A stretch of 64,000 nt of DNA from an uncultured Kiritimatiellota bacterium (lineage in GTDB: Bacteria > Verrucomicrobiota > Kiritimatiellia > RFP12 > DVOR01). The stretch spans positions 1 to 64,000 of the forward strand of contig CALXMW010000006.1 in assembly GCA_944389585.1 (NCBI GenBank), given 5' to 3'. Both the position numbers and the translations under genes were made by a program. The notes beneath the pieces are model-generated. The model saw only the letters and a list, made by a program, of their open reading frames with translations, was not told where the DNA came from and made no database searches. Below, piece by piece: positions 1-64,000 of this stretch. The stretch's first letter is position 1, and each line of letters begins with the position of its first letter.

Positions 1-47
1 CCCTGAAAGGACTCACAGCCTATGAAGCCATTTCAGCTCTATCCTAA
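1..47 (+). CDS. IS30-family transposase, C-terminal fragment
   Basis: Only about the last 15 residues are visible; the reading frame is CTG at 3-5 onward and ends with TAA at 45-47. The peptide SLKGLTAYEAISALS aligns residue for residue with the C-terminus of the other IS30-type transposase in this window, with conservative changes. IS30 transposases end with this helix after the DDE catalytic core. Nothing can be said about whether the full gene is intact. Confidence 0.65.
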   Translation, partial: LKGLTAYEAISALS

Positions 48-73
48 GTCCCTGGCGCATTTGGCTTGCAAAT
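1..73 (+). mobile_element. IS30-type element, 3' end only (cut by window edge)
   Basis: The first 47 bases are the last codons of an IS30-family transposase reading rightwards, ending SLKGLTAYEAISALS then TAA (45-47). This tail closely matches the end of the transposase at 29969-31074 (SLKGLSANEAFSAIA). After the stop, TTGGCTTGCAA (61-71) is the inverse of the TTGCAAGC terminal repeat seen beside that second copy, so the element probably ends near 71-73. The rest of the element lies outside the window. It is a relative of the 29945-31275 copy, not an identical copy. Confidence 0.7.
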
Positions 74-225
74 CGCCCGCCGCGCAAAACTTTTTTGACA
101 CCTCGTCGCATCCCCTTGCAAAGCCGGGAAAACCGGATGGAAGGGAAAGCCGACCCTGGGGCCTGGCGAATCCGGATGCCGACCGAAAACCGGGGAGGGT
201 GCCCGGGATGGGAAGGCGCCTTGGG

Positions 226-2502
226 CTATTCGGCGCGGGCCTCCTCGATGCGCTTGTCGACAAGGCGGCGCTTGAGGCCGGACGCGGCGGCGCGCCCGGC
301 CTCGTAAAGGTCGGCGGCATGGCGGCGGCAGGCGGCGGCGAGCGCGGCGTCCTCGCTCGTCTCGGCGAAGTCCCACCACCGTTCGCCGAGGGCGAGTGCC
401 GCGGCCTTGTCGCCCGGCACCGCAAGCGTCTCGTCCGCGGCGAGCGTGGCGAGCGCGCGGTCGTCGCAGATGGCCAGCGCGCCGAGCGTCTCGTCGTCCC
501 ACCGGCCCAGCTTGGCGAGGGCCACGCCATAGCGCCGGGCGGCGGCGGGGTCGCCGTCCGCGGCCTCCTCGCGGAGTTTCGCGGCCTGGGCCCGGGCCTT
601 AAGGCCCTGCTCGGCCTTGGCCAACGTGCGCTGCCACGCGGCATAGCCCTTCGCGCGCCGGAGATACCGGTCGACCCGGGCGGTCAGTTCCCGGGCCACG
701 CCGACGAGGGCGGCGCGGTCTCCGTCTTGGGCGAAGGCAAGGAAGGTCTGGGCGTGGGCGAGCGCGGCGTCCGGGGCCTTCACCGCCGTGTCCCGCAAGG
801 CCTCCCTGAGGAACGCCGCGGCCTCGGCGTCGGTGACGGCGCCCGGGAAGGCGCGCTCGCGCAGGGCCATCACCTGGAAGGCCGCGTCATGGCGGCCGGC
901 CTTGGCGAAGGCCGCCTCCGCGCGGGAGAGGAGGATGAAGCGCTCGGCGTCGTCGCCGGCCTCGCCGACCATGCCGAGCAGCTCCTGGCCGTCCGCCCTT
1001 TCCCCGGCAAGCAATTCGTCGAGCAGGTCGCGGGCCTCCCTTCGCGCGGCCTCCGTGGGGAGGGCTCGGCCCTCCTCCAACCGCGGCAGGGCGATGGGCG
1101 CGGGCCCCTGCTTGGCCGCCGGGCGGGCCTGGGCGCGTCGCGGCGCCTCGCGGCGGGCTTGGTCGGGGGCGCCGCCCGCCGCCAGGCGCGCGGAAAGGGC
1201 GCGGATTTCCTGCGGCGTCAGGGCGCGGGCGTAGGCGCGGAGGTCATCGACCACGAGGCCGCGCGTGTCGGCGCCCTTGCGGAGCTTCTCGCCGCGGCCG
1301 CCGAAGGGGTGGGCCACCTGAAACGCCAGCAGGGTCAGCCCATCCGCGCTCCGCGCCTGCTCGGCGCCCGCGCAGACGCCGTCCACCCACAGGGAGATCT
1401 CCCCGTGGTCGTGGCGGATGGCGTAGCAATGGAAGGCCTCCGAGGCATCCGGCACATCGGCCGCGATGGGCTTGAAGGAGACGTTGCCGTTGTCGGTGCG
1501 CAGCACGACGGCGTCCCCGTCGCCGCGCTCCAGGCGCAGCCGGTTGTAGGCGGGGCGGGCGCCGCGGCCCCCTTGGGCGAACCCGACCAACAGGCTGCCC
1601 GGCGTGCGCCCCATCTTGCCCACCACGGTGAGGGTCGCCTCGTCCCCGGAGGCGAAGGGGAAGTCTTGGGTGGCCGAACAACCTGTGGCGCTGCCCACCC
1701 CGTTCGGCGCGGGGAGGGGTTGCCCCAACCACACCAGGCGATGGCGCTGGCTCTGCCCCTCGTCCTCCGCGGGGTCTCCGCCGAACGTCCAATGGAAGAA
1801 GGGGCGCGGGTCCGCCGCCGGCGGCATGGCGCGGGGCACGGCGACGCGCGCCGCGTCCCGAACGGTGAAGTCGCCGCCCAAAGGCCTGTCATAAATCGCC
1901 ACGCCGACCAGGCCGACCCCCGGGCCGCCGAGCAGGATCGCGGCCACCCCGTCAGCCAACAGGTTCGCCGCCTCGCCCTCATGCGCCTGCCCGTCAAGGG
2001 CCAACAGACAGGGCAAGGCCGCCGGCGCGTCGCCGCCCGTCGGTTGCGGCACCGAGAGCGCCACGTGCGCCCACTTCTCCGCGAGCGACTTTGGGAAGGG
2101 CACGCTGAACGTCGGCTCGCCGCCGTGGCGGCCAAAGGCGAGCGCGTGCGTGCCGTCCGCCTGCGGGGCGATCGACAAGACCATGCTGTGGCGGCCGTTC
2201 CGACCCGATCCGGGCATCGAATTGAAGCACGCCACCGGGTAGGCCTCCCCCTCCCGCAGCGGCACCCGCACCCGCGCCGAGAAGGCCATGCCCGCCAAGG
2301 CGTTCCCCCCGCCGCCGCGCCGGACCTCACGGGAGAGCCCGAACAGCGCGGGATAATCGCCGGAGGCGACCAACGCCGCGCGCTTCATCGGGGTTTGGCT
2401 CCCCGGCCACGCGAAAACCGGCCTCGGCGCCGCGCCCAAGACCGCCCCCGCGACCATCCCCGACAGCGCAAGCGCAACGAACCGCGAACCGAAACGACGC
2501 AT
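226..2502 (-). CDS. secreted LamG/concanavalin-like domain protein
   Basis: The 758-aa product starts MRRFGSRFVALALSG followed by a hydrophobic stretch and FAWPGS, a typical Sec signal peptide. This start is chosen because AAGGAGGAA sits just upstream, whereas upstream extensions lack a signal. Residues about 40-230 and 260-430 look like two LamG-type lectin/glucanase folds; the second ends with the characteristic DLRAYARALTPQEIRAL pattern. The remaining C-terminal part is alanine- and arginine-rich and helical, TPR-like in appearance, with no motif I recognise. Proteins of this build are abundant in PVC bacteria and are assumed to bind carbohydrate at the cell surface; the ligand is unknown. 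It is monocistronic. Confidence 0.7.
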   Translation of the reverse strand: MRRFGSRFVALALSGMVAGAVLGAAPRPVFAWPGSQTPMKRAALVASGDYPALFGLSREVRRGGGGNALAGMAFSARVRVPLREGEAYPVACFNSMPGSGRNGRHSMVLSIAPQADGTHALAFGRHGGEPTFSVPFPKSLAEKWAHVALSVPQPTGGDAPAALPCLLALDGQAHEGEAANLLADGVAAILLGGPGVGLVGVAIYDRPLGGDFTVRDAARVAVPRAMPPAADPRPFFHWTFGGDPAEDEGQSQRHRLVWLGQPLPAPNGVGSATGCSATQDFPFASGDEATLTVVGKMGRTPGSLLVGFAQGGRGARPAYNRLRLERGDGDAVVLRTDNGNVSFKPIAADVPDASEAFHCYAIRHDHGEISLWVDGVCAGAEQARSADGLTLLAFQVAHPFGGRGEKLRKGADTRGLVVDDLRAYARALTPQEIRALSARLAAGGAPDQARREAPRRAQARPAAKQGPAPIALPRLEEGRALPTEAARREARDLLDELLAGERADGQELLGMVGEAGDDAERFILLSRAEAAFAKAGRHDAAFQVMALRERAFPGAVTDAEAAAFLREALRDTAVKAPDAALAHAQTFLAFAQDGDRAALVGVARELTARVDRYLRRAKGYAAWQRTLAKAEQGLKARAQAAKLREEAADGDPAAARRYGVALAKLGRWDDETLGALAICDDRALATLAADETLAVPGDKAAALALGERWWDFAETSEDAALAAACRRHAADLYEAGRAAASGLKRRLVDKRIEEARAE

Positions 2503-2660
2503 GGCGCATTCCTCCTTCCATGCCAAAGCCAACGCGCGGGCGACCCACGCACCAATCCATCGCCCCATATTACCATCTCCCCCGCCCCTCCGCAAACCGT
2601 CCGGCGGACACGCAAAGCAGAAAAAGCCCCGCGGGCAAGGGGCCTGCGGGGTTTGGAAGA

Positions 2661-2737
2661 TGGAGCCAACTGACGGAATCGGACCGACGACCTGCGCATT
2701 ACGAATGCGCTGCTCTACCTAGCTGAGCTAAGTTGGC
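2661..2737 (-). tRNA. tRNA-Thr (anticodon CGT)
   Basis: Read on the minus strand, the 77-nt sequence folds as a cloverleaf. The acceptor stem GCCAACT pairs with AGTTGGC, the D-arm reads AGCTCAGCTAGGTAGAGC, and the anticodon stem GCGCA/TGCGC encloses loop TTCGTAA with anticodon CGT. The T-arm carries the GGTCCGATTCC pattern. CCA is encoded at the 3' end (2663-2661). The anticodon reads ACG, hence threonine. It lies between the LamG gene and the phosphomannomutase gene. Confidence 0.95.
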
Positions 2738-2749
2738 GAAAACGTGTGA

Positions 2750-2758
2750 AGTATAGCA
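2750..2758 (-). promoter_or_regulatory. extended -10 promoter for tRNA-Thr
   Basis: On the minus strand TGC-TATACT lies 13 bp before the tRNA 5' end, an extended -10 element at a suitable distance. No convincing -35 is visible. The same TGn-TATACT form recurs before several other genes in the window. Confidence 0.5.
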
Positions 2759-2814
2759 AAAGCGGGGGGCGCGGCGCAAGGCCTTTTTTGCGCGCGCCAA
2801 CCGAGGGGCGGGGG

Positions 2815-2844
2815 TTTGCATGGGGCGCCGGGAAATGGTAGAGT
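2815..2844 (+). promoter_or_regulatory. promoter for the phosphomannomutase gene
   Basis: TTTGCA (2815-2820), an 18-bp spacer and TAGAGT (2839-2844), with TG preceding the -10 (TGG-TAGAGT). Transcription would begin near 2851, leaving a leader of about 45 nt that carries the AAGGA ribosome site of the gene at 2898. Confidence 0.4.
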
Positions 2845-2897
2845 ATTGGCGTTGTGGGACGCCTCGGGCGGCCTTCACCCAAACACAAGGAATTGCC

Positions 2898-4223
2898 ATG
2901 AGCGGAATCTTCAAGGCTTACGACATTCGCGGCATCTATGGGCAGGATCTGACGGAGGCGATGGCCTACGACATCGGCCGGGCCTACGTTACTCTCACCC
3001 ATGCCAAAAAGGTGGTTTTGGGGCGTGACTGCCGCCCGCATTCGGTGCCCCTGCAGGAGGCGTTGGCGCGCGGCATCACGGAGTTGGGCGCGGACGTGGT
3101 GGACATCGGGCTTTGCTCGACGCCGATGAATTATTACGCGAACGGCTCGCTGGGGGCGGACGGCTCGATCATGATCACCGCCTCGCACAACCCCGCGGAG
3201 TGGAACGGGTTCAAGCTCTGCCGCGCGCAGGCCGTGCCGATTTCCGGTGCCACGGGCATCGCCGACATCGAGCGCATCGTCGCCGAGAAGGCCTTCGACG
3301 CGCCCGCGGCCCGGCCCGGCACGGTGACGGCGCACGACATCCTCCCGGCCTACCGCGCGCACATCCGCCCGGTGATGGCCTTCGCGCGCAAGCCGCGCCT
3401 GGCCATCGACTACGCCAACGGCATGGGCATCGTCGAGGCCAAGACCTTCGTGGACGCCATCGACCAGACGGCGCTTTACGGCGACATCGACGGCACCTTC
3501 CCCAACCACGAGGCCAACCCCCTCCACCACGCCACCCTGGCCAAGCTCCAGGAGACGGTGCGCCAGGGCGGCTACGACTTCGGCGTGGCCTTCGACGGCG
3601 ACGCCGACCGCGCCGGCTTCATCGACGAGAAGGGCAAGATCATCCCCATGGATCTGGTGACCGCGCTCATCGCCCAGGATGTGCTCAAGCGCGAGAAGGG
3701 CGTCATCTTCTACGACCTGCGCTCCAGCCGCGTCGTCAAGGAGACCATCGAGGCCGCCGGCGGCACGCCGATGATGAGCCGCGTGGGCCACGCCTTCATC
3801 AAGGCCCAGATGCGCGAGCACAACGCCATCTTCGCCGGCGAGCTCTCCGGGCACTACTACTTCCGCGACAACTACGTGGCCGAAAGCTCCTCCATGGCGG
3901 CCATCGCGCTGGCGAACATCGTCACCCAAAGCGGCAAGCCTCTCTCCGAGCTCATCGCGCCCCTGCGCAAGTACTGGTGCTCCGGCGAGATCAACTCCAA
4001 GGTCGCGTGCGACCCGCAGGAGATCCTCGCCAAGCTGAAGGCGAAGTACGCCGACGGCCACGTCTTCGAGCTCGACGGCGTGAGCGTGGAGTATCCCACC
4101 TGGTGGTTCAACGTCCGCTGCTCCAACACCGAGCCGCTCGTGCGCCTGAACCTCGAGAGCACCGCCAGCCAGGCCGAGATGGAGGCCCGCCGCGACGAGG
4201 TGCTCGCCCTCATCCGCGCCTAA
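2898..4223 (+). CDS. manB: phosphomannomutase/phosphoglucomutase
   Basis: A 441-aa alpha-D-phosphohexomutase that interconverts hexose 1- and 6-phosphates for nucleotide-sugar and cell-envelope synthesis. The family landmarks appear in order: FKAYDIRGIYG at the N-terminus, the phosphoserine loop TASHNPAEWNG near residue 95, the metal-binding loop FDGDADRAGF near 240, the sugar-binding GELSGHYYFRD near 320, and the phosphate-binding CSNTEPLVRLNLES near the C-terminus. The ATG at 2898 is preceded by ACAAGGAATTGCC, a good ribosome site; an upstream in-frame ATG at 2820 would add an unrelated extension. Whether mannose or glucose phosphate is preferred cannot be told. Confidence 0.9.
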   Translation: MSGIFKAYDIRGIYGQDLTEAMAYDIGRAYVTLTHAKKVVLGRDCRPHSVPLQEALARGITELGADVVDIGLCSTPMNYYANGSLGADGSIMITASHNPAEWNGFKLCRAQAVPISGATGIADIERIVAEKAFDAPAARPGTVTAHDILPAYRAHIRPVMAFARKPRLAIDYANGMGIVEAKTFVDAIDQTALYGDIDGTFPNHEANPLHHATLAKLQETVRQGGYDFGVAFDGDADRAGFIDEKGKIIPMDLVTALIAQDVLKREKGVIFYDLRSSRVVKETIEAAGGTPMMSRVGHAFIKAQMREHNAIFAGELSGHYYFRDNYVAESSSMAAIALANIVTQSGKPLSELIAPLRKYWCSGEINSKVACDPQEILAKLKAKYADGHVFELDGVSVEYPTWWFNVRCSNTEPLVRLNLESTASQAEMEARRDEVLALIRA

Positions 4224-4236
4224 GCCCCCAGGCCAC

Positions 4237-4275
4237 AACAAAGCGCCGCCCAGCGATTGGGCGGCGCTTTGTTTT
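4237..4275. terminator. bidirectional intrinsic terminator
   Basis: A perfect 16-bp stem, AACAAAGCGCCGCCCA pairing with TGGGCGGCGCTTTGTT, with loop GCGA and T-rich tails on both strands. It sits between the convergent ends of the phosphomannomutase gene (4223) and recD2 (4280) and can serve both. Confidence 0.9.
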
Positions 4276-4279
4276 GCGT

Positions 4280-6454
4280 TCATTGGGCGAGCAGGGCGCG
4301 GAGGCGCTGGGCGAGGGTGGTCTGCCGGCGGAGGTCGGCCTCGGCATGGAGGGCGATCCAGACGGCCTTGGACGAGCCGATGACGACGACCAGGCGTTTG
4401 CCGCGGGTGAGGGCGGTGTAGAGCAGGTTCTTGCGCAACAGCTTGAAGTGCTGGGTGTGCAGGAGGATGACGACGGCGGGGTATTCGCTGCCTTGGGACT
4501 TGTGGATGCTGCTGGCGTAGGCGAGGGAGAGCTCGTCGAGCTCGTCCTGCTTGTACTCCACGAGCTTGCCGTCGAAATCCACCAGGAGGGTGCGGCCCTC
4601 GGGGTCGACGGCGGCGACGAAGCCGATGTCGCCGTTGTAGACGTCCTTGTCGTAGTCGTTGGCCACCTGCATGACGCGGTCCCGGGCGCGGAAGGCGGTG
4701 GCGCCGCGCAGGAGGGCGGGGCCGGAGGGGTTGAGGGCGCGCTGGAGCAGCTCGTTGAGGCGGTCGGTGCCCAGCTCGCCGCGGCGCATGGGCGTGAGGA
4801 TCTGGACGTCGTGCGCGGGGTCGAGGCCGAAGCGGGCGGGGATGCGGCGGGTGACCATGCGCAGGAGCATCTCCTGCATCTTCGCCGGATCCATCGCCTC
4901 CATGAAATAGAAGTCGCTGTCCCGGCCGGGGGGCGGCAGCTCGAAGGGCTCGCCCTGGTTCACGCGGTGGGCGTTGCGGACGATGTAGCCGGAGGCGTCC
5001 TGGCGGAAGATGGCGGTGAGGCGCGCGCAGGGGACGACGCCCGAGGCGATGAGGTCGCCCAAGACATTGCCGGCGCCGACGCTGGGGAGCTGGTCGGCGT
5101 CGCCCACGAGGACGAGGACGGCGCTGTCCGGCAGGGCCTCGAGGAACTTGCGGGTGAGCGAGGCGTCGAGCATCGAGCATTCGTCGAGGATGAAGACGTC
5201 GCCCTGCAGGCGGTTGTCGAGGCCGTAGAGGAAGCCGCCGGTCTGCGGCTGGTATTTCAGCAGGCGGTGGAGGGTGGCGGCCTTGAAGCCGGTGGATTCG
5301 TTCATGCGCTTGGCGGCGCGGCCGGTGGGGGCGGCGAGGAAGAGGCGCAGGCGCCGGGCCGAGAAGATCTCGCAGAGGGCCTTGATGATGGTCGTCTTGC
5401 CCACGCCCGGGCCGCCGGTGACGACGCAGACCTTCTCGCTCACGGCCAGGTGGAGGGCCTTCCATTGCGCCGAGGCCAGGGTCAGGCCCATCTTGCGCTC
5501 GGCCCACTCCACGGCGTTGTTCGCGAGGATGGGGCGGAAGGCGGGCTTGGTGCGCAGGAGGGCGGCGAGGCGCGCGGCCACGGAGACCTCGTCGGCGTAG
5601 TTGGCGGCCAGGTAGACGCGGTCGTCCTCGATGACGACGACCTGGCGCTGGGCGTCGGCCAGGAGGGCCTCGGAGAGGCGCTCGACGGGGATGCCCAGCG
5701 CGTCGTTGGCCAACAGCAGGAGCTCGGATTGGCGCAGGTAGACGTGCCCGCCGTCCTCGGCCGCGGTGCGCAGGCAATGGAGGAGCCCGGCCTCGGCGCG
5801 GAGCTCGGCGTCCTTGGCGATGCCCATGCTCAGGGCGATTCGGTCGGCAGTGAGAAAGCCGATGCCGCGCACGTCCTCGGCCAGGCGGTAAGGGTTGCGC
5901 TTGACGATGGCGATGGCGTCGGGGCCGTAGCGCCGCCAGATGCGCGCGGCCTGGCCCGTGCCGATGCCCTGCGACTGGAGGTAGATCATCGTGTCGTGGC
6001 TCTGGCGTTGCTCGCTCCAGGACTTGCGGATCTGCGAGCACTTCTTCGCGCCGAGCTTCGGCACCTCGCGCAGGCGATCCGGGCGCGTGTCGAGGATGGC
6101 CACCGTGTCGCTGCCGAAGCGGTTGACGATGGCCTCGGCGAGCTTCGGGCCGATGCCGCGGATGAGGCCGCTGGCAAGGAAGCGCTTGATGCCCTCCACC
6201 GAGGTCGGCGCCACGCAGGTGAGCGTCTCGGCGCGGAACTGCCGCCCGAAGCGCGGATCCTCGGCCCAACGCCCCCGCGCGGTGATCTCCTCGCCCGGCC
6301 AGACGGTGGCGCACCGCCCCACCACCGTCAGGCGCCGCGCGTCGCCCACCTGCTCGGCCACCGGGCGCACGCTGAGCACGGTGTAGCCGGTCTCCTCGTT
6401 TCGGAAGACCACGCTCTCCACCGTCCCCGAGACCGTCTCCCCCGCCTCAGCCAT
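4280..6454 (-). CDS. recD2: RecD2-type ATP-dependent DNA helicase (SF1B)
   Basis: A 724-aa RecD2/YrrC-like helicase, a 5'-3' DNA helicase found outside the RecBCD complex. An N-terminal OB-like region (GTVESVVFRNEETGYTVL) and tandem helix-hairpin-helix segments (LIRGIGPKLAEAIVNRFG) precede the motor. Motor motifs visible are Walker A GGPGVGKTTIIKAL, DECSMLD, VLVGDADQLPSVGAGNVLGD, and the C-terminal SIHKSQGSEYPAVV and LLYTALTRGK. The ATG at 6454 is chosen; it overlaps the stop of the upstream bioF by 8 nt, implying translational coupling. A TTG at 6460 is an alternative. It ends 8 bp from the shared terminator. Confidence 0.92.
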   Translation of the reverse strand: MAEAGETVSGTVESVVFRNEETGYTVLSVRPVAEQVGDARRLTVVGRCATVWPGEEITARGRWAEDPRFGRQFRAETLTCVAPTSVEGIKRFLASGLIRGIGPKLAEAIVNRFGSDTVAILDTRPDRLREVPKLGAKKCSQIRKSWSEQRQSHDTMIYLQSQGIGTGQAARIWRRYGPDAIAIVKRNPYRLAEDVRGIGFLTADRIALSMGIAKDAELRAEAGLLHCLRTAAEDGGHVYLRQSELLLLANDALGIPVERLSEALLADAQRQVVVIEDDRVYLAANYADEVSVAARLAALLRTKPAFRPILANNAVEWAERKMGLTLASAQWKALHLAVSEKVCVVTGGPGVGKTTIIKALCEIFSARRLRLFLAAPTGRAAKRMNESTGFKAATLHRLLKYQPQTGGFLYGLDNRLQGDVFILDECSMLDASLTRKFLEALPDSAVLVLVGDADQLPSVGAGNVLGDLIASGVVPCARLTAIFRQDASGYIVRNAHRVNQGEPFELPPPGRDSDFYFMEAMDPAKMQEMLLRMVTRRIPARFGLDPAHDVQILTPMRRGELGTDRLNELLQRALNPSGPALLRGATAFRARDRVMQVANDYDKDVYNGDIGFVAAVDPEGRTLLVDFDGKLVEYKQDELDELSLAYASSIHKSQGSEYPAVVILLHTQHFKLLRKNLLYTALTRGKRLVVVIGSSKAVWIALHAEADLRRQTTLAQRLRALLAQ

Positions 6455-7577
6455 GGGCAACCCGCTCCAGGAGGGTGGCGAAGGCCGGCTCGGGGAGGTC
6501 GGCGGTGAGGGAGAAGCGCAGGCGCGCGGTGCCTTCGGGCACGGTGGGCGGGCGGATGGGGAGGACGTGGAAGCCGGCGGCGCGGAAGGCCTCGGCGGCG
6601 CGCGCGGCGGCGTCGTTGGAGCCGACGAGGTAGGGGACGATCTGCGAGTCGCTCACGCAGTCGCGCCCGGTGGCGCGGATGGCCTGGGCCAGGCGGCGGC
6701 CCATGGCGCGGAGGCGCGCGCGGCGGTCGGCCATCGCGGGGAGGGCGCGAAGCACGAAGCGCGTCCAGGCGAGGTTGATGGGGGGCAGGGCGGTGGTGAA
6801 GATGAAGGGGCGCATCCGGTTGATGAGCGCCTCGCGGACGGTTTGGCGGCAGATGACGTAGGCGCCGAGCGAGCAGAGGGCCTTGCCGCAGGTGCCGACG
6901 AGGAGGTCGATCTCCGCCGCCACGCCGTCCTCGTGGGCGCAGCCAAGGCCGGTCTCGCCGAAGACGCCCACGCCATGGGCCTCGTCAAGGTAGAGGAGGA
7001 GGTTGGGGAAGTCGCGCTTCAGGGCCACGAGCGCGCGCAGGTCGGTGCGGTCGCCGTCCATCGAGAAGACGCTCTCGGTCATGAGGAAGACGTCGTCGAA
7101 GCCCGTGGCGTGGCGTTCGAGCAGCTGACGGGCGTGGGAGAGGTCGTTGTGGCGGTAGCGAAAGAACTTGCAGCCGCTGGCGCGGATGCCGTCGATCATG
7201 CTCGCGTGGCTGAGCTTGTCGGCGAGGACGAGGGTGCGGGGGCCGGCGAGGGCGGGGAGGATGCCGGTGTTGGCGTGGTAGCCGGAGTCGAGGACGAGGG
7301 CGGCCTCGGCGCCGTAGGCGGCGGCGAGGTCGGCCTCGAGGGCGCGGGCGGCGGCGGTGTCGCCCGTGAGGAGGCGGGAGCTGGCGGCGCTCAGAAGACG
7401 GTCTTCGCCGGAGAGTTGGGCGTGGAAGGCCTCGCGCAGGGCCTCGTCGCGCAGGAGCCCGAGGTAGTCGTTGCTGGAGAGGTTGTGGAGGCCGGGGGGG
7501 ATGGCGGGCAGGGCGCGGTAGGCGCCCCGCGCCTTCAGCGCCGCAAGTTCCGCGGCCAAGCGTGCGTAAAACTCCAT
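6447..7577 (-). CDS. bioF: 8-amino-7-oxononanoate synthase-like PLP enzyme
   Basis: A 376-aa class-II fold-type-I PLP enzyme of the alpha-oxoamine synthase family. Visible landmarks are NLSSNDYLGLL at the N-terminus, the TESVFSMDGD segment, the PLP-contacting YLDEAHGVGVFG, and the Schiff-base lysine in GTCGKALCSLGAY. The length fits BioF (pimeloyl-CoA or -ACP plus alanine, biotin pathway). 2-amino-3-ketobutyrate CoA ligase has the same fold and cannot be excluded, and no other biotin gene is nearby. A TGG-TAAAAT promoter (7593-7585) ends about 8 bp before the ATG, so the transcript is probably leaderless. recD2 follows with an 8-nt overlap. Confidence 0.75.
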   Translation of the reverse strand: MEFYARLAAELAALKARGAYRALPAIPPGLHNLSSNDYLGLLRDEALREAFHAQLSGEDRLLSAASSRLLTGDTAAARALEADLAAAYGAEAALVLDSGYHANTGILPALAGPRTLVLADKLSHASMIDGIRASGCKFFRYRHNDLSHARQLLERHATGFDDVFLMTESVFSMDGDRTDLRALVALKRDFPNLLLYLDEAHGVGVFGETGLGCAHEDGVAAEIDLLVGTCGKALCSLGAYVICRQTVREALINRMRPFIFTTALPPINLAWTRFVLRALPAMADRRARLRAMGRRLAQAIRATGRDCVSDSQIVPYLVGSNDAAARAAEAFRAAGFHVLPIRPPTVPEGTARLRFSLTADLPEPAFATLLERVAHG

Positions 7578-7584
7578 GGGGCGT

Positions 7585-7593
7585 ATTTTACCA
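7585..7593 (-). promoter_or_regulatory. extended -10 promoter for bioF-recD2
   Basis: On the minus strand TGG-TAAAAT lies with its last base 7 bp upstream of the bioF ATG (7577). The start site is expected at or next to the ATG, and no ribosome site is visible, pointing to a leaderless message. Confidence 0.4.
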
Positions 7594-7612
7594 CATCCTG
7601 GGGGAGGGACGG

Positions 7613-7644
7613 AAAAAGGCCCCGGGCGATTGCCCGGGGCCTTT
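7613..7644 (-). terminator. intrinsic terminator of the GGGtGRT operon
   Basis: Read leftwards, AAAGGCCCCGGGC, a short AATC loop and GCCCGGGGCCTTTTT form a 13-bp GC-rich stem with a T tail, 23 bp after the stop of the gene ending at 7667. Confidence 0.88.
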
Positions 7645-7666
7645 CGCGCCGTGTTGGGGCGTTGCC

Positions 7667-8665
7667 TTACTTGGAGGCTTCCTCGACGGCGACGGCGACG
7701 GCGACGGTGGCGCCGACCATGGGGTTGTTGCCCATGCCGATGAGGCCCATCATCTCGACGTGAGCGGGCACGGAGGAGGAGCCGGCGAACTGCGCGTCGG
7801 AGTGCATGCGGCCCATGGTATCGGTCATGCCGTAGGAGGCGGGGCCGGCGGCCATGTTGTCGGGGTGGAGGGTGCGGCCGGTGCCGCCGCCGGAGGCGAC
7901 GGAGAAGTATTTCTTGCCGGCGAGGACGCATTCCTTCTTGTAGGTGCCCGCGACGGGGTGCTGGAAGCGGGTGGGGTTGGTGGAGTTGCCGGTGATGGAG
8001 ACGTCCACGCCTTCCTGCCACATGATGGCGACGCCTTCGCGGACGTCGTCGGCGCCGTAGCAGCGGACTTTGGCGCGGGGGCCGTCGGAGAAGGCGGTCT
8101 CGCCGACGATCTTCAGCTTGCCGGTGAAGTAGTCGAACTCGGTCTCGACGAAGGTGAAGCCGTTGATGCGGCTGATGATGTAGGCCGCGTCCTTGCCCAG
8201 GCCGTTGAGGCAGACGCGCAGGGGCTCCTTGCGGACCTTGTTGGCCTTCATGGCGATGCCGATGGCGCCTTCGGCGGCGGCGAAGGATTCGTGCCCGGCG
8301 AGGAAGCAGAAGCATTTGGTCTCTTCGCGCAGGAGCATGGCGCCGAGGTTGCCGTGGCCCAGGCCGACCTTGCGGTCGTCGGCGACGGAGCCGGGGATGC
8401 AGAAGGCCTGGAGGCCCTCGCCGATGGCCTCGGCGGCGTCGGCGGCCTTGGTGCAGCCTTTCTTCAGCGCGATGGCCGCGCCGACGGTGTAGGCCCACTT
8501 GGCGTTCTCGAAGCAGATTTTCTGGATGTTCTCGGTGATCTCGTAGGGGTCGAAGCCTTTGGCCTTGCAGATCTCGCGGCATTCCTCGATGGATTTGATG
8601 CCGTACTTGTCGAGGACGGGCTGGATCTGGCCGATGCGGCGTTCGTAGGATTCAAAGAGTGCCAT
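7667..8665 (-). CDS. GGGtGRT family protein (unknown function)
   Basis: A 332-aa protein of the GGGtGRT family, named for the motif seen here as SVASGGGTGRTLHPDNMA near residue 265. It is a soluble, glycine- and cysteine-containing protein with no signal peptide or membrane segment, and starts MALFESYERRIGQI. The ATG at 8665 is preceded by AAGGAGGAAGCACC. It is the second gene of a two-gene operon, 12 bp after a NifU-like scaffold gene; this pairing is known from other anaerobes and suggests an iron-sulfur-linked task. The biochemical function of the family is not established. Confidence 0.85.
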   Translation of the reverse strand: MALFESYERRIGQIQPVLDKYGIKSIEECREICKAKGFDPYEITENIQKICFENAKWAYTVGAAIALKKGCTKAADAAEAIGEGLQAFCIPGSVADDRKVGLGHGNLGAMLLREETKCFCFLAGHESFAAAEGAIGIAMKANKVRKEPLRVCLNGLGKDAAYIISRINGFTFVETEFDYFTGKLKIVGETAFSDGPRAKVRCYGADDVREGVAIMWQEGVDVSITGNSTNPTRFQHPVAGTYKKECVLAGKKYFSVASGGGTGRTLHPDNMAAGPASYGMTDTMGRMHSDAQFAGSSSVPAHVEMMGLIGMGNNPMVGATVAVAVAVEEASK

Positions 8666-8677
8666 GGTGCTTCCTCC

Positions 8678-9391
8678 TTACTCGTGGCGGGGGTCGATGG
8701 ACTTGACGGCGCCCTGCTCCTCGGTCACGCGGCCGTAGGTGCCGGTGCAGGCCTTGAGCGCCTCGTTGGCGTCCTGGCCCTTCTTGACGGCCTCCATGAA
8801 CTTGCCCAGGTGGACGAACTCGTAGCCGCAGACCTCGCTGTTCTTGTCCAGGAAGATGCGCTTGACGTAGCCCTCGGCCATCTCCAGGTAGCGCACGCCC
8901 TTCTGCTTGGTGGAGAACATGGTGCCGACCTGCGAGCGCAAGCCCTTGCCCAAATCCTCGAGGCCCGCGCCGATGGGCAGGCCGCCCTCGGAGAAGGCGC
9001 TCTGGGTGCGCCCGTAGACGATCTGGAGGTAGAGCTCGCGCATGGCGGTGTTGATGGCGTCGCACACCAGGTCGGTGTTCAGCGCCTCCTGGATGGTCTT
9101 GCCGGGGAGGATCTCGGCGGCCATGGCGGCGGAGTGGGTCATGCCGGAGCAACCGATGGTCTCGACGAGGGCCTCCTGGATGACGCCTTCCTTGACGTTC
9201 AACGTCAGCTTGCAGGTGCCCTGCTGGGGCGCGCACCAGCCCACGCCGTGCGTCAGGCCGGAAATGTCCTTCGTCTCATAGGCCTTCACCCACTTCCCCT
9301 CCTCGGGGATCGGGGCGGGCGCGTGCTTGGCGCCCTTGGCGACCGGGATCATGTGCTCGACTTCGCTCGAGCAGGCGTAGGGACAACTCAT
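8678..9391 (-). CDS. NifU/IscU-like iron-sulfur scaffold protein
   Basis: A 237-aa protein resembling the NifU N-terminal (IscU) scaffold fold. Candidate cluster ligands are the cysteines in GVGWCAPQQGTC, TIGCSGMTHSAA and KACTGTYG. It differs from ordinary IscU by an N-terminal MSCPYACSSEVEH and an inserted GLPIGAGLEDLGKGLR region, the version that accompanies GGGtGRT proteins. The ATG at 9391 follows AAAGGAGGAACC, a near-consensus ribosome site. No cysteine desulfurase is nearby, so this may serve a dedicated partner instead of general cluster assembly. The downstream GGGtGRT gene is co-transcribed. Confidence 0.8.
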   Translation of the reverse strand: MSCPYACSSEVEHMIPVAKGAKHAPAPIPEEGKWVKAYETKDISGLTHGVGWCAPQQGTCKLTLNVKEGVIQEALVETIGCSGMTHSAAMAAEILPGKTIQEALNTDLVCDAINTAMRELYLQIVYGRTQSAFSEGGLPIGAGLEDLGKGLRSQVGTMFSTKQKGVRYLEMAEGYVKRIFLDKNSEVCGYEFVHLGKFMEAVKKGQDANEALKACTGTYGRVTEEQGAVKSIDPRHE

Positions 9392-9423
9392 GGTTCCTCC
9401 TTTGATTGGAAATGTCGCCCCCC

Positions 9424-9454
9424 ATTATACCGCGCCACGCCCCCGCCCCGCAAG
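9424..9454 (-). promoter_or_regulatory. promoter for the NifU-like/GGGtGRT operon
   Basis: On the minus strand there is a consensus TATAAT (9429-9424) preceded by TTGCGG (9454-9449) at 19 bp. It lies 32 bp before the ATG at 9391. Confidence 0.55.
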
Positions 9455-9478
9455 CAAAATCGCGCCGCGCCCGGCGGC

Positions 9479-9508
9479 TTTGCCCGGGGGCCGGGGATTT
9501 GGTACGAT
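9479..9508 (+). promoter_or_regulatory. promoter for the surA-like/rsmA/nudC/murF operon
   Basis: TTTGCC (9479-9484), an 18-bp spacer and TACGAT (9503-9508), with TGG directly before the -10. The start site near 9515 leaves a short leader carrying GAAAAGGA before the ATG at 9526. It is divergent from the NifU-like promoter. Confidence 0.45.
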
Positions 9509-9525
9509 AAAAGAAAAGGACGATT

Positions 9526-10476
9526 ATGAAAAGACGTTGCCTGACGTTGCCGGTTTTGGCCCTGTGCGCCGCGTGCCTCCGCGCCGAGGCGACCTTCTAC
9601 GACGGCGTGGCCGCCTACGTGAACGACAAGGTGGTGACGGTGGACACGGTGATGCGCGAGCTCCACGCGGGCTTCGACCTCACGAAGGTCCCGCCCGAAC
9701 GCCTCGGCGCGCGCATCCAGGAGCTCTTCCCCGTGGTGCGCGACATGCTCGTGGACCGGATGCTGATCCTGGAGGCCTACGAGGCCTCCGGCGCGCAGCT
9801 GCCCAACGAGTTCGTGAACGGCCGCGTGCAGGAAATCCTGGCCGGCCAGTTCGGCGGCGACGAGGCGAGGCTGAAGGAGGCCCTCCGCAAAAGCCGCCTG
9901 ACGCACGACGACTGGATGAAGCAGGTGCGCGAAAACCTCATCGTCACGGCCATGCGACAGCTGCAGGTAGACCGCAAGATCGTCGTCTCCCCCAAGCGCG
10001 TCCGCGACTACTACGCCGCCCACAAGGCCGACTTCGCCGAGGACGCCGGCGTGCGCGTGCGCACCATCGCCATCGACCCGGCCGGCGGCGAGGAGGCCGC
10101 CCGAAAGGCCCTCGCCGAGCTCCAGGCCGGCAAGCCCTTCGCCGAGGTGGCCAAGGCCTACTCCAAAGACCCCCAGGCCGCCAACGGCGGCGACTGGGGC
10201 TTCATCGACCCCAAGGAATATTTCGCCGAGCCCGCCGTCGCCGCCCTCGAGGCCCTGAAGCCCGGCGAGCACTCGGGCATCCTGGCGCTGAACGATTGGC
10301 GCCTCATCATCCAAAAGGCGGAGGCCAAGGCCGGGAAGACCCCCGCCCTCGAGGACATCTGGCCGCAGGTGGAGGCCGCCGCGCGCAACGAGCTGGCGCA
10401 GGCCCGCTACGACGCCTGGATCGAAGGCCTGCGCCAAAAGGCCTACATCAAAAACATGGACGTGAAGCTGCAGTGA
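9526..10476 (+). CDS. SurA-like periplasmic peptidyl-prolyl isomerase
   Basis: A 316-aa exported chaperone/isomerase. MKRRCLTLPVLALCAACLRAEA is a signal peptide; a lipoprotein reading with Cys at 17 is possible but weak. Residues about 28-165 match the SurA N-terminal chaperone domain (AAYVNDKVVTVDTVMREL, helical, then VRENLIVTAMRQLQVDRKI). Residues about 170-270 form a parvulin domain (RVRTIAIDPAG, FAEVAKAYSKDPQAANGGDWGF). Such proteins assist outer-membrane protein folding. The GTG start of rsmA overlaps its stop, a gene order reminiscent of the surA-pdxA-rsmA cluster of proteobacteria. Confidence 0.85.
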   Translation: MKRRCLTLPVLALCAACLRAEATFYDGVAAYVNDKVVTVDTVMRELHAGFDLTKVPPERLGARIQELFPVVRDMLVDRMLILEAYEASGAQLPNEFVNGRVQEILAGQFGGDEARLKEALRKSRLTHDDWMKQVRENLIVTAMRQLQVDRKIVVSPKRVRDYYAAHKADFAEDAGVRVRTIAIDPAGGEEAARKALAELQAGKPFAEVAKAYSKDPQAANGGDWGFIDPKEYFAEPAVAALEALKPGEHSGILALNDWRLIIQKAEAKAGKTPALEDIWPQVEAAARNELAQARYDAWIEGLRQKAYIKNMDVKLQ

Positions 10477-11318
10477 ACCGCACCGCCCCCAGCGACGTGC
10501 GGGCCTGGTGCCAAGCCCGCGGCTTCCATCCCAACAAAACGCTGGGGCAAAACTTCCTCATCGACCGCAACATCCTCGAGGCCATCCTCGACGAGGCCGG
10601 CGCGCGCGAAGGCGCCCGCGTGCTCGAGGTGGGCCCCGGCCTGGGCGTCCTCACCGAGGGCCTCCTGCGCCGCGGGGCCCGCGTGACCGCCCTGGAAAAG
10701 GACCCCGCCCTGGCCGCCTGGCTCCGCGAAAGCCTCTGCGCCGAGTTCCCCGCCGCCCTGGAGCTGCTGGAGGGCGACGCGCTGGAGGCCGATTGGGGCG
10801 CGCTCCTGGCGCGCGGCTACGACGCCTTCGCCTCGAACCTCCCCTACTCCGTGGGCACGCGCATCCTCATGGAGCTGCTCGCCCACGCCGACGCCCCCGC
10901 GCGCCTCGTCATGCTGGTGCAGCGCGAGGTGGCCGACCGCCTGGCCGCGCCCCCCGGGACGCCCGCGCGCGGGACGGCCTCGGTCTGGGCCCAGCTGGAC
11001 TACGACGTGCGCGTGGCGCGCCTCGTCAAGCCCGCCTGCTTCTGGCCCCCGCCCGAGGTCACCAGCGCCGTCGTCACCATGACGCGCCACGCCCGCTCCA
11101 CCCTCGGCCCCGCCGGCAAGGCCTTCCTCCGCGCCCTCGCCAAGCACCTCTTCACCCAACGCCGCAAACAGCTCGGCGCCGTGCTCCGAAAATCCCCGGA
11201 ACCCTTCCGCGCGCTCGACCCCGCCGCCGCGGGCATCGACCCCACGCGCCGCGCCGAGACCCTCACCCTCGCCGAATGGGAGGCCCTCGCCGCCCAACGA
11301 AAGGAGCCCGCCCCATGA
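10473..11318 (+). CDS. rsmA: 16S rRNA (adenine1518/1519-N6)-dimethyltransferase
   Basis: A 281-aa KsgA/RsmA enzyme that dimethylates two adjacent adenines in helix 45 of 16S rRNA. The signatures are KTLGQNFLIDRNILEAI, the SAM-binding VLEVGPGLGVLTEGLL, LEKDPALAAWL, and the catalytic NLPYSVGTRI. The C-terminal LFTQRRKQLGAVL is also typical. The start is GTG at 10473, overlapping the previous stop (GTGA); this gives the expected N-terminus NRTAPSDVRAW. It overlaps nudC by ATGA. Confidence 0.93.
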   Translation: MNRTAPSDVRAWCQARGFHPNKTLGQNFLIDRNILEAILDEAGAREGARVLEVGPGLGVLTEGLLRRGARVTALEKDPALAAWLRESLCAEFPAALELLEGDALEADWGALLARGYDAFASNLPYSVGTRILMELLAHADAPARLVMLVQREVADRLAAPPGTPARGTASVWAQLDYDVRVARLVKPACFWPPPEVTSAVVTMTRHARSTLGPAGKAFLRALAKHLFTQRRKQLGAVLRKSPEPFRALDPAAAGIDPTRRAETLTLAEWEALAAQRKEPAP

Positions 11319-12088
11319 TCCAGGACATCCCAGACCCCGTCGCCCTCTTCCCCGAGGCCTCCCCCGGCCCGGGCGACTGCGTCCTCTCGGTGGACCGCGC
11401 CGGGGCCGTGGCCCTCGCCCCCTGGACGCCCGTCTCCACCGCCACCGTCCCCTTGGTGCGCGTGGGCGCGCGCGCCTTCTTCCTGGGCGCGACGCCCGGC
11501 GCGGGGCCCGGCCCCGCGCAACGCCTGCGCGCCCTGCCCGAGCCCGGCCTGCGCTTCGGCGCCTTCTGCGCCCTGCACCTGGCCACCTGGCTGCTCGCCC
11601 ACCGCCACTGCGGGCGCTGCGCCGCGCCGCTCGCCCGCGCCGAAGGGCGCCTGCGCTGCCCCGAATGCGGGCTCGAGGCCTACCCCGCCATCGCCCCCGC
11701 CGTCATCCTGGGCCTGACGCACCGCGGCCGCCTCCTCGTCACCCGCTACGCCGACCGCCCCTACAAAGGCCCCGCCCTCGTCGCCGGCTACTGCGAGGTG
11801 GGCGAGACCGCCGAGGCCGCCTGCCGCCGCGAGGCCCTCGAGGAGACCGGGCTGAAGGTGGGCGCCCTGCGCTACTTCGCCTCCCAGCCCTGGGGCCTCA
11901 GCGGCGCGCTCCTGCTGGGCTTCTTCGGCGAGGCGGAAGACCCCTCCGCCCTGGCCCTGGCCGACGGCGAGCTGGCCCGCGCCGAATGGCTCGCCCCCGA
12001 CGAGCTCCCGCCCCCGCCAGACGCCGCCGGCGCCCTCTCCCTCACCGCCGCCATGATCGAAGCCTTCGCGAAAGGAACCGTGCGATGA
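11315..12088 (+). CDS. nudC: NAD(+)/NADH diphosphatase (NudC family)
   Basis: A 257-aa Nudix hydrolase that cleaves NAD(H), or removes NAD caps from RNA, depending on the homologue. It carries a four-cysteine zinc ribbon (HCGRCAAPL and RCPECGLEAYP), the Nudix box GYCEVGETAEAACRREALEETGL in pieces, and the SQPW motif that separates NudC from other Nudix enzymes. The ATG at 11315 overlaps the rsmA stop and has AAAGGAG 9 bp upstream. It is placed mid-operon with rsmA and murF. Confidence 0.9.
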   Translation: MIQDIPDPVALFPEASPGPGDCVLSVDRAGAVALAPWTPVSTATVPLVRVGARAFFLGATPGAGPGPAQRLRALPEPGLRFGAFCALHLATWLLAHRHCGRCAAPLARAEGRLRCPECGLEAYPAIAPAVILGLTHRGRLLVTRYADRPYKGPALVAGYCEVGETAEAACRREALEETGLKVGALRYFASQPWGLSGALLLGFFGEAEDPSALALADGELARAEWLAPDELPPPPDAAGALSLTAAMIEAFAKGTVR

Positions 12089-13446
12089 AAGCCGAACTGC
12101 TCGCCCGATGGGCCGGCGGCGACTGGTCCGCCCTCCCCACCTTCCCCCTCACCCGCGTGACGCAGGACAGCCGCGCCGCCTGCCTCGGCGCCCTCTACGT
12201 GGCCCTCAAGGGCCCCAACCACGACGGGCACGACTTCGTGGCCGCGGCCTTCAAGGCCGGCGCCACCGCCGCGATGGTGCGCGCCGACTGGGCCCCGCCG
12301 CCGGAGGTCGCCGCCCTGCCGCTCCTGCGCGTGGCCGACCCCGCCGCCGCCCTCCTGGCCCTGGCCAAGCACTACCGCGCCGCCCTCAAGCCCTTTGTCT
12401 GCGGCGTCACCGGCAGCGCGGGCAAGACCACGCTCAAGGAGCTCGCCGCGGCCATGCTCTCGGGCGTGGGCCCCACCGCCGCCACGCCGGGCAACTACAA
12501 CAACGAGGTGGGCCTGCCCCTCTCCGTCCTCGCCGTCCCGGAAGACGCGCGCTTCGCCGTCATCGAGGCCGGCATCAGCCACCCCGGCGACATGGACCCG
12601 CTGGCCGACATCCTGCGCCCCAACGCCGCGGCCGTCTCCGCCATCGGCCCGGCGCACATCGCCTTCTTCGGCTCCGTCGAGGCCATCGCCGCGGAGAAGG
12701 CCAAGCTCCTGGCGGCCATCCGCCCCAAAGGCTTCGCCGTCCTGCCCCTGGGCGTGCCCGGCGAGGCCGCGCTCCGCGCCGCGTGCCGGTGCCGCGTGGT
12801 CACGACGTCGCTCACGGATCCGGCGGCGGACTACGTGGGCGAGCCGTTGGCCAAGGGCGTCGTGCGCGTGCGCCACGGCGACGAGCCGGCGGCGTTGCTG
12901 GAGACGGGGCTCTGCGGCGAGCACAACGCCTCGAACGCGCTCGTGGCCTATGCCTTGGCGCGCGAGGCCGGGGCCACCGCCGCGCAGGCCCTCGCCGGCC
13001 TGGCCTCCTTCAAGGCCCCGCCCATGCGCTGGGAGACGCTCGAGGCCGGGCCCGTGCGCGTCATCAACGACGCCTACAACGCCAACCCACTCTCCATGCG
13101 CGCGGCGCTGGAGACCTTCGCGGGGGCGGAGGCCCCGGGCGGCAAGGTCGTCTGCGTGGGCGACATGTTGGAGCTGGGGGACGCCTCGGACGCGCAGCAC
13201 CGCGCCGTGGGCGAGGCCTCGGGAAACGGCCCGTGGCGGCTCCTGGCGGGCGTGGGCCCCGCCGCGCGCGCCCTGCTCGAGGGCGCGGTCAAGGCCGGCT
13301 ACCCGCCCTCGAAGACCGTCTGGTTCGCCACCGTGGGCGAGGCCGCCGAGGCCCTGCCCCTGCTCGTCCGCCCCGGGGAGACGCTCCTGCTCAAGGGCTC
13401 GCGCGGGATGCGCCTGGAGACGTTGATCGGGGCCCTGCGCCGCTGA
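12085..13446 (+). CDS. murF: UDP-MurNAc-tripeptide:D-Ala-D-Ala ligase
   Basis: A 453-aa Mur ligase that completes the peptidoglycan pentapeptide precursor. The N-terminal domain has TQDSRAACLGALYVALKG; the ATP-binding P-loop is VTGSAGKTTLKEL near residue 115, followed by TPGNYNNEVGLPL, typical of MurF. The C-terminal domain has RVINDAYNANPLSMRAAL and VCVGDMLELGD. It starts by an ATGA overlap with nudC. It shows that the organism makes peptidoglycan, which is relevant within the PVC group. Confidence 0.93.
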   Translation: MKAELLARWAGGDWSALPTFPLTRVTQDSRAACLGALYVALKGPNHDGHDFVAAAFKAGATAAMVRADWAPPPEVAALPLLRVADPAAALLALAKHYRAALKPFVCGVTGSAGKTTLKELAAAMLSGVGPTAATPGNYNNEVGLPLSVLAVPEDARFAVIEAGISHPGDMDPLADILRPNAAAVSAIGPAHIAFFGSVEAIAAEKAKLLAAIRPKGFAVLPLGVPGEAALRAACRCRVVTTSLTDPAADYVGEPLAKGVVRVRHGDEPAALLETGLCGEHNASNALVAYALAREAGATAAQALAGLASFKAPPMRWETLEAGPVRVINDAYNANPLSMRAALETFAGAEAPGGKVVCVGDMLELGDASDAQHRAVGEASGNGPWRLLAGVGPAARALLEGAVKAGYPPSKTVWFATVGEAAEALPLLVRPGETLLLKGSRGMRLETLIGALRR

Positions 13447-13452
13447 CCCGCC

Positions 13453-14733
13453 GTGACCCAGGCCAAACGCTTCTGGCTCAGCCTGCTGCTCGTCTTCGGC
13501 GCGATGCGCCTGGCGGACGCGCTGAACGCCTACGTCGGGCTGTGGCTCATCCCGGCGCGGCTGGGGCAGGGTGCGCTGGGGGCGGTCTTGCCGCTGATGT
13601 CCTTCGGCGGCTTCCTGGCGGTGCCGGTGGGGGTGCTGGCCACCGTCTTCTCGCGCCAGCTCTGCGCCTACGCGGCGGCGGGCGACGCCGTCCGGGCCCG
13701 GGGCTTGCTGCGCGACGCGCTGGGATGGGCGGCGGCGGCCTTCCTGGCGGCGATGGCGGTGGCGGCGCCCTGCCTGCCGTGGCTGTGCGCGCTGCTGCGC
13801 GTGGAGTGCTCGGCGGCGGGCGGCCTGGCGGTGGCCTACGGCCTGGTGGCGGCCTTCGTGCCGCTTTTCCTGGCCGCGCTCCAGGCGTTGCAGCGCTTCG
13901 GGGCCTTGGCCTCGGCGAACCTGCTGGCCGCGCCGGTGCGCCTGGCGGCGATGCTCCTGCTGTTGCCGGGGCTGGGGCTGGCGGGCTATTTCCTGGGGCA
14001 GCTGGCCTCCATCGCGGCGACGCTGGGGGTGGTCTGCTGGGCGTTGCGCGGCCTCCTGCGCGGGGGCGGCGGCGCGGGGGCGGCGGCGTGGCGGGCCGAC
14101 CTGCGCCCGATGGCGCGGTACGCGGCCAAAGTGGCTTTGGCGGCCGCCGTGGGGGCGGTGCCGGGGCTGGTCTGCGCCCTCGTCATCCGCGTGCGCCTGC
14201 CGGAGGTGGAGTCGGGCGCGTACTATCTGCTCACGCGCTTCTCGGAAATCGCCACGTACTGCGGCGGCACCGTCTCGCTGGTGCTCTTTCCCTTCGCCGT
14301 CTCGGCGCGGGCCCGCGGCGAGGAATCGGCGCCGTTGCGCAACGGCGCGCTCGCGGCGACGCTCGGCGGCGGGCTGGCGCTGGCGGCGCTCTTCTGGTTC
14401 CTGCTGCCGTGGCTCTTCCCCCTCATCCCCGGCTACGCCGCCTACGTCCCCTTCGCGCGCCTGGCGGCCTACCTCACGCTCATCACCGCCTGCAACGTCG
14501 CCGCCGCGGCGCACTTTTCCCACGCCCAGGCCCGCGACGACTTCCGTTACCTGCTTTACTACATCCCCCTCAGCCTCGGCGCCGCCGGGGCGCTCTGGGC
14601 CTTCGGCGGCGGGTCGCTCCTGCGCGTCCTGCACCTGCTTTTGGCCTGCGCGCTCGCCCAGCTCGCGTGCGTCGGCGCCGAGCTTCTGTTCACCCGAAGA
14701 AGGAACCTCTGCCATGACCAGACCCGAGATTGA
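13453..14733 (+). CDS. MATE/Wzx-type oligosaccharide flippase-like membrane protein
   Basis: A 426-aa integral membrane protein with about 12 predicted hydrophobic segments and alternating Gly/Ala/Leu-rich helices, fitting the MOP superfamily (polysaccharide flippases, MurJ, MATE). It starts with GTG at 13453, 6 bp after the murF stop, without a clear ribosome site; an internal ATG at 13504 is an alternative. It ends inside the following peptidase gene (20-nt overlap). The position after murF would fit lipid-linked envelope precursor export, but substrate cannot be deduced from the sequence. Confidence 0.6.
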   Translation: MTQAKRFWLSLLLVFGAMRLADALNAYVGLWLIPARLGQGALGAVLPLMSFGGFLAVPVGVLATVFSRQLCAYAAAGDAVRARGLLRDALGWAAAAFLAAMAVAAPCLPWLCALLRVECSAAGGLAVAYGLVAAFVPLFLAALQALQRFGALASANLLAAPVRLAAMLLLLPGLGLAGYFLGQLASIAATLGVVCWALRGLLRGGGGAGAAAWRADLRPMARYAAKVALAAAVGAVPGLVCALVIRVRLPEVESGAYYLLTRFSEIATYCGGTVSLVLFPFAVSARARGEESAPLRNGALAATLGGGLALAALFWFLLPWLFPLIPGYAAYVPFARLAAYLTLITACNVAAAAHFSHAQARDDFRYLLYYIPLSLGAAGALWAFGGGSLLRVLHLLLACALAQLACVGAELLFTRRRNLCHDQTRD

Positions 14734-16084
14734 CGCTTGGTTCGAGGCCAACCGCCCCGCCATCCTCGAGGACTATTTCGCCCTCCTGCGCTTCCCCTCC
14801 ATCGGCGGCGACCCCGCGCGCCTGCCCGACTGCGTGGCCTGCGCGGAGTGGATCTGCGACTTCCTGCGCCCGTTGGGCTTCAGCGCCGAGCTCGTCCGCG
14901 GCGAGGGCCCCACCCCGCCGCTCGTCCTGGCCGAGCGCCCCGCCGACGAAGGCGCCCGCACCGTCCTGCTCTACGGCCACTACGACGTCCAACCCGTCGA
15001 CCCCGTCGCCCTGTGGGAGACGCCGCCCTTCGAGCCCACCGAGCGCGGCGGCCGCGTCCACGCCCGCGGCGCGCAGGACGACAAGGGCCAATGGTTCGCC
15101 CTCCTGCAGGGCCTGCGCGCGGCCATCGCGCGCGGCGCGCGCCTCCCGGCCATCCGCGTCGTCCTCGAGGGGCAGGAGGAGAGCGGCAGCGGCTTCCTTG
15201 CCGAGCGCGCGCACGACCTCCGCCGGCGCCTGGCCGCGGACGTGCTGTTGGTGGCGGACACCGGCAAGGACGCCTCCGGGCGCCCGGCCATCGTCGCGGG
15301 CCTGCGCGGCGTCATCCACTTCACCGCCACCCTGCGCGGGCCCAAGTACGACCTGCACTCGGGCCAGCACGGCGGCCTGGCGCCCAACCCCGCGCAGGGC
15401 ATCGCCGCGCTCGTGGCCACGCTGCACAACCCCGACGGCTCCATCGCCGTGCCGGGCTTCTGCGACGGCATCGTCGACCCCACCGAGGCCGAGTTCGCCC
15501 TGGCCACCGAGCGCGGCTTCGACGAGAACGCCTACAAGGAGGAGGTCGGCGTCTTCCCCGTCGGCGGCGAGCGCGGCGTGCCGGCCATCGTGCGCAACGC
15601 CTTCCGCCCCACCATCGAGGTGAACGGCATCCACGGCGGCTACGGCGGGCCCGGCTCCAAGACGGTCATCCCCACGCACGCCTTCGCCAAGCTCTCCTGC
15701 CGCCTGGTGCCCGACCAATCGCCCGCGCACGTCTGGGACTGCCTCAAGGCGCACCTCGAGGCCCACTGCCCGCGCGGCCTCACCCTCGAGCTCACCGAGG
15801 TCACCGGCAACGAGCCCGGCTTCCGCCTGCCCATCGACTCGCCCGTCACCCGCGTGGCGCAGGACGTCCTGCGCGAGGTCGACCCCCGCGGCGCGGTCTT
15901 CACCTGGGAGGGCGCCTCCATCCCCATCGTCGCCCGGCTGCGCGACGTGACGGGCGCCGCGCCCCTGCTCGTGGGCTTCGGGATGCAGGAAGACCGCATC
16001 CACTGCCCCAACGAATCCTTCTCCCTCGACCAATTCCGCGACCTTGTCCGCTGGGGCGGCCTCATCTTCCCGGCCCTCGCCTGA
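14714..16084 (+). CDS. M20 family zinc dipeptidase (carnosinase-like)
   Basis: A 456-aa M20 metallopeptidase of the dipeptidase/carnosinase branch, cytoplasmic (no signal). Metal and catalytic motifs are visible: LYGHYDVQPVDP near residue 84, ARGAQDDKGQWF near 118 (bridging Asp), GQEESGSGF near 154 (general-base Glu), VADTGKD near 181, and the C-terminal RIHCPNESF histidine. A dimerisation domain is inserted between these. The ATG at 14714 follows GAAGGAACCTCTGCC and overlaps the flippase gene. The likely substrates are small peptides; the exact specificity is unknown. Confidence 0.88.
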   Translation: MTRPEIDAWFEANRPAILEDYFALLRFPSIGGDPARLPDCVACAEWICDFLRPLGFSAELVRGEGPTPPLVLAERPADEGARTVLLYGHYDVQPVDPVALWETPPFEPTERGGRVHARGAQDDKGQWFALLQGLRAAIARGARLPAIRVVLEGQEESGSGFLAERAHDLRRRLAADVLLVADTGKDASGRPAIVAGLRGVIHFTATLRGPKYDLHSGQHGGLAPNPAQGIAALVATLHNPDGSIAVPGFCDGIVDPTEAEFALATERGFDENAYKEEVGVFPVGGERGVPAIVRNAFRPTIEVNGIHGGYGGPGSKTVIPTHAFAKLSCRLVPDQSPAHVWDCLKAHLEAHCPRGLTLELTEVTGNEPGFRLPIDSPVTRVAQDVLREVDPRGAVFTWEGASIPIVARLRDVTGAAPLLVGFGMQEDRIHCPNESFSLDQFRDLVRWGGLIFPALA

Positions 16085-16128
16085 GGCGCCCCGGCTGGGC
16101 GCGCCCAACCCCCATTCCGGACTCCCCC

Positions 16129-17247
16129 ATGGAACTGCTCATCACGGACGTCGGGTACGGCGGCGCGGGCGTGGCCCGGACGCCCGAGGGCGTCGTCTTC
16201 GTCCCGGGCGCCTACGCCGGCGAGACGGTCGAGGCCGAGCTTGCCTCCCGCCACAAGAAGTTCGCCCGCGCCCGGCTCACCCGCGTCCTAGAGCCCTCGC
16301 CCGAGCGCATCGCGCCCGAGACCGCCCTCGTCCCGGGCATGGCCTACGCCACGCTGCGCTACGAGGCCGAGGTGGCCCTCAAACACCGCCAGCTCGGCGC
16401 CCTGCTGGCGCGCATCGGCGGCCTGCGCGGCCTCCCCCTCCTCCCGCCCGTCCCCTCGCCCCAACGCCACCACTACCGCAACAAACTCACCCTGCGCTGG
16501 GACGGCCGCGCGCTGGGCTACGTCGGCGAAGACAACCGCACCGTCCTCGACACCCCCCACTGCCCCCTCTCCCACGCCGAGATCAACGACGCCCTCGCCG
16601 ACCTCCGCCGCGGCCCCGCCCTCCGCCGCCTCAGGCCCGGCGCGCGCGTCGTCTTCCGCCACACCCCGCGCGACGGCGTCCGCCTCGGCCTCGGCAAGCC
16701 CCCCGCCGGCGAGCTCACCGAAAGCCTCGCCGGCCTCACCCTCACCGTCGCCGCCGACGCCTTCTTCCAAATCAACCTCCCCTGCGCCGAGCTGCTCCTG
16801 GCCGACTTCCGCGAGGCCGCCCGCGGCGCGGAAAGCGTCCTCGACCTCTACTGCGGGTGCGGCCTCTTCGGGCTGGCCTCCGGCGCGCGCCGCGTCTTCG
16901 GGCTGGAGACCTCCGCCGACGCCGTCCGCTCCGCCGCGCGCAACGCCGCCGCCCTCGGCGTCCGCGCCGACTACCGCTGCGCCCCCGCCGAGACGCTCCC
17001 CGAACGCCTCCCCCCCGCCGACCTCTGGGTCGTCGACCCGCCCCGCGCCGGCCTCTCCGAGACCGTCCGCCGCCGCATCCTCCGCGAGCTGCCCCCGCGC
17101 CTCGTCTACGTCTCCTGCGGCCCCGACACCCTGGCGCGCGACCTCGCCGCCCTCGCCCCCGCCTACGCCATCCGCTCCCTCCGCCTCTTCGACTTCTTCC
17201 CCCGCACCCCCCACTTCGAGACGATAGCCGTGCTGGGGCGCGTCTGA
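16129..17247 (+). CDS. RlmD/TrmA-family RNA (uracil-5-)-methyltransferase
   Basis: A 372-aa class I SAM methyltransferase. A TRAM-like N-terminus (TDVGYGGAGVARTPEGVVFV) precedes a central domain and the catalytic domain with DAFFQINLPCAE, VLDLYCGCGLFGLAS (SAM binding), VDPPRAGLSE and VYVSCGPDTLARDL, where the Cys is the catalytic nucleophile. The family makes 5-methyluridine in rRNA or tRNA; which uridine cannot be told. The N-terminal 4Fe-4S cysteine set of classical RlmD is not evident. The ATG at 16129 follows a run of Cs with no ribosome site. Confidence 0.85.
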   Translation: MELLITDVGYGGAGVARTPEGVVFVPGAYAGETVEAELASRHKKFARARLTRVLEPSPERIAPETALVPGMAYATLRYEAEVALKHRQLGALLARIGGLRGLPLLPPVPSPQRHHYRNKLTLRWDGRALGYVGEDNRTVLDTPHCPLSHAEINDALADLRRGPALRRLRPGARVVFRHTPRDGVRLGLGKPPAGELTESLAGLTLTVAADAFFQINLPCAELLLADFREAARGAESVLDLYCGCGLFGLASGARRVFGLETSADAVRSAARNAAALGVRADYRCAPAETLPERLPPADLWVVDPPRAGLSETVRRRILRELPPRLVYVSCGPDTLARDLAALAPAYAIRSLRLFDFFPRTPHFETIAVLGRV

Positions 17248-17253
17248 GGGCGC

Positions 17254-17282
17254 TTTACAGGCGGGCTGGCGTTTGCTAAGCT
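17254..17282 (+). promoter_or_regulatory. promoter for the large C10-like protein gene
   Basis: TTTACA (17254-17259), a 17-bp spacer and TAAGCT (17277-17282), with TGC directly before the -10. The -10 ends 6 bp before the ATG at 17289 and there is no ribosome site, so the mRNA is probably leaderless. Confidence 0.45.
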
Positions 17283-17288
17283 ACGGGA

Positions 17289-20200
17289 ATGAAGGAACTA
17301 CTTTCCCTCTTGGCACTTATGCTCTCCGGCACCGCCTTGGCGCAAGGGCCGGACGACCTCATCGCTCAATTGCCGGGCTTCCCCAAGCACTGGAACCAGG
17401 CACATCTCTACAACCAGGTTGTCCGCGACGAGTACGGCAACGGCGCCCCTGCCGGGTGCGTGGCCGTCGCGGGCGCGGCCTGCATGGAGTGGTTCCGCCA
17501 TCCCGCCGCCTTCGGCGAGCGGGCGTATGTCTCCGACAAGCGCGAACTGCGGACGGAGGCCCTCGATTGGGCGCGGCTGTCTCCCGAGCCGCTTGACGCG
17601 CGTGGGCGCCGCACGGCCCAGACGATCCTTTACAATCTCGGGTTGCTCACCCAGATCCATTACGAGGAAGGCGGCTCCTCCACCACGCCGCTCGTCAACC
17701 TCGCCGCCGCGCTGAAGGCCCCGCAGACAGGCTACGCCAGCGCCTACTACGTGGAGCTCGGCGAGGGCACGACGGACGCGGACGTGGCGGCCGCCGTCTG
17801 GGCCTCGCTCCGATGCGGCTCGCCCGTGGCGATGAGCATCGAGCGCGACGGCGGCGGCCACGCCGTCGTCGCCACCGGGTGCGGCACCGCCGCAAGCGGC
17901 GCCCCGCTCACGCAGGTCTTCGGCGGCTACGGCGCCGCCCCCACGTGGATGGACGTGCCCACCGAGATGCCCATCCCCGGCGGCTACACCTACAAACGGC
18001 TCGCCTCCGTGGTCACCGGCATCGTGCCTGACGCGCCCGAGGGCATCACCTCCGGCGCGGCCCTCCCCGTGCTCGGCACCGTCGTGGACGCGGCGGGGAG
18101 CCCCGTCCCCTTCGCCACCGTCACCCTCTCCATCAACGGCCAGGAGGTCGCCAAGACCGCCACCGACCTCCAGGGCCGTTACGGCCTCTGGGGATGGTTT
18201 GGCACTCCCATGACCGTCTCCTGCGACAGCGTCTCCGCCGAACTCCCCGCCCAACAGCACTCCGGCACCAGCAGCGACGCCGTCCCCGGGCTCCCCGCAC
18301 TCCGTGTCCCAATCGCCGCCTTGCGCAAGGCCATCGGCAACTGCCAACGGCAACTTGAACTTCCCACCACCCTCCCCACCCCGACCATCCACACCGACTT
18401 CGAGGCCGCCAAGGCCGCCGCCGCAGAGGCCGGCAACAACATCCTCTGCCTCCACAGCGACAACCCGGATCTCAAGGCCTTCTTCCTCAAACAGGCGGGC
18501 ACCTACACGCTTTTCTTCGCCGACCCGCGCTTGAGCGTGCCGTTCGAGGCTGCCTCCGAACACCCAGATGCCACGTTCTTCGCATTCGACACAGACGGCA
18601 CGCTCATCGGGCTCATCGCCGCTTCCTCCGTCACCTACGATCTTCGCGTCTTTCCCGAAAAACCGGACTTTCCCCCCACTGACCTCATCAAAGGCGGCCA
18701 GGCCGACCTCAACGCCTCCGCCACAGGGATAAACAAAACAATCCAGAACAAGGCGGCTACCGTAGACATCCTCGAAAACGTCCGCCTGGACACGCTTACC
18801 GTCGGCGTGCCCCTCACGCTCACGGGGGATTACAACTGCACGTGGGCGACGCTCGTCCAAAACGCCCCCATCACGCTTGACGGGCCGAACCTCCGTTACG
18901 TGCCGCCAAAGGTCGGGGACGGCTCCGGCTCCGCCTTCCCGCGCGACTTCACCGTCCGGGGCGGCGCGGAGCTCCACTTCGCCAACGGTGACGTCTCGGG
19001 CTATGGGCTCACCTCCGGCACCCTCACCATCGGGCCCGACGGGGTCTTGTGCGCGGCCAAGCGCGACACGCTCCGGCGGCCGCTCGTCCTCGCCGGCGGC
19101 ACCGTCCAGCTCGGCGACAAGGACGGGGACTTCGGCTCGCTCGACCTCTTCTCCACGCCCGTCTCCGTGACGGCGGCTTCCACCGTCGAGGCCCTCTCCG
19201 GCGCGGTCAACCCCCGGCTCACGGTGCGCCAAGCGGGGGACGCCGGCCCCGTGACCCTCTCCTTTAAGAACGACGCGCGCCTCGACATCCGCGTCCCCCT
19301 CACCGCCGCCGAAAGCGGCACCCTCCGCCTCACGGGCTCGGGCACGGCGGCCTTCCACGACGCCGTCGGCGCCCCCACCGCCGTCGACGCCGGCGTGCGC
19401 CTGGAGGGCGGCACCTTCACCGGCACGCTCACCCTCCTCTCCGGCGCGCGGCTCACCACCGACGCGCCCATCGCCGTCTCTGGAACCTTCTCCGCCAGCG
19501 GCGAGATCGTCATCGAGGGCGAGCGCTCCGGCCTCCTTGTGAAGGGCCTCACCGCGCTCCCCGAGGACGCGACCTTCACGGCCCCGGAAGGCTTCCGGGC
19601 GGAACTCGCCGCGGACGGCCTGCGCCTCGTGGCCACCCACGCCACCGCCCCCGCCCTCTACGTGGGCGGCGCGCCCGCCGAGGCGCTCCCCGACACGCCA
19701 GACGGCAATCTGCTCGTCCTCACCACCACCGACCGCAAGGAAAGCGGCCTTTGGGAGGCCTACGCCGCCTTCCGCTCCTCCCCCGAAGGCGGCGGCTGGA
19801 ACGTCATGGTCGCCGCCCTCGGCAACCTCGCCGAGGGGCAAACCGCCGCCGACTACATCAACCAGGCCGGATGCAGCCACGTGCTTCTCGGCCTCTCCGC
19901 CGACGAGCTCCCGCCCCTCGACGGCACCGCCGACCGCCTCACGGGCTTCCACGTCGGCCGCCTCCCCCTCCGCGAGATCCTCCAAATGGGCACGATTGTG
20001 GACGTGGGAAATCTCGGGACTGGCGCCAAGCAAAGTTATGCGGAGCGCTCCGACGCCGAACTGATTGACGCCTATGTCGCCAAACTTGCCAGGGCCGGCG
20101 ACGCTTTCGCCGGCGGAAAACTCTCCCTGCTCGGCGGCGGCTACGGCGTCCCAGACCAATACAGCAACGACACAGACTTCTCGCAGTGGGACGGGTTGCC

Positions 20201-21317
20201 CTCCATCGAAGACACGAAAGCGTGGGCAAAGCCAACCTCGCGCGGGCTCACCGTCTATGCCCTGCGCGACCGCTACCGCCTCTTCAAGGGTCTCGACCCC
20301 GCCGCTTTCCCCGAGCTGACGCTCTACGACGACGTGACAATCCCGCTCGGCACCGCGCCGAACGGGCTCGCTTATGGGCGCGGCCTCGTCGGCGAGACCG
20401 ACGGCGCCCTGCTCTGGGCCGAAGACCAAGGCCGCCGCGACCGCCTCGGCACCATCCTGGTGGGCGGCGAGAAGAACGGCACCATCACCGCCGAGGCCAT
20501 CACCGGCCTCTACAGCCTGGTGATTTCTCCCTCTGGCCTCAGCGGCGAGCTGTCGCGCGGCGAGGCGGGGCCGTGCGTGGGCGAGATGTTGGTGCTGAAC
20601 CCGCAGGGCGGGGCGTTGGCGGCCATTTTGCCCACGGAAAGCTACACGCCCACGATTGACGGGAAGGGCATCCCAAGCGGCACGCTCCATGCCGCCTGCG
20701 GCGCGGTCGCGGAGGCCCTCGTCGAAGACCCGTCCCTGACGGTGGGCGAGGCCTTCTCCCAGGCCGCGGGCGACACGTCGCTGACGCTCCTGGGCGACCC
20801 GACGGTGCGCATCGCGCCCTTTGCCGAGGCCGAAGGGCCGGAGCTGACCTTCCCGGAAGCGGAAGCGGGCGCAGCGCCGGCGCTTTCGGCGGAGGCGGAG
20901 GCGACCCTCCGCGCGGCGGCGGTGAAGGCGGGGCTGACGGGCGCCGTCGAGGTGGTGGCGCGGACGCTTTCGGGCGCGGCGCGGCCGACGGCGGAGTTGG
21001 GTGACGCGCTGGCGTGCTTCGTGGGGTTGGAGCCGGTCGTGGAGGAAGGCCGCTTGGTGGTGGCCTACGACTTCGCGATTGCCGGCGTCCAATGGGAGGG
21101 GGGCATGGTGGCGGTGAGGATGGCCGTGCGCGGCAGGGAGGGGCAAGCGGTCGCCTTTGCCGAGGGCAACGTTTACGCCATCGTGCCGGAGGGGGGCGCG
21201 CACGGCGCGGTTGAGGCCGGGGCCGGGAAGGCCGCCGACGGTTCGGCGACGGTGCGCTTTTCGCCGCCGGAGGCGGAGACCTTCCTCTTCCGCGTCTCGG
21301 TCTCGCGCGGGGAGTGA
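17289..21317 (+). CDS. large exported C10-like cysteine peptidase, multidomain
   Basis: A 1342-aa protein with a Sec signal (MKELLSLLALMLSGTALA). Residues about 30-245 resemble C10 (streptopain-type) peptidases: HWNQAHLYNQ, Cys57 in AGCVAVAGAACMEW and His191 in GGGHAVVATGCG, at family-like spacing. Next comes a carboxypeptidase-regulatory-like beta domain (GTVVDAAGSPVPFATVTLSI), a thioredoxin-like stretch near 380-450, and beta-helix-like repeats. Residues about 790-1180 recall gingipain (C25) folds (GFHVGRLPLREI, LLGDPTVRIAPF), but no clear second catalytic pair is seen. The last ~150 residues match the end of the 2470-aa protein at 31594. It is likely surface-attached or secreted. Activity is inferred only. 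Confidence 0.6.
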   Translation: MKELLSLLALMLSGTALAQGPDDLIAQLPGFPKHWNQAHLYNQVVRDEYGNGAPAGCVAVAGAACMEWFRHPAAFGERAYVSDKRELRTEALDWARLSPEPLDARGRRTAQTILYNLGLLTQIHYEEGGSSTTPLVNLAAALKAPQTGYASAYYVELGEGTTDADVAAAVWASLRCGSPVAMSIERDGGGHAVVATGCGTAASGAPLTQVFGGYGAAPTWMDVPTEMPIPGGYTYKRLASVVTGIVPDAPEGITSGAALPVLGTVVDAAGSPVPFATVTLSINGQEVAKTATDLQGRYGLWGWFGTPMTVSCDSVSAELPAQQHSGTSSDAVPGLPALRVPIAALRKAIGNCQRQLELPTTLPTPTIHTDFEAAKAAAAEAGNNILCLHSDNPDLKAFFLKQAGTYTLFFADPRLSVPFEAASEHPDATFFAFDTDGTLIGLIAASSVTYDLRVFPEKPDFPPTDLIKGGQADLNASATGINKTIQNKAATVDILENVRLDTLTVGVPLTLTGDYNCTWATLVQNAPITLDGPNLRYVPPKVGDGSGSAFPRDFTVRGGAELHFANGDVSGYGLTSGTLTIGPDGVLCAAKRDTLRRPLVLAGGTVQLGDKDGDFGSLDLFSTPVSVTAASTVEALSGAVNPRLTVRQAGDAGPVTLSFKNDARLDIRVPLTAAESGTLRLTGSGTAAFHDAVGAPTAVDAGVRLEGGTFTGTLTLLSGARLTTDAPIAVSGTFSASGEIVIEGERSGLLVKGLTALPEDATFTAPEGFRAELAADGLRLVATHATAPALYVGGAPAEALPDTPDGNLLVLTTTDRKESGLWEAYAAFRSSPEGGGWNVMVAALGNLAEGQTAADYINQAGCSHVLLGLSADELPPLDGTADRLTGFHVGRLPLREILQMGTIVDVGNLGTGAKQSYAERSDAELIDAYVAKLARAGDAFAGGKLSLLGGGYGVPDQYSNDTDFSQWDGLPSIEDTKAWAKPTSRGLTVYALRDRYRLFKGLDPAAFPELTLYDDVTIPLGTAPNGLAYGRGLVGETDGALLWAEDQGRRDRLGTILVGGEKNGTITAEAITGLYSLVISPSGLSGELSRGEAGPCVGEMLVLNPQGGALAAILPTESYTPTIDGKGIPSGTLHAACGAVAEALVEDPSLTVGEAFSQAAGDTSLTLLGDPTVRIAPFAEAEGPELTFPEAEAGAAPALSAEAEATLRAAAVKAGLTGAVEVVARTLSGAARPTAELGDALACFVGLEPVVEEGRLVVAYDFAIAGVQWEGGMVAVRMAVRGREGQAVAFAEGNVYAIVPEGGAHGAVEAGAGKAADGSATVRFSPPEAETFLFRVSVSRGE

Positions 21318-21322
21318 GCGAC

Positions 21323-21355
21323 AAAAAAGCCCCGGCCGCGCGGCCGGGGCTTTTC
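21323..21355. terminator. bidirectional intrinsic terminator
   Basis: An A-run, then GCCCCGGCCG, a short CG loop and CGGCCGGGGC, then TTTTC. The perfect GC-rich stem has T tails in both directions and lies between the convergent ends at 21317 (plus) and 21370 (minus). Confidence 0.92.
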
Positions 21356-21369
21356 GTGCCGGGCGCCGG

Positions 21370-21792
21370 TCAGCCGGCGCATCGGGGGCAGAGGCCCCAG
21401 AAGGTGAGGGCGGCGGCTTGGGCGCGGCAGGCGTCTGGCAGGCCGACGCGCTTGGCGAGGTTGCCGGGGAGCCCCCCCAGATCCAGGATGGCGCCGCAGC
21501 GCGTGCACTTGAAGTGCGCGTGGGGGGCGGCGCAGCCGTCGTAGCGCAGCTCGAGATCCTCGGTGCGCACCTTGGCGGCCAGGCCGTGCCCCACGAAGGC
21601 GTGGAGGACGTTGTAGACCGTGGTGCGCGAGAGGCTCCTCATCGTGGGATGGAGGGCGCGGTAAATCTCGTCGATCGTCGGGTGCTCGGGATGGTCGAGG
21701 AGCCACCGCAGGATGGCCAGGCGCGGCGCGGAGGGCGAGAGCCCGTGCGCGCGGAGCGTCGCGGCGAGATCCTGGGTGGCCGGGTCGGTCAT
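21370..21792 (-). CDS. perR: Fur/PerR-family metal-dependent regulator
   Basis: A 140-aa Fur-superfamily repressor. The N-terminal winged helix includes RLAILRWLLDHPEHPTIDEIYRAL and the recognition helix SRTTVYNVLHAF; the C-terminal dimer domain has the structural zinc pairs CTRCG and CPRCAG. The PerR subtype is inferred because the gene lies 8 bp downstream of, and in operon with, a rubrerythrin gene whose promoter carries an 18-bp dyad. The start at 21792 is chosen over an ATG 72 nt upstream inside the rubrerythrin gene. Fur or Zur function remains possible. Confidence 0.82.
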   Translation of the reverse strand: MTDPATQDLAATLRAHGLSPSAPRLAILRWLLDHPEHPTIDEIYRALHPTMRSLSRTTVYNVLHAFVGHGLAAKVRTEDLELRYDGCAAPHAHFKCTRCGAILDLGGLPGNLAKRVGLPDACRAQAAALTFWGLCPRCAG

Positions 21793-21800
21793 CGGGGCGC

Positions 21801-22349
21801 TCACGCGAAGAGGCGCTTCAGGAGGCCCTCGAAGCCGGCGCCGTGGCGGGCCTCGTCCTTGCACATCTCGTGGACGGTGTCGTGGATGGCGTCCAGGCCC
21901 AGCTGCTTGGCCTTCTTGGCCAGGTCAAGCTTGCCGGCGCAGGCGCCCTGTTCGGCGGCGGCGCGGAGCTCGAGGTTCTTCTTGGTGGAGTCGGTGACGA
22001 CCTCGCCGAGGAGCTCGGCGAACTTGGCGGCGTGCTCGGCCTCTTCCCAGGCGGCCTGCTGGTAGAAGGCGGCGACCTCGGGGTAGCCCTCGCGGGTGGC
22101 GACGCGGGCCATGGCCAGGTACATCCCCACCTCGGTGCACTCGCCGGTGAAGTTCATGCGCAGGCCCTCGAGGATCTCGGGGTCGACGCCCTTGGCGACG
22201 CCCACGCGATGCTCATCGGCCCACTCCATCTTGCCGTCGGCGACCTTCTCGATGAACTTGGCGCCGGCGCAACCGCACTGCGGGCACTTCTCGGGCGGGG
22301 TGTCGCCCACATGGACGTAACCGCAGATGGGGCAAACGTACTTCTTCAT
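21801..22349 (-). CDS. rbr: rubrerythrin with N-terminal rubredoxin domain
   Basis: A 182-aa rubrerythrin of the reverse arrangement: the rubredoxin-like zinc/iron site comes first ([21 protein letters not shown]), followed by a four-helix di-iron domain with carboxylate motifs [17 protein letters not shown] and EARHGAGF. Rubrerythrins reduce hydrogen peroxide in anaerobes using electrons from rubredoxin or NADH reductases. The ATG at 22349 follows AAAAGGAGAGAGAC. Co-transcription with the PerR-like gene gives a peroxide-responsive unit; electrons could come from the rubredoxin at 49034. Confidence 0.92.
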
Positions 22350-22380
22350 GTCTCTCTCCTTTTGGGTTGTGGAAACGGCA

Positions 22381-22412
22381 TGGATTGTAACAAATCCAAT
22401 CCGCGAGTGCAA
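22381..22412 (-). promoter_or_regulatory. rbr-perR promoter with overlapping operator dyad
   Basis: On the minus strand, TTGCAC (22412-22407), a 17-bp spacer and TACAAT (22389-22384) make a strong promoter 35 bp before the rbr ATG. An 18-bp perfect dyad, TGGATTGTAACAAATCCA (22381-22398), covers the -10. Its position suits repression by the Fur/PerR-type product of the same operon. Confidence 0.6.
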
Positions 22413-22433
22413 GCCTCCCCCGCCGGCGGGCGG

Positions 22434-22462
22434 TTGGAGCGGCGGCGCGGATGTGGTATACT
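22434..22462 (+). promoter_or_regulatory. promoter for pyrE
   Basis: TTGGAG (22434-22439), a 17-bp spacer and TATACT (22457-22462), with TGG before the -10. The start site near 22469 leaves a short leader with GAAAGGGA before the ATG at 22488. Confidence 0.6.
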
Positions 22463-22487
22463 GGGGCCATCAGTGAAAGGGACGCCC

Positions 22488-23063
22488 ATGACAGACGATG
22501 AAGTGCTTGCCGTTTTCAAAGAGACGAAGGCGTTGCTGGAGGGCCATTTCGAGCTCCGCTCCAAGCTCCATTCCAACCGCTATTTCCAGTGCGCCGAGGT
22601 CCTGCGCTGGCCGCGCCACGCCCAGGCCCTCTGCTCCGAGCTCGTGCGCCGCATGAAGGCAGAGGCCGACATCGGCCCCGTGGACGGCGTCATCTCCCCC
22701 GCCCTCGGCGGCATCCTCGTGGGCCACGAGGTGGCCAAGGCCCTCGGCACGCAGTGCGTCTTCGCCGAGAAGAACGCCGAGGGCGCCCTCACCATGCGCC
22801 GCTTCAAGCTCCTCCCCGGCCAGCGCTACGTCGTCGCCGAGGACGTCATCACCCGCGGCGGCCGCGTCCAGGAGACCATCGACATCGTCAAGGCCGCCGG
22901 CGCCGAGGTCGCCGCCGTCCTCGTCCTCGTCGACCGCTCCGGCGGCAAGGCCAGGTTCGACTACCCCACCTTCGCGCTCCTCCACATCGAGCCGGTGACC
23001 TGGGAACCCGCCGAGTGCCCGCTCTGCAAGGCCGGCGAGCCCTTCGTCCACCCCGGCTCGTAA
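22488..23063 (+). CDS. pyrE: orotate phosphoribosyltransferase
   Basis: A 191-aa type I phosphoribosyltransferase that joins orotate and PRPP to give OMP in pyrimidine synthesis. Visible features are HFELRSKLHSNRYFQCAEVL at the N-terminus (orotate side), DGVISPALGGILVGHEVAKA, and the PRPP-binding loop VVAEDVITRGGRVQETI near residue 120. The ending EPAECPLCKAGEPFVHPGS is typical of PyrE from PVC and related bacteria. The ATG at 22488 follows GAAAGGGACGCCC. It is monocistronic or loosely followed by the ABC ATPase gene 95 bp away. Confidence 0.9.
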   Translation: MTDDEVLAVFKETKALLEGHFELRSKLHSNRYFQCAEVLRWPRHAQALCSELVRRMKAEADIGPVDGVISPALGGILVGHEVAKALGTQCVFAEKNAEGALTMRRFKLLPGQRYVVAEDVITRGGRVQETIDIVKAAGAEVAAVLVLVDRSGGKARFDYPTFALLHIEPVTWEPAECPLCKAGEPFVHPGS

Positions 23064-23158
23064 GGCAGCGGGCGGGGGCGCGCGGCAAGGACGCGGGCCG
23101 CGGCCGCCGCCCGGCGGGCGTTCCGCCCCCCACGCCCCCACCCCGCCCTCCTTCCCCC

Positions 23159-24232
23159 ATGGCGACCGTCACCCTAAGCCACCTGCGCAAGGTCTACCCC
23201 AACGGGGCCGTGGCCGTGGAGGACTTTGACCTCTCCGTGCGCGACGGCGAGTTCCTCGTCCTGGTCGGCCCCTCGGGTTGCGGCAAAAGCACCACCCTGC
23301 GCATGGTCGCCGGCCTCGAGACCGTCACCGCGGGCGAGGTGGCCATCGACGGGCGGCGCGTCAACGACCTGCCGCCCAAAGACCGCGACATCGCGATGGT
23401 CTTCCAAAACTACGCGCTCTACCCCCACATGACCGTGCGCGAGAACATGGCCTTTGGCCTGCGCCTCCGCCGCACCCCACGGGCCGAGATCGACGCCCGC
23501 ATCGCCGCCGCCGCCGAGACCCTCGGCCTCGCCCCCCTCCTCGAGCGCCTCCCCAAGCAACTCTCCGGCGGCCAGCGCCAGCGCGTCGCCCTCGGCCGTG
23601 CCATCGTCCGCCAGCCCAAGGTCTTCCTCTTCGACGAGCCCCTCTCCAACCTCGACGCCAAGATGCGCGTGGAGATGCGCCAGGAGATCCACCGCCTCCA
23701 CCTCCGCCTCCGCGCCACCATCCTCTACGTGACGCACGACCAGACCGAGGCCATGACCCTGGGCGACCGCATCGTCGTCATGGAAGCCGGGCGCATCCGC
23801 CAGATCGACGACCCCATCACCCTCTACAACCACCCCCGCAACCGCTTCACCGCCGGCTTCATCGGCACCCCGCCCATGAACGTCCTCCCGGCCCGCGCCG
23901 AACACGGGCGCCTGCGCACCCCCGCCGGAGACCTCCTCCCACCCCCCGGCTGGCCCCTGCCGGAGGCCCCGCGCGACGTCCTCTTCGGCGTCCGCCCGGA
24001 GGCCCTCACCCTCCTCGACGCCCCCGCCGAGGGCGCCCTCCCCGCGGCCGTCGACCTCGTCGAGCGCATGGGCGCCGAGGCCTACGCCCACCTCACGCCC
24101 CCCGGCTGCCCCCCCGTCATCGCCCGCATCCCCGCCGAGGCCCCCCTCCGCCATGGGGACGCCCGCTTCCTCCTGCCGGACTACGCCCACGCCTGCCTCT
24201 TCGACCCCGCCACCGGCGACCGCCTCGGCTGA
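23159..24232 (+). CDS. ABC transporter ATPase, UgpC/MsmK/MalK type
   Basis: A 357-aa sugar-importer type ATPase: Walker A GPSGCGKSTTLRMVAGLE, Q-loop FQNYALYPHMTV, signature LSGGQRQRVALGRAIV, Walker B VFLFDEPLSNLDAKMR, H-loop YVTHDQTEAMTLGD, then the MalK-like C-terminal regulatory domain (FGVRPEALTLLDAP). No permease or binding-protein gene is adjacent, so it may energise several importers encoded elsewhere, as MsmK does; this is inference. The ATG at 23159 follows CTTCCCCC without a ribosome site. The gene borders the graveyard region that begins at 24241. Confidence 0.88.
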   Translation: MATVTLSHLRKVYPNGAVAVEDFDLSVRDGEFLVLVGPSGCGKSTTLRMVAGLETVTAGEVAIDGRRVNDLPPKDRDIAMVFQNYALYPHMTVRENMAFGLRLRRTPRAEIDARIAAAAETLGLAPLLERLPKQLSGGQRQRVALGRAIVRQPKVFLFDEPLSNLDAKMRVEMRQEIHRLHLRLRATILYVTHDQTEAMTLGDRIVVMEAGRIRQIDDPITLYNHPRNRFTAGFIGTPPMNVLPARAEHGRLRTPAGDLLPPPGWPLPEAPRDVLFGVRPEALTLLDAPAEGALPAAVDLVERMGAEAYAHLTPPGCPPVIARIPAEAPLRHGDARFLLPDYAHACLFDPATGDRLG

Positions 24233-24240
24233 CCCCGGGG

Positions 24241-25275
24241 CTACACGCCCAGGGCGCCGTGCAGGGCCAGGGGGGTGGCGGACATCACGCGGGCGGCGCG
24301 CCAGCGGCCGAAGTCGTGGAGCGCGGTGACGGCGGCGCACCAGCGTTTCAGCGCCTCGTGCTTGTCCCGCGCCGTCCGGTCGTCCTGCCCCTTGACCTCC
24401 AACACCACCGTCTCGCCGGTCGCCAGGCGCACGACGAAGTCCGGGATGTAAAGCCGCGCGAGCCCCTGCGAGACGTAGCGGACGCGCAGCCCCACATGGC
24501 GGTCGTTGCGGACATAGGCCCGCACGGCCTCCATCCCCGCCAAGCGCTCGGCCACGCCCCGCTCCCACGAGCTGTCATAGACCGCCGCGTCGATCTGGCT
24601 CTTCGGGCCGGTGGGCACGGGCTCCCGGGTGGTGTGCCAGGTGCGCATCCTGGCGGTGGAGAGCGTCGGCGCGCGGCTGTCCCGCACGATGGAGAGCACC
24701 CGCCGCTCCTTCGGCGTCAGGTGGCCGAGCAGGTGCTGCACCACCACGCCCAGTTGGTAGGCATAGGCCAACCGCGCCTCCGGGATGTCGAGGTCGACCT
24801 TCTGCCAAAAGAGGTTCTCGCCCCAGTGGCACTTCTCCGACGCCAGGAAATCGCCGGCCAGCCGCACCAACGCGGCGAAGAGCCGCGGCACGGCCATCGC
24901 CCGCCGCTTCGCCTCGAACGCCGGGCTCTCCAGCAGCGCCTTCGCCATCGTGAAGAGCAGCGTCTGCCGGCGCGGCGCCATCGCGGCGATGTCCAGCCTG
25001 TACAGGTCGCCCGGCTCCACCTTCATCCACTCGCCGAGGGTCTGCACCATCTGCGCGGAGACCGTGAGGGTCGGCTCGAGCGTCAGTTCCCCCACGTTGT
25101 CCAGCGTCAGCTCCGGGTCGTCGACCGTATCGATGCGGACGATGTTGGGCCAGGCGATCTCGGCGGCCTCGCGCCCCGGCGCCACGGCGATGGGATAGGT
25201 CGGCCTCGGCGGCTCGCCCCCGCCGTCGCTCGACGTGGCGGCGGAACGGCCGCTCGTCTGCCCCACGTGCGGCAC
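24241..25275 (-). pseudogene. C-terminal remnant of a type III restriction/helicase subunit
   Basis: The open frame (344 codons) matches only the C-terminal third of large type III restriction or BPTD_3080-type DEAD-box endonucleases. It has PRPTYPIAVAPG and AWPNIVRIDTV near its start, YDSSWERGVAERLAGM in the middle, and a PD-(D/E)xK nuclease core YIPDFVVRLATGETVVLEVKG near residue 275-300. The helicase domain expected upstream is missing; instead, antiparallel uvrA sequence begins at about 25235. The first ~25 codons are probably not native. I read it as a truncated gene; expression of the nuclease piece alone is not excluded. The TAG stop (24241-24243) lies 8 bp from the ABC gene. Confidence 0.65.
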
Positions 25276-25790
25276 GTCCTTCCAAGCCGCCGGGCGCGGA
25301 AGACCTGGCCTTCAACGGCGGGGGCGCCTGCCCGCGGTGCCAGGGCACGGGGCAAATCCGCGAGGTGGACCGCGCCGCGCTCATCCCGGACGAGGGCCTC
25401 ACCATCGACCAGGGGGCCGTGGCGCCGTGGAACTCGCTGATGTGATCGCTCATGACCGACGTCTGCCGCGCCATGGGCGTGCGCACGGACGTCCCCTTCC
25501 GCGACCTCTCGCCGCGCGAGAAGGCCATCGTCTACGACGGGCCGGCAGAGAAGAAACACATCCTCTACCGCTCCAAGAAAGGCGACGACTTCGCGGAGCT
25601 GGACTTCACCTACTACAGCGCCGTGCGCACCGTCGAGAATGCCCTCTCGAAGGTCAAGGACGAAAAGGGGATGAAGCGCGTCGAACGGTTCCTCAAGACC
25701 GGCCCCTGCCCCGACTGCGCCGGCACGCGCCTCTCCGAGGCCGCCCGCGCCGCGCGGATCCGCGCCACGCTGGACGCGCTCTGCGGGGCG
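25235..25790 (+). pseudogene. uvrA-like fragment (zinc-finger region), frameshifted and nonsense-mutated
   Basis: Pieces of a UvrA-type ABC excinuclease are readable: LVCPTCGTSFQA (25255-25290), then after a frameshift EDLAFNGGGACPRCQGTGQ, IPDEGLTIDQGAVAPWNSLM, an in-frame TGA at 25443-25445 where UvrA relatives have Trp, then TDVCRAMGVRTDVPFRDLS and TGPCPDCAGTRLSEAARA. This is the region between the two ABC modules' N-terminal parts; both ATPase cores are absent. The sequence ends abruptly near 25790, where mtaB-like sequence begins. A second uvrA-like piece lies at 29691-29795 on the same strand. Confidence 0.65.
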
Positions 25791-26204
25791 CTGCCGTTTT
25801 GCGGTTTGGGCGCCGATTGGATCGCGGACCTGCCGGGCGAGACGGAGGCCGACGCCGAGGCCACGCGCCGTTTGCTGGCCGATTATCCCTTCACGGGCGC
25901 GCATGTCTTCCCGTATTCCAAGCGGCCCGGGACGCCCGCCGCGGCGTTCCCCGGCCAAGTGCCCTCGGAGCGCATCGCCGCCCGCGCCGCCGCGCTGCGG
26001 GCCGTGGCCGCTGAGACGCGCCGGTTGGCGCTGCGCCGTTTCCTGGGCCGCGAGCTGTGCGTCATCCCGGAGCGCACGCGCACGGGCCGGTGCGAGGGGT
26101 GGAGCGCGGAGTACCTGCGCTGCCGTCTGCCCGAGTCCGCGCCCCGGGGCGTGCCGACGGCCTTCGTGCCGACGGCGATTCTGTCCGACGGCACGCTCGG
26201 CTGA
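25452..26204 (+). pseudogene. hybrid frame: uvrA piece joined to an MtaB-type C-terminus
   Basis: An open frame of 250 codons whose first ~110 residues are UvrA-like and whose last ~140 match the C-terminal half of MtaB-type tRNA methylthiotransferases: DWIADLPGETEADAEATRRL, FTGAHVFPYSKRPGTPAAAF, RRFLGRELCVIPE and a TRAM-like ending. The MtaB part lacks the N-terminal domain and the radical-SAM CxxxCxxC core, so it cannot act as an enzyme. The junction is near 25785-25800. It may be translated, but I regard it as an accidental fusion. The TGA at 26202 abuts the convergent HzsA-like gene. Confidence 0.6.
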
Positions 26205-29200
26205 TCACTCGTCGCAGACCAGGCGGAGGGTGACGTTGTGGACGCGCTGCCACTGCGGATAGGGCGTGCGGAGGGCGGAGCGGGAGAAGCGGGGGAGGAG
26301 ATCCCAGGCGCCGCCGCGGCAGACGACCTCCTCGTCGGGGCCGGGCGGCTCTGAGCTCGCGGGGTAGGGACGGTAGGGCGAGGCCGTCCACTCGGCGGCG
26401 TTGCCGATCATGTCCTTGAGCCCGAAGGCGTTGGGCTGGTGTTTCCCGACCTGCCCTAGCACCATCTGGCCGTCGTCGCGGCGCATGTCGCGGAGCATGT
26501 AGTGCAGGGTCTGGCGCTGATGGGGGAGTTTGTCGAGGGCTTTGTCGGCGAGGTTGGCGTAGGGGGCGAAGTCGTCGTCCTCGCCGCCCCAGGGGAGGGC
26601 GGTGGCCGTGCCGGCGCGGGCGGCCCACTCCCATTCGGTCTCGGTGGGGAGGCGGAAGCGGCGCCCGGTCTGTTCGGAGAGCCACGCGCAGTAGGCCTGG
26701 GCCTCGCGCCAGGAGAGGCGGACGGCGGGGAAGTCGGGGCTGTCCATGAGGCTGGCGCCGGGGGCGGTGTGGTCTTTGCCGAGCCAGTCGGCGTAGCCGT
26801 TGTAGTGGTCGGGCTTCCAGGCGAGGAGGTTGCGGAGGGGGAGCTCGACCTCGGCCATGAGGAAGGGCTTCTCGACGCGGGCGATGTGCGGGGTCTCGTC
26901 GGGATAGCCTTGGGCGTCGCCCATCACGAAGGCGCCGGCGGGGATTTTGCGGAAGGTGAGGTCGCCGCCGGGGAGGCGGAGGGTGACGGCCTCGCCGGGC
27001 TTGGCCTGGAAGGGCCAGCCGGGCAGGGTGGGGGCGGCGGGGCGCGGCGCCTCGGCGGCGGGGGGCTGGAAGGCGACCTTGGCGAGGTCGGCCTTGGCCT
27101 GCTCAAAGCCGTAGGCGTCGGCCTCGAGGGCGGGGTCGGGATTGGAGACCTGGCAGGCTTTGTTCCACGCCTCGCGGCGGGCCTTGGATTGGCGCATACG
27201 TTCGAGCTGCATCTGGGGGCCTTTGATGCCGATCCAGTTGCGGTGGAACTCGTTGGCCCAGTTGAGGGCGAAGTCGGTCCACGTGCCCCAGAAGGGGGCG
27301 TTGAGGTCGATCCAGGTGTAAAGCGTGCGCCATTCGGCGTCGTCGAGGGTGACGCCGTGGTGGCCTTTGCGGAGGAGCTGGATGAGCGGGGAGGTGTTGG
27401 CGGCGTATTCGCCGGGGTTGAGGAGGTGGTTGTCGCTCTCGGGGCCCGGGCGGCGGACGTAGGGTTTGAGGTCGTGGTAGGAGCGGGTGAAGGCGCCGGC
27501 GCCGCCGGGGTTGAAGCCGTCGCGGTAGGGGAGGATGGTGGGGGCAAGGCTGGCGAGGTTGGGGCGGCGGCCCCGGAGGTTTTGCTTGCCGTAGAGGCCC
27601 TCGCGCGTCCCGTCGGTGTCGGTGGTCTGGTCGTTGTGGCAGCCGACGCAGCGGCGGTTGAGGATGGGCTGGACCTCGCGCATGAAGCTCCAGGCGGGGC
27701 CGGGGGAATCGGGCGGCGTGAGGGCGGCGGGGGCGCCGGGGAGGGGCGGGACGTCGTAGATGGAGTTGGCGCTTTCGTGGCAGCCGGTGCAGGAGACGTG
27801 CTCGCCGGGCTGGCCGACGAGCCAGGAACGCATGAGCTGGAGCGCCTGGCCGCGGGCGTCGAGCGGCTGGAGGGAGAGGGGGATGTGGGCGGGCGCGGTG
27901 AAGAAGACCGAGCCGTCGGGGTTGACGGGGACGGTGCCGAGGAGGTACTTCATGTCCCAGCTCGACTCGGTGCCGACGCCTTCGTGGGAGCCGACCTTGT
28001 TGTAGGCGTAGTGATAGGCGAAGACGCGCAGGGCCTTGACGGCGCCGCGCGGGACGCCGGCGAGGCCGGGGCCGTTGTAGATGTCGGCGACGTGGACGGT
28101 GCAGGTGCGCGCGCCGGGCCGGACGAAGTCGGGGAGGACGGGCGGGACGGGGCGGCGCTCGACGCGGATGGGCTCGCAGAGGGCCGCGCCCTCCATCTGG
28201 GCCAACGGGATGAGGTTGTCGAAGACGTCCGCCAGATAGATGCCCCAGAGGTCGTCCTTGGAAGGGCGCATGGAGACGAGGAAGAACTTGCCCGCGTCGC
28301 CACGCCCCGGGCCGGGGGCGAGCGGGAAGGGCGAGAGGAAGCGGGGCCAGTCGCCGGCGTAGAGGTAGTCCTCGACGCGCTCGGGGATGGGCTTGCCGAA
28401 GCCGGGGATCATCTGGACGGCGCCGGCCTTCTCGGCGCGCCCCTTGGAGACGTCGAAGAGGGCGAGGCGGCCGGATTTGGGGGCGTGGTGCCCGGTGGCG
28501 ACGCAGACGAAGCGGCCGGGCTGTCCGGGGATGGGCTTGGGGTCGCCGTAGTGGTTGGGCCAGAAGCCGTTGGAGCCGTAGTAGGCCAGCTGGCGGGTGC
28601 CGTCGGGGCGCATGGTCATGACGTTGCGGCTGAAGAAGTGCGCCAGGTCGCAGTATTCCCAGCGGACGTACATCACCTGCCCGTCCTCCATCACGGTGGG
28701 CGACCAATTGGAGTCCTGGTCGAAGGTGAGGCGGTCGAGTTTCCCCGTCTTGGGGTCGAGGCGATAGGTGTTTGTCATGGACAGGCGCCCCGACTCGCAG
28801 GGCAGCCCCTGCTCGGCGGCGGTGGCGGTGACGAGGGGGCGGCCGTCGGGCAGCCAGCAGCCGTCGCCGACGTCAAAATCCGCCTTGGCGGGGGAGAGGG
28901 GGCGCGGCTCGGAGCCGTCGAGGCGCAGTTCCCAAAGCTTCAGGCGCCCGCCGTCCGCCGGGTCTTTGCGGACGTAGCAGACCTTGTCGGCGCCCCAGTG
29001 CAGATCCACGCAGGAGAGGGTGGCGCCGGGCGAGTCGAGCAAGGTGGCGACGGTGGGGGCGGGGTTGCCGAAGTCGGAAAGGCGCAGCAGTCTCGAGGGG
29101 ATGTTGCGGTTGGCCTCCACCTGGTTGTAGCAGGCCATGCTGGGCTGCCCGGGGGCGTTGTGGCGGCGGGCGTTCGGCCCCATCTCGTAGCGCACGGCGA

Positions 29201-29528
29201 GGATCTCCAGCCCTTGCAGGCCGGGGCGGGCGAGGACGGCGCGGCGGAGGTCACGCAGGAGGGCGTCGGCGGGCGCCTCGTCGCCGCGCTTGGCGAGGGC
29301 GTCGCGCGCGGCTTGGCGGCGTTCGGGCAGGGCGTCGACGAAGGCGCGGAGCGCGGCGCTCCCGGCCCCCACCCCGTAGACGGCCTCCCAATCGTCGGCC
29401 AGACGGGTGAGGGCGGCGGGGTCGATGCGGTCGAGCGCGCCGGCCAGGCAGCGCTGTTGCGCGGTCTGCTCGGCGAAAAGCGGGGCGGCCACGGCAAGGG
29501 CCAGGATGAACGGGAGGATGGTTCGCAT
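26205..29528 (-). CDS. HzsA-like di-heme protein with C-terminal FGE-sulfatase domain
   Basis: An 1107-aa exported protein (MRTILPFILALAVAAPLFAE). The long central part resembles the HzsA-related family of Planctomycetes and Verrucomicrobia, with beta-propeller-like segments (DQDSNWSPTVMEDGQVMYVR) and two haem-c attachment motifs, CTGCH near residue 577 and CVGCH near 624. Residues about 850-1107 form a formylglycine-generating/sulfatase-modifying domain (RKIPAGAFVMGDAQGYPDE, FRLPTETEWEWAARAG, DMIGNAAEW, CRGGAWD). The ATG at 29528 follows AAAGGAGAAACCC. Enzymatic role is unknown; despite the name no hydrazine chemistry is implied. It appears intact although surrounded by gene remnants. Confidence 0.8.
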   Translation of the reverse strand: MRTILPFILALAVAAPLFAEQTAQQRCLAGALDRIDPAALTRLADDWEAVYGVGAGSAALRAFVDALPERRQAARDALAKRGDEAPADALLRDLRRAVLARPGLQGLEILAVRYEMGPNARRHNAPGQPSMACYNQVEANRNIPSRLLRLSDFGNPAPTVATLLDSPGATLSCVDLHWGADKVCYVRKDPADGGRLKLWELRLDGSEPRPLSPAKADFDVGDGCWLPDGRPLVTATAAEQGLPCESGRLSMTNTYRLDPKTGKLDRLTFDQDSNWSPTVMEDGQVMYVRWEYCDLAHFFSRNVMTMRPDGTRQLAYYGSNGFWPNHYGDPKPIPGQPGRFVCVATGHHAPKSGRLALFDVSKGRAEKAGAVQMIPGFGKPIPERVEDYLYAGDWPRFLSPFPLAPGPGRGDAGKFFLVSMRPSKDDLWGIYLADVFDNLIPLAQMEGAALCEPIRVERRPVPPVLPDFVRPGARTCTVHVADIYNGPGLAGVPRGAVKALRVFAYHYAYNKVGSHEGVGTESSWDMKYLLGTVPVNPDGSVFFTAPAHIPLSLQPLDARGQALQLMRSWLVGQPGEHVSCTGCHESANSIYDVPPLPGAPAALTPPDSPGPAWSFMREVQPILNRRCVGCHNDQTTDTDGTREGLYGKQNLRGRRPNLASLAPTILPYRDGFNPGGAGAFTRSYHDLKPYVRRPGPESDNHLLNPGEYAANTSPLIQLLRKGHHGVTLDDAEWRTLYTWIDLNAPFWGTWTDFALNWANEFHRNWIGIKGPQMQLERMRQSKARREAWNKACQVSNPDPALEADAYGFEQAKADLAKVAFQPPAAEAPRPAAPTLPGWPFQAKPGEAVTLRLPGGDLTFRKIPAGAFVMGDAQGYPDETPHIARVEKPFLMAEVELPLRNLLAWKPDHYNGYADWLGKDHTAPGASLMDSPDFPAVRLSWREAQAYCAWLSEQTGRRFRLPTETEWEWAARAGTATALPWGGEDDDFAPYANLADKALDKLPHQRQTLHYMLRDMRRDDGQMVLGQVGKHQPNAFGLKDMIGNAAEWTASPYRPYPASSEPPGPDEEVVCRGGAWDLLPRFSRSALRTPYPQWQRVHNVTLRLVCDE

Positions 29529-29944
29529 GGGTTTCTCCTTTGATGTCGCGCCTTTCCCAAAACGATAACACGGCGAATGCGGGGATGGGTGAGGGTGTCC
29601 ACCGATCGGCGTGTCTGCGTTGCGTTGTATCCAGCCCCGATGCCGTGGCGGCCAGAGGGGATACTTTCCCTCCTCAGCTGCGCGCCACCACATCACGCAT
29701 TCCTCCCCCAGCACGTGCACGCCCTCGAGGCTCCCGGCCTTGCCCAGGCCAAGCTCATCGACGCCACCCCCATCGGCCTCAACGTCCGCTCCACCCGGCG
29801 ACGCTTGGCGGCACAAGGGGAAAATGGAGGGAACGGGCCGTCATCCCTCCTCCGGTAAACAACGGCCATAGATGCGCTCTTGGCGGGTCCAAAGACGAAT
29901 CAGCGGGATTTTCTCCTCCGCCGCGAATTCCGCCACCTGGCTGA
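29529..29944. other. intergenic region with a uvrA-like remnant
   Basis: About 415 bp between the HzsA-like start and IS30 copy 1. Apart from the uvrA-like piece at 29691-29795 I see no gene, terminator or promoter that can be supported. Base composition is mixed and frames are short. Confidence 0.5.
29691..29795 (+). pseudogene. second uvrA-like fragment
   Basis: The readable peptide includes HVHALEAPGLAQAKL followed by IDATPIGLNVRST. In UvrA this segment (D-x-x-PIG-x-x-x-RS) follows the second P-loop and precedes the ATY motif. The match is lost right after RST, so it is a remnant. It is on the same strand and in the expected order relative to the piece at 25235-25790, as if one uvrA gene had been broken and the HzsA-like gene now sits between its parts. 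Confidence 0.42.
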
Positions 29945-29968
29945 TTGCAAGCAAAACCGTGAAGTTTT

Positions 29969-31074
29969 TTAGGCAATAGCTGAAAAAGCTTCATTGGCGG
30001 AGAGTCCTTTCAGGGAAGTGGTGCGGGAGATGTGGTTGATGAGGGCTTCGACGCGGGCGATCGTGCGGGCGCTGACGGTCGAGAAGTCGGTGCCTTTGCC
30101 GAGGTGACGTCGGAGTTGGCGGTTGAAGTTTTCGACGGAGCCTTTCTGCCAGGCGCTGTAGGCGTAGGTGTAGTAGACGGGGGCGCGGACGATGCGTTCG
30201 AGGGCGGCGGTGCAGAGGAACTCGCTCCCGTTGTCGGTGAGCAACGCCTTCATGGTCTTCAACTTCTTCTGGCGCATGAGTTTCTTGAGGGCGGCGCAGA
30301 CGGCTTCTTGGCTGATTTCGGGGAGTTTGACGGCGTAGGATTTGCGGGTCTGGCGTTCGGTGAGGGTGAGGAGGCCGCCCTTCCCGCCTCGACAGGAGTG
30401 GACGGTGTCCATTTCCCAGACGCCGAAGGTCTGTTGGCGGCAGAGAAGGGTTTCGGGCATGTCCAGGATGGAGTGGCCGGGGGGGGGCAGCGTTTGGCAA
30501 CGCGCCCTTTCCGCTCGGAGGGGTTGACGCGCTTGCGTTTGCCCTTTTCCGGCAGCCACGAGGCGTCCATCCCGGCGCAGGAGCGTCCTGCCGTGATGCG
30601 GTTGTAAATCGTTTTGACGCAAGGGATCCTCCCGTCCCACCCAGGCGCCTTCCCGAGGATCTCCGCGCGATTCTTGTCATCCCGAAGGGCCGCTTCCAAG
30701 TCCTTGAGGGCCGTCGTGGGGGCAATTTCTCCTTTGGGACTCATGAACGGCTTGAGCGCATGGAAGAAAGCCTCCGGGAACAGTTTGGCGTCGGCGTACC
30801 TTTGGCGTGCTTTGACGGCGTTGTCCTCGAGTTTCCGCATATCAAGCGGGAAGCGTTGGAGTTGTTTGTTTCCGAAGCGCGAAGGCAGACAGGTTTGGGC
30901 GCGGGTAATGATGTCGCGGAACGAACTGTCCGGGACGCTTAATCCCCGTGCGATCTGGCTGAGTGACCTAGGGTTCTTTCGGCACAGATTCCTTTCGTAT
31001 GCCTCAAACATTCTCCTGAGATCCGCCACTGAGTAGTGTTTGCCTCGCGTTTTCCCTGTGGTATCATTTCTCAT
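29969..31074 (-). pseudogene. IS30-family transposase with frameshift at a C9 tract
   Basis: The N-terminal frame starts MRNDTTGKTRGKHYS at 31074 (AAAGG upstream) and holds the helix-turn-helix region and VKTIYNRITAGRS. The C-terminal frame carries the DDE core: WEMDTVHSC, LLTDNGSEF and KGSVENFNRQLRRH. The two frames meet at a run of nine Cs on the coding strand (30487-30479), where one base must be gained or lost to read through. It is either inactivated, a sequencing error, or produced by slippage on the homopolymer. Without the shift, the N-terminal product stops after a nonsense tail. Confidence 0.75.
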
Positions 31075-31171
31075 GTCAGCGCCTTTCGGATGGTTGGTTT
31101 TACTTGCGCCATTATGCGCCTTTCCGGAAGGGCTGACATTTTCCCTTCCTTTCCCGTCCCGGTTCGCGGCC

Positions 31172-31189
31172 GGCCCCCCTAGGGGGGCC
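31172..31189. repeat. 18-bp perfect GC palindrome in IS30 copy 1
   Basis: GGCCCCCCTAGGGGGGCC lies about 100 bp upstream of the transposase start. IS30 copy 2 has a similar GC palindrome at 41037-41055 in the equivalent place. It may be a protective hairpin against read-through or a transposase site; function is unknown. Confidence 0.6.
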
Positions 31190-31269
31190 CTGGGGGCCTT
31201 TCGCTTCCTCTTGGAAAATCCACGGCCTAATCTTACAACGTGCCAGCACAATGCCGTCTGTTTTTTTGC

Positions 31270-31299
31270 TTGACAGGGAGGGAACAAGTCTTGTAGTAT
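31270..31299 (+). promoter_or_regulatory. outward-facing promoter at the IS30 copy 1 right end
   Basis: A consensus TTGACA (31270-31275) formed by the last bases of the IS end, an 18-bp spacer, and TAGTAT (31294-31299) in the flanking DNA. It points towards the structured leader and the 2470-aa protein gene at 31594. It looks like a hybrid promoter created by the insertion, but this is inference. Confidence 0.5.
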
Positions 31300-31305
31300 A
31301 GGGGC

Positions 31306-31542
31306 AGATAGCTTGAGGGCGCGTGTTCTGCCGGTTGGCGGGGGCGTGTTTCTCGGGCGCAGAATCGGTGCGTTTACGCATACATTCGTTTTAGAGGAAA
31401 CTACCACCTTCCCTAGCTTGAACGAGATGTATCGCGGAGTCGCGCTTGGGTATATCCCAGGCGTGTTTCTCTCCCGTTATGTTTCCAAGCACGGCTGTGG
31501 TAGGCCTCCTCTAAGGAACTTCGGGGGGAGGCACGCTTTTTT
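31306..31542 (+). ncRNA. structured leader RNA, attenuator-like
   Basis: About 240 nt that fold into several helices. TTCTGC (31325-31330) pairs with GCAGAA (31359-31364). TTAGAGGA (31391-31398) pairs with TCCTCTAA (31507-31514), continued by CTACCAC (31401-31407) with GTGGTAG (31497-31503). Inside are GCTTG/CAAGC, CGCG/CGCG and CTTGGG/CCCAGG hairpins. The 3' strand of the long stem overlaps the terminator stem at 31504-31532, so the two are mutually exclusive, as in riboswitches and attenuators. A 12-nt repeat, GGCGTGTTTCTC, occurs at 31343 and 31460. It matches no riboswitch class I know. Confidence 0.45.
31504..31542 (+). terminator. intrinsic terminator inside the leader of the BspA-like gene
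   Basis: GCCTCCTC (31504-31511) pairs with GGGGAGGC (31525-31532), followed by ACGC and six Ts (31537-31542). It lies 50 bp before the ATG at 31594, so it would stop transcripts before the coding region unless the alternative stem forms. Confidence 0.6.
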
Positions 31543-31593
31543 GTTGTCTCTCCGTTTCGTCGTTGGTGTGAAAACAGGGATTGGAGAACGGTC

Positions 31594-34500
31594 ATGAAGC
31601 GGTTTGTCTTTTGGATTTGGGCGCTGTGTGCGGCGGCGCCGGGGTTTGCCGATCAGGTAACCATTGATGGGGTCACGTGGACGTACAGCGTCCGCTCCAG
31701 GGAAGGGGCGTCGTATGCGGTGATTGAGGAGGCCAGCGGGGTACGGGGCGCGGTGACCGTGCCGGCAACGCTGGGCGGGGCGCCGGTCACTGAGCTTGAA
31801 ACCGGATTTCTCGGTATGAGCGGCGTCTTCTACGGATGCACCGAACTGACGGAGGTCCGCTGGGAGGAGGGGTGCGCGATCGAGAAGATCGGGGGGTATG
31901 CTTTCAGGGGGTGCACAAGCCTGACCGAGATCACGATCCCGCCTTCGGTGACGAAACTGGGAAACCAGGCCTTCAGAGGGTCGGGGCTGGAGACCGTCAC
32001 GATTCCGGGCACGGTGAAGACGCTGGGCGCAGAGGTCTTCGCGAAGTGCCCCGACCTGAAGACGGCTGTCTTTGAGGAGGGCGATGAGCTCTATGACGCG
32101 GATGTCGGAGACGGCCTGTTCGTCGCGTGTCCGGAATTGGAGACGGTGACGCTGAAACGGCTGCAGACGCTGAGCGATTCGTTTTTTCTCGACTGTCCGA
32201 AGCTGACGTCGGTGTCGCTGCCGACGACGCTGTGGGAGATCAAGGACGGGGCCTTCGGCCTCAGTCCGAACATTGCCTTCACGCTCGATGCCGGAGTGAC
32301 GAGATTCTCTGTCGAAAACGGATTGTTGCGCTCCGCGACGGGACTCTGTTATGTGCCGGGGAACCCCGAACGACTGGAAATCCCGGATGGGATTACCGAT
32401 ATTTCCGGCGGCATCTGCCGGGGAATGACGAACCTGCGCGAGGTGACCGTGCCCGACACGCTGAAATCCATCGGCACGTTTGCTTTCTACGGGTGTGCGT
32501 CGCTGGAGGAGGTCGATCTTTCGGGAACGCAGGTGACGATGTTGCCGGAGGGTGCCTTTGCGAATTGCCCCGCGCTGGCGTGGGTGCGCCTGCCGGCGAC
32601 GTTCGGGAGTTTCATGATGGATTCGACCTTCGCGTATTCCCCGAACGTGCGGTTTGAGGTGGCGGAAGCGTGCAAGAGTTTTTCCTCGGATGCGTTGGGC
32701 ACACTCTACGACAAGGACAAGACGGTGCTCTTCATCGGGCCCAATGTGGCAAGCTTTACGGTGCCCGAGACGGTGACGGCCATTGCACCTTATGCCTTCG
32801 ATGGACATACGGCGTTGACGTCCATCACCCTTCCGGCGAGCGTCAGAGACTTCGGGTATGATGTCTTCCGTGGGTGCACGAATCTGACGCCGGTGAACGG
32901 GCTCGTGCTTGATGCGGAGCAGACGACCGTGCTCGGGATTGACGCGGGAAAGACCGCGGTCGCCGCGGAAGATTTCCCGGAGACCGTCTGGCGCGTGGCC
33001 GATTACGCCTTTTATGAAAACACGTCTCTGCTCTCCGCCGCCTTCCCGTCGTGGGTAACCTCCATCGGGGCTTTCGCTTTTTACTATTGCGACAATCTGG
33101 GGAGCGTGACCTTCGCCGAGGGACTTGAGGAGATTCGGGACGGGGCCTTTTACAGTACCGGCATCGGCGGGGAACTCAATTTGCCGACCACGCTGACGGA
33201 TCTCGGGGATCTGGCGTTTGGAAATACGAATGTCATGGAGGTGAAGATGGGCGGCACGCCAGGGTTGCGCGATAATCCGAACCTGACCCTCGCGGGGAAC
33301 CCCTTTGCCGAGTGCTATGGCCTGCCTATCGATCCCGCGACGGGTGTCCGGTATGAGACCGCCATTGAGAACAATCCTCGTGTGGTTGTCGGCGTCGGCG
33401 GTGTGGTGGTGGACGACGCCGGCCAAGGGACCGAGGTTGAGGATATCCTGGTGGAGCATCTGGTGCTTCCGGAAAGTGTGCGCTATATCTGCGACGAAGG
33501 ACTCGACCTGTGCCCGGAGTGGAATAAGTTGGCGCTACTGCCGAAGACGATCGAAGTGCCGGGACCGATCTACCGCGTTGGCTCCGGCGCCATTCGGGAT
33601 GGCTACGGCCTGACTTCCATTACCTTTGATGGCGACGTGGGCGAGGTGGATACGAAGGCGTTCACTTGCCTTTCGGCCTTACAGTCGGTGACCTTCAAGG
33701 GTGACGTGGGCGTCGTTCGCGGCAATGTCTTTTGGGAGAGCCTCGGCGACCTAGGGGCTCTGGAAGGGGCGAGCTGTTCGTTGACCTTTGAGGGGAACGT
33801 CGGGACGATTGAGTCGCTTGCCTTCGATGGCAACGTTCTTTATGAGGATTGGGGTTATAACCCCTTGAAGGAGTATCTCACCTCGGTGACCTTCGGAGGG
33901 AGTGTCGGCTCCATTGGGGCGCGAGCCTTCCGCGGGCTCGCGGCCTTGCCGACGGTGACCTTCGGTGGGACGGTTGGGCCGATTGGGGACTGGGCCTTTT
34001 ATGGGTGTTCGTCCTTGCGGACGGTGACGGGCTGCAAGCCCGAGAGCCTCGGGGTCGGTGCCTTTTACGGGTGTTCAGCGCTGACGGGTGCCCCGGACTT
34101 GAGCCGTGTGGCCGAGGTGCCGATCGAGGCCTTCCGGGGGTGCACGGCCCTGACGGAGGTGACGCTGGCCGACGCCGTGACGCTCGGCGAGAACGCCTTT
34201 TACGGGTGTGCCAAGCTGACGGGCCTGAAGACCGCTTCCGGCGGTGATCCAACGGTGACGTTGGCGACTTTTGTCTTCTACGAATGCGCCGCGCTCACCG
34301 GTATCACGCTTGATCCGGCCACGACGGAGATCCCAAACTATGCCTTTTATGGATGCGAGGCCTTGACCGCCCTTGAGTGGCCGGAGACCCTCACGGCCAT
34401 CGGCTCCTCCGCCTTCCGCCTCACCGGCCTTACAGGTGAGCTGAACCTGCCCGCCTCGGTGAAGGAGATCGGCTCCTCCGCCTTCAGCCGCACCGGCCTC

Positions 34501-37500
34501 ACAGGTGAGCTGAATCTGCCCGCCTCGGTGAAGGAGATCGGCTCCTATGCCTTCAGCCACTGTGCCGACCTAACCAAGATTACGCTCAATTCCATCCCTT
34601 CCGGGATGTATGAGGCGTTTGACGGGTGCTCCGGCGTCACGGAGGTCGTCTATACGTGTGATGTGCCGGAGCTTCCGCGGGTGTGGGACGGCCTCACAGG
34701 CCTGACTTCCTTCACGGTGAACGGCGATATCGGCACGTCGGCGAATTATGCGCTCTCGGATTGCGACAGCTTGGAGACGATGACGGTGAAGGGCAATTGG
34801 GGGACCATCGCGGCCGGTACCTTCTACAACCTTGGCAAGTTCACGACGCTGACCGTCACGGGCACCGTCGGCGCCGTCGGCAACTCGGCCTTTATGGGGT
34901 GTACGGCGCTGACTTCGGTGCCAACAATCGGCGATGCGTTCCTTGAGGGAGCCATCGGCAACAATGCCTTCCAAAACTGCTCGAGCCTGGAATCCGTCAC
35001 GCTCGACCGCAACATCCGCGCCATCGGCAACTACGCCTTCCGTGACTGCACCAGTCTTAAGACCGTCTCGATCTTGGGCGATCTCCGCACGATTGGCACC
35101 TATGCCTTTTCGGGGTGCACGGCGCTGAACAATCTGACGCTGCCGACCTCGCTGGTCTCCATCGGCGACTACGCCTTCCAGAACTGCAACGCCTTCCCCA
35201 AAGATGAGAACTTTGTCTATTCCTCGGAGGCAAAAACGGCCATCTTGGATCGGGTCTCGACATCGGCGACGCTAGCTATCCCCGAGGGCGTCACCATGAT
35301 CGGCCCCAGCGCGTTCGCCTCGGAATACAATCTGACGTCGCTGACGTTGCCTTCGACCCTGAAGACCATCGCCAACAAGGCCTTCTATAATTGCAACAAG
35401 CTTACGGAGGTCACCATCCCGGCCGGTGTCGTGACCATCGGCGACTATGCCTTCCAGAGCTGTTCCAAGCTTGCGACGGTGACCTTTGAGCCGAAGAGCC
35501 GGCTGGCAACGATGGGCAAGGGAGCCTTCTACGGCTGCAGTGCGCTGACGGGCTTCGCCTTCCAGCCCGGGGTGACGGCCATCGCCGACAACCTCTTGGG
35601 CGGATGCGGCAAGCTGGCGACGGTGACCTTTGAGCCGGGCTTTGCGCCGGAGTCGATCGGGGCAAACGCCTTCAGCGGTTGCACGACGCTCTCCGCGCTG
35701 ACCATCCCCGAAAGCGTGACCGTCATCGGCGACTATGCCTTCCAGAACTGCGACGATTTGACGGAGATGGCCATCCCGGAATTGGTCACGGCCATCCCGG
35801 ACAACTGCTTCAACAACTGTGACGGCCTCACCGCCGTGACCTTCGGGGAGCAGGTCACGTCCATCGGAGCCTCCGCCTTCTATGGATGCACCAAGCTGAC
35901 CACGCTGCCGGCGGCGGATGCCGATGGCATCGTCATCCCGGAGACGGTGACCACCCTCGGCGAAAAGGCCTTTTATAATTGCAAGGCCGTGACGAAGGTT
36001 ACCTTGCCGGATGTCATCACCGAGATTCCCGAGTCGCTCTTCTATAGGTGTGCCGCGCTGAACACGGTCAAGCTGGGTTCGGCCGTGACGAAGATCGGCA
36101 CGAACGCCTTCAGCGGTTGCACGGCGCTGGAAAGCATTAACCTGCCCGACACGCTGACCACCTTGGGATCGTCGGCTTTCAGCGACAGCGGACTGACCTC
36201 CGTGACCCTGCCGGACGGACTGACGAAGCTGTCCTATTACGGGTTCTCCGGGTGCAAACGGCTCACCTCGGTGACGCTGAGCCCGGACACCGTCGCCCTC
36301 GACACGGGGACCTTTTACGGGTGTACGGCTCTCACGGCCATCACCCTGCCCGCGGGGGTCACGGAGATCCCTCAGGCCGCCTTCATGAACTGCACCGCGC
36401 TGGAGACCGTCACGCTGGAGGGGGTGCTGACCAAGATCGGCTATCAGGCTTTCAGCGGTTGCCCATCGCTCCGCTTCGCGATTCCAGAGACGGTCGTCTC
36501 CATCGGCGGACAGGCCTTCAAAGGGTGCGCGGCCCTTACGGAGATCAGCATCCCGGAGGGCGTCACGGAGCTGGCGGCGAATGTCTTCCAAGATTGCGAC
36601 GGCCTGACGGAAGTCACCATCCCGGCCACCGTCGGGAAGTTCAACGCGAGCGCCTTCGCGGGGTGCGACAACCTCACAACGGTGACGCTCGGCGGATCGC
36701 CCACCGCTGTGTCGGATTCGATGTTCGACGGCTGCACGGCGCTGACTGCCATTCATCTGCCGGACACCGTCACCTCCATCGGCGCCTCCGCCTTCCGGAA
36801 CTGCACGGCGCTCACCTCCATCGATATTCCCCCCCGCGTGACCAAGATCGGGACCTACGCCTTCCAAAAGTCCGGCCTGACCTCCGTCGTCGTGCCCGAC
36901 ACGGTGACCTCACTGGGGACTTATACCTTCCAGGGCTGCGCGGCGCTGACCTCGGCCACCGTCGGCGAGGGCGTCGCCACGATCGGCAACTACACCTTCG
37001 GCGACTGCACGGCGCTCACGAAGGTGACGCTGCCGGCCGACCTGAAGGAGATCGGAAGATCCGCCTTCTACGGATGCACGGCGCTCACGGCCATTGACAT
37101 TCCCTCCGGCGTGACCAAGGTCGGGAGCAACGCGTTTGAAAAGTCCGGTCTGATCGCCGCCGTCCTGCCCGACACCGTGACCTCGCTGGGAACCTATGCC
37201 TTCCAGAACAGCACGTCGCTGACTTCGGTGGATGTCGGCGCGAGGCTTACGAAGCTCGACACCCGCACTTTCTACGGATGCACGGCGCTCTCGGAGGTGA
37301 CGCTGCCGGCCGGCCTGAAGGAGATCGGGAGCAGCGCGTTTCAGGACTGCACGGCGCTTGATGCCATCACAATCCCCGAGGACGTAACCAAAATCGGGAG
37401 CAGCGCGTTCCAGGACTGCACGGCGCTCTCGGAAGTGACGCTGCCGGCCGGTCTGGAGGAGATCGGGAGCAGCGCGTTCCAGAACTGCACGGCGCTCTCG

Positions 37501-39006
37501 GCCATCGCAATCCCCGAGGGTGCGACCACCATCGGGAGCAGAGCGTTCCAAAATGCCGGCCTGACGTCCGTCTCGGTGCCCGGGTCGGTGACCTCGCTGG
37601 GGACGTACGTCTTCCAGGATTGCGCGGCGCTCACGTCCGCCGCCTTCGGCGAGGGCATCAACGCGATCCCCAATTACACGTTTGACGGATGCACGGCGCT
37701 CTCGGAGGTGACGCTACCGGCGACGCTGACGGAAATCGGAACCTACGCCTTCCAGAACTGCACATCGCTCACGGCCGCCGGTATACCTTCCAACGTGACC
37801 AAGATCGGAGGCTACGCATTCAAGAATTCCGGCCTGACCTCCGTCTCGGTACCCGGGTCGGTGACCTCAATGGGGACGTATGTCTTCCAGAATTGCACGG
37901 CGCTGACCTCGGCCGCCTTCGGCGAGGGCATCAACGCGATCCCCAATTACACGTTTTACGGATGCACGGCGCTCTCGAAGGTGACGCTGCCGGCGACGCT
38001 GACGGAAATCGGCGCTAACGCCTTCAACGGATGCACGGCGCTCACGGCCGTCACAATCCCCTCCGGCGTGACCAAGATCGGGAATTACGCCTTCCTGAAG
38101 TGCGGCCTGACGTCCGTCTTGGTGCCCGGGTCGGTGACCTCGCTGGGGATGTACGTCTTTCAGAATTGCACGGCGCTGACCTCGGCCACGCTCGGGGAAG
38201 GGATCACGGTCATCCCGAGCAGTACCTTCTCCGGGTGCACGGAGCTGGCGGCCGTCACGTTGCCGGACAGCGTGACCACCGTCAATTCCAACGCCTTCGG
38301 GAACTGCAGGAAACTGGTCTCGCTCACCATCCGGGGCGATGTGCCCACTTCGGTGAACAGCTACGCCTTCCCCACGGGGAATTATCTGGCCGAAGGCGCC
38401 ACGCTTTATTACCCGGCCGCGCAGGAAGCGGCGTGGAAGGCGGCGGCCGACGCGGACGGCAAATGGAAGGGCTTCACACTGGCCGTGCTCGCGGCCGTGG
38501 CCATGCCCAATGTCCCTGAGGGCGCGGCAGGTTACACCGACATGGCCGTGCTCGAGCGCCTTCAGTCCGCCGCCTTGAAGGCCGGCATCACCGACGGCAC
38601 GTTCGACGTCTTCCGCCAGAACAGCGACGGCACCGTGGTTCGGGAACTCCTCGCGCCGACGACCGTGGAGGATGCGCTGAACTGCTTTGCCGGGCTTGAG
38701 CCGGTGGCGGTCACGCTTGAGGACGGGACGGCCATGGTGGTCCTGCCCTATACCTTCGACGTCTGCGGCATCTCCGTCGAGGCGTCGGAGGTCGTCGTCA
38801 CGGTCAAGGTCGAGAGCGGCCTTCCCAAGATGCCCCTGACCTTCGCCGAGGGCATCGCCTATGCCATTGTGCCCACCACGGAGGGCACCGCGCCCGTCGT
38901 CATCGTACGGGAGGAAGTGGCCGGCGACACCGCCACGCTGGCGTTCGCCCCGCCGGAGGGACACTCCACCTACCTCTTCAAGGCGTCGGTTTCGCCTCTT
39001 CGGTAA
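31594..39006 (+). CDS. giant BspA-like leucine-rich repeat surface protein
   Basis: A 2470-aa exported protein (MKRFVFWIWALCAAAPGFADQ). Residues about 35-2310 are BspA/TpLRR-type (LRR_5) repeats of about 23 residues with the pattern IPxxVTxIGxxAFxxCxxLTxV. Parts of the 3' half have a higher-order period of 91 codons. The last ~150 residues form a separate beta-rich domain also found at the end of the protein at 17289. BspA-type proteins mediate adhesion to host proteins or other bacteria. The ATG at 31594 follows GGAGAACGGTC. Expression may be controlled by the leader and the IS-derived promoter upstream. GC content is lower than in neighbouring housekeeping genes. Confidence 0.88.
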   Translation: MKRFVFWIWALCAAAPGFADQVTIDGVTWTYSVRSREGASYAVIEEASGVRGAVTVPATLGGAPVTELETGFLGMSGVFYGCTELTEVRWEEGCAIEKIGGYAFRGCTSLTEITIPPSVTKLGNQAFRGSGLETVTIPGTVKTLGAEVFAKCPDLKTAVFEEGDELYDADVGDGLFVACPELETVTLKRLQTLSDSFFLDCPKLTSVSLPTTLWEIKDGAFGLSPNIAFTLDAGVTRFSVENGLLRSATGLCYVPGNPERLEIPDGITDISGGICRGMTNLREVTVPDTLKSIGTFAFYGCASLEEVDLSGTQVTMLPEGAFANCPALAWVRLPATFGSFMMDSTFAYSPNVRFEVAEACKSFSSDALGTLYDKDKTVLFIGPNVASFTVPETVTAIAPYAFDGHTALTSITLPASVRDFGYDVFRGCTNLTPVNGLVLDAEQTTVLGIDAGKTAVAAEDFPETVWRVADYAFYENTSLLSAAFPSWVTSIGAFAFYYCDNLGSVTFAEGLEEIRDGAFYSTGIGGELNLPTTLTDLGDLAFGNTNVMEVKMGGTPGLRDNPNLTLAGNPFAECYGLPIDPATGVRYETAIENNPRVVVGVGGVVVDDAGQGTEVEDILVEHLVLPESVRYICDEGLDLCPEWNKLALLPKTIEVPGPIYRVGSGAIRDGYGLTSITFDGDVGEVDTKAFTCLSALQSVTFKGDVGVVRGNVFWESLGDLGALEGASCSLTFEGNVGTIESLAFDGNVLYEDWGYNPLKEYLTSVTFGGSVGSIGARAFRGLAALPTVTFGGTVGPIGDWAFYGCSSLRTVTGCKPESLGVGAFYGCSALTGAPDLSRVAEVPIEAFRGCTALTEVTLADAVTLGENAFYGCAKLTGLKTASGGDPTVTLATFVFYECAALTGITLDPATTEIPNYAFYGCEALTALEWPETLTAIGSSAFRLTGLTGELNLPASVKEIGSSAFSRTGLTGELNLPASVKEIGSYAFSHCADLTKITLNSIPSGMYEAFDGCSGVTEVVYTCDVPELPRVWDGLTGLTSFTVNGDIGTSANYALSDCDSLETMTVKGNWGTIAAGTFYNLGKFTTLTVTGTVGAVGNSAFMGCTALTSVPTIGDAFLEGAIGNNAFQNCSSLESVTLDRNIRAIGNYAFRDCTSLKTVSILGDLRTIGTYAFSGCTALNNLTLPTSLVSIGDYAFQNCNAFPKDENFVYSSEAKTAILDRVSTSATLAIPEGVTMIGPSAFASEYNLTSLTLPSTLKTIANKAFYNCNKLTEVTIPAGVVTIGDYAFQSCSKLATVTFEPKSRLATMGKGAFYGCSALTGFAFQPGVTAIADNLLGGCGKLATVTFEPGFAPESIGANAFSGCTTLSALTIPESVTVIGDYAFQNCDDLTEMAIPELVTAIPDNCFNNCDGLTAVTFGEQVTSIGASAFYGCTKLTTLPAADADGIVIPETVTTLGEKAFYNCKAVTKVTLPDVITEIPESLFYRCAALNTVKLGSAVTKIGTNAFSGCTALESINLPDTLTTLGSSAFSDSGLTSVTLPDGLTKLSYYGFSGCKRLTSVTLSPDTVALDTGTFYGCTALTAITLPAGVTEIPQAAFMNCTALETVTLEGVLTKIGYQAFSGCPSLRFAIPETVVSIGGQAFKGCAALTEISIPEGVTELAANVFQDCDGLTEVTIPATVGKFNASAFAGCDNLTTVTLGGSPTAVSDSMFDGCTALTAIHLPDTVTSIGASAFRNCTALTSIDIPPRVTKIGTYAFQKSGLTSVVVPDTVTSLGTYTFQGCAALTSATVGEGVATIGNYTFGDCTALTKVTLPADLKEIGRSAFYGCTALTAIDIPSGVTKVGSNAFEKSGLIAAVLPDTVTSLGTYAFQNSTSLTSVDVGARLTKLDTRTFYGCTALSEVTLPAGLKEIGSSAFQDCTALDAITIPEDVTKIGSSAFQDCTALSEVTLPAGLEEIGSSAFQNCTALSAIAIPEGATTIGSRAFQNAGLTSVSVPGSVTSLGTYVFQDCAALTSAAFGEGINAIPNYTFDGCTALSEVTLPATLTEIGTYAFQNCTSLTAAGIPSNVTKIGGYAFKNSGLTSVSVPGSVTSMGTYVFQNCTALTSAAFGEGINAIPNYTFYGCTALSKVTLPATLTEIGANAFNGCTALTAVTIPSGVTKIGNYAFLKCGLTSVLVPGSVTSLGMYVFQNCTALTSATLGEGITVIPSSTFSGCTELAAVTLPDSVTTVNSNAFGNCRKLVSLTIRGDVPTSVNSYAFPTGNYLAEGATLYYPAAQEAAWKAAADADGKWKGFTLAVLAAVAMPNVPEGAAGYTDMAVLERLQSAALKAGITDGTFDVFRQNSDGTVVRELLAPTTVEDALNCFAGLEPVAVTLEDGTAMVVLPYTFDVCGISVEASEVVVTVKVESGLPKMPLTFAEGIAYAIVPTTEGTAPVVIVREEVAGDTATLAFAPPEGHSTYLFKASVSPLR

Positions 39007-39014
39007 ATCAATGC

Positions 39015-39049
39015 CGAACCCGCGTTCCGGGAATCCGGAGCGCGGGTTC
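39015..39049 (+). terminator. possible terminator after the BspA-like gene
   Basis: GAACCCGCG pairs with CGCGGGTTC around an inner TCCGG-GAAT-CCGGA hairpin, 9 bp after the stop. It is followed by CTCTTC, a poor T tract, so termination efficiency is uncertain. Confidence 0.45.
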
Positions 39050-39597
39050 TCTTCGGGCCTAAGGGGCGATTGACGTTCGCGATGCGGCGAATGGGACGTG
39101 AGCCGAAAACGCCGTGAATTGGGAATGGACGCCTCATTGAAGTGTGCGCTGAAGGGCGCCCCTCAATGGCATGTCGCGTTGTCCGGCCCATTCGGCGATC
39201 CCTGTGAGCCCCTTTCATGTGGGCTTTGCCCTTGAACCCCACGACCTCCCACAGACTCAGACGTCATGCCGTGCGATTCCGACGCGGCTCTGTTGCGGTT
39301 TTGGGATCAAGGGCTTGTGTCTGCCGGAAGAGGCGTGGCGCGTGCGAAGGGGCGTAGCCCCTCAAGGCCCCCGTGAAACAATCCATGTCCGCAATAACGG
39401 ACGGAGAACCCCGACGAAACAGGGCGAACGCATCTAAATGCCGTTGTGGTTGTGATGCTCTCCTGTTTGGGTGAATACGTTGCTCACTCAGAAACGACAA
39501 ACTATGTGCGGTGTCTTGGGTGGGTGCGTATTCTTTTGGACTGGCAATCATTGTGATTGCAACCACATTTAGGTGCGTTTGCCCTGCCGACGAAAGT
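39050..39597. other. non-coding, repeat-bearing region
   Basis: About 550 bp without a supportable gene. It contains an imperfect inverted pair: GGGCGAACGCATCTAAATG (39423-39441) opposes GGGCAAACGCACCTAAATG read on the other strand (39585-39567), with further similarity outward. The frames here are short and resemble no protein I know. It is probably accumulated mobile-element debris. Confidence 0.5.
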
Positions 39598-39828
39598 TTC
39601 TTCTGCAGTTACTGTGGGTAAACTCAGGGGGAGGAGGGAAGTTCCCGACAGGTGGCGGGGATTTCAAAGTCCCCGCCTTTCCTGCCGAGAACTTCCTTTT
39701 TGTTCGTATTGCAATCAGTTATCTTACGTGGATTTCTTTAGGGAGCATGAGAGATGGGAAAGGCGTTGCCCTCAGCGTCTATCGCATTTGTGGACTAAAC
39801 GGTTTTACCCACAGTAACTGCAGAAGAA
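39598..39828. mobile_element. MITE-like element with 25-bp perfect terminal inverted repeats
   Basis: The 25 bp at 39598-39622 (starting TTCTTCTGCAGTTACTG) recur as an exact inverse at 39804-39828. The 231-bp unit has no gene. Inside, GGAAGTTCCCGACAGG opposes CCTGCCGAGAACTTCC around GGCGGGGA/TCCCCGCC, a hairpin of about 60 nt followed by a T tract (39708-39713). The form is that of a non-autonomous transposable element. No partner transposase with these ends was recognised in the window. Confidence 0.6.
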
Positions 39829-39896
39829 CCCCACACATGTAGAATGTCAATAGATTTGCGCAGTGCGTTTGGGAAAACTTGGGACATACGCATGGA

Positions 39897-40961
39897 TTAG
39901 GAGACCTTTTTGGGGGTATGTGGGTAGTGGACGATGAGGCGATGGGTCTGTTTAAGCGCACGAGGGCTTAGCTTGGAAAAGTTGGTGGATTTGGGGCAGT
40001 AGAGGCGCAGGAGGCGGTACCGGTGGCGTTCAATGGAGCCTTTCTCCCAAGCACTGTAGGGATGGCAGTAGTAGATGGGGACATGAAGGAGGGCTTCAAG
40101 TGTGTCTTCATGGAGAAACTCCGAGCCATTATCGGTGAGAATCGTCTTAAGTTCGTGGCCGTTGGCGTAAAGGTCGCGGCGAAAACAACGAAGTGCGGAG
40201 GTCACGGAGGCTTGAGAAATGGTTGGAAGGGCATACATATAGAAGCGGCGGGGCGCTGTTGGATTGCCATGGTGGGGGTCGACAAGGGTGAGGATGCCAC
40301 CGCGGCCGCCGGAAGAATGGACGGTGTCCATCTGGAAATGTCCGGGCTCGGTGTGATGGCGCGCGGCAGGAGGAAGGTCGTCGATCATGTGCTTGGGGGC
40401 GTGGTTGCGGGGGACATCGGTGGAGGCGGGCTTGTGTTGGTTTTTCTTGTAACGCTTGTGGGTAAGAGGTCTGCCGCGTGCATCCTGAAGTTCGCCTTTG
40501 TCCATCAGGCGATAGACGGTGCTGCGACTGAGGAGATATGCGTTGGGTGATATCTCGTGAAGCACCTTCAATGTGTAGGTGACACTTTTCGTTTTGGAAT
40601 ATACCTTTGCAAAGTCTCGAGCAAAGAAGTTTGAGACCTTGCCGCGGGGCCCTTTGTTGGCGTTGCGTCTTCGGGTCTCTTCCACGGCAAACCCCGGGCT
40701 TAGGTCTAAGTACTCCCACCGCTTTTTGTCGGGAAGATACCACGTCAACCGCTTGGCGGTGGTTCCTTTTTTGAGGATGTATCTCACGGTTGAGGGTTTT
40801 TCCCCGATCATTCGCGCGAACGCTCTGACAGAGGGTCTGGCAACGGATTTCCGATACATGTTCCAATACCTAATGCACGCCTCCACGTCAGCCTTTCCGT
40901 TTTTGCGAATGCACGATTCTTGCGTTCGTTGCCTGCGAGAAGAAGTGATACACTGTTGCAC
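39897..40961 (-). CDS. IS30-family transposase, apparently intact
   Basis: A 354-aa transposase. The N-terminal region has VRAFARMIGEKPSTVRYIL (helix-turn-helix) and SRSTVYRLMDKGE. The DDE catalytic core is visible as FQMDTVHSSGG, ILTDNGSEFLHED and WEKGSIERHRYRLLR, with the expected spacing. I choose the GTG start at 40961 because AAGAAGGAACC lies 6-8 bp upstream; longer upstream readings pass through the GC palindrome and efp leader and lack family similarity. The C-terminus is HRLIVHYPHTPKKVS. It shares only the catalytic motifs with copy 1. Confidence 0.82.
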   Translation of the reverse strand: MQQCITSSRRQRTQESCIRKNGKADVEACIRYWNMYRKSVARPSVRAFARMIGEKPSTVRYILKKGTTAKRLTWYLPDKKRWEYLDLSPGFAVEETRRRNANKGPRGKVSNFFARDFAKVYSKTKSVTYTLKVLHEISPNAYLLSRSTVYRLMDKGELQDARGRPLTHKRYKKNQHKPASTDVPRNHAPKHMIDDLPPAARHHTEPGHFQMDTVHSSGGRGGILTLVDPHHGNPTAPRRFYMYALPTISQASVTSALRCFRRDLYANGHELKTILTDNGSEFLHEDTLEALLHVPIYYCHPYSAWEKGSIERHRYRLLRLYCPKSTNFSKLSPRALKQTHRLIVHYPHTPKKVS

Positions 40962-40984
40962 GCCGTCGGTTCCTTCTTTGTGTG

Positions 40985-41001
40985 TGGCACATAGTGTGCC
41001 A
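40985..41001. promoter_or_regulatory. dyad at the start of the IS30 copy 2 transposase
   Basis: TGGCACATAGTGTGCCA is a perfect 7-bp inverted repeat with a 3-nt centre, lying 25-40 bp before the transposase GTG. It could be an operator for autoregulation or a translation-blocking hairpin. Confidence 0.4.
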
Positions 41002-41137
41002 AGAAAGGCCGACGGCGTTTTTGCTTTTGGGCCGCGCCGCCCCCCGGGGGGGCGGGTTGCGGGGAGCCTTCTTTGCCTTATTGGATGCGTCATTACATTT
41101 TGCATCGATCGCATCCAAAGGAAACCCAAGCGCCGAT

Positions 41138-41167
41138 TTGACGGCCAAGGGGAGGATGCGCTATAGC
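41138..41167 (+). promoter_or_regulatory. possible efp promoter spanning the IS30 copy 2 end
   Basis: TTGACG (41138-41143), at the inferred IS right end, an 18-bp spacer, and TATAGC (41162-41167). The geometry repeats that seen at the right end of IS30 copy 1. The -10 is weak. Confidence 0.35.
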
Positions 41168-41204
41168 AATGTGGTTTACGACGCATAGACAAGGATAGAA
41201 TCCC

Positions 41205-41769
41205 ATGTATACCGCGCTCCGACCTCAAAAAAGGCCTCAAGATCATGTTCGAGGGCCAGCCCTGGATCATCACGGACTTTGATTTCTCCAAGCCCGGCAA
41301 GGGCCAGGCCATCTACAACTGCAAGCTGCGCAATATGCTCAACGGCTCGGGCAAGTCTTGCTCGTTCCGCTCGAACGATTGCTTTGAGAAGCCCGACTTG
41401 GCCCAGAAGCCCCTCGTCTATTCCTACGAGGACGCCGGCGAGTATGTCTTCAACGACGAGGATTACAACGAAATCCGCGTGGGTAAGGACGTCTTGGGCG
41501 ACAAGACCTACTTCTTGACCGATGGGCTGGAAGTCGACGCCCTCCTCTACGAGGACGAGGTGATCGACATCGAGCTGCCCTCCTTCATCGAGCGCAAGGT
41601 CATCAAGTGCGACCCCGGCGTGCGCGGCAACACCGCGGCCGGCAAGGTCACCAAGCCAGGTACCGTCGAGGGTGGCTATCAGTTGCCCGTGCCGCTCTTC
41701 ATCAACGAGGGCGACCTCATCCGCATCGACACCCGTACCGGTGAATACGCCGACCGCGTGGAAGCCTAA
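41205..41769 (+). pseudogene. efp: elongation factor P with a one-base frameshift at codon 5
   Basis: EF-P relieves ribosome stalling at polyproline. The expected start, ATG TAT ACC GCG at 41205 with AAGGA upstream, encodes MYTA; then one extra C at about 41217 shifts the frame. From 41218 the normal frame continues as SDLKKGLKIMFEGQPW, then SKPGKGQAIYNCKLRN with the conserved modifiable Lys region, and the two OB domains to EYADRVEA. Without correction only an internal start at 41245 (MFEGQ) remains, removing the first 13 residues of domain I. This is either a real mutation beside the IS or a sequence error. Otherwise the length (about 187 aa) is normal. Confidence 0.75.
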
Positions 41770-41787
41770 GCGCCAAGGAGCCCGCAC

Positions 41788-42279
41788 ATGGCCAAGAAAG
41801 AGCTTCCCACCCTCAAGGACGTCTCGCGCATCCCCGAAGAGTTGCGCCCCGTCGTCAATTGGTGGCAGGATCACGGCACCAAGGCGCTCACGTGGGCCAT
41901 CGTCGCGGTGGCCGCGTGCGTGGCGGCCTATCTCTGGCACTCCGACAACCGAGCCGACGACGCCCAAGCGGAGATCGCATTGGCCAGTGAGCGCGAAGTA
42001 GACCTGCAGCCCATCATCGACGAGGGCCCGGCCGCGAAACCCCTCCTCCAGCTGGTCCAGGCGCGCAGCCTCTATGATGCGGGCGACTATGAGGGCGCGT
42101 TGGCCGTCTACGGGGAAGCCCGCGAGGCATTGGCCGACGACCCGGACCTCAAGGTTGTCCCCGAGGTGGGCCGCATCTGTGCGCTCACGGGGCTCGGCCG
42201 CTTGGACGAGGCCCTCTCTGCGGCCAATGCGATTGAGGCCGCCCTCGTCGAGACGCTTCTCGCACGTTGGCGCCATTGA
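41788..42279 (+). CDS. membrane-anchored TPR protein (YfgM-like), possibly truncated
   Basis: A 163-aa protein. Residues 1-30 are cytoplasmic, a single membrane segment follows (TWAIVAVAACVAAYLW, about residues 35-50), then TPR-like helices (QLVQARSLYDAGDYEGALAVYGEA, GRICALTGLGRLDEALSAANAI). The layout resembles YfgM-type anchors. The sequence ends abruptly in ETLLARWRH, shorter than usual, and the next 250 bp hold no continuation that I can recognise. AAGGAG lies 9 bp before the ATG. It follows efp by 18 bp and is likely co-transcribed. Confidence 0.6.
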   Translation: MAKKELPTLKDVSRIPEELRPVVNWWQDHGTKALTWAIVAVAACVAAYLWHSDNRADDAQAEIALASEREVDLQPIIDEGPAAKPLLQLVQARSLYDAGDYEGALAVYGEAREALADDPDLKVVPEVGRICALTGLGRLDEALSAANAIEAALVETLLARWRH

Positions 42280-42537
42280 ACGCCCCAATGCAGAAGATGG
42301 CAGGGAAAGGCCTTTCGAGAGAGAAATAGGGCAAACGCCCAACAAGGCTTTGTGGCCAGAGGGAACCAAGGCCCTCTCAAAACACACCCGCGCTTATTCC
42401 ACAGCCCGAAGGGCGCCAGTTCCCTGACTTACAAACACTCTTGAAGGGATTGAAAGACGGGGACACCATCTAAGGATTGAGCCGAGAAAGCAGGGCGCAA
42501 CGTAAATACTGCACGGCGTCCAAGCGCACGGCGGGGG

Positions 42538-44581
<2,044 letters not shown>

Positions 44582-44613
44582 GCCAAACCGAAACCAAAAA
44601 GGGAAAGACCGCC

Positions 44614-45390
44614 ATGCGACACACCCTCATCGCCTTGCTGGCGCTGGCCGCGGCGCTCCCGGCGTCGGCGCCGGCGGAGGCCGCCCTCGCGCGGACAGAC
44701 CCGGAGCTGGCCGAGATCTTCGGCTACTTCGCCTTCGACGAGATCGTCGCCCAGACGCCGCTCATCGACCCGCGCACCCGCGCCCGCATCACCCTCGCCG
44801 CGCTCGTCGCCACCGGCTCGCCCGCGACCTTCCGCGAGACGCTCGTCGGCGCGCTGGAGGCCGGCATGCCGCCCGAGGAGGCCAAGGAAATCCTCTACCA
44901 GGCCGTCCCTTACCTCGGCTTCGGCAAGGCCCGGGAATGCCTCGACGTCACGAACGACGTTTTGCGGGCGCGCGGCGTAGCGTTGCCCTTGGCGCGCCAA
45001 GGGACGACCACGCGCGCGACGCGCTTCGAGCGTGGGCTGGCCATCCAGGTGGAGACCTTCGGCGAGGGGATGCGCGAGGCGCTGACCAAGGCGCCCGAGG
45101 ATCTGCGCCACATCCGCCGCAACCTCGCCGCGAACTGCTTCGGCGACGTCTACACCCGCCGTGGGCTCGACATGAAGACGCGCGAGCTGCTCACCTTCGC
45201 CATGCTCGTCTCCCTCGGCGGCTGCGACGCGCAGGTGCGCGGGCACATCGCCGGCAACCTGGCGGTCGGCAACGGCCGCGCCACGCTCATCCAGACCGCC
45301 ACGGCGCTGCTCCCGTACATCGGCTACCCGCGCACGCTCAACGCCCTCTCGGCCATCGACGCCGTCGCCCCCGCCGACGGCAAAAAGTGA
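44614..45390 (+). CDS. exported protein with two carboxymuconolactone decarboxylase-like domains
   Basis: A 258-aa protein with a signal peptide (MRHTLIALLALAAALPASAPAEA). Two CMD/AhpD-like domains follow, residues about 30-115 and 140-245 (RELLTFAMLVSLGGCDAQVRGHI). The second retains one cysteine and the His eight residues away found in many CMD proteins, whereas the first lacks Cys. The peroxidase-type CxxC of AhpD is absent. Relatives are often encoded with aldo/keto reductases and flavodoxins. GAAAG precedes the ATG at 44614. The role, possibly in lactone or peroxide handling outside the cytoplasm, is not established. Confidence 0.8.
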   Translation: MRHTLIALLALAAALPASAPAEAALARTDPELAEIFGYFAFDEIVAQTPLIDPRTRARITLAALVATGSPATFRETLVGALEAGMPPEEAKEILYQAVPYLGFGKARECLDVTNDVLRARGVALPLARQGTTTRATRFERGLAIQVETFGEGMREALTKAPEDLRHIRRNLAANCFGDVYTRRGLDMKTRELLTFAMLVSLGGCDAQVRGHIAGNLAVGNGRATLIQTATALLPYIGYPRTLNALSAIDAVAPADGKK

Positions 45391-45403
45391 AAGGAATCCC
45401 ACC

Positions 45404-46540
45404 ATGAAACGCCTGCTTGCCTCAATCCCCGTACTGGCCGCGGCGGCTGTCCTCGGCGCCGCGAAGGCCCCGGCGCGCGTCCCCGCGCGCGGCCTTGTCC
45501 TCGACGCCCCCGGCACCGACTTCCGCGCGGCCGACTTCACGCGCGACCCCGTCGGTCCCAAGGACATCCTCATCGAGATCCTCTATTCCGGCATCTGCCA
45601 CAGCGACATCCACGCCGCGCTCAACGACGGCGGCGGCGACCCTGCCAAGACCTTCCCCATCGTCCCCGGCCACGAGATTGTCGGCCGCGTGACGCAGGTC
45701 GGCGCGGAGGTCGCCACCTTCAAGGTCGGCGACATCGCCGGCGTGGGCTGCTTCGTCGACTCCTGCGGCGCGTGCGACCAGTGCGGCCTCGGGCGGGAAC
45801 AGTTCTGCCGCAACCGCGACCCGCAGCCCAATCGCCTTCGAGACGGGCGCAACTTCCGCGGCGGCTATTCCAACCGCGTCGTGGTGCCCGAGCGCAACGC
45901 CATCCACATCCCGGCGGGGGCCGACCTCAAGCGCGTCCCGCCCCTGCTCTGCGCGGGCGTGACCGTCTGGTCGCCCATCCACGCCTCCAAGGTGAAGCAG
46001 GGCGACAGGGTGGGCGTGGCCGGCTTCGGCGGGCTGGGCCACATGGCCGTGAAGTACCTCGTCGCGCTCGGCGCGGAGGTCACCGTCTTCGACGTCACCG
46101 ACGCCAAGCGCGACGACGCCCTGCGCCTCGGCGCCAAGCGTTACGTGAACGTTCGCGAGCCCAACCCCTGGGAAGGGATGGAGGATTCCTTCGACTTCAT
46201 CCTCTCCACCATCCCCGCGGCGGACTACCGCGTCGGCGACTACCTACGCCTCGTGCGCTACGACGGCGGCGAGATGGCCGTCGTCGGCCTGCCGCCCGGA
46301 CTGACCATCAGCCTGGGCGAGCTCATGGCCGCCCCACACCGCCGCCTTTACGGCTCCATCGTCGGCGGCATCCGCGAGCACCAGGCCTGCATGGACTGGT
46401 CGCTCGCGCACGGCGTCCTCCCCGAGACGGTCGTCATCCCCGCCACCCCCGAGGCCGTCGCCAAGGCCTACCGGGACGTCATCGACGGCAAGGTGCGCTT
46501 CCGCTACGTCCTCGACCTCTCCACCCTCCCCCAAGACTGA
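45404..46540 (+). CDS. zinc-dependent NAD(P) alcohol dehydrogenase with export signal
   Basis: A 378-aa medium-chain dehydrogenase of the cinnamyl-alcohol/YahK type. Catalytic zinc ligands are in SGICHSD and PGHEIVG, the structural zinc set is CGACDQCGLGREQFC, and the dinucleotide fold is GVAGFGGLGHMAVKYL. It is unusual in starting with MKRLLASIPVLAAAAVLGAA, an apparent signal peptide absent from classical members; AAAGGAATCCCACC precedes this start, so the extension is likely real. A periplasmic NAD(P)-dependent enzyme would be hard to supply with cofactor, so the true location is an open question. Confidence 0.85.
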   Translation: MKRLLASIPVLAAAAVLGAAKAPARVPARGLVLDAPGTDFRAADFTRDPVGPKDILIEILYSGICHSDIHAALNDGGGDPAKTFPIVPGHEIVGRVTQVGAEVATFKVGDIAGVGCFVDSCGACDQCGLGREQFCRNRDPQPNRLRDGRNFRGGYSNRVVVPERNAIHIPAGADLKRVPPLLCAGVTVWSPIHASKVKQGDRVGVAGFGGLGHMAVKYLVALGAEVTVFDVTDAKRDDALRLGAKRYVNVREPNPWEGMEDSFDFILSTIPAADYRVGDYLRLVRYDGGEMAVVGLPPGLTISLGELMAAPHRRLYGSIVGGIREHQACMDWSLAHGVLPETVVIPATPEAVAKAYRDVIDGKVRFRYVLDLSTLPQD

Positions 46541-46555
46541 CGAAAGGATTTTCCC

Positions 46556-47563
46556 ATGAACCGCAGAGACTTCCTGCTCGCCTCCGTCGCCGCGATGGCC
46601 GCCGCCGGCACCCTCCGCGCCGCGCCGGGCGCGTCGATGTCCGCCACCCGCCGCGTGCGCGTGGCCTGCTTCTCCAAGACCGGCAACACCCGCGCCGTGG
46701 CCGACCTCATCGCCCAGGCCCTCGGCGCCGACGTGGCCGAGATCCGCCCCGCCGTCCCCTACCCCGCCGACTATCAGGCCGCCGTCGACCGCTCCCGCGC
46801 GGAGCTCGAATCCGGCGAGACCGTCGCCATCGCCCCCGTGGCGCTCGGCGACTTCGACGTCCTCTTCGTCGGCTCGCCCAACTGGTGGGGCACCGTGGCC
46901 CCGCCCGCGGCGACCTTCCTGCGCACGGCCCCGCTCAAGGGCAAGCTCGTCGTCCCCTTCTTCACCCACGGCGGCGGCGGGATCCAGCGCTGCGGCCTCG
47001 ACGCCTCCCGCATCCTCGAGGCCCGCGGCGCGCGCCCGCTCCCCGCCCAAACCTTCCCCGGCGGCGCGGCCACCCGCCAAACGGTCGCCGACTGGCTGGC
47101 CACGCTCGACCTCGCCGCCGACCCGCTCGCCTTCGCGGACGTCCCGCGCGGCCCCTTCCCCCTCGGCCAGCCGAACGTCGCCAACGTCGCCCACTTCTCC
47201 GGCCGCTCGTGGGTCGCCCCCCTCACCGCCATGGCCGCGCTCAACTGCCCCATCGCCAACGTCACCTTCGAGCCCGGCTGCCGTAACAACTGGCACCGCC
47301 ACGCCGCCGGCCAGCTCCTCATCTGCGTCTCCGGCGAGGGCCGTTACCAGGAGCGCGCCTCCTACCGCCGCCCGGGCCGCGTCCTGCGCCCCGGCGACGT
47401 GGTGGAGATCGCTCCCGGCGTCGAGCACTGGCACGGCGCCGCCACCGGCAGCTGGTTCCAGCACCTGGCCGTCTCCTGCAACCCCGGTACCAACAAGACC
47501 GAGTGGCTCGAACCCGTGGCCGACGCCGATTACCTGCCCATCGGCGCCAAGGCCAAAGCGTAA
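46556..47563 (+). CDS. Tat-exported flavodoxin-cupin fusion protein
   Basis: A 335-aa protein. MNRRDFLLASVAAMAAAG has a twin-arginine type signal (RRDFLL). Residues about 35-190 are a flavodoxin: phosphate loop CFSKTGNTRAVADLI, FVGSPNWWGTVAPP and FFTHGGGGI for FMN. Residues about 215-320 are a cupin with metal-ligand motifs NNWHRHAAGQLLICVSGEG and GDVVEIAPGVEHWHG. In related clusters these are separate genes, so this is a fusion. Export of a folded flavoprotein by Tat is plausible. GAAAGGATTTTCCC precedes the ATG. It is the fourth gene of the operon. Confidence 0.85.
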   Translation: MNRRDFLLASVAAMAAAGTLRAAPGASMSATRRVRVACFSKTGNTRAVADLIAQALGADVAEIRPAVPYPADYQAAVDRSRAELESGETVAIAPVALGDFDVLFVGSPNWWGTVAPPAATFLRTAPLKGKLVVPFFTHGGGGIQRCGLDASRILEARGARPLPAQTFPGGAATRQTVADWLATLDLAADPLAFADVPRGPFPLGQPNVANVAHFSGRSWVAPLTAMAALNCPIANVTFEPGCRNNWHRHAAGQLLICVSGEGRYQERASYRRPGRVLRPGDVVEIAPGVEHWHGAATGSWFQHLAVSCNPGTNKTEWLEPVADADYLPIGAKAKA

Positions 47564-47624
47564 GGTCGAGACCACAGCCTTCCGGGAACGTTTCCTTGCC
47601 CCCCGCGACGAAAGGACTCACCCT

Positions 47625-48659
47625 ATGCGCACACCCTCGTTTCTCCTCCTCGCGCTCCTCCTCGCCGGCTGCTCCGGCAAGCCCCCCCTCCACGTGGCCG
47701 AGCAAGGCGCCTTCGCCGTCGGCGGCACGGTCGTCCGCGCGCCCGGCGACTTCGACTTCCAGAACCCCACCGCGCGCGCCGGGCAGACCCTCCATGGCGA
47801 CCACGCCGCCGTGAGCTATCAAATCCCCACGCACGCGCGCCCCATCCCGCTGGCCTTCCTCCACGGCGCCGGCCAATCCTCCCGCTGCTGGGACACCACG
47901 CCCGACGGCCGCGAGGGGTGGCGCACAACCTTCCTGCGCCGCGGCTTCCCCGTCTACCTCGTCGACCAGCCCCGCCGCGGGCAGGCCGGGCGCGCCACCG
48001 TCACCGAACGTCCCTCCCCAGAGCCGGATGACCGCCTCTGGCTGGAGAACTTCCGCATCCACGCCGGTGCCTTCCCCGCGGGCGACGCCGCGATGGAGCA
48101 GTTTCTGCGCTGGATGACCCCCAACACTGGCCCCTTCGACGCCGCGCTCGTGGCCGACTCCCTCGTCGCCCTCACCCGGCGCATCGGCCCGAACGTCCTC
48201 TTCACCCACTCCCAGGGCGGCGTCCCCGGCTGGCTCGTTCCCGGGCGCGGCGGCGCGCTGGCCGGCATCGTGGCCATCGAGCCCGGCTCCTTTGCCTTCC
48301 CCGAGGGCGAGGCCCCCGCGCCCATCCCCAATTTCAGCCCCTTCACCCCCATCACGCCCGTCACCCTCCCCGCCAAGGACTTCGCCGCGCTCTGCCGCGC
48401 CCCCATCCTCGTCGTCTTCGGTGACGGCATCGCCGCGACGCCGGACAAGGCCAACTGGCCCGCCGACGGCTGGCGCGCCCGCGTGGAGATGGCCCGGCTC
48501 TTCGTCGACTGCGTCAACCGCCACGGCGGCGACGCCACCCTCCTGCTCCTGCCCGAGCGCGGCCTGCACGGGAACACCCACTTCCCCTTCGCCGACACCA
48601 ACAGCGAGGCCGTCGCCGACCAGATCGCCGGCTGGCTCCGCGACAAAGACCTCGACTGA
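47625..48659 (+). CDS. alpha/beta-hydrolase lipoprotein
   Basis: A 344-aa predicted lipoprotein: [19 protein letters not shown] has a clear lipobox (LAGC). The body is an alpha/beta hydrolase with oxyanion region [15 protein letters not shown], nucleophile Ser in [10 protein letters not shown], and a C-terminal His candidate in [12 protein letters not shown]. Such esterase-like proteins commonly end AraC-linked oxidoreductase clusters. The substrate is unknown. It lies 61 bp after the flavodoxin-cupin gene, with GAAAGGACTCACCCT before the ATG, and closes the operon; no clear terminator follows. Confidence 0.82.
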
Positions 48660-48763
48660 GCCGCCTGCGAATGTGTTACCATGCACACCGCCGCCGGGGA
48701 GGCCATGGGGGGCGGCGCCCTTGGGGCCGAAGGGCGGAAAGGGCCAGAGGTGGCCTTGGCAGG

Positions 48764-48853
48764 CCCTATAAGGGTTGGGTGTCGACCCTTCAAGGTCTCG
48801 CCCAGAATCCTTATAAGGGTTGCCCCCCGACCCTTAAGGGTCTCACCCCTGCC
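48764..48853. repeat. two tandem copies of a 45-bp imperfect repeat
   Basis: TATAAGGGTTG occurs at 48767 and 48812, and each copy continues with a GACCCTT-AAGGTCTC-like half after a variable centre, giving AAGGGT/ACCCTT inverted arms inside each unit. The period is 45 bp. The function is unknown. Confidence 0.6.
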
Positions 48854-48991
48854 GGCCCCGGGAGGGGCGGTGGGGCTTTGGGCGGCCAGTGTCGCAGTCG
48901 GCGGGGCCTCCTTGGCGGCCGCCGCGGGGGGCCTTCCCGGGCGCGCCTTTCCTTGGCCCGCCTGGCGGGGCGCGCCCAGGCGGGGGATTTG

Positions 48992-49000
48992 TGCTATACT
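48992..49000 (+). promoter_or_regulatory. extended -10 promoter for rubredoxin
   Basis: TGC-TATACT (48992-49000) without a clear -35. It lies 33 bp before the ATG at 49034, which has GAAAGGAACC as ribosome site. Confidence 0.5.
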
Positions 49001-49033
49001 AGGCCCAACCCACAACCCGAAAGGAACCCACCC

Positions 49034-49171
49034 ATGAAGTATGTCTGCCAAGTGTGCGGCTATGTGTACGACCCCGCCGAGAACGACGGCGTCCCCTTCG
49101 AGCAGCTCCCCGATGACTGGGTCTGCCCCACCTGCGGCGTCGGCAAGGCCGATTTCGCCCCCGCGGAATGA
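49034..49171 (+). CDS. rubredoxin, unusually short
   Basis: A 45-aa iron-sulfur electron carrier with the two metal-binding pairs [15 protein letters not shown] and [13 protein letters not shown]. Typical rubredoxins have 52-54 residues; about seven residues of the loop after DPAE (usually GDPDNGIAPGT-like) are missing here, while both Cys pairs are intact. It can supply electrons to rubrerythrin (21801) or superoxide reductase in anaerobes. It has its own extended -10 promoter and a strong terminator, so it is monocistronic. Confidence 0.92.
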
Positions 49172-49188
49172 CCCGCCCGCACACCGGG

Positions 49189-49213
49189 AAGGCCCCCGTC
49201 CGGGGGCCTTTTT
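49189..49213 (+). terminator. intrinsic terminator of the rubredoxin gene
   Basis: AAGGCCCCCG, a TC loop and CGGGGGCCTT followed by TTTCG, 18 bp after the stop. The stem is perfect and GC-rich. Confidence 0.92.
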
Positions 49214-49374
49214 CGTTTTCGGGCAGCGCGGGAAGAATGCGGCGCCCCTGCCGCGGCCGGGGCGGCCCAAGCGACGCCGCCGGCGCGCCCAGACCGGCGG
49301 CCGAAGAGGAAGGGTTCAGGCGAGGGCGCCGGGCACGCGGAGGCCCTTCCGCCCGCCCGGGCGCGCGGGGCGCG

Positions 49375-52300
49375 TCAGGCCCCCTTGCGGGTGAGGATGA
49401 GGTAGGCCGCGGGGATGAAGTAGAGGGCCATGAGGGAGGAGAGGATGATGCCGCCGACCGAGCCGATGCCGATGGAAGCGCGGAGCTCGGAGCCCAGCCC
49501 GGTGCCGGTGGCCATGGGCAGCATGCCGAAGAGGGCGGCGACGCAGCTCATGAGGATGGGGCGGAACTTGCGCTTGGCGGCGCGGATGAGGGCGATGTGC
49601 TTGGGGGTGCCGAAGGCGCGGCGGATGATGTTGATCTCGTCGATGAGCAGGATGGCGGCGTTGACGACGACGCCCACGAGCATGACGCCGGCCAGCAGGC
49701 CGAACATGGACATGCTCTCGCCAGTGAGCCAGAGGGCGATGTAGAGCCCGAGGTAGGAGAAGGGGACGGTGAGGAGGATGATGAAGGGCTGCGTCCAGGA
49801 TTCCATCATGGCGCAGAGGAGCAGGTAGGTGAGGACGATGGCGACGAAGGTGACGGTGGCGAACTCGGCGAAGGTCTCGTTCATCTTCTCGGCCATGCCG
49901 CCGATGGAGGCGGTGCAGCCGGGGGGCAGGTTCTCGCGGATGTCCTCCGCCTGGTGGGCGAGGGCGGTGCCCATGCCGTGGCCGCGGGAGGCGTTGGCGT
50001 AGAGGACGACGGTGCGGGATTTGTCGTAGCGGTTGATGATGGTGGGCTGGAGGCCCTCCCGGAGCTCGGCGACGGCGCCGACGGCGAAGGGAAGGCCGTC
50101 GGGGCCGGGGAGGTTCATGGCGGCGAGCTGCCCCTCGCCGTCGAGCTGCCTGTAGCGGACGCGGATGTCGTAGGAGCGGTCGCCGCGCTTGTAGACGGTC
50201 TCCTCAAGGCCGGCGACGTTGGCGCGGAGGGATTGCCCGAGGGTGGCGGCGGGCAGGGAGAGATCGTGGAGGACGGCGCGGTCCGGGAGGAAGCGCACCT
50301 CGGGGCGGCCGGGGCGGATGGAGGAGGCGACGTCGGTGTTGACGGGGTCGGCGGCGAAGGCCTTCTGCATCTTGAGCCCGGCCTGGTCGAGCACCTCAAG
50401 GTCGGGGCCCTTGACGTATTGGACGATGTCCTGGCTGGCGCCGCCGGCGGCGGAGGGGATGAGGACGGAGTAGATGCAGTCGGGCTCGTCGAGCAACAGC
50501 GTGCGGAGGCGGGCGCGGATGGCGCCGATGGGGTCGTCCGGGCGCTCGGTCATGGGGGTGAGGCGGAGGTTGATCTCGGCGAGGTACGGGCCCTCGGAGA
50601 CGGTGCCCATCTGGCCCTGGACCTTGCCGCAGTTGATGTTGGAGTGGGTGACGGCGGGCTCGTTGGCCAGAATCTTGCGGGCGATGGCGGTGGTGCGCTC
50701 GACGCTCCGTTGCAGATTGTAGTCCGCGGGATATTCGAGGCGGACGGTGACGTCGCCCTGGTCGATCTCCGAGACGAAGTCCATCTCGACGTGCCTGGGG
50801 AAGTAGGCGAAGCCCAGGACGGTGAGGGCGGTCGCGCCGCCGAGGAAGGCCCAGGGGGCGCGGGCGACCCACTTGATGGATTTGACGTAGGCGCGCTCCA
50901 TGCGGCGGTAGCACCAATCCCAGGGGCGGAGACAGCGGGCGAGGGCGGGGTTGACCCACCGTTGGCCCCACCTCACGGTGACCATCGCCAGGATGGGCGT
51001 GAGCGTGAAGGAGATGAGCAGCGAGGCGAAGGTGGCCACCGTCACCACCACGGCGAAGGGCGAGAGGAACTTGCCCGCGAGGGAGGACATCGTGGCGATG
51101 GGCAGGAAGACGACCACGTTGGTGAGGGCCGAGGCCGCGACGGCCAGGGCGACGTAGGAGGTGGCGGAAGCGACGACGGGGCCGACCTCGTACTTCGTGC
51201 CGCGGCGCCTGGCGAACTCCGCGCCGATGTTCTCGAGCACGACGATGGAGTTGGCCACCAGGATGCCCACCGAGATGCCCACGGCGCACATGGTGATGAC
51301 GTTGAAGGTGTAGCCGAAGAGCGGGAAGACGCCGGCCGTCACCAGCATCGTCACGGGGATGGAGACGAAGGCCGCGAAGGCGGTGCGGACGTCGGCCAGG
51401 AAGAGCAGGAGCACCAGGCCCGTGAGGAGGACGCCCTGCCAGACGGAGACGAAGCCGTCTCGGACCGTGGCGTTGATGTAGGTGCCGTCGTCGCGGAACC
51501 AGACCAGTTCCATGCCGCCGGGGAGGGCGCCCTCAAGCACCTTGGCGACGCGCTCGACCTCGGCGACGACCTGCGTGCCGTTGGCGTCGCCCTTCTTCGT
51601 CACCTTCATGGTTACGCAGGGCTCGCCGTCGTAGAAGGAGCGGGAGGTGACGCGCTCGGTGCCGAAGCGGAAGTCGGCGACGTCGCGGAGGTAGACGCGC
51701 TGGCCCTGGACGACGCCCACCTGGATGTCGCCGAGCCCCTCGGGCTCGTCGGGCTCGCCGTCGAAGGTCAGGGAGATCTCGCGGTCGCCGGCGTCGATCT
51801 GGCCCATGGGGATCTTGACGTTGCCCTGCCCGACGGCCTGGACGACGTCGGCCATGGAGAGCCCGCGGCCGGCGAGCCTCTCGCGGTCGACGTCCACGAG
51901 CACCTCGCGCTCCATGCCGCCGATGAGGTCGACGCTGGCGACGCCGGCCAGGGAGGAGAAGCGGTCGGAGAGCTTGTCGTCGGCGTAGTCGTAGAGCTCG
52001 TCGATGAACTCCGCCGTCTGCTCCGGGGTCGCGCCCTTGAGCGTGTCGCCCCTGGCCTTGAGGACCATCGTGACGACGGGGGTGGCGTTGATGTCGTACT
52101 TGAGGATCTCCGGCTCCTCGGCATCCTCGGGGAGGTCGTCGAGGATCAGGTCGATCTTCTCGCGGACGTCGGTGGCCGCGACGTCGACGTCGCGGTCGAG
52201 CTCGAACTCGATGAGCACCTGAGTAAAGTTGTTCAGGCAGGTGGAGGTGATGTGCTTGATGCCCTCGACCTGCGAGATGGCGTCCTCGATCTTGCGGGTG

Positions 52301-52488
52301 ATGGAGGTCTCGATCTCGTCGGGCGAGGCGCCGGAATAGGTGACGGAGATGGTGACGTAAGGGATGTCGACGGTGGGCAGCAGGTCGTTGCCCAGGCTGC
52401 GAAGGGACATCACGCCCAGGAACGAGAGCATGATGATGAGCACGCTCATCGCGATGGGCCGCTTGACCGATGCGTCTGCGAGAAACAT
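49375..52488 (-). CDS. RND-family efflux pump, inner-membrane transporter
   Basis: A 1037-aa resistance-nodulation-division pump of the HAE1/AcrB group: 12 membrane segments in two halves, each followed by a large periplasmic loop. The N-terminus ASVKRPIAMSVLIIMLSFLG, the SYSGASPDEIE-like first loop segment, and the proton-relay region LVLLLFLADVRTAFAAFVSIP and GISVGILVANSIVVLENIG are typical. The C-terminal half contains MLVGVVVNAAILLIDEIN. It pumps drugs, bile salts or lipids with the fusion protein and outer-membrane channel encoded upstream. AGGAAGGAGGGCGAC precedes the ATG at 52488. Confidence 0.93.
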   Translation of the reverse strand: MFLADASVKRPIAMSVLIIMLSFLGVMSLRSLGNDLLPTVDIPYVTISVTYSGASPDEIETSITRKIEDAISQVEGIKHITSTCLNNFTQVLIEFELDRDVDVAATDVREKIDLILDDLPEDAEEPEILKYDINATPVVTMVLKARGDTLKGATPEQTAEFIDELYDYADDKLSDRFSSLAGVASVDLIGGMEREVLVDVDRERLAGRGLSMADVVQAVGQGNVKIPMGQIDAGDREISLTFDGEPDEPEGLGDIQVGVVQGQRVYLRDVADFRFGTERVTSRSFYDGEPCVTMKVTKKGDANGTQVVAEVERVAKVLEGALPGGMELVWFRDDGTYINATVRDGFVSVWQGVLLTGLVLLLFLADVRTAFAAFVSIPVTMLVTAGVFPLFGYTFNVITMCAVGISVGILVANSIVVLENIGAEFARRRGTKYEVGPVVASATSYVALAVAASALTNVVVFLPIATMSSLAGKFLSPFAVVVTVATFASLLISFTLTPILAMVTVRWGQRWVNPALARCLRPWDWCYRRMERAYVKSIKWVARAPWAFLGGATALTVLGFAYFPRHVEMDFVSEIDQGDVTVRLEYPADYNLQRSVERTTAIARKILANEPAVTHSNINCGKVQGQMGTVSEGPYLAEINLRLTPMTERPDDPIGAIRARLRTLLLDEPDCIYSVLIPSAAGGASQDIVQYVKGPDLEVLDQAGLKMQKAFAADPVNTDVASSIRPGRPEVRFLPDRAVLHDLSLPAATLGQSLRANVAGLEETVYKRGDRSYDIRVRYRQLDGEGQLAAMNLPGPDGLPFAVGAVAELREGLQPTIINRYDKSRTVVLYANASRGHGMGTALAHQAEDIRENLPPGCTASIGGMAEKMNETFAEFATVTFVAIVLTYLLLCAMMESWTQPFIILLTVPFSYLGLYIALWLTGESMSMFGLLAGVMLVGVVVNAAILLIDEINIIRRAFGTPKHIALIRAAKRKFRPILMSCVAALFGMLPMATGTGLGSELRASIGIGSVGGIILSSLMALYFIPAAYLILTRKGA

Positions 52489-52510
52489 GTCGCCCTCCTT
52501 CCTGCCGCGC

Positions 52511-53686
52511 TCACTCGACGGCCTTGACGACGTCGCCGGGGTTCAGCAGGAGCATCCCCTCGGCCACGACGCGCTTGCCCTCGAAGGCCTCGGGGTTGAG
52601 CACCTCGACCATAGCGCCCGCCGTCGCGCCCTTCCGGACCTCGACCGAGGCGATCTCCCCGCCCTCCCCGACGACGAAGGCGACCTCGCGCCCGCCGCGC
52701 AGGGCCACCGCGCCCGCGGGCAGGCCGAAGCCCGTGCGCCGCGCGAAGACGATGCGCGCCCCGCACAGCATCCCCGGCGCGACGGCTGGATCCGGCTTGA
52801 TGACGGCGCGGAGCTCGAAGGTGCGCGTCACCGGGTTCACGGTGGGCGATTTGTAGGTCACGGGCAGCTCCTGCCCGAAATCCGCCGCCACCACAGTCCT
52901 GCCCACGGCCACGTCGGCATAGCGGTCGGCGGTCAGCGTCAGGCAAAGCTCGCGGACGCGCGGGTCGTCGAGCATGAAGATGGGGGTGCCGGCGCCCACG
53001 TAGTCGCCGCGGTCCTGGAGCTTCTGCGTGACGACGCCGTCGAAGGGCGCCAGCCCGCGCGAGTCCGCGAGGTTCTTCTCGGCGATGCGCAGGGCCGTGT
53101 CGGCCTGCTGGATCTTGGCGTCGGCGGAGGCGACGGCGGCCCGGGTGCGGGCGAGCGCGGCCGCGGCGGAACGCAACTGGAGCTCGGCCTTCTCCCAGGC
53201 GTCCTTGGTGACGGAGCGGCTGTCGTTGTAAAGGCGGCGGAAGCGCTCGGCGTCGGTCTGCGCCTTGGCGTGGGCGGCCTCGGCCTCGGCCTGGGCGGCG
53301 AGGGCCTCCTCCCGCGCGGCCCGGGTGACGGCCTGGTCGTCCCTCGCGATGGCGACCTGGTTCTCGAGGTTCACGCGGTCAACCTGGAAGAGGGGCTGCC
53401 CGGCCTTCACCACGTCGCCCTCGTCCGCCAAGACCTCGTCGACGGTGCCGGGCAGGCGCGAGGCGACGGCGGCGGTGAACTTCGTGCGGACGGAGCCCTG
53501 CACCACCGCGTAGTCCTCGAAGGCCACCCCCGGCGTGAGGGCGCACACCCTCACCCGCGGGCGGGCGTCGGCCTGCCGCGCGGCCTCTTCCTGCCGGCAG
53601 CCGGCCAGCAGGAGGGCAAGGGGCAGGAAGCAGGCCATGCGGCGGCAAAGCCCCGCGGGGACACGGCAAAGGCGGTTCTTATTCAT
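52511..53686 (-). CDS. RND periplasmic membrane-fusion lipoprotein
   Basis: A 391-aa HlyD/AcrA-type adaptor. [18 protein letters not shown] carries a lipobox (LAGC), so it is membrane-anchored by lipid. A split lipoyl domain (FTAAVASRLPGTVDEVLADEG and RGLAPFDGVVTQKLQDRGDYV) flanks a coiled-coil hairpin rich in Ala/Glu/Arg (residues about 115-215); beta-barrel and membrane-proximal domains follow. It links the pump encoded downstream (22 bp away) to the TolC-type channel. GGAGGTGCCCA precedes the ATG at 53686, which overlaps the end of the channel gene. Confidence 0.92.
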   Translation of the reverse strand: MNKNRLCRVPAGLCRRMACFLPLALLLAGCRQEEAARQADARPRVRVCALTPGVAFEDYAVVQGSVRTKFTAAVASRLPGTVDEVLADEGDVVKAGQPLFQVDRVNLENQVAIARDDQAVTRAAREEALAAQAEAEAAHAKAQTDAERFRRLYNDSRSVTKDAWEKAELQLRSAAAALARTRAAVASADAKIQQADTALRIAEKNLADSRGLAPFDGVVTQKLQDRGDYVGAGTPIFMLDDPRVRELCLTLTADRYADVAVGRTVVAADFGQELPVTYKSPTVNPVTRTFELRAVIKPDPAVAPGMLCGARIVFARRTGFGLPAGAVALRGGREVAFVVGEGGEIASVEVRKGATAGAMVEVLNPEAFEGKRVVAEGMLLLNPGDVVKAVE

Positions 53687-55175
53687 TGGGCACCTCCAAA
53701 TCCTTCAGCAGCGGGCCGTTCCCGGAGGCGGGCACCGCGTCCCCCCAGCCCAGGCCAACGGTGTCCCGGAAGACATACTCGGCCAGCGCGTCGGCGTACT
53801 CCGAGGCGATGGCGTCGATGCGGGCCTGCTCAAGCGCGGAGAACTTGTCGAGCAGCTCCGAGAGCGTCTCCTGGTCGTTCTCGTAGCGCGCCCTGGTCTC
53901 GGCGTAGTCGATCTCGGCGGCCTCGCGCGCGGCGGCGGCGACGGCCTTGAGGTCGCGCGCCTGGCGCCAATTCACCCACGCCTGCCAGACCGAGACCATG
54001 AGCGTGGCGGCGGCGTCCTCGCGCAGGGTGTAGGCGGCCTTCTCGCGGGCGCGGGCGCTTTGGTAGTCGGCGATGGAGCGCAGGCCGTCGAAGACGCTCA
54101 TCACGCCGTCCACCGCGCCGGTCAGGTAATTGTGCGGCGCCAGGAAGTCGCTACCGTTGTAGGCCACGCCGCCGTTGAGCGACAGGGTCGGCAGGAAGTG
54201 GGCGAGCGCGGCGAGGGCCTCGACCTTGCGCAGGGAGATGGCCAGGTCGCCGGCCCACATCTCCTTGCGGGCCACGAGGGCCGTCCAAAGCCACTCCTCC
54301 AGCGGCGCGGCGAGGGCCTCGGCGCGGCTCCGCGGGGCCCAGGCGCCGTCCGCGCCCATCACGCCCCAGGGGAGCGCGCGCACCTGCAGGAGCGAGTCGC
54401 CGTCGAGCGCCGGCGCCGCGCCGGAGAGCGGGTGGAGGTTCAGCAGATCCAGCAGGTTCGCCTTGGCGGCGAAGGCGTTGTCGCGGGCGACCCGGGCGTT
54501 GTAGCGGTCGCTGGCGTGGAAGGCGCGGGCGCGGGCCTCCTCGCCGCGCAGGGCCATCCCCTCCCCGGCGAGCGCGCCCACCTGGCGGAGCAGCTCGGCG
54601 GAGGCCTCGGCCTGGGCCTCGTAGGCGGCGACGGTGCGCCCGGCGACGGCGGCCTGGTAGAAGAGCGTGGCCACCTGGACGTCGAGCATCTCCTCGTTCC
54701 GGGCGGCGGTGAGGGCCTGCAGCTCCGCGCCGCGGCGGGCGGCCAGCCAGAGCAGCCAGGCGTTGGGGGCGAAGACCGGCTGGCTGATGGTGAGGGCGGA
54801 TTCCGTCACCCACCTGTCCTGCATCTGCATGGTCAGGCCCAGGGAGGCGACCTTGGTGCGGAGCGTCGAGTCCGTGCCGCTGCGGCCATAGGTCAGCTCC
54901 ACCTGCGGCAGGAAGGCCGAGAAGGCCGCCGTGCCCTGGATGGCGGCGAGGCGGGCGTCGAGGCGCGCCTGCGTCAGCTTCAGCGTCCGCCCATGGGCCC
55001 AGCCCCGGCACTCGGCCAAGGTCAGCGGCCCGTCGTGCTCGCGGAAGAAGGCCTCCGTCTCGGCGGCCTTGCCGTCGGCGTACTCCCGCGCGGCGCCGAG
55101 GCGTTCCTCCAGGCCCGGCGCGCACCCCGCGAGCGCGGCCAACGCCAACGGCAGGATGGCGTGGCGCACCTTCAT
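53679..55175 (-). CDS. TolC/OprM-type outer-membrane efflux lipoprotein
   Basis: A 498-aa outer-membrane factor. MKVRHAILPLALAALAGCAPG has a lipobox (LAGC). The body has the duplicated TolC layout: two long alpha-helical hairpin regions (AECRGWAHGRTLKLTQARLDARLAAIQG near the start; ETRARYENDQETLSELLDKFSALEQARIDAIASE near the end, quoted in part) around beta strands. Together with the two downstream genes it would make a tripartite exporter. The start at 55175 overlaps the stop of the HU-like gene (ATGA), so the operon is translationally coupled. Confidence 0.88.
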   Translation of the reverse strand: MKVRHAILPLALAALAGCAPGLEERLGAAREYADGKAAETEAFFREHDGPLTLAECRGWAHGRTLKLTQARLDARLAAIQGTAAFSAFLPQVELTYGRSGTDSTLRTKVASLGLTMQMQDRWVTESALTISQPVFAPNAWLLWLAARRGAELQALTAARNEEMLDVQVATLFYQAAVAGRTVAAYEAQAEASAELLRQVGALAGEGMALRGEEARARAFHASDRYNARVARDNAFAAKANLLDLLNLHPLSGAAPALDGDSLLQVRALPWGVMGADGAWAPRSRAEALAAPLEEWLWTALVARKEMWAGDLAISLRKVEALAALAHFLPTLSLNGGVAYNGSDFLAPHNYLTGAVDGVMSVFDGLRSIADYQSARAREKAAYTLREDAAATLMVSVWQAWVNWRQARDLKAVAAAAREAAEIDYAETRARYENDQETLSELLDKFSALEQARIDAIASEYADALAEYVFRDTVGLGWGDAVPASGNGPLLKDLEVPNE

Positions 55176-55603
55176 GGCTCGGCCTCCTTGGGCACGAAGA
55201 CGATGCCCTTGTTCACCTCTTTGATGAAGGCCGGGGCGATGCGCACGCGCGGCTTGAGGACGTTGCCCTTGGCCGGGTCCGGCGCGCCGCCCTCCTCGAA
55301 GGTGCCCGAGATGGAGAGCTGCAACGTGAAGAGGTTCTGGAAGGCCACGCTGTCGCCCTGGCGCAGGATCTCCTTCACGGCCTCGTTCACCGCCTGCTGC
55401 ACGAACATCACCGTCGCCGCGTTCAGCAAGGGTGTGCGCGCCGCCACGTAGGCGGCCAACTCCTCCTGCGAATAGGTCTTCCGCGTCACCGGGTGGGCGC
55501 ACCACTGGCGGCGGCCCCGCGCGTCGGGCGGCGTCGGGTGCACCACGTAGCGCACGCCCTTGCCACCCGCCTCCCGCTCCTTGCCCATCGTCTCGTCGCT
55601 CAT
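55172..55603 (-). CDS. HU/IHF-like DNA-binding domain protein
   Basis: A 143-aa protein resembling the HU-like proteins first described in Bacteroidetes, with an N-terminal half including YSQEELAAYVAARTPLLNAATV and a C-terminal half FQNLFTLQLSISGTF and KPRVRIAPAFIKEVN that fits the HU arm and saddle. It is longer than HU (90 aa). It is the first gene of the efflux operon, so it could be a local regulator or architectural factor; that is inference. The ATG at 55603 follows GAGGATTGGAC. Confidence 0.6.
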   Translation of the reverse strand: MSDETMGKEREAGGKGVRYVVHPTPPDARGRRQWCAHPVTRKTYSQEELAAYVAARTPLLNAATVMFVQQAVNEAVKEILRQGDSVAFQNLFTLQLSISGTFEEGGAPDPAKGNVLKPRVRIAPAFIKEVNKGIVFVPKEAEP

Positions 55604-55627
55604 GTCCAATCCTCGACTTTCGCCCCC

Positions 55628-55657
55628 AGTATACGCCCCGCGACGACGCCCTGTCAA
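55628..55657 (-). promoter_or_regulatory. strong promoter for the efflux operon
   Basis: On the minus strand, a consensus TTGACA (55657-55652), an 18-bp spacer and TATACT (55633-55628). The start is about 20 nt before the HU-like ATG (55603). Confidence 0.7.
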
Positions 55658-55775
55658 GCCCCTTTTTCGCCTTAGACCCGCTCTAAACCACCCTCCCTTC
55701 CGCTTGTGCGCCGCCTTACACCCGCACTAGGCGCATACGCCCGGACGCGGCCGCCCGCCGCCAAGGCCGCCGGGG

Positions 55776-55805
55776 AGGACACGCGCGGGGCCTTTTTGGT
55801 ATACT
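55776..55805 (+). promoter_or_regulatory. promoter for the glycosyltransferase/ftsH-cmk/purN genes
   Basis: AGGACA (55776-55781), an 18-bp spacer and TATACT (55800-55805) preceded by TGG. The leader carries TAGGAGATCGCC before the ATG at 55831. Confidence 0.5.
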
Positions 55806-55830
55806 GGGGCGTTTCTTATAGGAGATCGCC

Positions 55831-56766
55831 ATGCCGAAAGTCGCCATCCTGTTGCCGTGCTACAACGAATCGCTCACCATCGAGAAGGTGGTGAAGGACT
55901 TCCGCGCCCAGTTGCCGGACGCGGACATCTGGGTCTATGACAACAACAGCACCGACGGCTCCGGCGACCTGGCCCGCGCCGCCGGCGCGAAGGTCCGCCG
56001 CGTGGTCCAACAAGGCAAGGGCCACGTGGTGCGCAGGATGTTCCAGGAAATCGAGGCCGACGTCTACGTGATGGTCGACGCCGACGACACCTACCCCGCC
56101 GACGAGGTGCAGAAGCTCATCCAGCCCATCCTCGACGGCGAGGCCGACATGGTCAACGGCGACCGCCTCTCCTCCACCTACATGACCGAGAACAAGCGCC
56201 CCGGGCACAACTTCGGCAACACGCTCGTCTGCACGCTCATCCGCCTGCTGTGGGGCCAGCGCGTGCACGACGTGATGACCGGCTACCGCGCCTTCTCGCG
56301 CATGTTCGTCAAAAGCTGCCCCGTCCTCGCCAACGGCTTCGAGATCGAGACGGAGATGACGCTCCACACCCTCGACAAGCGCATGAGCCTCATCGAGGTC
56401 CCGGTGCAGTACCGCGACCGCCCGGCGGGCTCCTTCTCCAAGCTCAACACCGTGAGCGACGGCATCCGCGTGCTGCTGACGATTTTCAACCTCTTCCGCT
56501 TCTACCGCCCCGAACTCTTCTTCGGGACGGTCGGGCTGGTGCTGCTCCTGGCCTCCGCGGGCCTCTTCGTCCCCGTGCTGGCCGAGTACTTCGACACCGG
56601 CCTGGTGCCGCGCATCCCCACGCAGATCTTCTCGGGCTTCCTGGCCATCGCCGGCCTGCTCTCCTTCGGCGTCGGCCTCATCCTGGGCGCGTGCAAGAAG
56701 CAATCCGACCAAATGTTCGAGATCCTCGTGTCCCAGGAGCGCGGGCGCGACGTGCAGAGGAGCTAA
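55831..56766 (+). CDS. family 2 glycosyltransferase with two membrane segments
   Basis: A 311-aa GT2 enzyme of the dolichol-/undecaprenyl-phosphate mannosyltransferase-like group. The N-terminal catalytic domain has VAILLPCYNESLTIEKVV, VYDNNSTDGSGDLA and the metal-binding MVDADDTYPADEV; the acceptor region is VMTGYRAFSRMF and EMTLHTLDKRMSLIEVPVQY. Two C-terminal hydrophobic helices (FFGTVGLVLLLASAGLFVPV and FSGFLAIAGLLSFGVGLILG) anchor it. It probably transfers a sugar to a polyprenyl phosphate for envelope glycans. It is 6 bp from the next gene, hence co-transcribed with ftsH-cmk. Confidence 0.88.
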   Translation: MPKVAILLPCYNESLTIEKVVKDFRAQLPDADIWVYDNNSTDGSGDLARAAGAKVRRVVQQGKGHVVRRMFQEIEADVYVMVDADDTYPADEVQKLIQPILDGEADMVNGDRLSSTYMTENKRPGHNFGNTLVCTLIRLLWGQRVHDVMTGYRAFSRMFVKSCPVLANGFEIETEMTLHTLDKRMSLIEVPVQYRDRPAGSFSKLNTVSDGIRVLLTIFNLFRFYRPELFFGTVGLVLLLASAGLFVPVLAEYFDTGLVPRIPTQIFSGFLAIAGLLSFGVGLILGACKKQSDQMFEILVSQERGRDVQRS

Positions 56767-56772
56767 GCCAAG

Positions 56773-59493
56773 ATGGCCGACCCGGACCCCAAGAAACAGA
56801 AAGCCCCCACCCCCAAGAAACCCGGCGACGAAGGCCCCAACAACTGGAAGCGCCCCGTCATCGTCTGGGTGCTCCTGGCCGTCTTCGTCCTCTCGCTCAT
56901 CGGCATCTTCCGCGGCGGCAACGCCGGCGCCCAGGCCCCCCTCGGCGCCGGCCTCGGCGGCGCGGCCCAAGAGCCCCTCTCCCAGCTCGCCTTCTGGCAG
57001 CGCGTCGAGGCCGGCCGCGCCTACGCGCAGGACGGCAAGACCGTCGTCGGCAACACCGCCCTCACCGACGTCACCCTCGTGCGCGAGAACAACGGCGCCA
57101 CCTTCCTCGAAGGCCGCTGGGCCACCCAGCCCGCCGCCGACGGCGCCCCCGCGCTCCGCGGCGAGCCCTTCCAGCTGAACATCCTCGACGCCAGCCGGGT
57201 GGAGGACCGCCTCGCCGCCGCCGGCGTCAAGGCCCGCCAAGAGAACCGCACCAACTGGCTGGGCACCCTCCTGCTCTCCCTCCTGCCGCTGGCGCTCATG
57301 TTCGCCCTCTTCTACTTCCTCTTCGCCCGCCAGATGCGCGGCCTGGGCGGCGGCGAGGGCGGCCCCTTCGCCTTCGGCAAATCCCGCGCCCGCCTCCTCA
57401 GCAAAGACGAGGCCAAGGTGCGCTTCAAGGACGTCGCCGGCGTCGACGAGGCCAAAGAGGAAGTCCAGGAAATCGTCGAGTTCCTCCGCGACCCCAAACG
57501 CTTCGAGGCCCTCGGCGGCCGCGTCCCCAAAGGCATCCTCCTCATGGGCCCCCCCGGCACCGGCAAGACCCTCCTGGCCAAGGCCATCGCCGGCGAGGCC
57601 CAGGTGCCCTTCTTCAGCATCAGCGGCTCGGACTTCGTGGAGATGTTCGTCGGCGTCGGCGCCAGCCGCGTCCGCGACATGTTCGCCCAAGCCAAGAAAA
57701 ACGCCCCCTGCATCCTCTTCATCGACGAGATCGACGCCATCGGCCGCACCCGCTTCACCGGCATCGGCGGCGGCCACGACGAGCGCGAGCAGACCCTCAA
57801 CGCCATGCTCGTGGAGATGGACGGCTTCGAGGGCAACACCGGCGTCATCGTCATGGCCGCCACCAACCGCGTCGACGTCCTCGACCCCGCCCTCACCCGC
57901 CCCGGCCGCTTCGACCGCCAGATCGTCGTCGACCTGCCCACCGTCGAAGGCCGCCTCGCCATCCTCAACGTCCACGCCGCAAAAGTCAAGCTCGGCCCCG
58001 ACGTCGACCTCCAGCGCATCGCCCGCGGCACCCCCGGCTTCTCCGGCGCAGACCTCGCCAACCTCCTCAACGAAGCCGCCCTCCTCGCCGCCCGCGAACG
58101 CCGCCAAGACGTCTCCCACGCCGACCTCGAGGAAGCCCGCGACAAAATCCTCTGGGGCCGCGAGCGCCGCTCCCACGCCATGGCCGACCGCGACCGCCGC
58201 ATCACCGCCTGGCACGAAGGCGGCCACGCCCTCGCCCAAGTCCTCCTCGAGCACACCGAGCCCCTCCACAAAGTCACCATCATCCCCCGCGGCCGCGCCC
58301 TCGGCGCCACCATGACGCTCCCTGAGCGCGACGTCCTCAACCGCACCGAGGCCGAGATGAAGGACATGCTCGTGGTCCTCACCGCCGGGCGCATCGCCGA
58401 AAAACGCTTCACCGGCGACCTCTCCACCGGCGCCTCCCAAGACATCAAGATGGCCACCCGCCTCGCCCGCCAGATGGTCTGCGCCTACGGCATGAGCGAG
58501 GCCTTCGGCTTCCAAGCCTTCGGCGACAACGAAGAGCAGGTCTACCTCGGCCGCGAGCTCGGCCGCAAGCAAGACCACTCCGAGGCCACCGCCCAAACCA
58601 TCGACGCCGAGGTCACCCGCCTCCTCCAAGAGGCCTACCGCCGCGGCGAGCGCCTCATCGCCGAAAACGGCGAGCGCCTCGCCCAGCTCGTCGACTACCT
58701 CCTCGAGGTCGAGACCGCAGACGGCCGCGACGTCGAGCGCCTCGTCAAAACCGGCGAACGCCCCGCCCCCAAACCGAAAGCCCTCCCCATGAAGACACCC
58801 CGCGTCATCGCCGTCGACGGCCCCAGCGGCGCCGGCAAATCCTCCGTCTCGCGCGCCGTCGGCCAACGCCTCGGCTTCCTCCACGTCGACAGCGGCGCCC
58901 TCTACCGCATCGTCACCTGGCAATGCCTCGAGCAAGGCGTCGACACCGCCGACCCCAAGGCCGTCGCCGCCCTCGCCGACACGCTCCAAATCGACTGCCA
59001 GCCCGAGGACGGCCGCATCGTCTACGCCGTCGGCGGCCTCCGCCCCGACAAGGAACTCCGCGAGCCGCGCATCAACGCCCACGCCTCCCCCGTCGCCACC
59101 GTCCCCGAGGTCCGCGCCAAAATCACCGCCCTCCTCCGCTCCCTCACCCGCTTCGGCGACATCATCGTCGAAGGCCGCGACATCACCACCGCCGTCTTCC
59201 CCGACACCCCCGCGCGCTTCTTCCTCGAGGCCGACCCCGCCGTCCGCGCCCAACGCCGACAGCTCGAGGAAGTCCAAAAAGGCGTCGCCAACCAATCCGT
59301 CGAGGCCGTCCAAGCCTCCCTCCTGGCGCGCGACAAAATCGACTCCTCCCGCGCCTGCGCCCCCCTCCGCAAGGCCGACGGCGTCACCGTCATCGACTCC
59401 ACCCACCTCACCCTCGAGCAAGTCATCCAAGCCGTCCTCGACGCCCTCCCCGAGGACTGGAAGCCCGCCCCCGAGGAGCCCCCCCATGCCTAA
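56773..59493 (+). CDS. ftsH: FtsH zinc protease fused to cytidylate kinase
   Basis: One 906-codon frame. Residues 1-672 are FtsH: membrane segments at about 28-46 and 165-186, Walker A GPPGTGKT (259-266), Walker [15 protein letters not shown] region [20 protein letters not shown], and the zinc site HEGGH (481-485). Residues 673-906 are a complete cytidylate kinase: [57 protein letters not shown] and a C-terminal [19 protein letters not shown]. The linker is [10 protein letters not shown] and there is no stop between them. The Met at 58789 could serve as an internal start for free Cmk, but its upstream sequence is weak. FtsH degrades membrane and regulatory proteins; Cmk phosphorylates CMP/dCMP. 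Confidence 0.88.
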
Positions 59494-60100
59494 ACTCCGC
59501 CTCGCCGTCCTCGGCTCCGGCTCCGGCACCAACATGCAATCCATCCTCGATGCCATCCGCGCCGGGACGCTCGACGCCGAAATCCGCCTCGTCCTGGCCG
59601 ACGTCGAGGACGCCTTCATCCTCGAGCGCGCCCGCCGCGCCGGCCTCCCCGCCCGCTTCCTCTCCGCCGCCCCCTACAAGACCAAGCTCGAAGGCCCCGC
59701 CGAGGACGCCTACATCCACGCCATCCGCGAGGCCGGCGCCGACACCGTCGTCCTCGCCGGCTTCATGCGCATCGTCAAGCCCGGCCTCCTCGCCGCCTTC
59801 CCCGGCCGCGTCCTCAACATCCACCCCGCCCTCCTCCCCGCCTTCCCCGGCCTCCACTCCTGGAAACAGGCCCTCGACTACGGCGCCAAGGTCGCCGGCT
59901 GCACCGTCCACCTCGTCGACGCCGGCACCGACAGCGGCCCCATCATCGTCCAACGCGCCGTCCCCGTCCTCGAAGACGACACCCCCGAGACCCTCCACGC
60001 CCGCATCCAAGAGCAAGAGCACCTCGCCTACCCCGAGGCCCTCCGCCTCCTGGCCACCGGGCGCCTCTCCCTCCACGGCCGCCGCGTCGCCATCAAGTAA
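59486..60100 (+). CDS. purN: phosphoribosylglycinamide formyltransferase
   Basis: A 204-aa GART enzyme that formylates GAR with 10-formyl-THF in purine synthesis. It has LAVLGSGSGTNMQSILDAI, the catalytic region FMRIVKPGLLAAFPGRVLNI with NIHPALLPAFPGLHSW, and GCTVHLVDAGTDSGPIIVQ. The ATG at 59486 overlaps the ftsH-cmk stop by 8 nt. Its last codons (GRRVAIK) contain the first copy of an 18-bp repeat whose second copy lies at 62914, beyond the R-M island. The island therefore entered at the purN 3' end without destroying the gene. Confidence 0.93.
   Translation: MPKLRLAVLGSGSGTNMQSILDAIRAGTLDAEIRLVLADVEDAFILERARRAGLPARFLSAAPYKTKLEGPAEDAYIHAIREAGADTVVLAGFMRIVKPGLLAAFPGRVLNIHPALLPAFPGLHSWKQALDYGAKVAGCTVHLVDAGTDSGPIIVQRAVPVLEDDTPETLHARIQEQEHLAYPEALRLLATGRLSLHGRRVAIK
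60077..60094. repeat. 18-bp direct repeat, left copy (R-M island boundary)
   Basis: GGCCGCCGCGTCGCCATC within the last codons of purN. An identical copy lies at 62914-62931. Together they bracket the 2.8-kb restriction-modification island. Confidence 0.8.
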
Positions 60101-60125
60101 GGTGAATACAGAAAGGCCGTCGTCG

Positions 60126-60941
60126 ATGAATGGGATTTCGAGTGAGCGTGCCATCCGCTCCGTGGTCGCCACCGCTGTGAAGACTTATACCAACGCCTTC
60201 TCCGAGCGGCACCTATCGGGGTTAAACGATCCGGATGGCACCATCAACATGAAGATTAACAACATCTTCATTGCGGAGTTGGGGCCGGAAATCCAATATT
60301 TCTCCGCGCTTTCCCGTTCTCTGGATAGTAGTCTCGGGAACATGTTGGAGACGATGGCCATCCAGATTGCCTAGTTGCATTACGTCGTGTCGCAATCTGT
60401 CGAGGGTGAATTGTACGCCGCGCAAACTGAAACGATCGCTCACTTGCTTGAGAAGTATAAGCGCCACGAGAAAACACCGGCGGTGGAAGATTATGTCTCC
60501 GCGCTCGCCTCGTGCAAGCATGGCGGGGCAATGACGCGTCGTCACGAGGCAGATTATTGTCTCTTCGATGAAAAAACCGGGGATTACCATCTTATCGAGC
60601 TCAAGATTGGTGGAGATTTGGATAATAAAAAGGCACGTTCCGAGAAGGAAGCGCTTTTGGAACAGTATTGTATTTTATCCAACACGCTCGGTTCTTCCGC
60701 CTCCGTGAAACTGCATTTCGCCACAGCTTACAATCGTTATGGAGAAGGAAAGCCCTGGGTTCAAAGCCGTGTACTGCAATTCTTTGCCAAGGACGAGTTG
60801 CTCATCAGCCGGGATTTCTGGAACTTTATCTGCAAATCCGGCCAAGGTTACGAGATTGTGCTCGATGAGTACAAGACGAATGCTCACTACATTGTTTCCG
60901 CGTTGAACGACATCAAGCGCGCCTATCTTCCTGAAGAATGA
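60126..60941 (+). pseudogene. TdeIII-like type II restriction endonuclease, interrupted by amber stop
   Basis: The frame starts at ATG 60126 (AAAGG upstream) and would encode about 271 aa, but a TAG at 60372-60374 breaks it after MLETMAIQIA. The frame continues without shift (LHYVVSQSVEGELYAAQTE). The second part holds the nuclease core: HEADYCLFDEKTG, then HLIELKIGGDLDNKK, a D...ExK pattern of the PD-(D/E)xK fold as in TdeIII-like enzymes. A single-base change from AAG (Lys) would create the stop. The methyltransferase gene begins by overlapping its end. The GC content is far below that of flanking genes. It is probably inactive, unless the stop is read through. Confidence 0.7.
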
Positions 60942-61654
60942 CCCTCTGTGAAGCGCAACGGTATGCGGTGCGTTTGGGGGACAGCCGCGAAATCATCCGC
61001 AAGGTGCCAGACAACTTTGTGGACTTCATCCTGACAGACCCGCCTTATAACCTCGCCAAACACTCCACGGGCAACATCCCGCTCCCCAACCGGAAGCCCA
61101 TGAACAATGACGTCGCACAGTGGGATTTGGAAGCGTTCGTCCCAAGTGAATGGGCAGAGGCGTTTATCCGCATTCTAAAACCAACGGGGAACCTCTTCAT
61201 CTTCACTTCCTATAACATGATTGGGAAGTGGTACGACTGCCTTGACCACCGCTTCTCCACGACGCAATTCATGGTTTGGCACAAAACCAACCCCGCGCCC
61301 AAAATCTTCAAGGCGGGCTTTCTGAACAGTTGTGAGATTGTCTTTTGTTGTTGGAACAAGGGGCACACCTGGAACTTTCTCTCCCAGTCGGAGATGCACA
61401 ATTTCGTCGAAAGCCCAATCTGTATGGCACCGGAACGCCTCCGTTCCCCGAAGCACCCAACGCAAAAACCCGTTTCAATCCTAAAGAAAATGATCACCAT
61501 CGCCAGCAATGTCGACGACATTGTCTTTGACCCCTTTATGGGCGTTGGCTCGACGGGGGTCGCCGCGTTGTCATTGGGACGCCGTTTCATCGGATTCGAG
61601 CGCGACGAAGCCTATTTCCGCGCGGCCGAAGCGCGCTTGAGGCGGGAGGATTGA
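60938..61654 (+). CDS. beta-class site-specific DNA methyltransferase
   Basis: A 238-aa DNA methyltransferase with motif IV (FILTDPPYNLAKH) near the N-terminus and motif I (FDPFMGVGSTGVAALSLGRRF) near the C-terminus, the beta-class order. DPPY favours N6-adenine; N4-cytosine cannot be excluded. HPTQKPVSILKKMI precedes motif I, as usual. The start by ATGA overlap with the nuclease gene and the 1-bp gap to the next methyltransferase show an operon. It probably protects one strand of the recognition site. Confidence 0.88.
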   Translation: MTLCEAQRYAVRLGDSREIIRKVPDNFVDFILTDPPYNLAKHSTGNIPLPNRKPMNNDVAQWDLEAFVPSEWAEAFIRILKPTGNLFIFTSYNMIGKWYDCLDHRFSTTQFMVWHKTNPAPKIFKAGFLNSCEIVFCCWNKGHTWNFLSQSEMHNFVESPICMAPERLRSPKHPTQKPVSILKKMITIASNVDDIVFDPFMGVGSTGVAALSLGRRFIGFERDEAYFRAAEARLRRED

Positions 61655-61655
61655 C

Positions 61656-62819
61656 ATGGGGAAAGGTGGGCCAAAGGCATTGTTGAAATGGCCTGGGGGG
61701 AAGGAACGGGAGTTGACGCACATCTTGCCCAACTTGCCGCGGTTCAAGAATTACTATGAACCCTTCGTGGGGGGCGGGGCCGTCTTCATGGCTATCCCGG
61801 CGAAGCGATGGTTCATCAACGACGCTTCCAAGGAACTCATGTCGCTCTATCGCCAAATCGCCACGGGGAACCCCGTGTTTTATGATTGGGTGGAAGCCAT
61901 TTGCACGGCGTGGGAGGAGACGTTGGCCTTTGCGGAGGGCAACTCGGCGCTATGGGCCTGCTATCAAACTGCTCGAGGAAGCATGGGCGATGCGCGACTG
62001 GCATCATGTGACATTCTCAAGGCCACGGCCACACAACGCTTCTTCTCGTCCGTTTTACGGCGCTTCCCCTCCATCGCAGAGATGTTCACGCATGAAGCGC
62101 AACACTGTTTCACACGGAAACTGCGGCGGCTGGGACAGCTGGAAACGGAGCATGGGGCCTTAGACCAAAAGGATGTCTCCGCCACGCTGTGCACGGTCTT
62201 TATGGGGGCGCTCTACCTCGCCTTCCGCCATCTCTACAACCATCCAGAAGGGCAACCCGAGGAATTGCGCGCCGCGCTCTTTCTCTTTATCCGCAGTTAC
62301 GCCTACAGCGGGATGTTCCGCTACAACGCGCAAGGCGCCTTCAACGTCCCTTACGGCGGGATGGGCTACAACGCCAAGAGCCTACGCCCAAAACTGAATT
62401 ACTATCGCTCCGCGCCCATCCGTGCGCGCTTTGCCGTCACGGCGCTGTTCAACCTGGACTTTGAGGAGTTTCTCCTGCAGACATCCCCGGGGAAAGAAGA
62501 CTTCGTCTTTCTAGACCCACCTTACGACACGGATTTCAGCACCTACGCAAAGCACCCTTTCTCACAAGACGACCAGCGACGTCTTGCGAAATGCCTGCTC
62601 AAATCCTGCTCGGCCAAATGGATGCTCGTCATCAAAGACACCCCCCTCATCCGCACGCTCTATGAAGGACAAGGCCTCAATATCATGGCCTTCGACAAAA
62701 CCTATCAGGTCAGCTTCATGAACCGAAACAACCGCCGCGCTTCCCATTTGTTGATTGCCAACTATCCATTGCCGGGGCCCAAAATGCCTCCGAACAAGGC
62801 TGGGAACAAGCGCCAATAA
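61656..62819 (+). CDS. D12-class (Dam-like) DNA adenine methyltransferase
   Basis: A 387-aa alpha-class N6-adenine methyltransferase. Motifs: ALLKWPGGKERELTHIL, SAM-binding YYEPFVGGGAVFMAI, AYSGMFRYNAQGAFNVPYGG and catalytic VFLDPPYDTDFSTY. It is longer than Dam (about 280 aa) through an insert between residues 75 and 185. Two methyltransferases in one system suggest an asymmetric recognition site, each enzyme modifying one strand, but the site is not deducible. The TGA overlap region with the previous gene shows coupling. It ends the lower-GC island. Confidence 0.88.
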   Translation: MGKGGPKALLKWPGGKERELTHILPNLPRFKNYYEPFVGGGAVFMAIPAKRWFINDASKELMSLYRQIATGNPVFYDWVEAICTAWEETLAFAEGNSALWACYQTARGSMGDARLASCDILKATATQRFFSSVLRRFPSIAEMFTHEAQHCFTRKLRRLGQLETEHGALDQKDVSATLCTVFMGALYLAFRHLYNHPEGQPEELRAALFLFIRSYAYSGMFRYNAQGAFNVPYGGMGYNAKSLRPKLNYYRSAPIRARFAVTALFNLDFEEFLLQTSPGKEDFVFLDPPYDTDFSTYAKHPFSQDDQRRLAKCLLKSCSAKWMLVIKDTPLIRTLYEGQGLNIMAFDKTYQVSFMNRNNRRASHLLIANYPLPGPKMPPNKAGNKRQ

Positions 62820-62913
62820 CCGTCCATGGGCAGAGAGGGCGCCCCTTCCCTCTCGCAAACCATCTCATTTCGCAAAGCCATCACCACCATCATTGCCGTC
62901 CCTCCCCGCCGCC

Positions 62914-62931
62914 GGCCGCCGCGTCGCCATC
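62914..62931. repeat. 18-bp direct repeat, right copy (R-M island boundary)
   Basis: GGCCGCCGCGTCGCCATC, identical to 60077-60094. The surrounding bases also resemble the purN end (TCCCTCC upstream, a stop codon shortly downstream), as if the original purN terminus had been displaced here. Confidence 0.78.
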
Positions 62932-62959
62932 GCGCAAGGCTGAGGCGCGGCGCCGCCGT

Positions 62960-62988
62960 TTGAGGGGGCCCGGGGAATATGCCATAAT
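62960..62988 (+). promoter_or_regulatory. promoter for the lipoprotein gene at 62996
   Basis: TTGAGG (62960-62965), a 17-bp spacer and CATAAT (62983-62988) preceded by TGC. The -10 ends 7 bp before the ATG at 62996 with no ribosome site, implying a leaderless transcript. Confidence 0.5.
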
Positions 62989-62995
62989 GGACTCC

Positions 62996-64000
62996 ATGAA
63001 AACGGTTTGGTTTTGCCTGGCGGCGCTGACGTTTTGCGGGTGTCTGCAAAAGGCGCGCACGCCCTACAATGAGGTTTCCCTCTTCGGCGACGGCTCCGCC
63101 AACAGGTTGGAGGCGCCCCCCACGGTGGCGAATTATTGGCCGCTCTACCTGAGCGACGGCCACGCGAGCTATTGGCTGTGGCCCGTCATCAAGTCCTCAC
63201 CCGGCTGCTTCGCCCTCCTGCCGCTGTACAACTACGACCACGGCATCCACGACCTCCTCTGGTTCGTCACCCTCTCGCCCGAAAGCGGGGAATACCGCGT
63301 CTGGCCGGTCTTCTACCGTTGCCCCGCGTGGTGGATGCTTGCCCCCTTCGCCTACGCCGCCGACGAGGCGGGCTACGAATCCGCCGGCTCGCCCTTCCTC
63401 TTCAACTGGGACCGCACGTGGCACACCACCGCCGCCCGCACCGGCACCGAGGCCCGCGTCGCCCCGCGCAGGGAAGCGTGGAACCTCGGGCTCGTGCTGT
63501 GGGGCCTCGAAAAAACCTACTCCCGGCCCAAGGGCGCCCTGCCCGCGGATCTGCTGGAAACGGACGGCTGGCACGCCGACCGTCAAGGCACGGAGTGGGG
63601 CGTCCTCCTCGGCGCGTTGGGCGCGGAGCGCTCGACCACCGTCTACCGCCCTTGGAAGTGGGCGTCCAGCCGCGGGCACACCTTCGGATGGCTCCTCTGG
63701 CGATGGAACGAATGGCTGGATTACGACGCCGGGCCCAGCAGCCTCCGCCGTGCCTGGTTCACGCCTGTCTACGCCTACAGCTTCACCCAAGACCTCAAGA
63801 CGGGCAAGGTCTCCCGCTCCGACCACGGCCTCGCCCTCAGCGCCGTCGCCTGGTATTTCCGGGACGGCGCCTACGCCGGCTCCCGCCTCCTCTGGGGGAT
63901 CCTCTTCGACGACGACATCCGGCAACAAGGGGGCGCCTGCCACACCCGCGACACCGACGCCCTCCTCGGCCTCCTCTACAACCGCGAGCGCGAGGTGCAA
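62996..64000 (+). CDS. putative lipoprotein of unknown function, 3' end outside window
   Basis: The frame from ATG 62996 stays open for 335 codons to the window edge. MKTVWFCLAALTFCGCLQK is a hydrophobic leader ending in FCGC, a usable lipobox. The rest is rich in Trp and Tyr with recurring blocks such as YWPLYLSDG, YRVWPVFYRCP, WNLGLVLWGLEKTYS, GWLLWRWNEW and WFTPVYAYSF, which suggests alternating amphipathic beta strands, perhaps an outer-membrane or periplasmic barrel-like fold. I do not recognise the family. The strand is supported by the promoter, start and signal; the opposite-strand frame is a shadow. Confidence 0.65.
   Translation, partial: MKTVWFCLAALTFCGCLQKARTPYNEVSLFGDGSANRLEAPPTVANYWPLYLSDGHASYWLWPVIKSSPGCFALLPLYNYDHGIHDLLWFVTLSPESGEYRVWPVFYRCPAWWMLAPFAYAADEAGYESAGSPFLFNWDRTWHTTAARTGTEARVAPRREAWNLGLVLWGLEKTYSRPKGALPADLLETDGWHADRQGTEWGVLLGALGAERSTTVYRPWKWASSRGHTFGWLLWRWNEWLDYDAGPSSLRRAWFTPVYAYSFTQDLKTGKVSRSDHGLALSAVAWYFRDGAYAGSRLLWGILFDDDIRQQGGACHTRDTDALLGLLYNREREVQ

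Follow-up and report, generated by a model that had tools for sequence, protein, structure and literature searches.

A candidate envelope-sorting domain at the C-terminus of unrelated exported proteins in an order of Kiritimatiellota-type bacteria

Why should two giant exported proteins that otherwise differ end in the same domain? The question is raised by the window analyzed here, a stretch of 64,000 nucleotides from a gut bacterium whose own genome amounts to 1.95 Mb in 26 contigs. Both proteins are encoded on the plus strand. Carrier A (1342 aa, positions 17289-21317) begins with a signal peptide recognized from its sequence (MKELLSLLALMLSGTALA followed by Q, 17289-17342) and combines Peptidase_C10, CarboxypepD_reg and a partial Peptidase_C25 match with the C-terminal module at 20847-21314 (whole-profile match, E 1.4e-42). 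The Ig-like half of the module, which is its most widely shared part in the order, lies at 21054-21314 and ends in the terminal beta strand FLFRVSVS (21282-21305), the stop codon being found 3 residues further on. Carrier B (2470 aa, 31594-39006) is an exported protein consisting of a string of BspA-type LRRs (LRR_5 repeats), again with a signal peptide assigned from sequence (MKRFVFWIWALCAAAPGFA followed by D, 31594-31650). Its module occupies 38506-39003 (profile match 38506-39000, E 8.7e-43), with the Ig-like half at 38737-39003 and the terminal beta strand YLFKASVS at 38971-38994, likewise 3 residues before the stop codon.

According to the initial annotation, the tails of these two proteins align while the rest of them differs, and both parts of this claim were borne out. 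The last ~160 residues share 39% identity (BLASTP E 4e-15), and the local alignment score of 192 vs 36 ± 6 for 1000 shuffles (maximum 66) places the similarity 26 SD above chance alignments; every matching segment that had been quoted is present in the sequences. Outside the tails, no further significant alignment between the carriers was found, and the Peptidase_C10, CarboxypepD_reg and partial C25 matches of one stand against the LRR_5 repeats of the other. The start proposed for the first tail, 20830, was approximate, as the nearest in-frame start is 20832 and the profile match covers 20847-21314. The partial C25 (gingipain-family) match of carrier A, at 20505-20810 of the window, ends with LLGDPTVRI shortly before the module, and this protein seems, from its sequence, to combine C10 and C25-like domains in one chain; the C25-like stretch produced no match at E <= 0.01 when compared with PDB. 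Just downstream of carrier B, on the minus strand (39897-42387), there are ORFs which by eye resemble an integrase-type transposase.

The earlier observation was correct but understated, since the module is far more widespread than the two window proteins. The genome searches were six-frame and blind to position in the protein. A single tail as the query gave 5 matches in the own genome of the bacterium, the pair gave 7, and a 41-row profile gave 10 at E <= 0.001. The module is carried, in 1-14 copies, by every one of the 17 genus genomes (six-frame profile search), the family being represented in our sample by this genus alone, and the relatives bearing it include Candidatus Spyradenecus faecavium and uncultured Kiritimatiellaeota MAGs. 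The first profile matched 14 of 388 genomes sampled from the phylum, all within the same order, and with a profile of the Ig-like half the matches extended to further families of that order. When tails from these other families were aligned (A7), the resulting variant proved to be homologous to the form found in the genus (hhalign probability 94, E 1.2e-7, 108 columns). When A7 was used in the search, 61 of 346 genomes of the class were matched, each from the same order, with 0 matches outside the order among the class genomes searched. The 17 genus genomes and the 59 non-genus genomes from the A7 search add up to at least 76 out of 162 examined members of the order, and the module is not limited to two genes. 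For about half of the order's genomes there was no match at the thresholds used, and the sequence of the module is highly divergent (28% mean column identity). A close copy of the carrier B tail was also seen at the edge of a contig from a genome assigned to another family (L118, G141:C5:37808-38215), which may reflect lateral transfer or a binning error.

Position in the protein proved to be invariant among the ORFs re-scored. When 88 carriers were translated and re-scored with both profiles, 87 matched, and the module was C-terminal in all 87 and internal in none of them. The stop codon lies no more than 10 residues from the end of the model in 77 of these ORFs (unaligned model positions being allowed for). 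The remaining 10 represent a divergent subtype whose loops are longer, and they extend 58-110 residues beyond the last aligned position; these trailing residues are the rest of the module, and no further domain was seen there. There is a single copy per protein, except for one protein with an additional marginal match (E 0.004). At further loci, from other families, FFKAKIE or close variants of it stand at the stop codon, the exceptions being frameshifted, located at a contig end or unparsed.

The passengers to which this tail is attached are diverse. Besides C10 proteases and LRR proteins, they comprise double GDSL hydrolases, metallophosphoesterase plus caspase-like proteins, transglutaminase, F5/8C and GxDLY-GDSL esterases, and most of them are without a Pfam match. 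Under a strict, ATG-only rule, a signal peptide was recognized in 33 of 49 N-terminally complete carrier ORFs; for comparison, 12 of 88 six-frame ORFs of the window (>=300 codons), many of which are not genes, pass the same rule. At least 4 more carriers (L013, L015, L067 and L083) have a signal peptide in an adjacent frame, and L050 and L052 are disrupted copies of a protein possessing a signal peptide. Frameshifts account for some, not all, of the roughly one third of N-terminally complete ORFs that fail the rule. Thus, the possibility that the hosts of the module are cytoplasmic proteins found little support.

Carriers broken or altered by frameshifts include L050, L052, L012 and L015 (G000:C4), the last of which shows a 712-aa ORF with a signal peptide running into a module-bearing ORF in another frame. 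Immediately after the signal peptide (A-Q-x-x-T-GGG), a tract of 8-10 G residues (Gly-Gly-Gly codons) was observed in seven module-bearing giants: L013 (position 7009, own genome C2), L053 (4889), L058 (6920), L059 (4886), L062 (1018), L067 (349) and L083 (648). In L013, L067 and L083 the tract is one G over the in-frame length and the gene is out of frame, while the other four are in frame. Runs of G or C of at least 8 nucleotides are rare in the window (1 vs 18 in shuffles). These tracts look like phase-variable on/off switches of surface proteins, with homopolymer assembly error as a caveat.

Modeling gives a consistent picture of the module. The AlphaFold2 model of the carrier A tail, based on an 11-row alignment (pLDDT 87.4, pTM 0.79), contains a helix (20-32), a strand (38-44), a second helix (53-62) and then seven strands, the last at 153-159 of 161 residues; the order of elements in the model of the carrier B tail is identical (pLDDT 80.8). 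The module is thus predicted to consist of a helix-strand-helix lead (~75 aa) and an Ig-like beta sandwich (~85 residues), ~160 aa overall. Structure comparison from residue ~76 onward returned generic Ig-like folds for both tails, with a best VIA Z of 7.2 (78 residues) for A and 7.6 for B, so that in the models the fold class appears clear and a specific relative does not. There was no T9SS CTD among the structure matches listed, which says nothing either way. The module has no transmembrane segment.

The last strand follows the pattern F-[KR]-[VA]-[KR]-[VI]. At its alternate positions K or R occurs in 77% and 59% of the genus-led set, vs a background of 7.4%, and in 82% and 65% of a second subfamily, vs 8.4%; these percentages come from related sequences and are not independent samples. 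Because every second residue of a strand points in the same direction, the K/R residues would form a basic stripe located a few positions before the free C-terminus, on a domain that is acidic elsewhere.

Was such a domain described before? Pfam and NCBIfam scans of 58 tails (41 + 17) revealed, among the families listed, none covering the module and only scattered weak matches (Invasin_D3, CoaZ_rpt_PGGG and others), none of them consistent across members, and PDB sequence searches with the tails gave no convincing match. Among the papers searched there was no description of a Kiritimatiellota sorting domain, T9SS or PEP-CTERM. C-terminal sorting domains are known as a kind; for this family, for the lineage in which it occurs and for the machinery that probably serves it, no description was met in the databases and papers searched, which agrees with the suggestion made at the outset that the domain may be undescribed.

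We favor, with moderate confidence, the explanation that the module is a C-terminal envelope-sorting domain found across an order of Kiritimatiellota-type bacteria. The homology of the tails, their terminal position in single copy, the unrelated passengers, the enrichment in signal peptides, the predicted Ig-like fold and the basic last strand all point to this role, and terminal position, exported hosts and wide spread likewise speak for the sorting or anchoring function proposed in the initial annotation. Complete ORFs failing the signal-peptide rule and genomes of the order lacking a match speak against it. What these observations describe is anatomy; from it we infer that recognition, transport and cleavage would proceed as follows. 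The carrier would be exported by Sec into the periplasm, where its tail would fold; an outer-membrane machine might then recognize the Ig domain together with its basic terminal strand and place the passenger on the surface or release it outside, the tail being either cleaved or kept.

The nearest functional parallel would be the C-terminal domain (CTD) of type IX secretion, which may work alike although the module matches none of its families. In type IX secretion the tail is both required and enough for passage through the outer membrane, and PorU often cleaves it off. The type IX CTD is an Ig-like sandwich (PMC4804311), and secretion depends on its last 13 residues, in particular on conserved lysines (PMC10202324). 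Like the type A CTDs (PF18962, TIGR04183), the module is C-terminal on unrelated Sec-exported passengers and combines an Ig-like sandwich, in our case a predicted fold class, with conserved basic residues near the C-terminus (PMC4804311, PMC10202324). The same placement, fold class and basic strand would be expected of a divergent true type IX CTD served by an unrecognized T9SS. This seems very unlikely to us, as the families listed for the 41 + 17 tails at E <= 1 include neither PF18962/TIGR04183 nor PF13585/TIGR04131 (for one set of tails, the 25 of 39 families with most members), and SprA_N was matched in 0 of the 17 genus genomes in a search run without a positive control. Moreover, no HMM similarity was found, and the module differs in being longer (~160 aa, with the helical lead of ~75 aa) and in belonging to a different phylum. 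Since the family HMMs fail to match and SprA_N gave that result, membership is not claimed; the analogy drawn previously stands for fold and placement, not as a demonstrated relationship. The other analogy, to PEP-CTERM, did not stand. An exosortase is encoded in 14 of the 17 genus genomes, including the own genome, alongside genuine PEP-CTERM proteins, and a lineage-wide C-terminal tag on exported proteins is what the PEP-CTERM/exosortase system (PF07589, PF09721) and the module have in common in these same genomes. However, the PEP-CTERM signal comprises ~24 residues with a transmembrane helix and a basic end, whereas the module is a soluble, folded domain that occurs on different and larger proteins. 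Canonical PEP-CTERM ends such as VPEPTALALLALGVAGVALRRR sit on other, small proteins (e.g. G000:C9:16701, C2:8419 and C3:90635 in the own genome; also L140 14573-15322), and the 33 PEP-CTERM matches of the own genome, which has one exosortase, are likely a large separate set of exosortase substrates. Because the tails have neither a PEP motif nor a transmembrane helix and real PEP-CTERM proteins coexist with them, PEP-CTERM identity was rejected, and a processing signal of the exosortase/PEP-CTERM type retains hardly any probability. GlyGly-CTERM (TIGR03501, rhombosortase) came to light in the same way as the module, through C-terminal homology between proteins that are otherwise unrelated (PMC3237569), but the module is without its tripartite motif-TM-basic architecture. 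Two further routes were rejected: autotransport (type V), as the carriers are without a barrel family and the module is a predicted Ig sandwich of ~85 residues, and RTX-type T1SS, as the carriers have N-terminal signal peptides.

A different explanation would place the module after export rather than in it. Secretins were found in all 17 genus genomes, with 4 in the own genome, which makes a secretin-based route possible; the carriers, which are large proteins of surface type, could leave by such general export (e.g. type II), and the Ig-like tail could then bind surface polysaccharide or an outer-membrane protein non-covalently, as Ig-like folds frequently bind ligands. Binding domains, however, usually occur also internally or in tandem, contrary to the 0 of 87 internal modules, and a conserved basic strand at the very end of the chain fits a signal that is recognized at the free end, so that we regard surface retention of this kind as rather unlikely. 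It is less probable still that the tail is a structural cap, aiding folding or stability of large beta-rich passengers without any sorting role. Many passengers do look repetitive or beta-rich (LRRs, traces of beta strand repeats), and the high divergence of the module may reflect a structural domain under weak constraint, which is a counterpoint to sorting as well; but a cap would be expected with one passenger fold, and the module is found also on globular GDSL, C10 and metallophosphoesterase/caspase proteins.

If the module is indeed a sorting domain, one may tentatively suppose that it is the recognition signal of an undescribed outer-membrane machine for export or surface attachment, specific to the order and operating beside exosortase/PEP-CTERM. 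Sorting tags have revealed envelope machinery in the past: PEP-CTERM led to exosortase, and the tail of gingipains turned out to be the type IX secretion signal. An unannotated tail on unrelated exported proteins across a largely uncultured order points similarly to unnamed envelope machinery, and there is a substantial chance that the module marks an undescribed export system, for whose partner the distribution of the module provides a phylogenetic profile. With the tail as a marker, many proteins whose function is unknown can also be classed as surface or secreted proteins. Judged by its anatomy, the module looks like an address label for the cell surface, carried by dozens of exported proteins across the order.

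Follow-up and report, generated by a model that had tools for sequence, protein, structure and literature searches.

A probable attenuator-type leader RNA upstream of a BspA-like gene, with copies before unrelated genes in several phyla

We analysed 64,000 nt of contig CALXMW010000006.1 (positions 1–64,000, assembly GCA_944389585.1), hereafter the window, and all coordinates count from its first letter. On the forward strand, a structured region lies between a sigma70-like promoter and a gene encoding a BspA-like leucine-rich-repeat protein. ORFs with an integrase core domain (rve) flank this gene, both on the reverse strand, at 29969–30640 (E 8.9e-10) and at 39897–41312 (E 9.1e-4, below the cut-off); the gene, leader included, may therefore be bracketed by insertion elements. 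The features of the locus, with pairing frequencies from the alignments described below, are as follows.

31270–31299, forward strand: sigma70-like promoter read from the sequence (TTGACA 31270–31275, 18-base spacer, TAGTAT 31294–31299)
31308–31541, forward: RNA element as delimited by covariance model R1 (196.2 bits, E 2.8e-43; the window copy is in the training set)
31311–31317 with 31352–31358, forward: 5' stem P0 (92.3% paired; 5/7 pairs changed on both sides)
31369–31380, forward: small hairpin TGCGT TT ACGCA, read from the sequence and seen in the alignment of genus copies
31385–31391 (TTCGTTT) with 31420–31427 (GAACGAGA), forward: pseudoknot A-A' (95.6% paired; 3/7 pairs changed on both sides)
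31389–31398 with 31507–31515, forward: stem P1a (91.0% paired; 8/9 pairs changed on both sides)
31401–31407 (CTACCAC) with 31497–31503 (GTGGTAG), forward: P1b (97.8% paired; 6/7 pairs changed on both sides)
31416–31420 with 31486–31490, forward: stem P2 (95.4% paired; 5/5 pairs changed on both sides)
31436–31450 with 31456–31470, forward: hairpin P3, proposed antiterminator, which holds strand B (94.0% paired)
31459–31474 with 31523–31538, forward: B-B', proposed terminator stem, adjoining the T-run and excluding P3 (97.1% paired in the genus)
about 31480–31486 (TGTTTC) with about 31514–31520 (AGGAACT), forward: pairing C-C' (91.4% paired; imperfect in the window copy)
31504–31509 with 31527–31532, forward: local terminator GCCTCC/GGAGGC (83.3% paired; weak covariation)
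31522–31529 (B') with 31547–31554, forward: hairpin T2, spanning the T-run (swap test on 23 genus copies, 0/10000)
31537–31542, forward: T6 tract, read from the sequence, where the sequence conservation of the family stops
31583–31586, forward: Shine-Dalgarno-like GGAG, within a predicted hairpin (31542–31597, −14.1 kcal/mol)
31594–39006, forward: BspA-like leucine-rich-repeat gene, 2470 aa (PF13306)

A first-pass annotation, made from the letters of this DNA, had described a long stem, a T6 tract and a repeated 12-mer here, and each of these is present: TTAGAGGA (31391–31398) is complementary to TCCTCTAA (31507–31514), and GGCGTGTTTCTC occurs at both 31343–31354 and 31460–31471. The repeat itself appears incidental, as only its second copy, which forms part of strand B, is conserved in the family alignment. 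In silico folding of 31300–31515 gave an energy of −94.5 kcal/mol (z −4.16), equalled by none of 200 shuffled sequences; for the longer segment 31300–31545, z was −3.46. Together with the covariation reported below, the shuffles rule out a chance hairpin as an account of the leader. Transcription probably starts near 31306, judging from the position of the promoter.

The same annotation had proposed that mutually exclusive structures precede the start codon, and had suggested a search for covariation. We ran this search and found compensatory changes in both folds. Covariance model R1 was built from 26 copies; alignment A1 omits L010, L016 and L028, which are near-duplicate or decayed copies, and L021 was removed from all alignments. 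Across the 26 copies, the 43 nested pairs of P0, P1a, P1b, P2 and P3 were 93.9% paired, and 29 of them had changed on both sides. Slid versions of the same pairs reached at most 51.0% paired and 19 double changes, and none of 500 shuffles scored as high. When all column pairs of these copies were scanned without guidance, the core helices ranked high, and the scan added B-B', C-C' and A-A'. A second set, 36 copies from the Prevotella group, gave comparable results. Here, B-B' ranked first in the unguided scan; B-B' and C-C' together were 92.7% paired, with 11/16 pairs changed on both sides; the equivalent of C-C' was 95.8% paired; and P1a, P3 and A-A' were 88.0% paired, with 16/25 pairs changed on both sides. 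P1b also covaries among 31 Prevotella-group model hits chosen without the P1b pattern, one of which is an antisense fragment.

To extend the comparison across phyla, we applied swap tests to 98 representatives. For B-B', 0 of 10000 permutations matched the observed mean. The same count was obtained for A-A' in a test region narrowed after the first result had been seen, the wide region being near noise (17.6 versus 16.6). Within the genus, B-B' varies little, 2/8 pairs having changed on both sides, and other groups therefore supply much of its support. Eight of the 98 representatives (L054, L070, L082, L100, L104, L114, L128 and L144) were dropped by hand from alignment A3 because the T-run was badly placed; this alignment is poor in its middle part, and no useful consensus fold was obtained from it. 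A kissing loop formed by the small hairpins 31396–31412 and 31493–31506 is a tentative reading of P1b; the corresponding test of the flanking stems gave 0/10000 across phyla and 442/10000 within the genus. Outside the short P1b flanks, which read GAA, GGC and GCC, few unpaired bases of the RNA are conserved. Hairpin T2 is weak in the Bacteroidota (swap test, 55/10000), and a hairpin that would mask the Shine-Dalgarno-like sequence (31542–31597) failed the swap test across copies (4240/10000).

The pairings centred on strand B are incompatible with one another. Both in the genus and in the Prevotella group, strand B forms the 3' arm of P3, and B' ends at the T-run. Among the 83 of 98 representatives with a B-B' score of at least 16 (the 15 scoring <16 were excluded), B bases were held by a local upstream arm with a mean probability >0.5 in 81 copies, and the mean over copies was 0.79. 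Control windows placed anywhere in the same interior gave 0.31, a lenient figure in that it includes 5' arms. With B in a local hairpin and B-B' conserved as well, strand B can pair with either of two conserved partners, each excluding the other. The covariation of P3 and B-B' thus bears out the proposal of a structured, attenuator-like leader with exclusive folds before the start codon. The terminator stem is another matter. The annotation had taken GCCTCC/GGAGGC followed by T6 as the terminator, and this local stem is present in the window; it is weakly conserved, and family-wide the stem adjoining the T-run is the long-range B-B' instead. The geometry of B-B' is unusual, with about 50 bases between B and B', and the stem would form a pseudoknot if P1 and P2 persist. 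As far as sequence can tell, this leader is probably of the attenuator kind: its two folds exclude each other, and one of the two places a stem ahead of the T-run.

How is the RNA placed relative to genes? In 102 of 108 copies, an ORF of at least 60 aa on the same strand starts at most 267 bases downstream. With equal room allowed on both sides, ORFs of this size were found downstream on the same strand in 86/93 copies and upstream in divergent orientation in 43/93; at 150 aa, the counts were 72/87 and 19/87, respectively. The motif TAnnTTTG, which we take to be a Bacteroidota promoter motif, lies upstream of the RNA in 60/82 Bacteroidota copies (4.4 expected); the spacer between T-run and gene contains it in 2/70 (1.2 expected). 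The Bacteroidota set for these counts consisted of all loci minus a hand-made list of others. The motif TTGAC-N16-20-TA...T, presumably recognized by sigma70, is present upstream of 15/26 non-Bacteroidota copies (0.1 expected from shuffles) and in the T-run-to-gene spacer of 0/25. Of the 98 representatives, 73 passed the T-run filter, and among these sequence conservation stops at the T-run. Five copies have their start codon immediately after the T-run, and the RNA there must therefore be 5' UTR; in the same five, B' overlaps the likely ribosome-binding site. The order promoter, RNA, T-run and gene suggests that leader and gene form a single transcription unit.

Copies of the leader are numerous and unevenly spread. 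A DNA search found a second copy in the window's own genome (74% identity, E 8.3e-18), and R1 gave 10 matches there, one of them antisense to a copy and one (L202) truncated; in the remaining matches that were read, the core is present and the T-run is altered in some. A DNA search at E 0.001 gave a match in 16 of 95 genomes from the genus and order. This count includes L021 (genome G076), which we rejected as a copy: it is a chance 33-base BLAST match within a coding region, and the core is absent. Related RNAs were detected by R1 in 16 of the 17 genomes of the window's genus. In genomes G001 and G011, the same BspA-like gene follows a decayed leader (L206 and L212, respectively) with a damaged 3' P1b arm and no remaining T-run, so that the switch may have been lost there.

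In public genomes at large, an exact pattern through both P1b arms was found in at least 116 stretches of species-representative genomes and in 3 stretches of viral contigs. Bacteroidales predominate in the record titles of the former; the other titles name Kiritimatiellota, Lentisphaeria, Victivallis vadensis, Verrucomicrobia, Phycisphaerae, Nitrospiraceae and Delongbacteria. Most carriers are metagenome bins, and isolated odd phyla could therefore be binning errors. In a phylum sample, 8/145 genomes carry the pattern, compared to 0 for a reversed control pattern. The genus of Bacteroides salyersiae gave 1/60 by the exact pattern, and that of Prevotella sp. tc2-28 gave 29/60 by model R2, which was built from Bacteroidota copies only. 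R2 also finds the window copy (31399–31541, E 2.1e-7) as its sole hit in the 64 kb; because no window copy went into it, this match links the Bacteroidota and the window's group independently. A phage collection yielded one partial match, and a plasmid collection yielded none. The distribution is patchy. Ten Bacteroidales loci (L045, L051, L067, L070, L075, L093, L106, L125, L132 and L155) form a subgroup that precedes methyltransferase and other genes, and several of its members have an additional CCC..GGG hairpin 3' of B'.

The first-pass annotation had tied the leader to the BspA-like gene, as a switch for that adhesin. We find it upstream of numerous unrelated genes across several phyla, a distribution that rules out a gene-specific attenuator. 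Of 102 downstream proteins, 96 were used after near-duplicates were omitted (set A4). These 96 contain 73 Pfam families, none in more than 5 proteins. The commonest are C5 DNA methylase (5), BspA-type repeats (4) and the InlB-type B-repeat (3); D12 methyltransferase, outer-membrane barrels and ResIII occur in two proteins each; and AIPR, type III modification and S-adenosylmethionine synthetase were each found in a single protein. In the last case (L053), the leader copy lies 166 bases upstream of the synthetase gene. The protein downstream of L017 has an SRA domain. A crude heuristic found a signal-peptide-like start in 44 of the 76 Bacteroidota proteins, and among the PADLOC families listed, the first 25 were all methyltransferase models. 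Six divergent copies in the genus (L200, L205, L210, L211, L213 and L214) precede one protein family with the shared stretch DEVLARFREEAQG, for which a family search gave no identification. Two phage contigs (L038 and L040) carry the RNA ahead of a two-gene cassette, and both run on the opposite strand from the adjacent tail tape-measure gene, an orientation common among cargo genes. Our best reading is that the RNA is used by accessory genes, namely those for surface proteins, restriction-modification and phage cargo. Such diversity of targets argues against a single metabolic pathway and favours either a general cue or a structured UTR that does not switch.

In keeping with the initial remark that no known class fits, Rfam searches gave no family. 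With Rfam 15 (4227 families) at the gathering cut-off, the window and 18 related loci yielded tRNAs only, and permissive searches of 31100–31700, of the Bacteroides salyersiae locus L112 and of the Prevotella locus L059 gave hits that were all far below cut-offs. No T-box model matched in the window, in 31100–31700 or in the 18 related loci. The closest likeness is to transcription-terminating riboswitches, especially orphan classes with diverse targets, which share the leader position, an aptamer-like pseudoknotted core, and an antiterminator and terminator that share one strand. Unlike these, the present class has no ligand assigned and no match in Rfam 15; its targets are as varied as surface proteins, restriction-modification and phage cargo, and its terminator stem pairs over a long range, perhaps as a pseudoknot. 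Target genes of a riboswitch usually belong to one pathway, a usual rather than strictly defining property; the Pfam counts above show no such common pathway. Amino-acid or uORF attenuators, ribosomal-protein leaders and T-box leaders likewise place alternative stems before a T-run, but the present class differs from them in its lack of a common pathway and of an Rfam match. GEMM (c-di-GMP) riboswitches occur several times in a genome, upstream of varied surface-related genes, and the leader resembles them in both respects; as far as the Rfam search tells, it is unrelated to them in sequence and fold. No description of this RNA was found in the accessible portions of the literature, including PMC2864571 and PMC11109978. 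PMC8040213 reports thousands of candidates in its supplements, and the leader may be among them, unnamed. The class matches no described family that we found and is apparently undescribed.

We propose that the region encodes a cis-acting 5' leader RNA of the attenuator class, present in several phyla, which switches between P3 and B-B' (probability about 0.7). Transcription would begin just upstream of the leader, and the nascent RNA would fold its core (P1a, P1b, P2, hairpin P3 and pseudoknot A-A'), of which P1a, P1b, P2 and A-A' may form the sensor. Strand B would then choose between the 5' arm of P3 and B', about 50 bases downstream and ending at the T-run. With P3 intact, B' would be free, polymerase would continue and the gene would be on; with B-B' paired, a terminator-like stem would adjoin the T-run and the gene would be off. 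In the window's genus, B' may alternatively pair behind the T-run to form T2, possibly an antiterminator hairpin. Since B' carries the likely ribosome-binding site in some copies, translation may be controlled too. Candidate triggers include a metabolite, a second messenger, a protein, the ribosome or temperature. Termination, the identity of the on state and the existence of a signal are, in this model, predictions. Because both states covary, the exact bases to mutate are given, and the model is directly testable in cultured Prevotella or Bacteroides salyersiae.

Could the RNA act in trans? An independent small RNA, transcribed from a promoter of its own and ended by a constitutive terminator, the gene being expressed by leaky read-through or from an unrecognised promoter, would account for the promoter and T-run, the stop in conservation at the T-run and the several copies per genome. 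Yet a same-strand gene stands behind nearly all copies, well above the divergent control, the spacer shows no promoter motif above expectation, five copies have the start codon directly on the T-run, and T2 extends past the T-run; we regard this explanation as improbable, although it is the strongest of the alternatives. Slightly less probable still is a structured 5' UTR that does not switch, an insulator or mRNA stabiliser that moves with accessory genes and whose alternative pairings reflect its folding pathway. The high diversity of the genes, the low counts in the phylum and Bacteroides samples (8/145 and 1/60) and the phage cargo position all suit such an element, but a single-state stabiliser needs no compensatory changes in both partners of B, and both are conserved with such changes.

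Two further explanations appear quite unlikely. The rve ORF upstream (29969–30640) and the dispersal of copies in the genome would suit a leader that belongs to a mobile element and has no connection with the gene; against this, the flanks and genes of the copies are unrelated, only the RNA and its promoter are common to them, and no terminal repeats were seen in a search that was not systematic. We give marginally less credence to a self-cleaving ribozyme or an RNase processing site separating leader from gene. The compact pseudoknotted fold in varied contexts suits such an RNA, but no Rfam ribozyme matched, the T-run is conserved at the 3' end and few unpaired bases are conserved beyond the short P1b flanks.

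Returning to the cis-acting attenuator, we tentatively extend it to a bolder idea, which we consider possible rather than probable: a new multi-phylum riboswitch class would sense a general cue, such as a second messenger or a signal related to phages or the envelope, and gate accessory genes for adhesins, secreted proteins, restriction-modification enzymes and phage cargo. A long-range stem pseudoknotted with the sensor would serve as its terminator, and the same strand would carry the ribosome-binding site in some copies. If this is true, an RNA switch precedes defence, surface and cargo genes in several phyla and some phages, which would suggest that accessory genes of gut and rumen bacteria respond to a common signal.

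Elsewhere in the window, a 1203-aa ORF on the reverse strand (26205–29816) carries an FGE-sulfatase domain in addition to a hydrazine-synthase-alpha-like middle domain.
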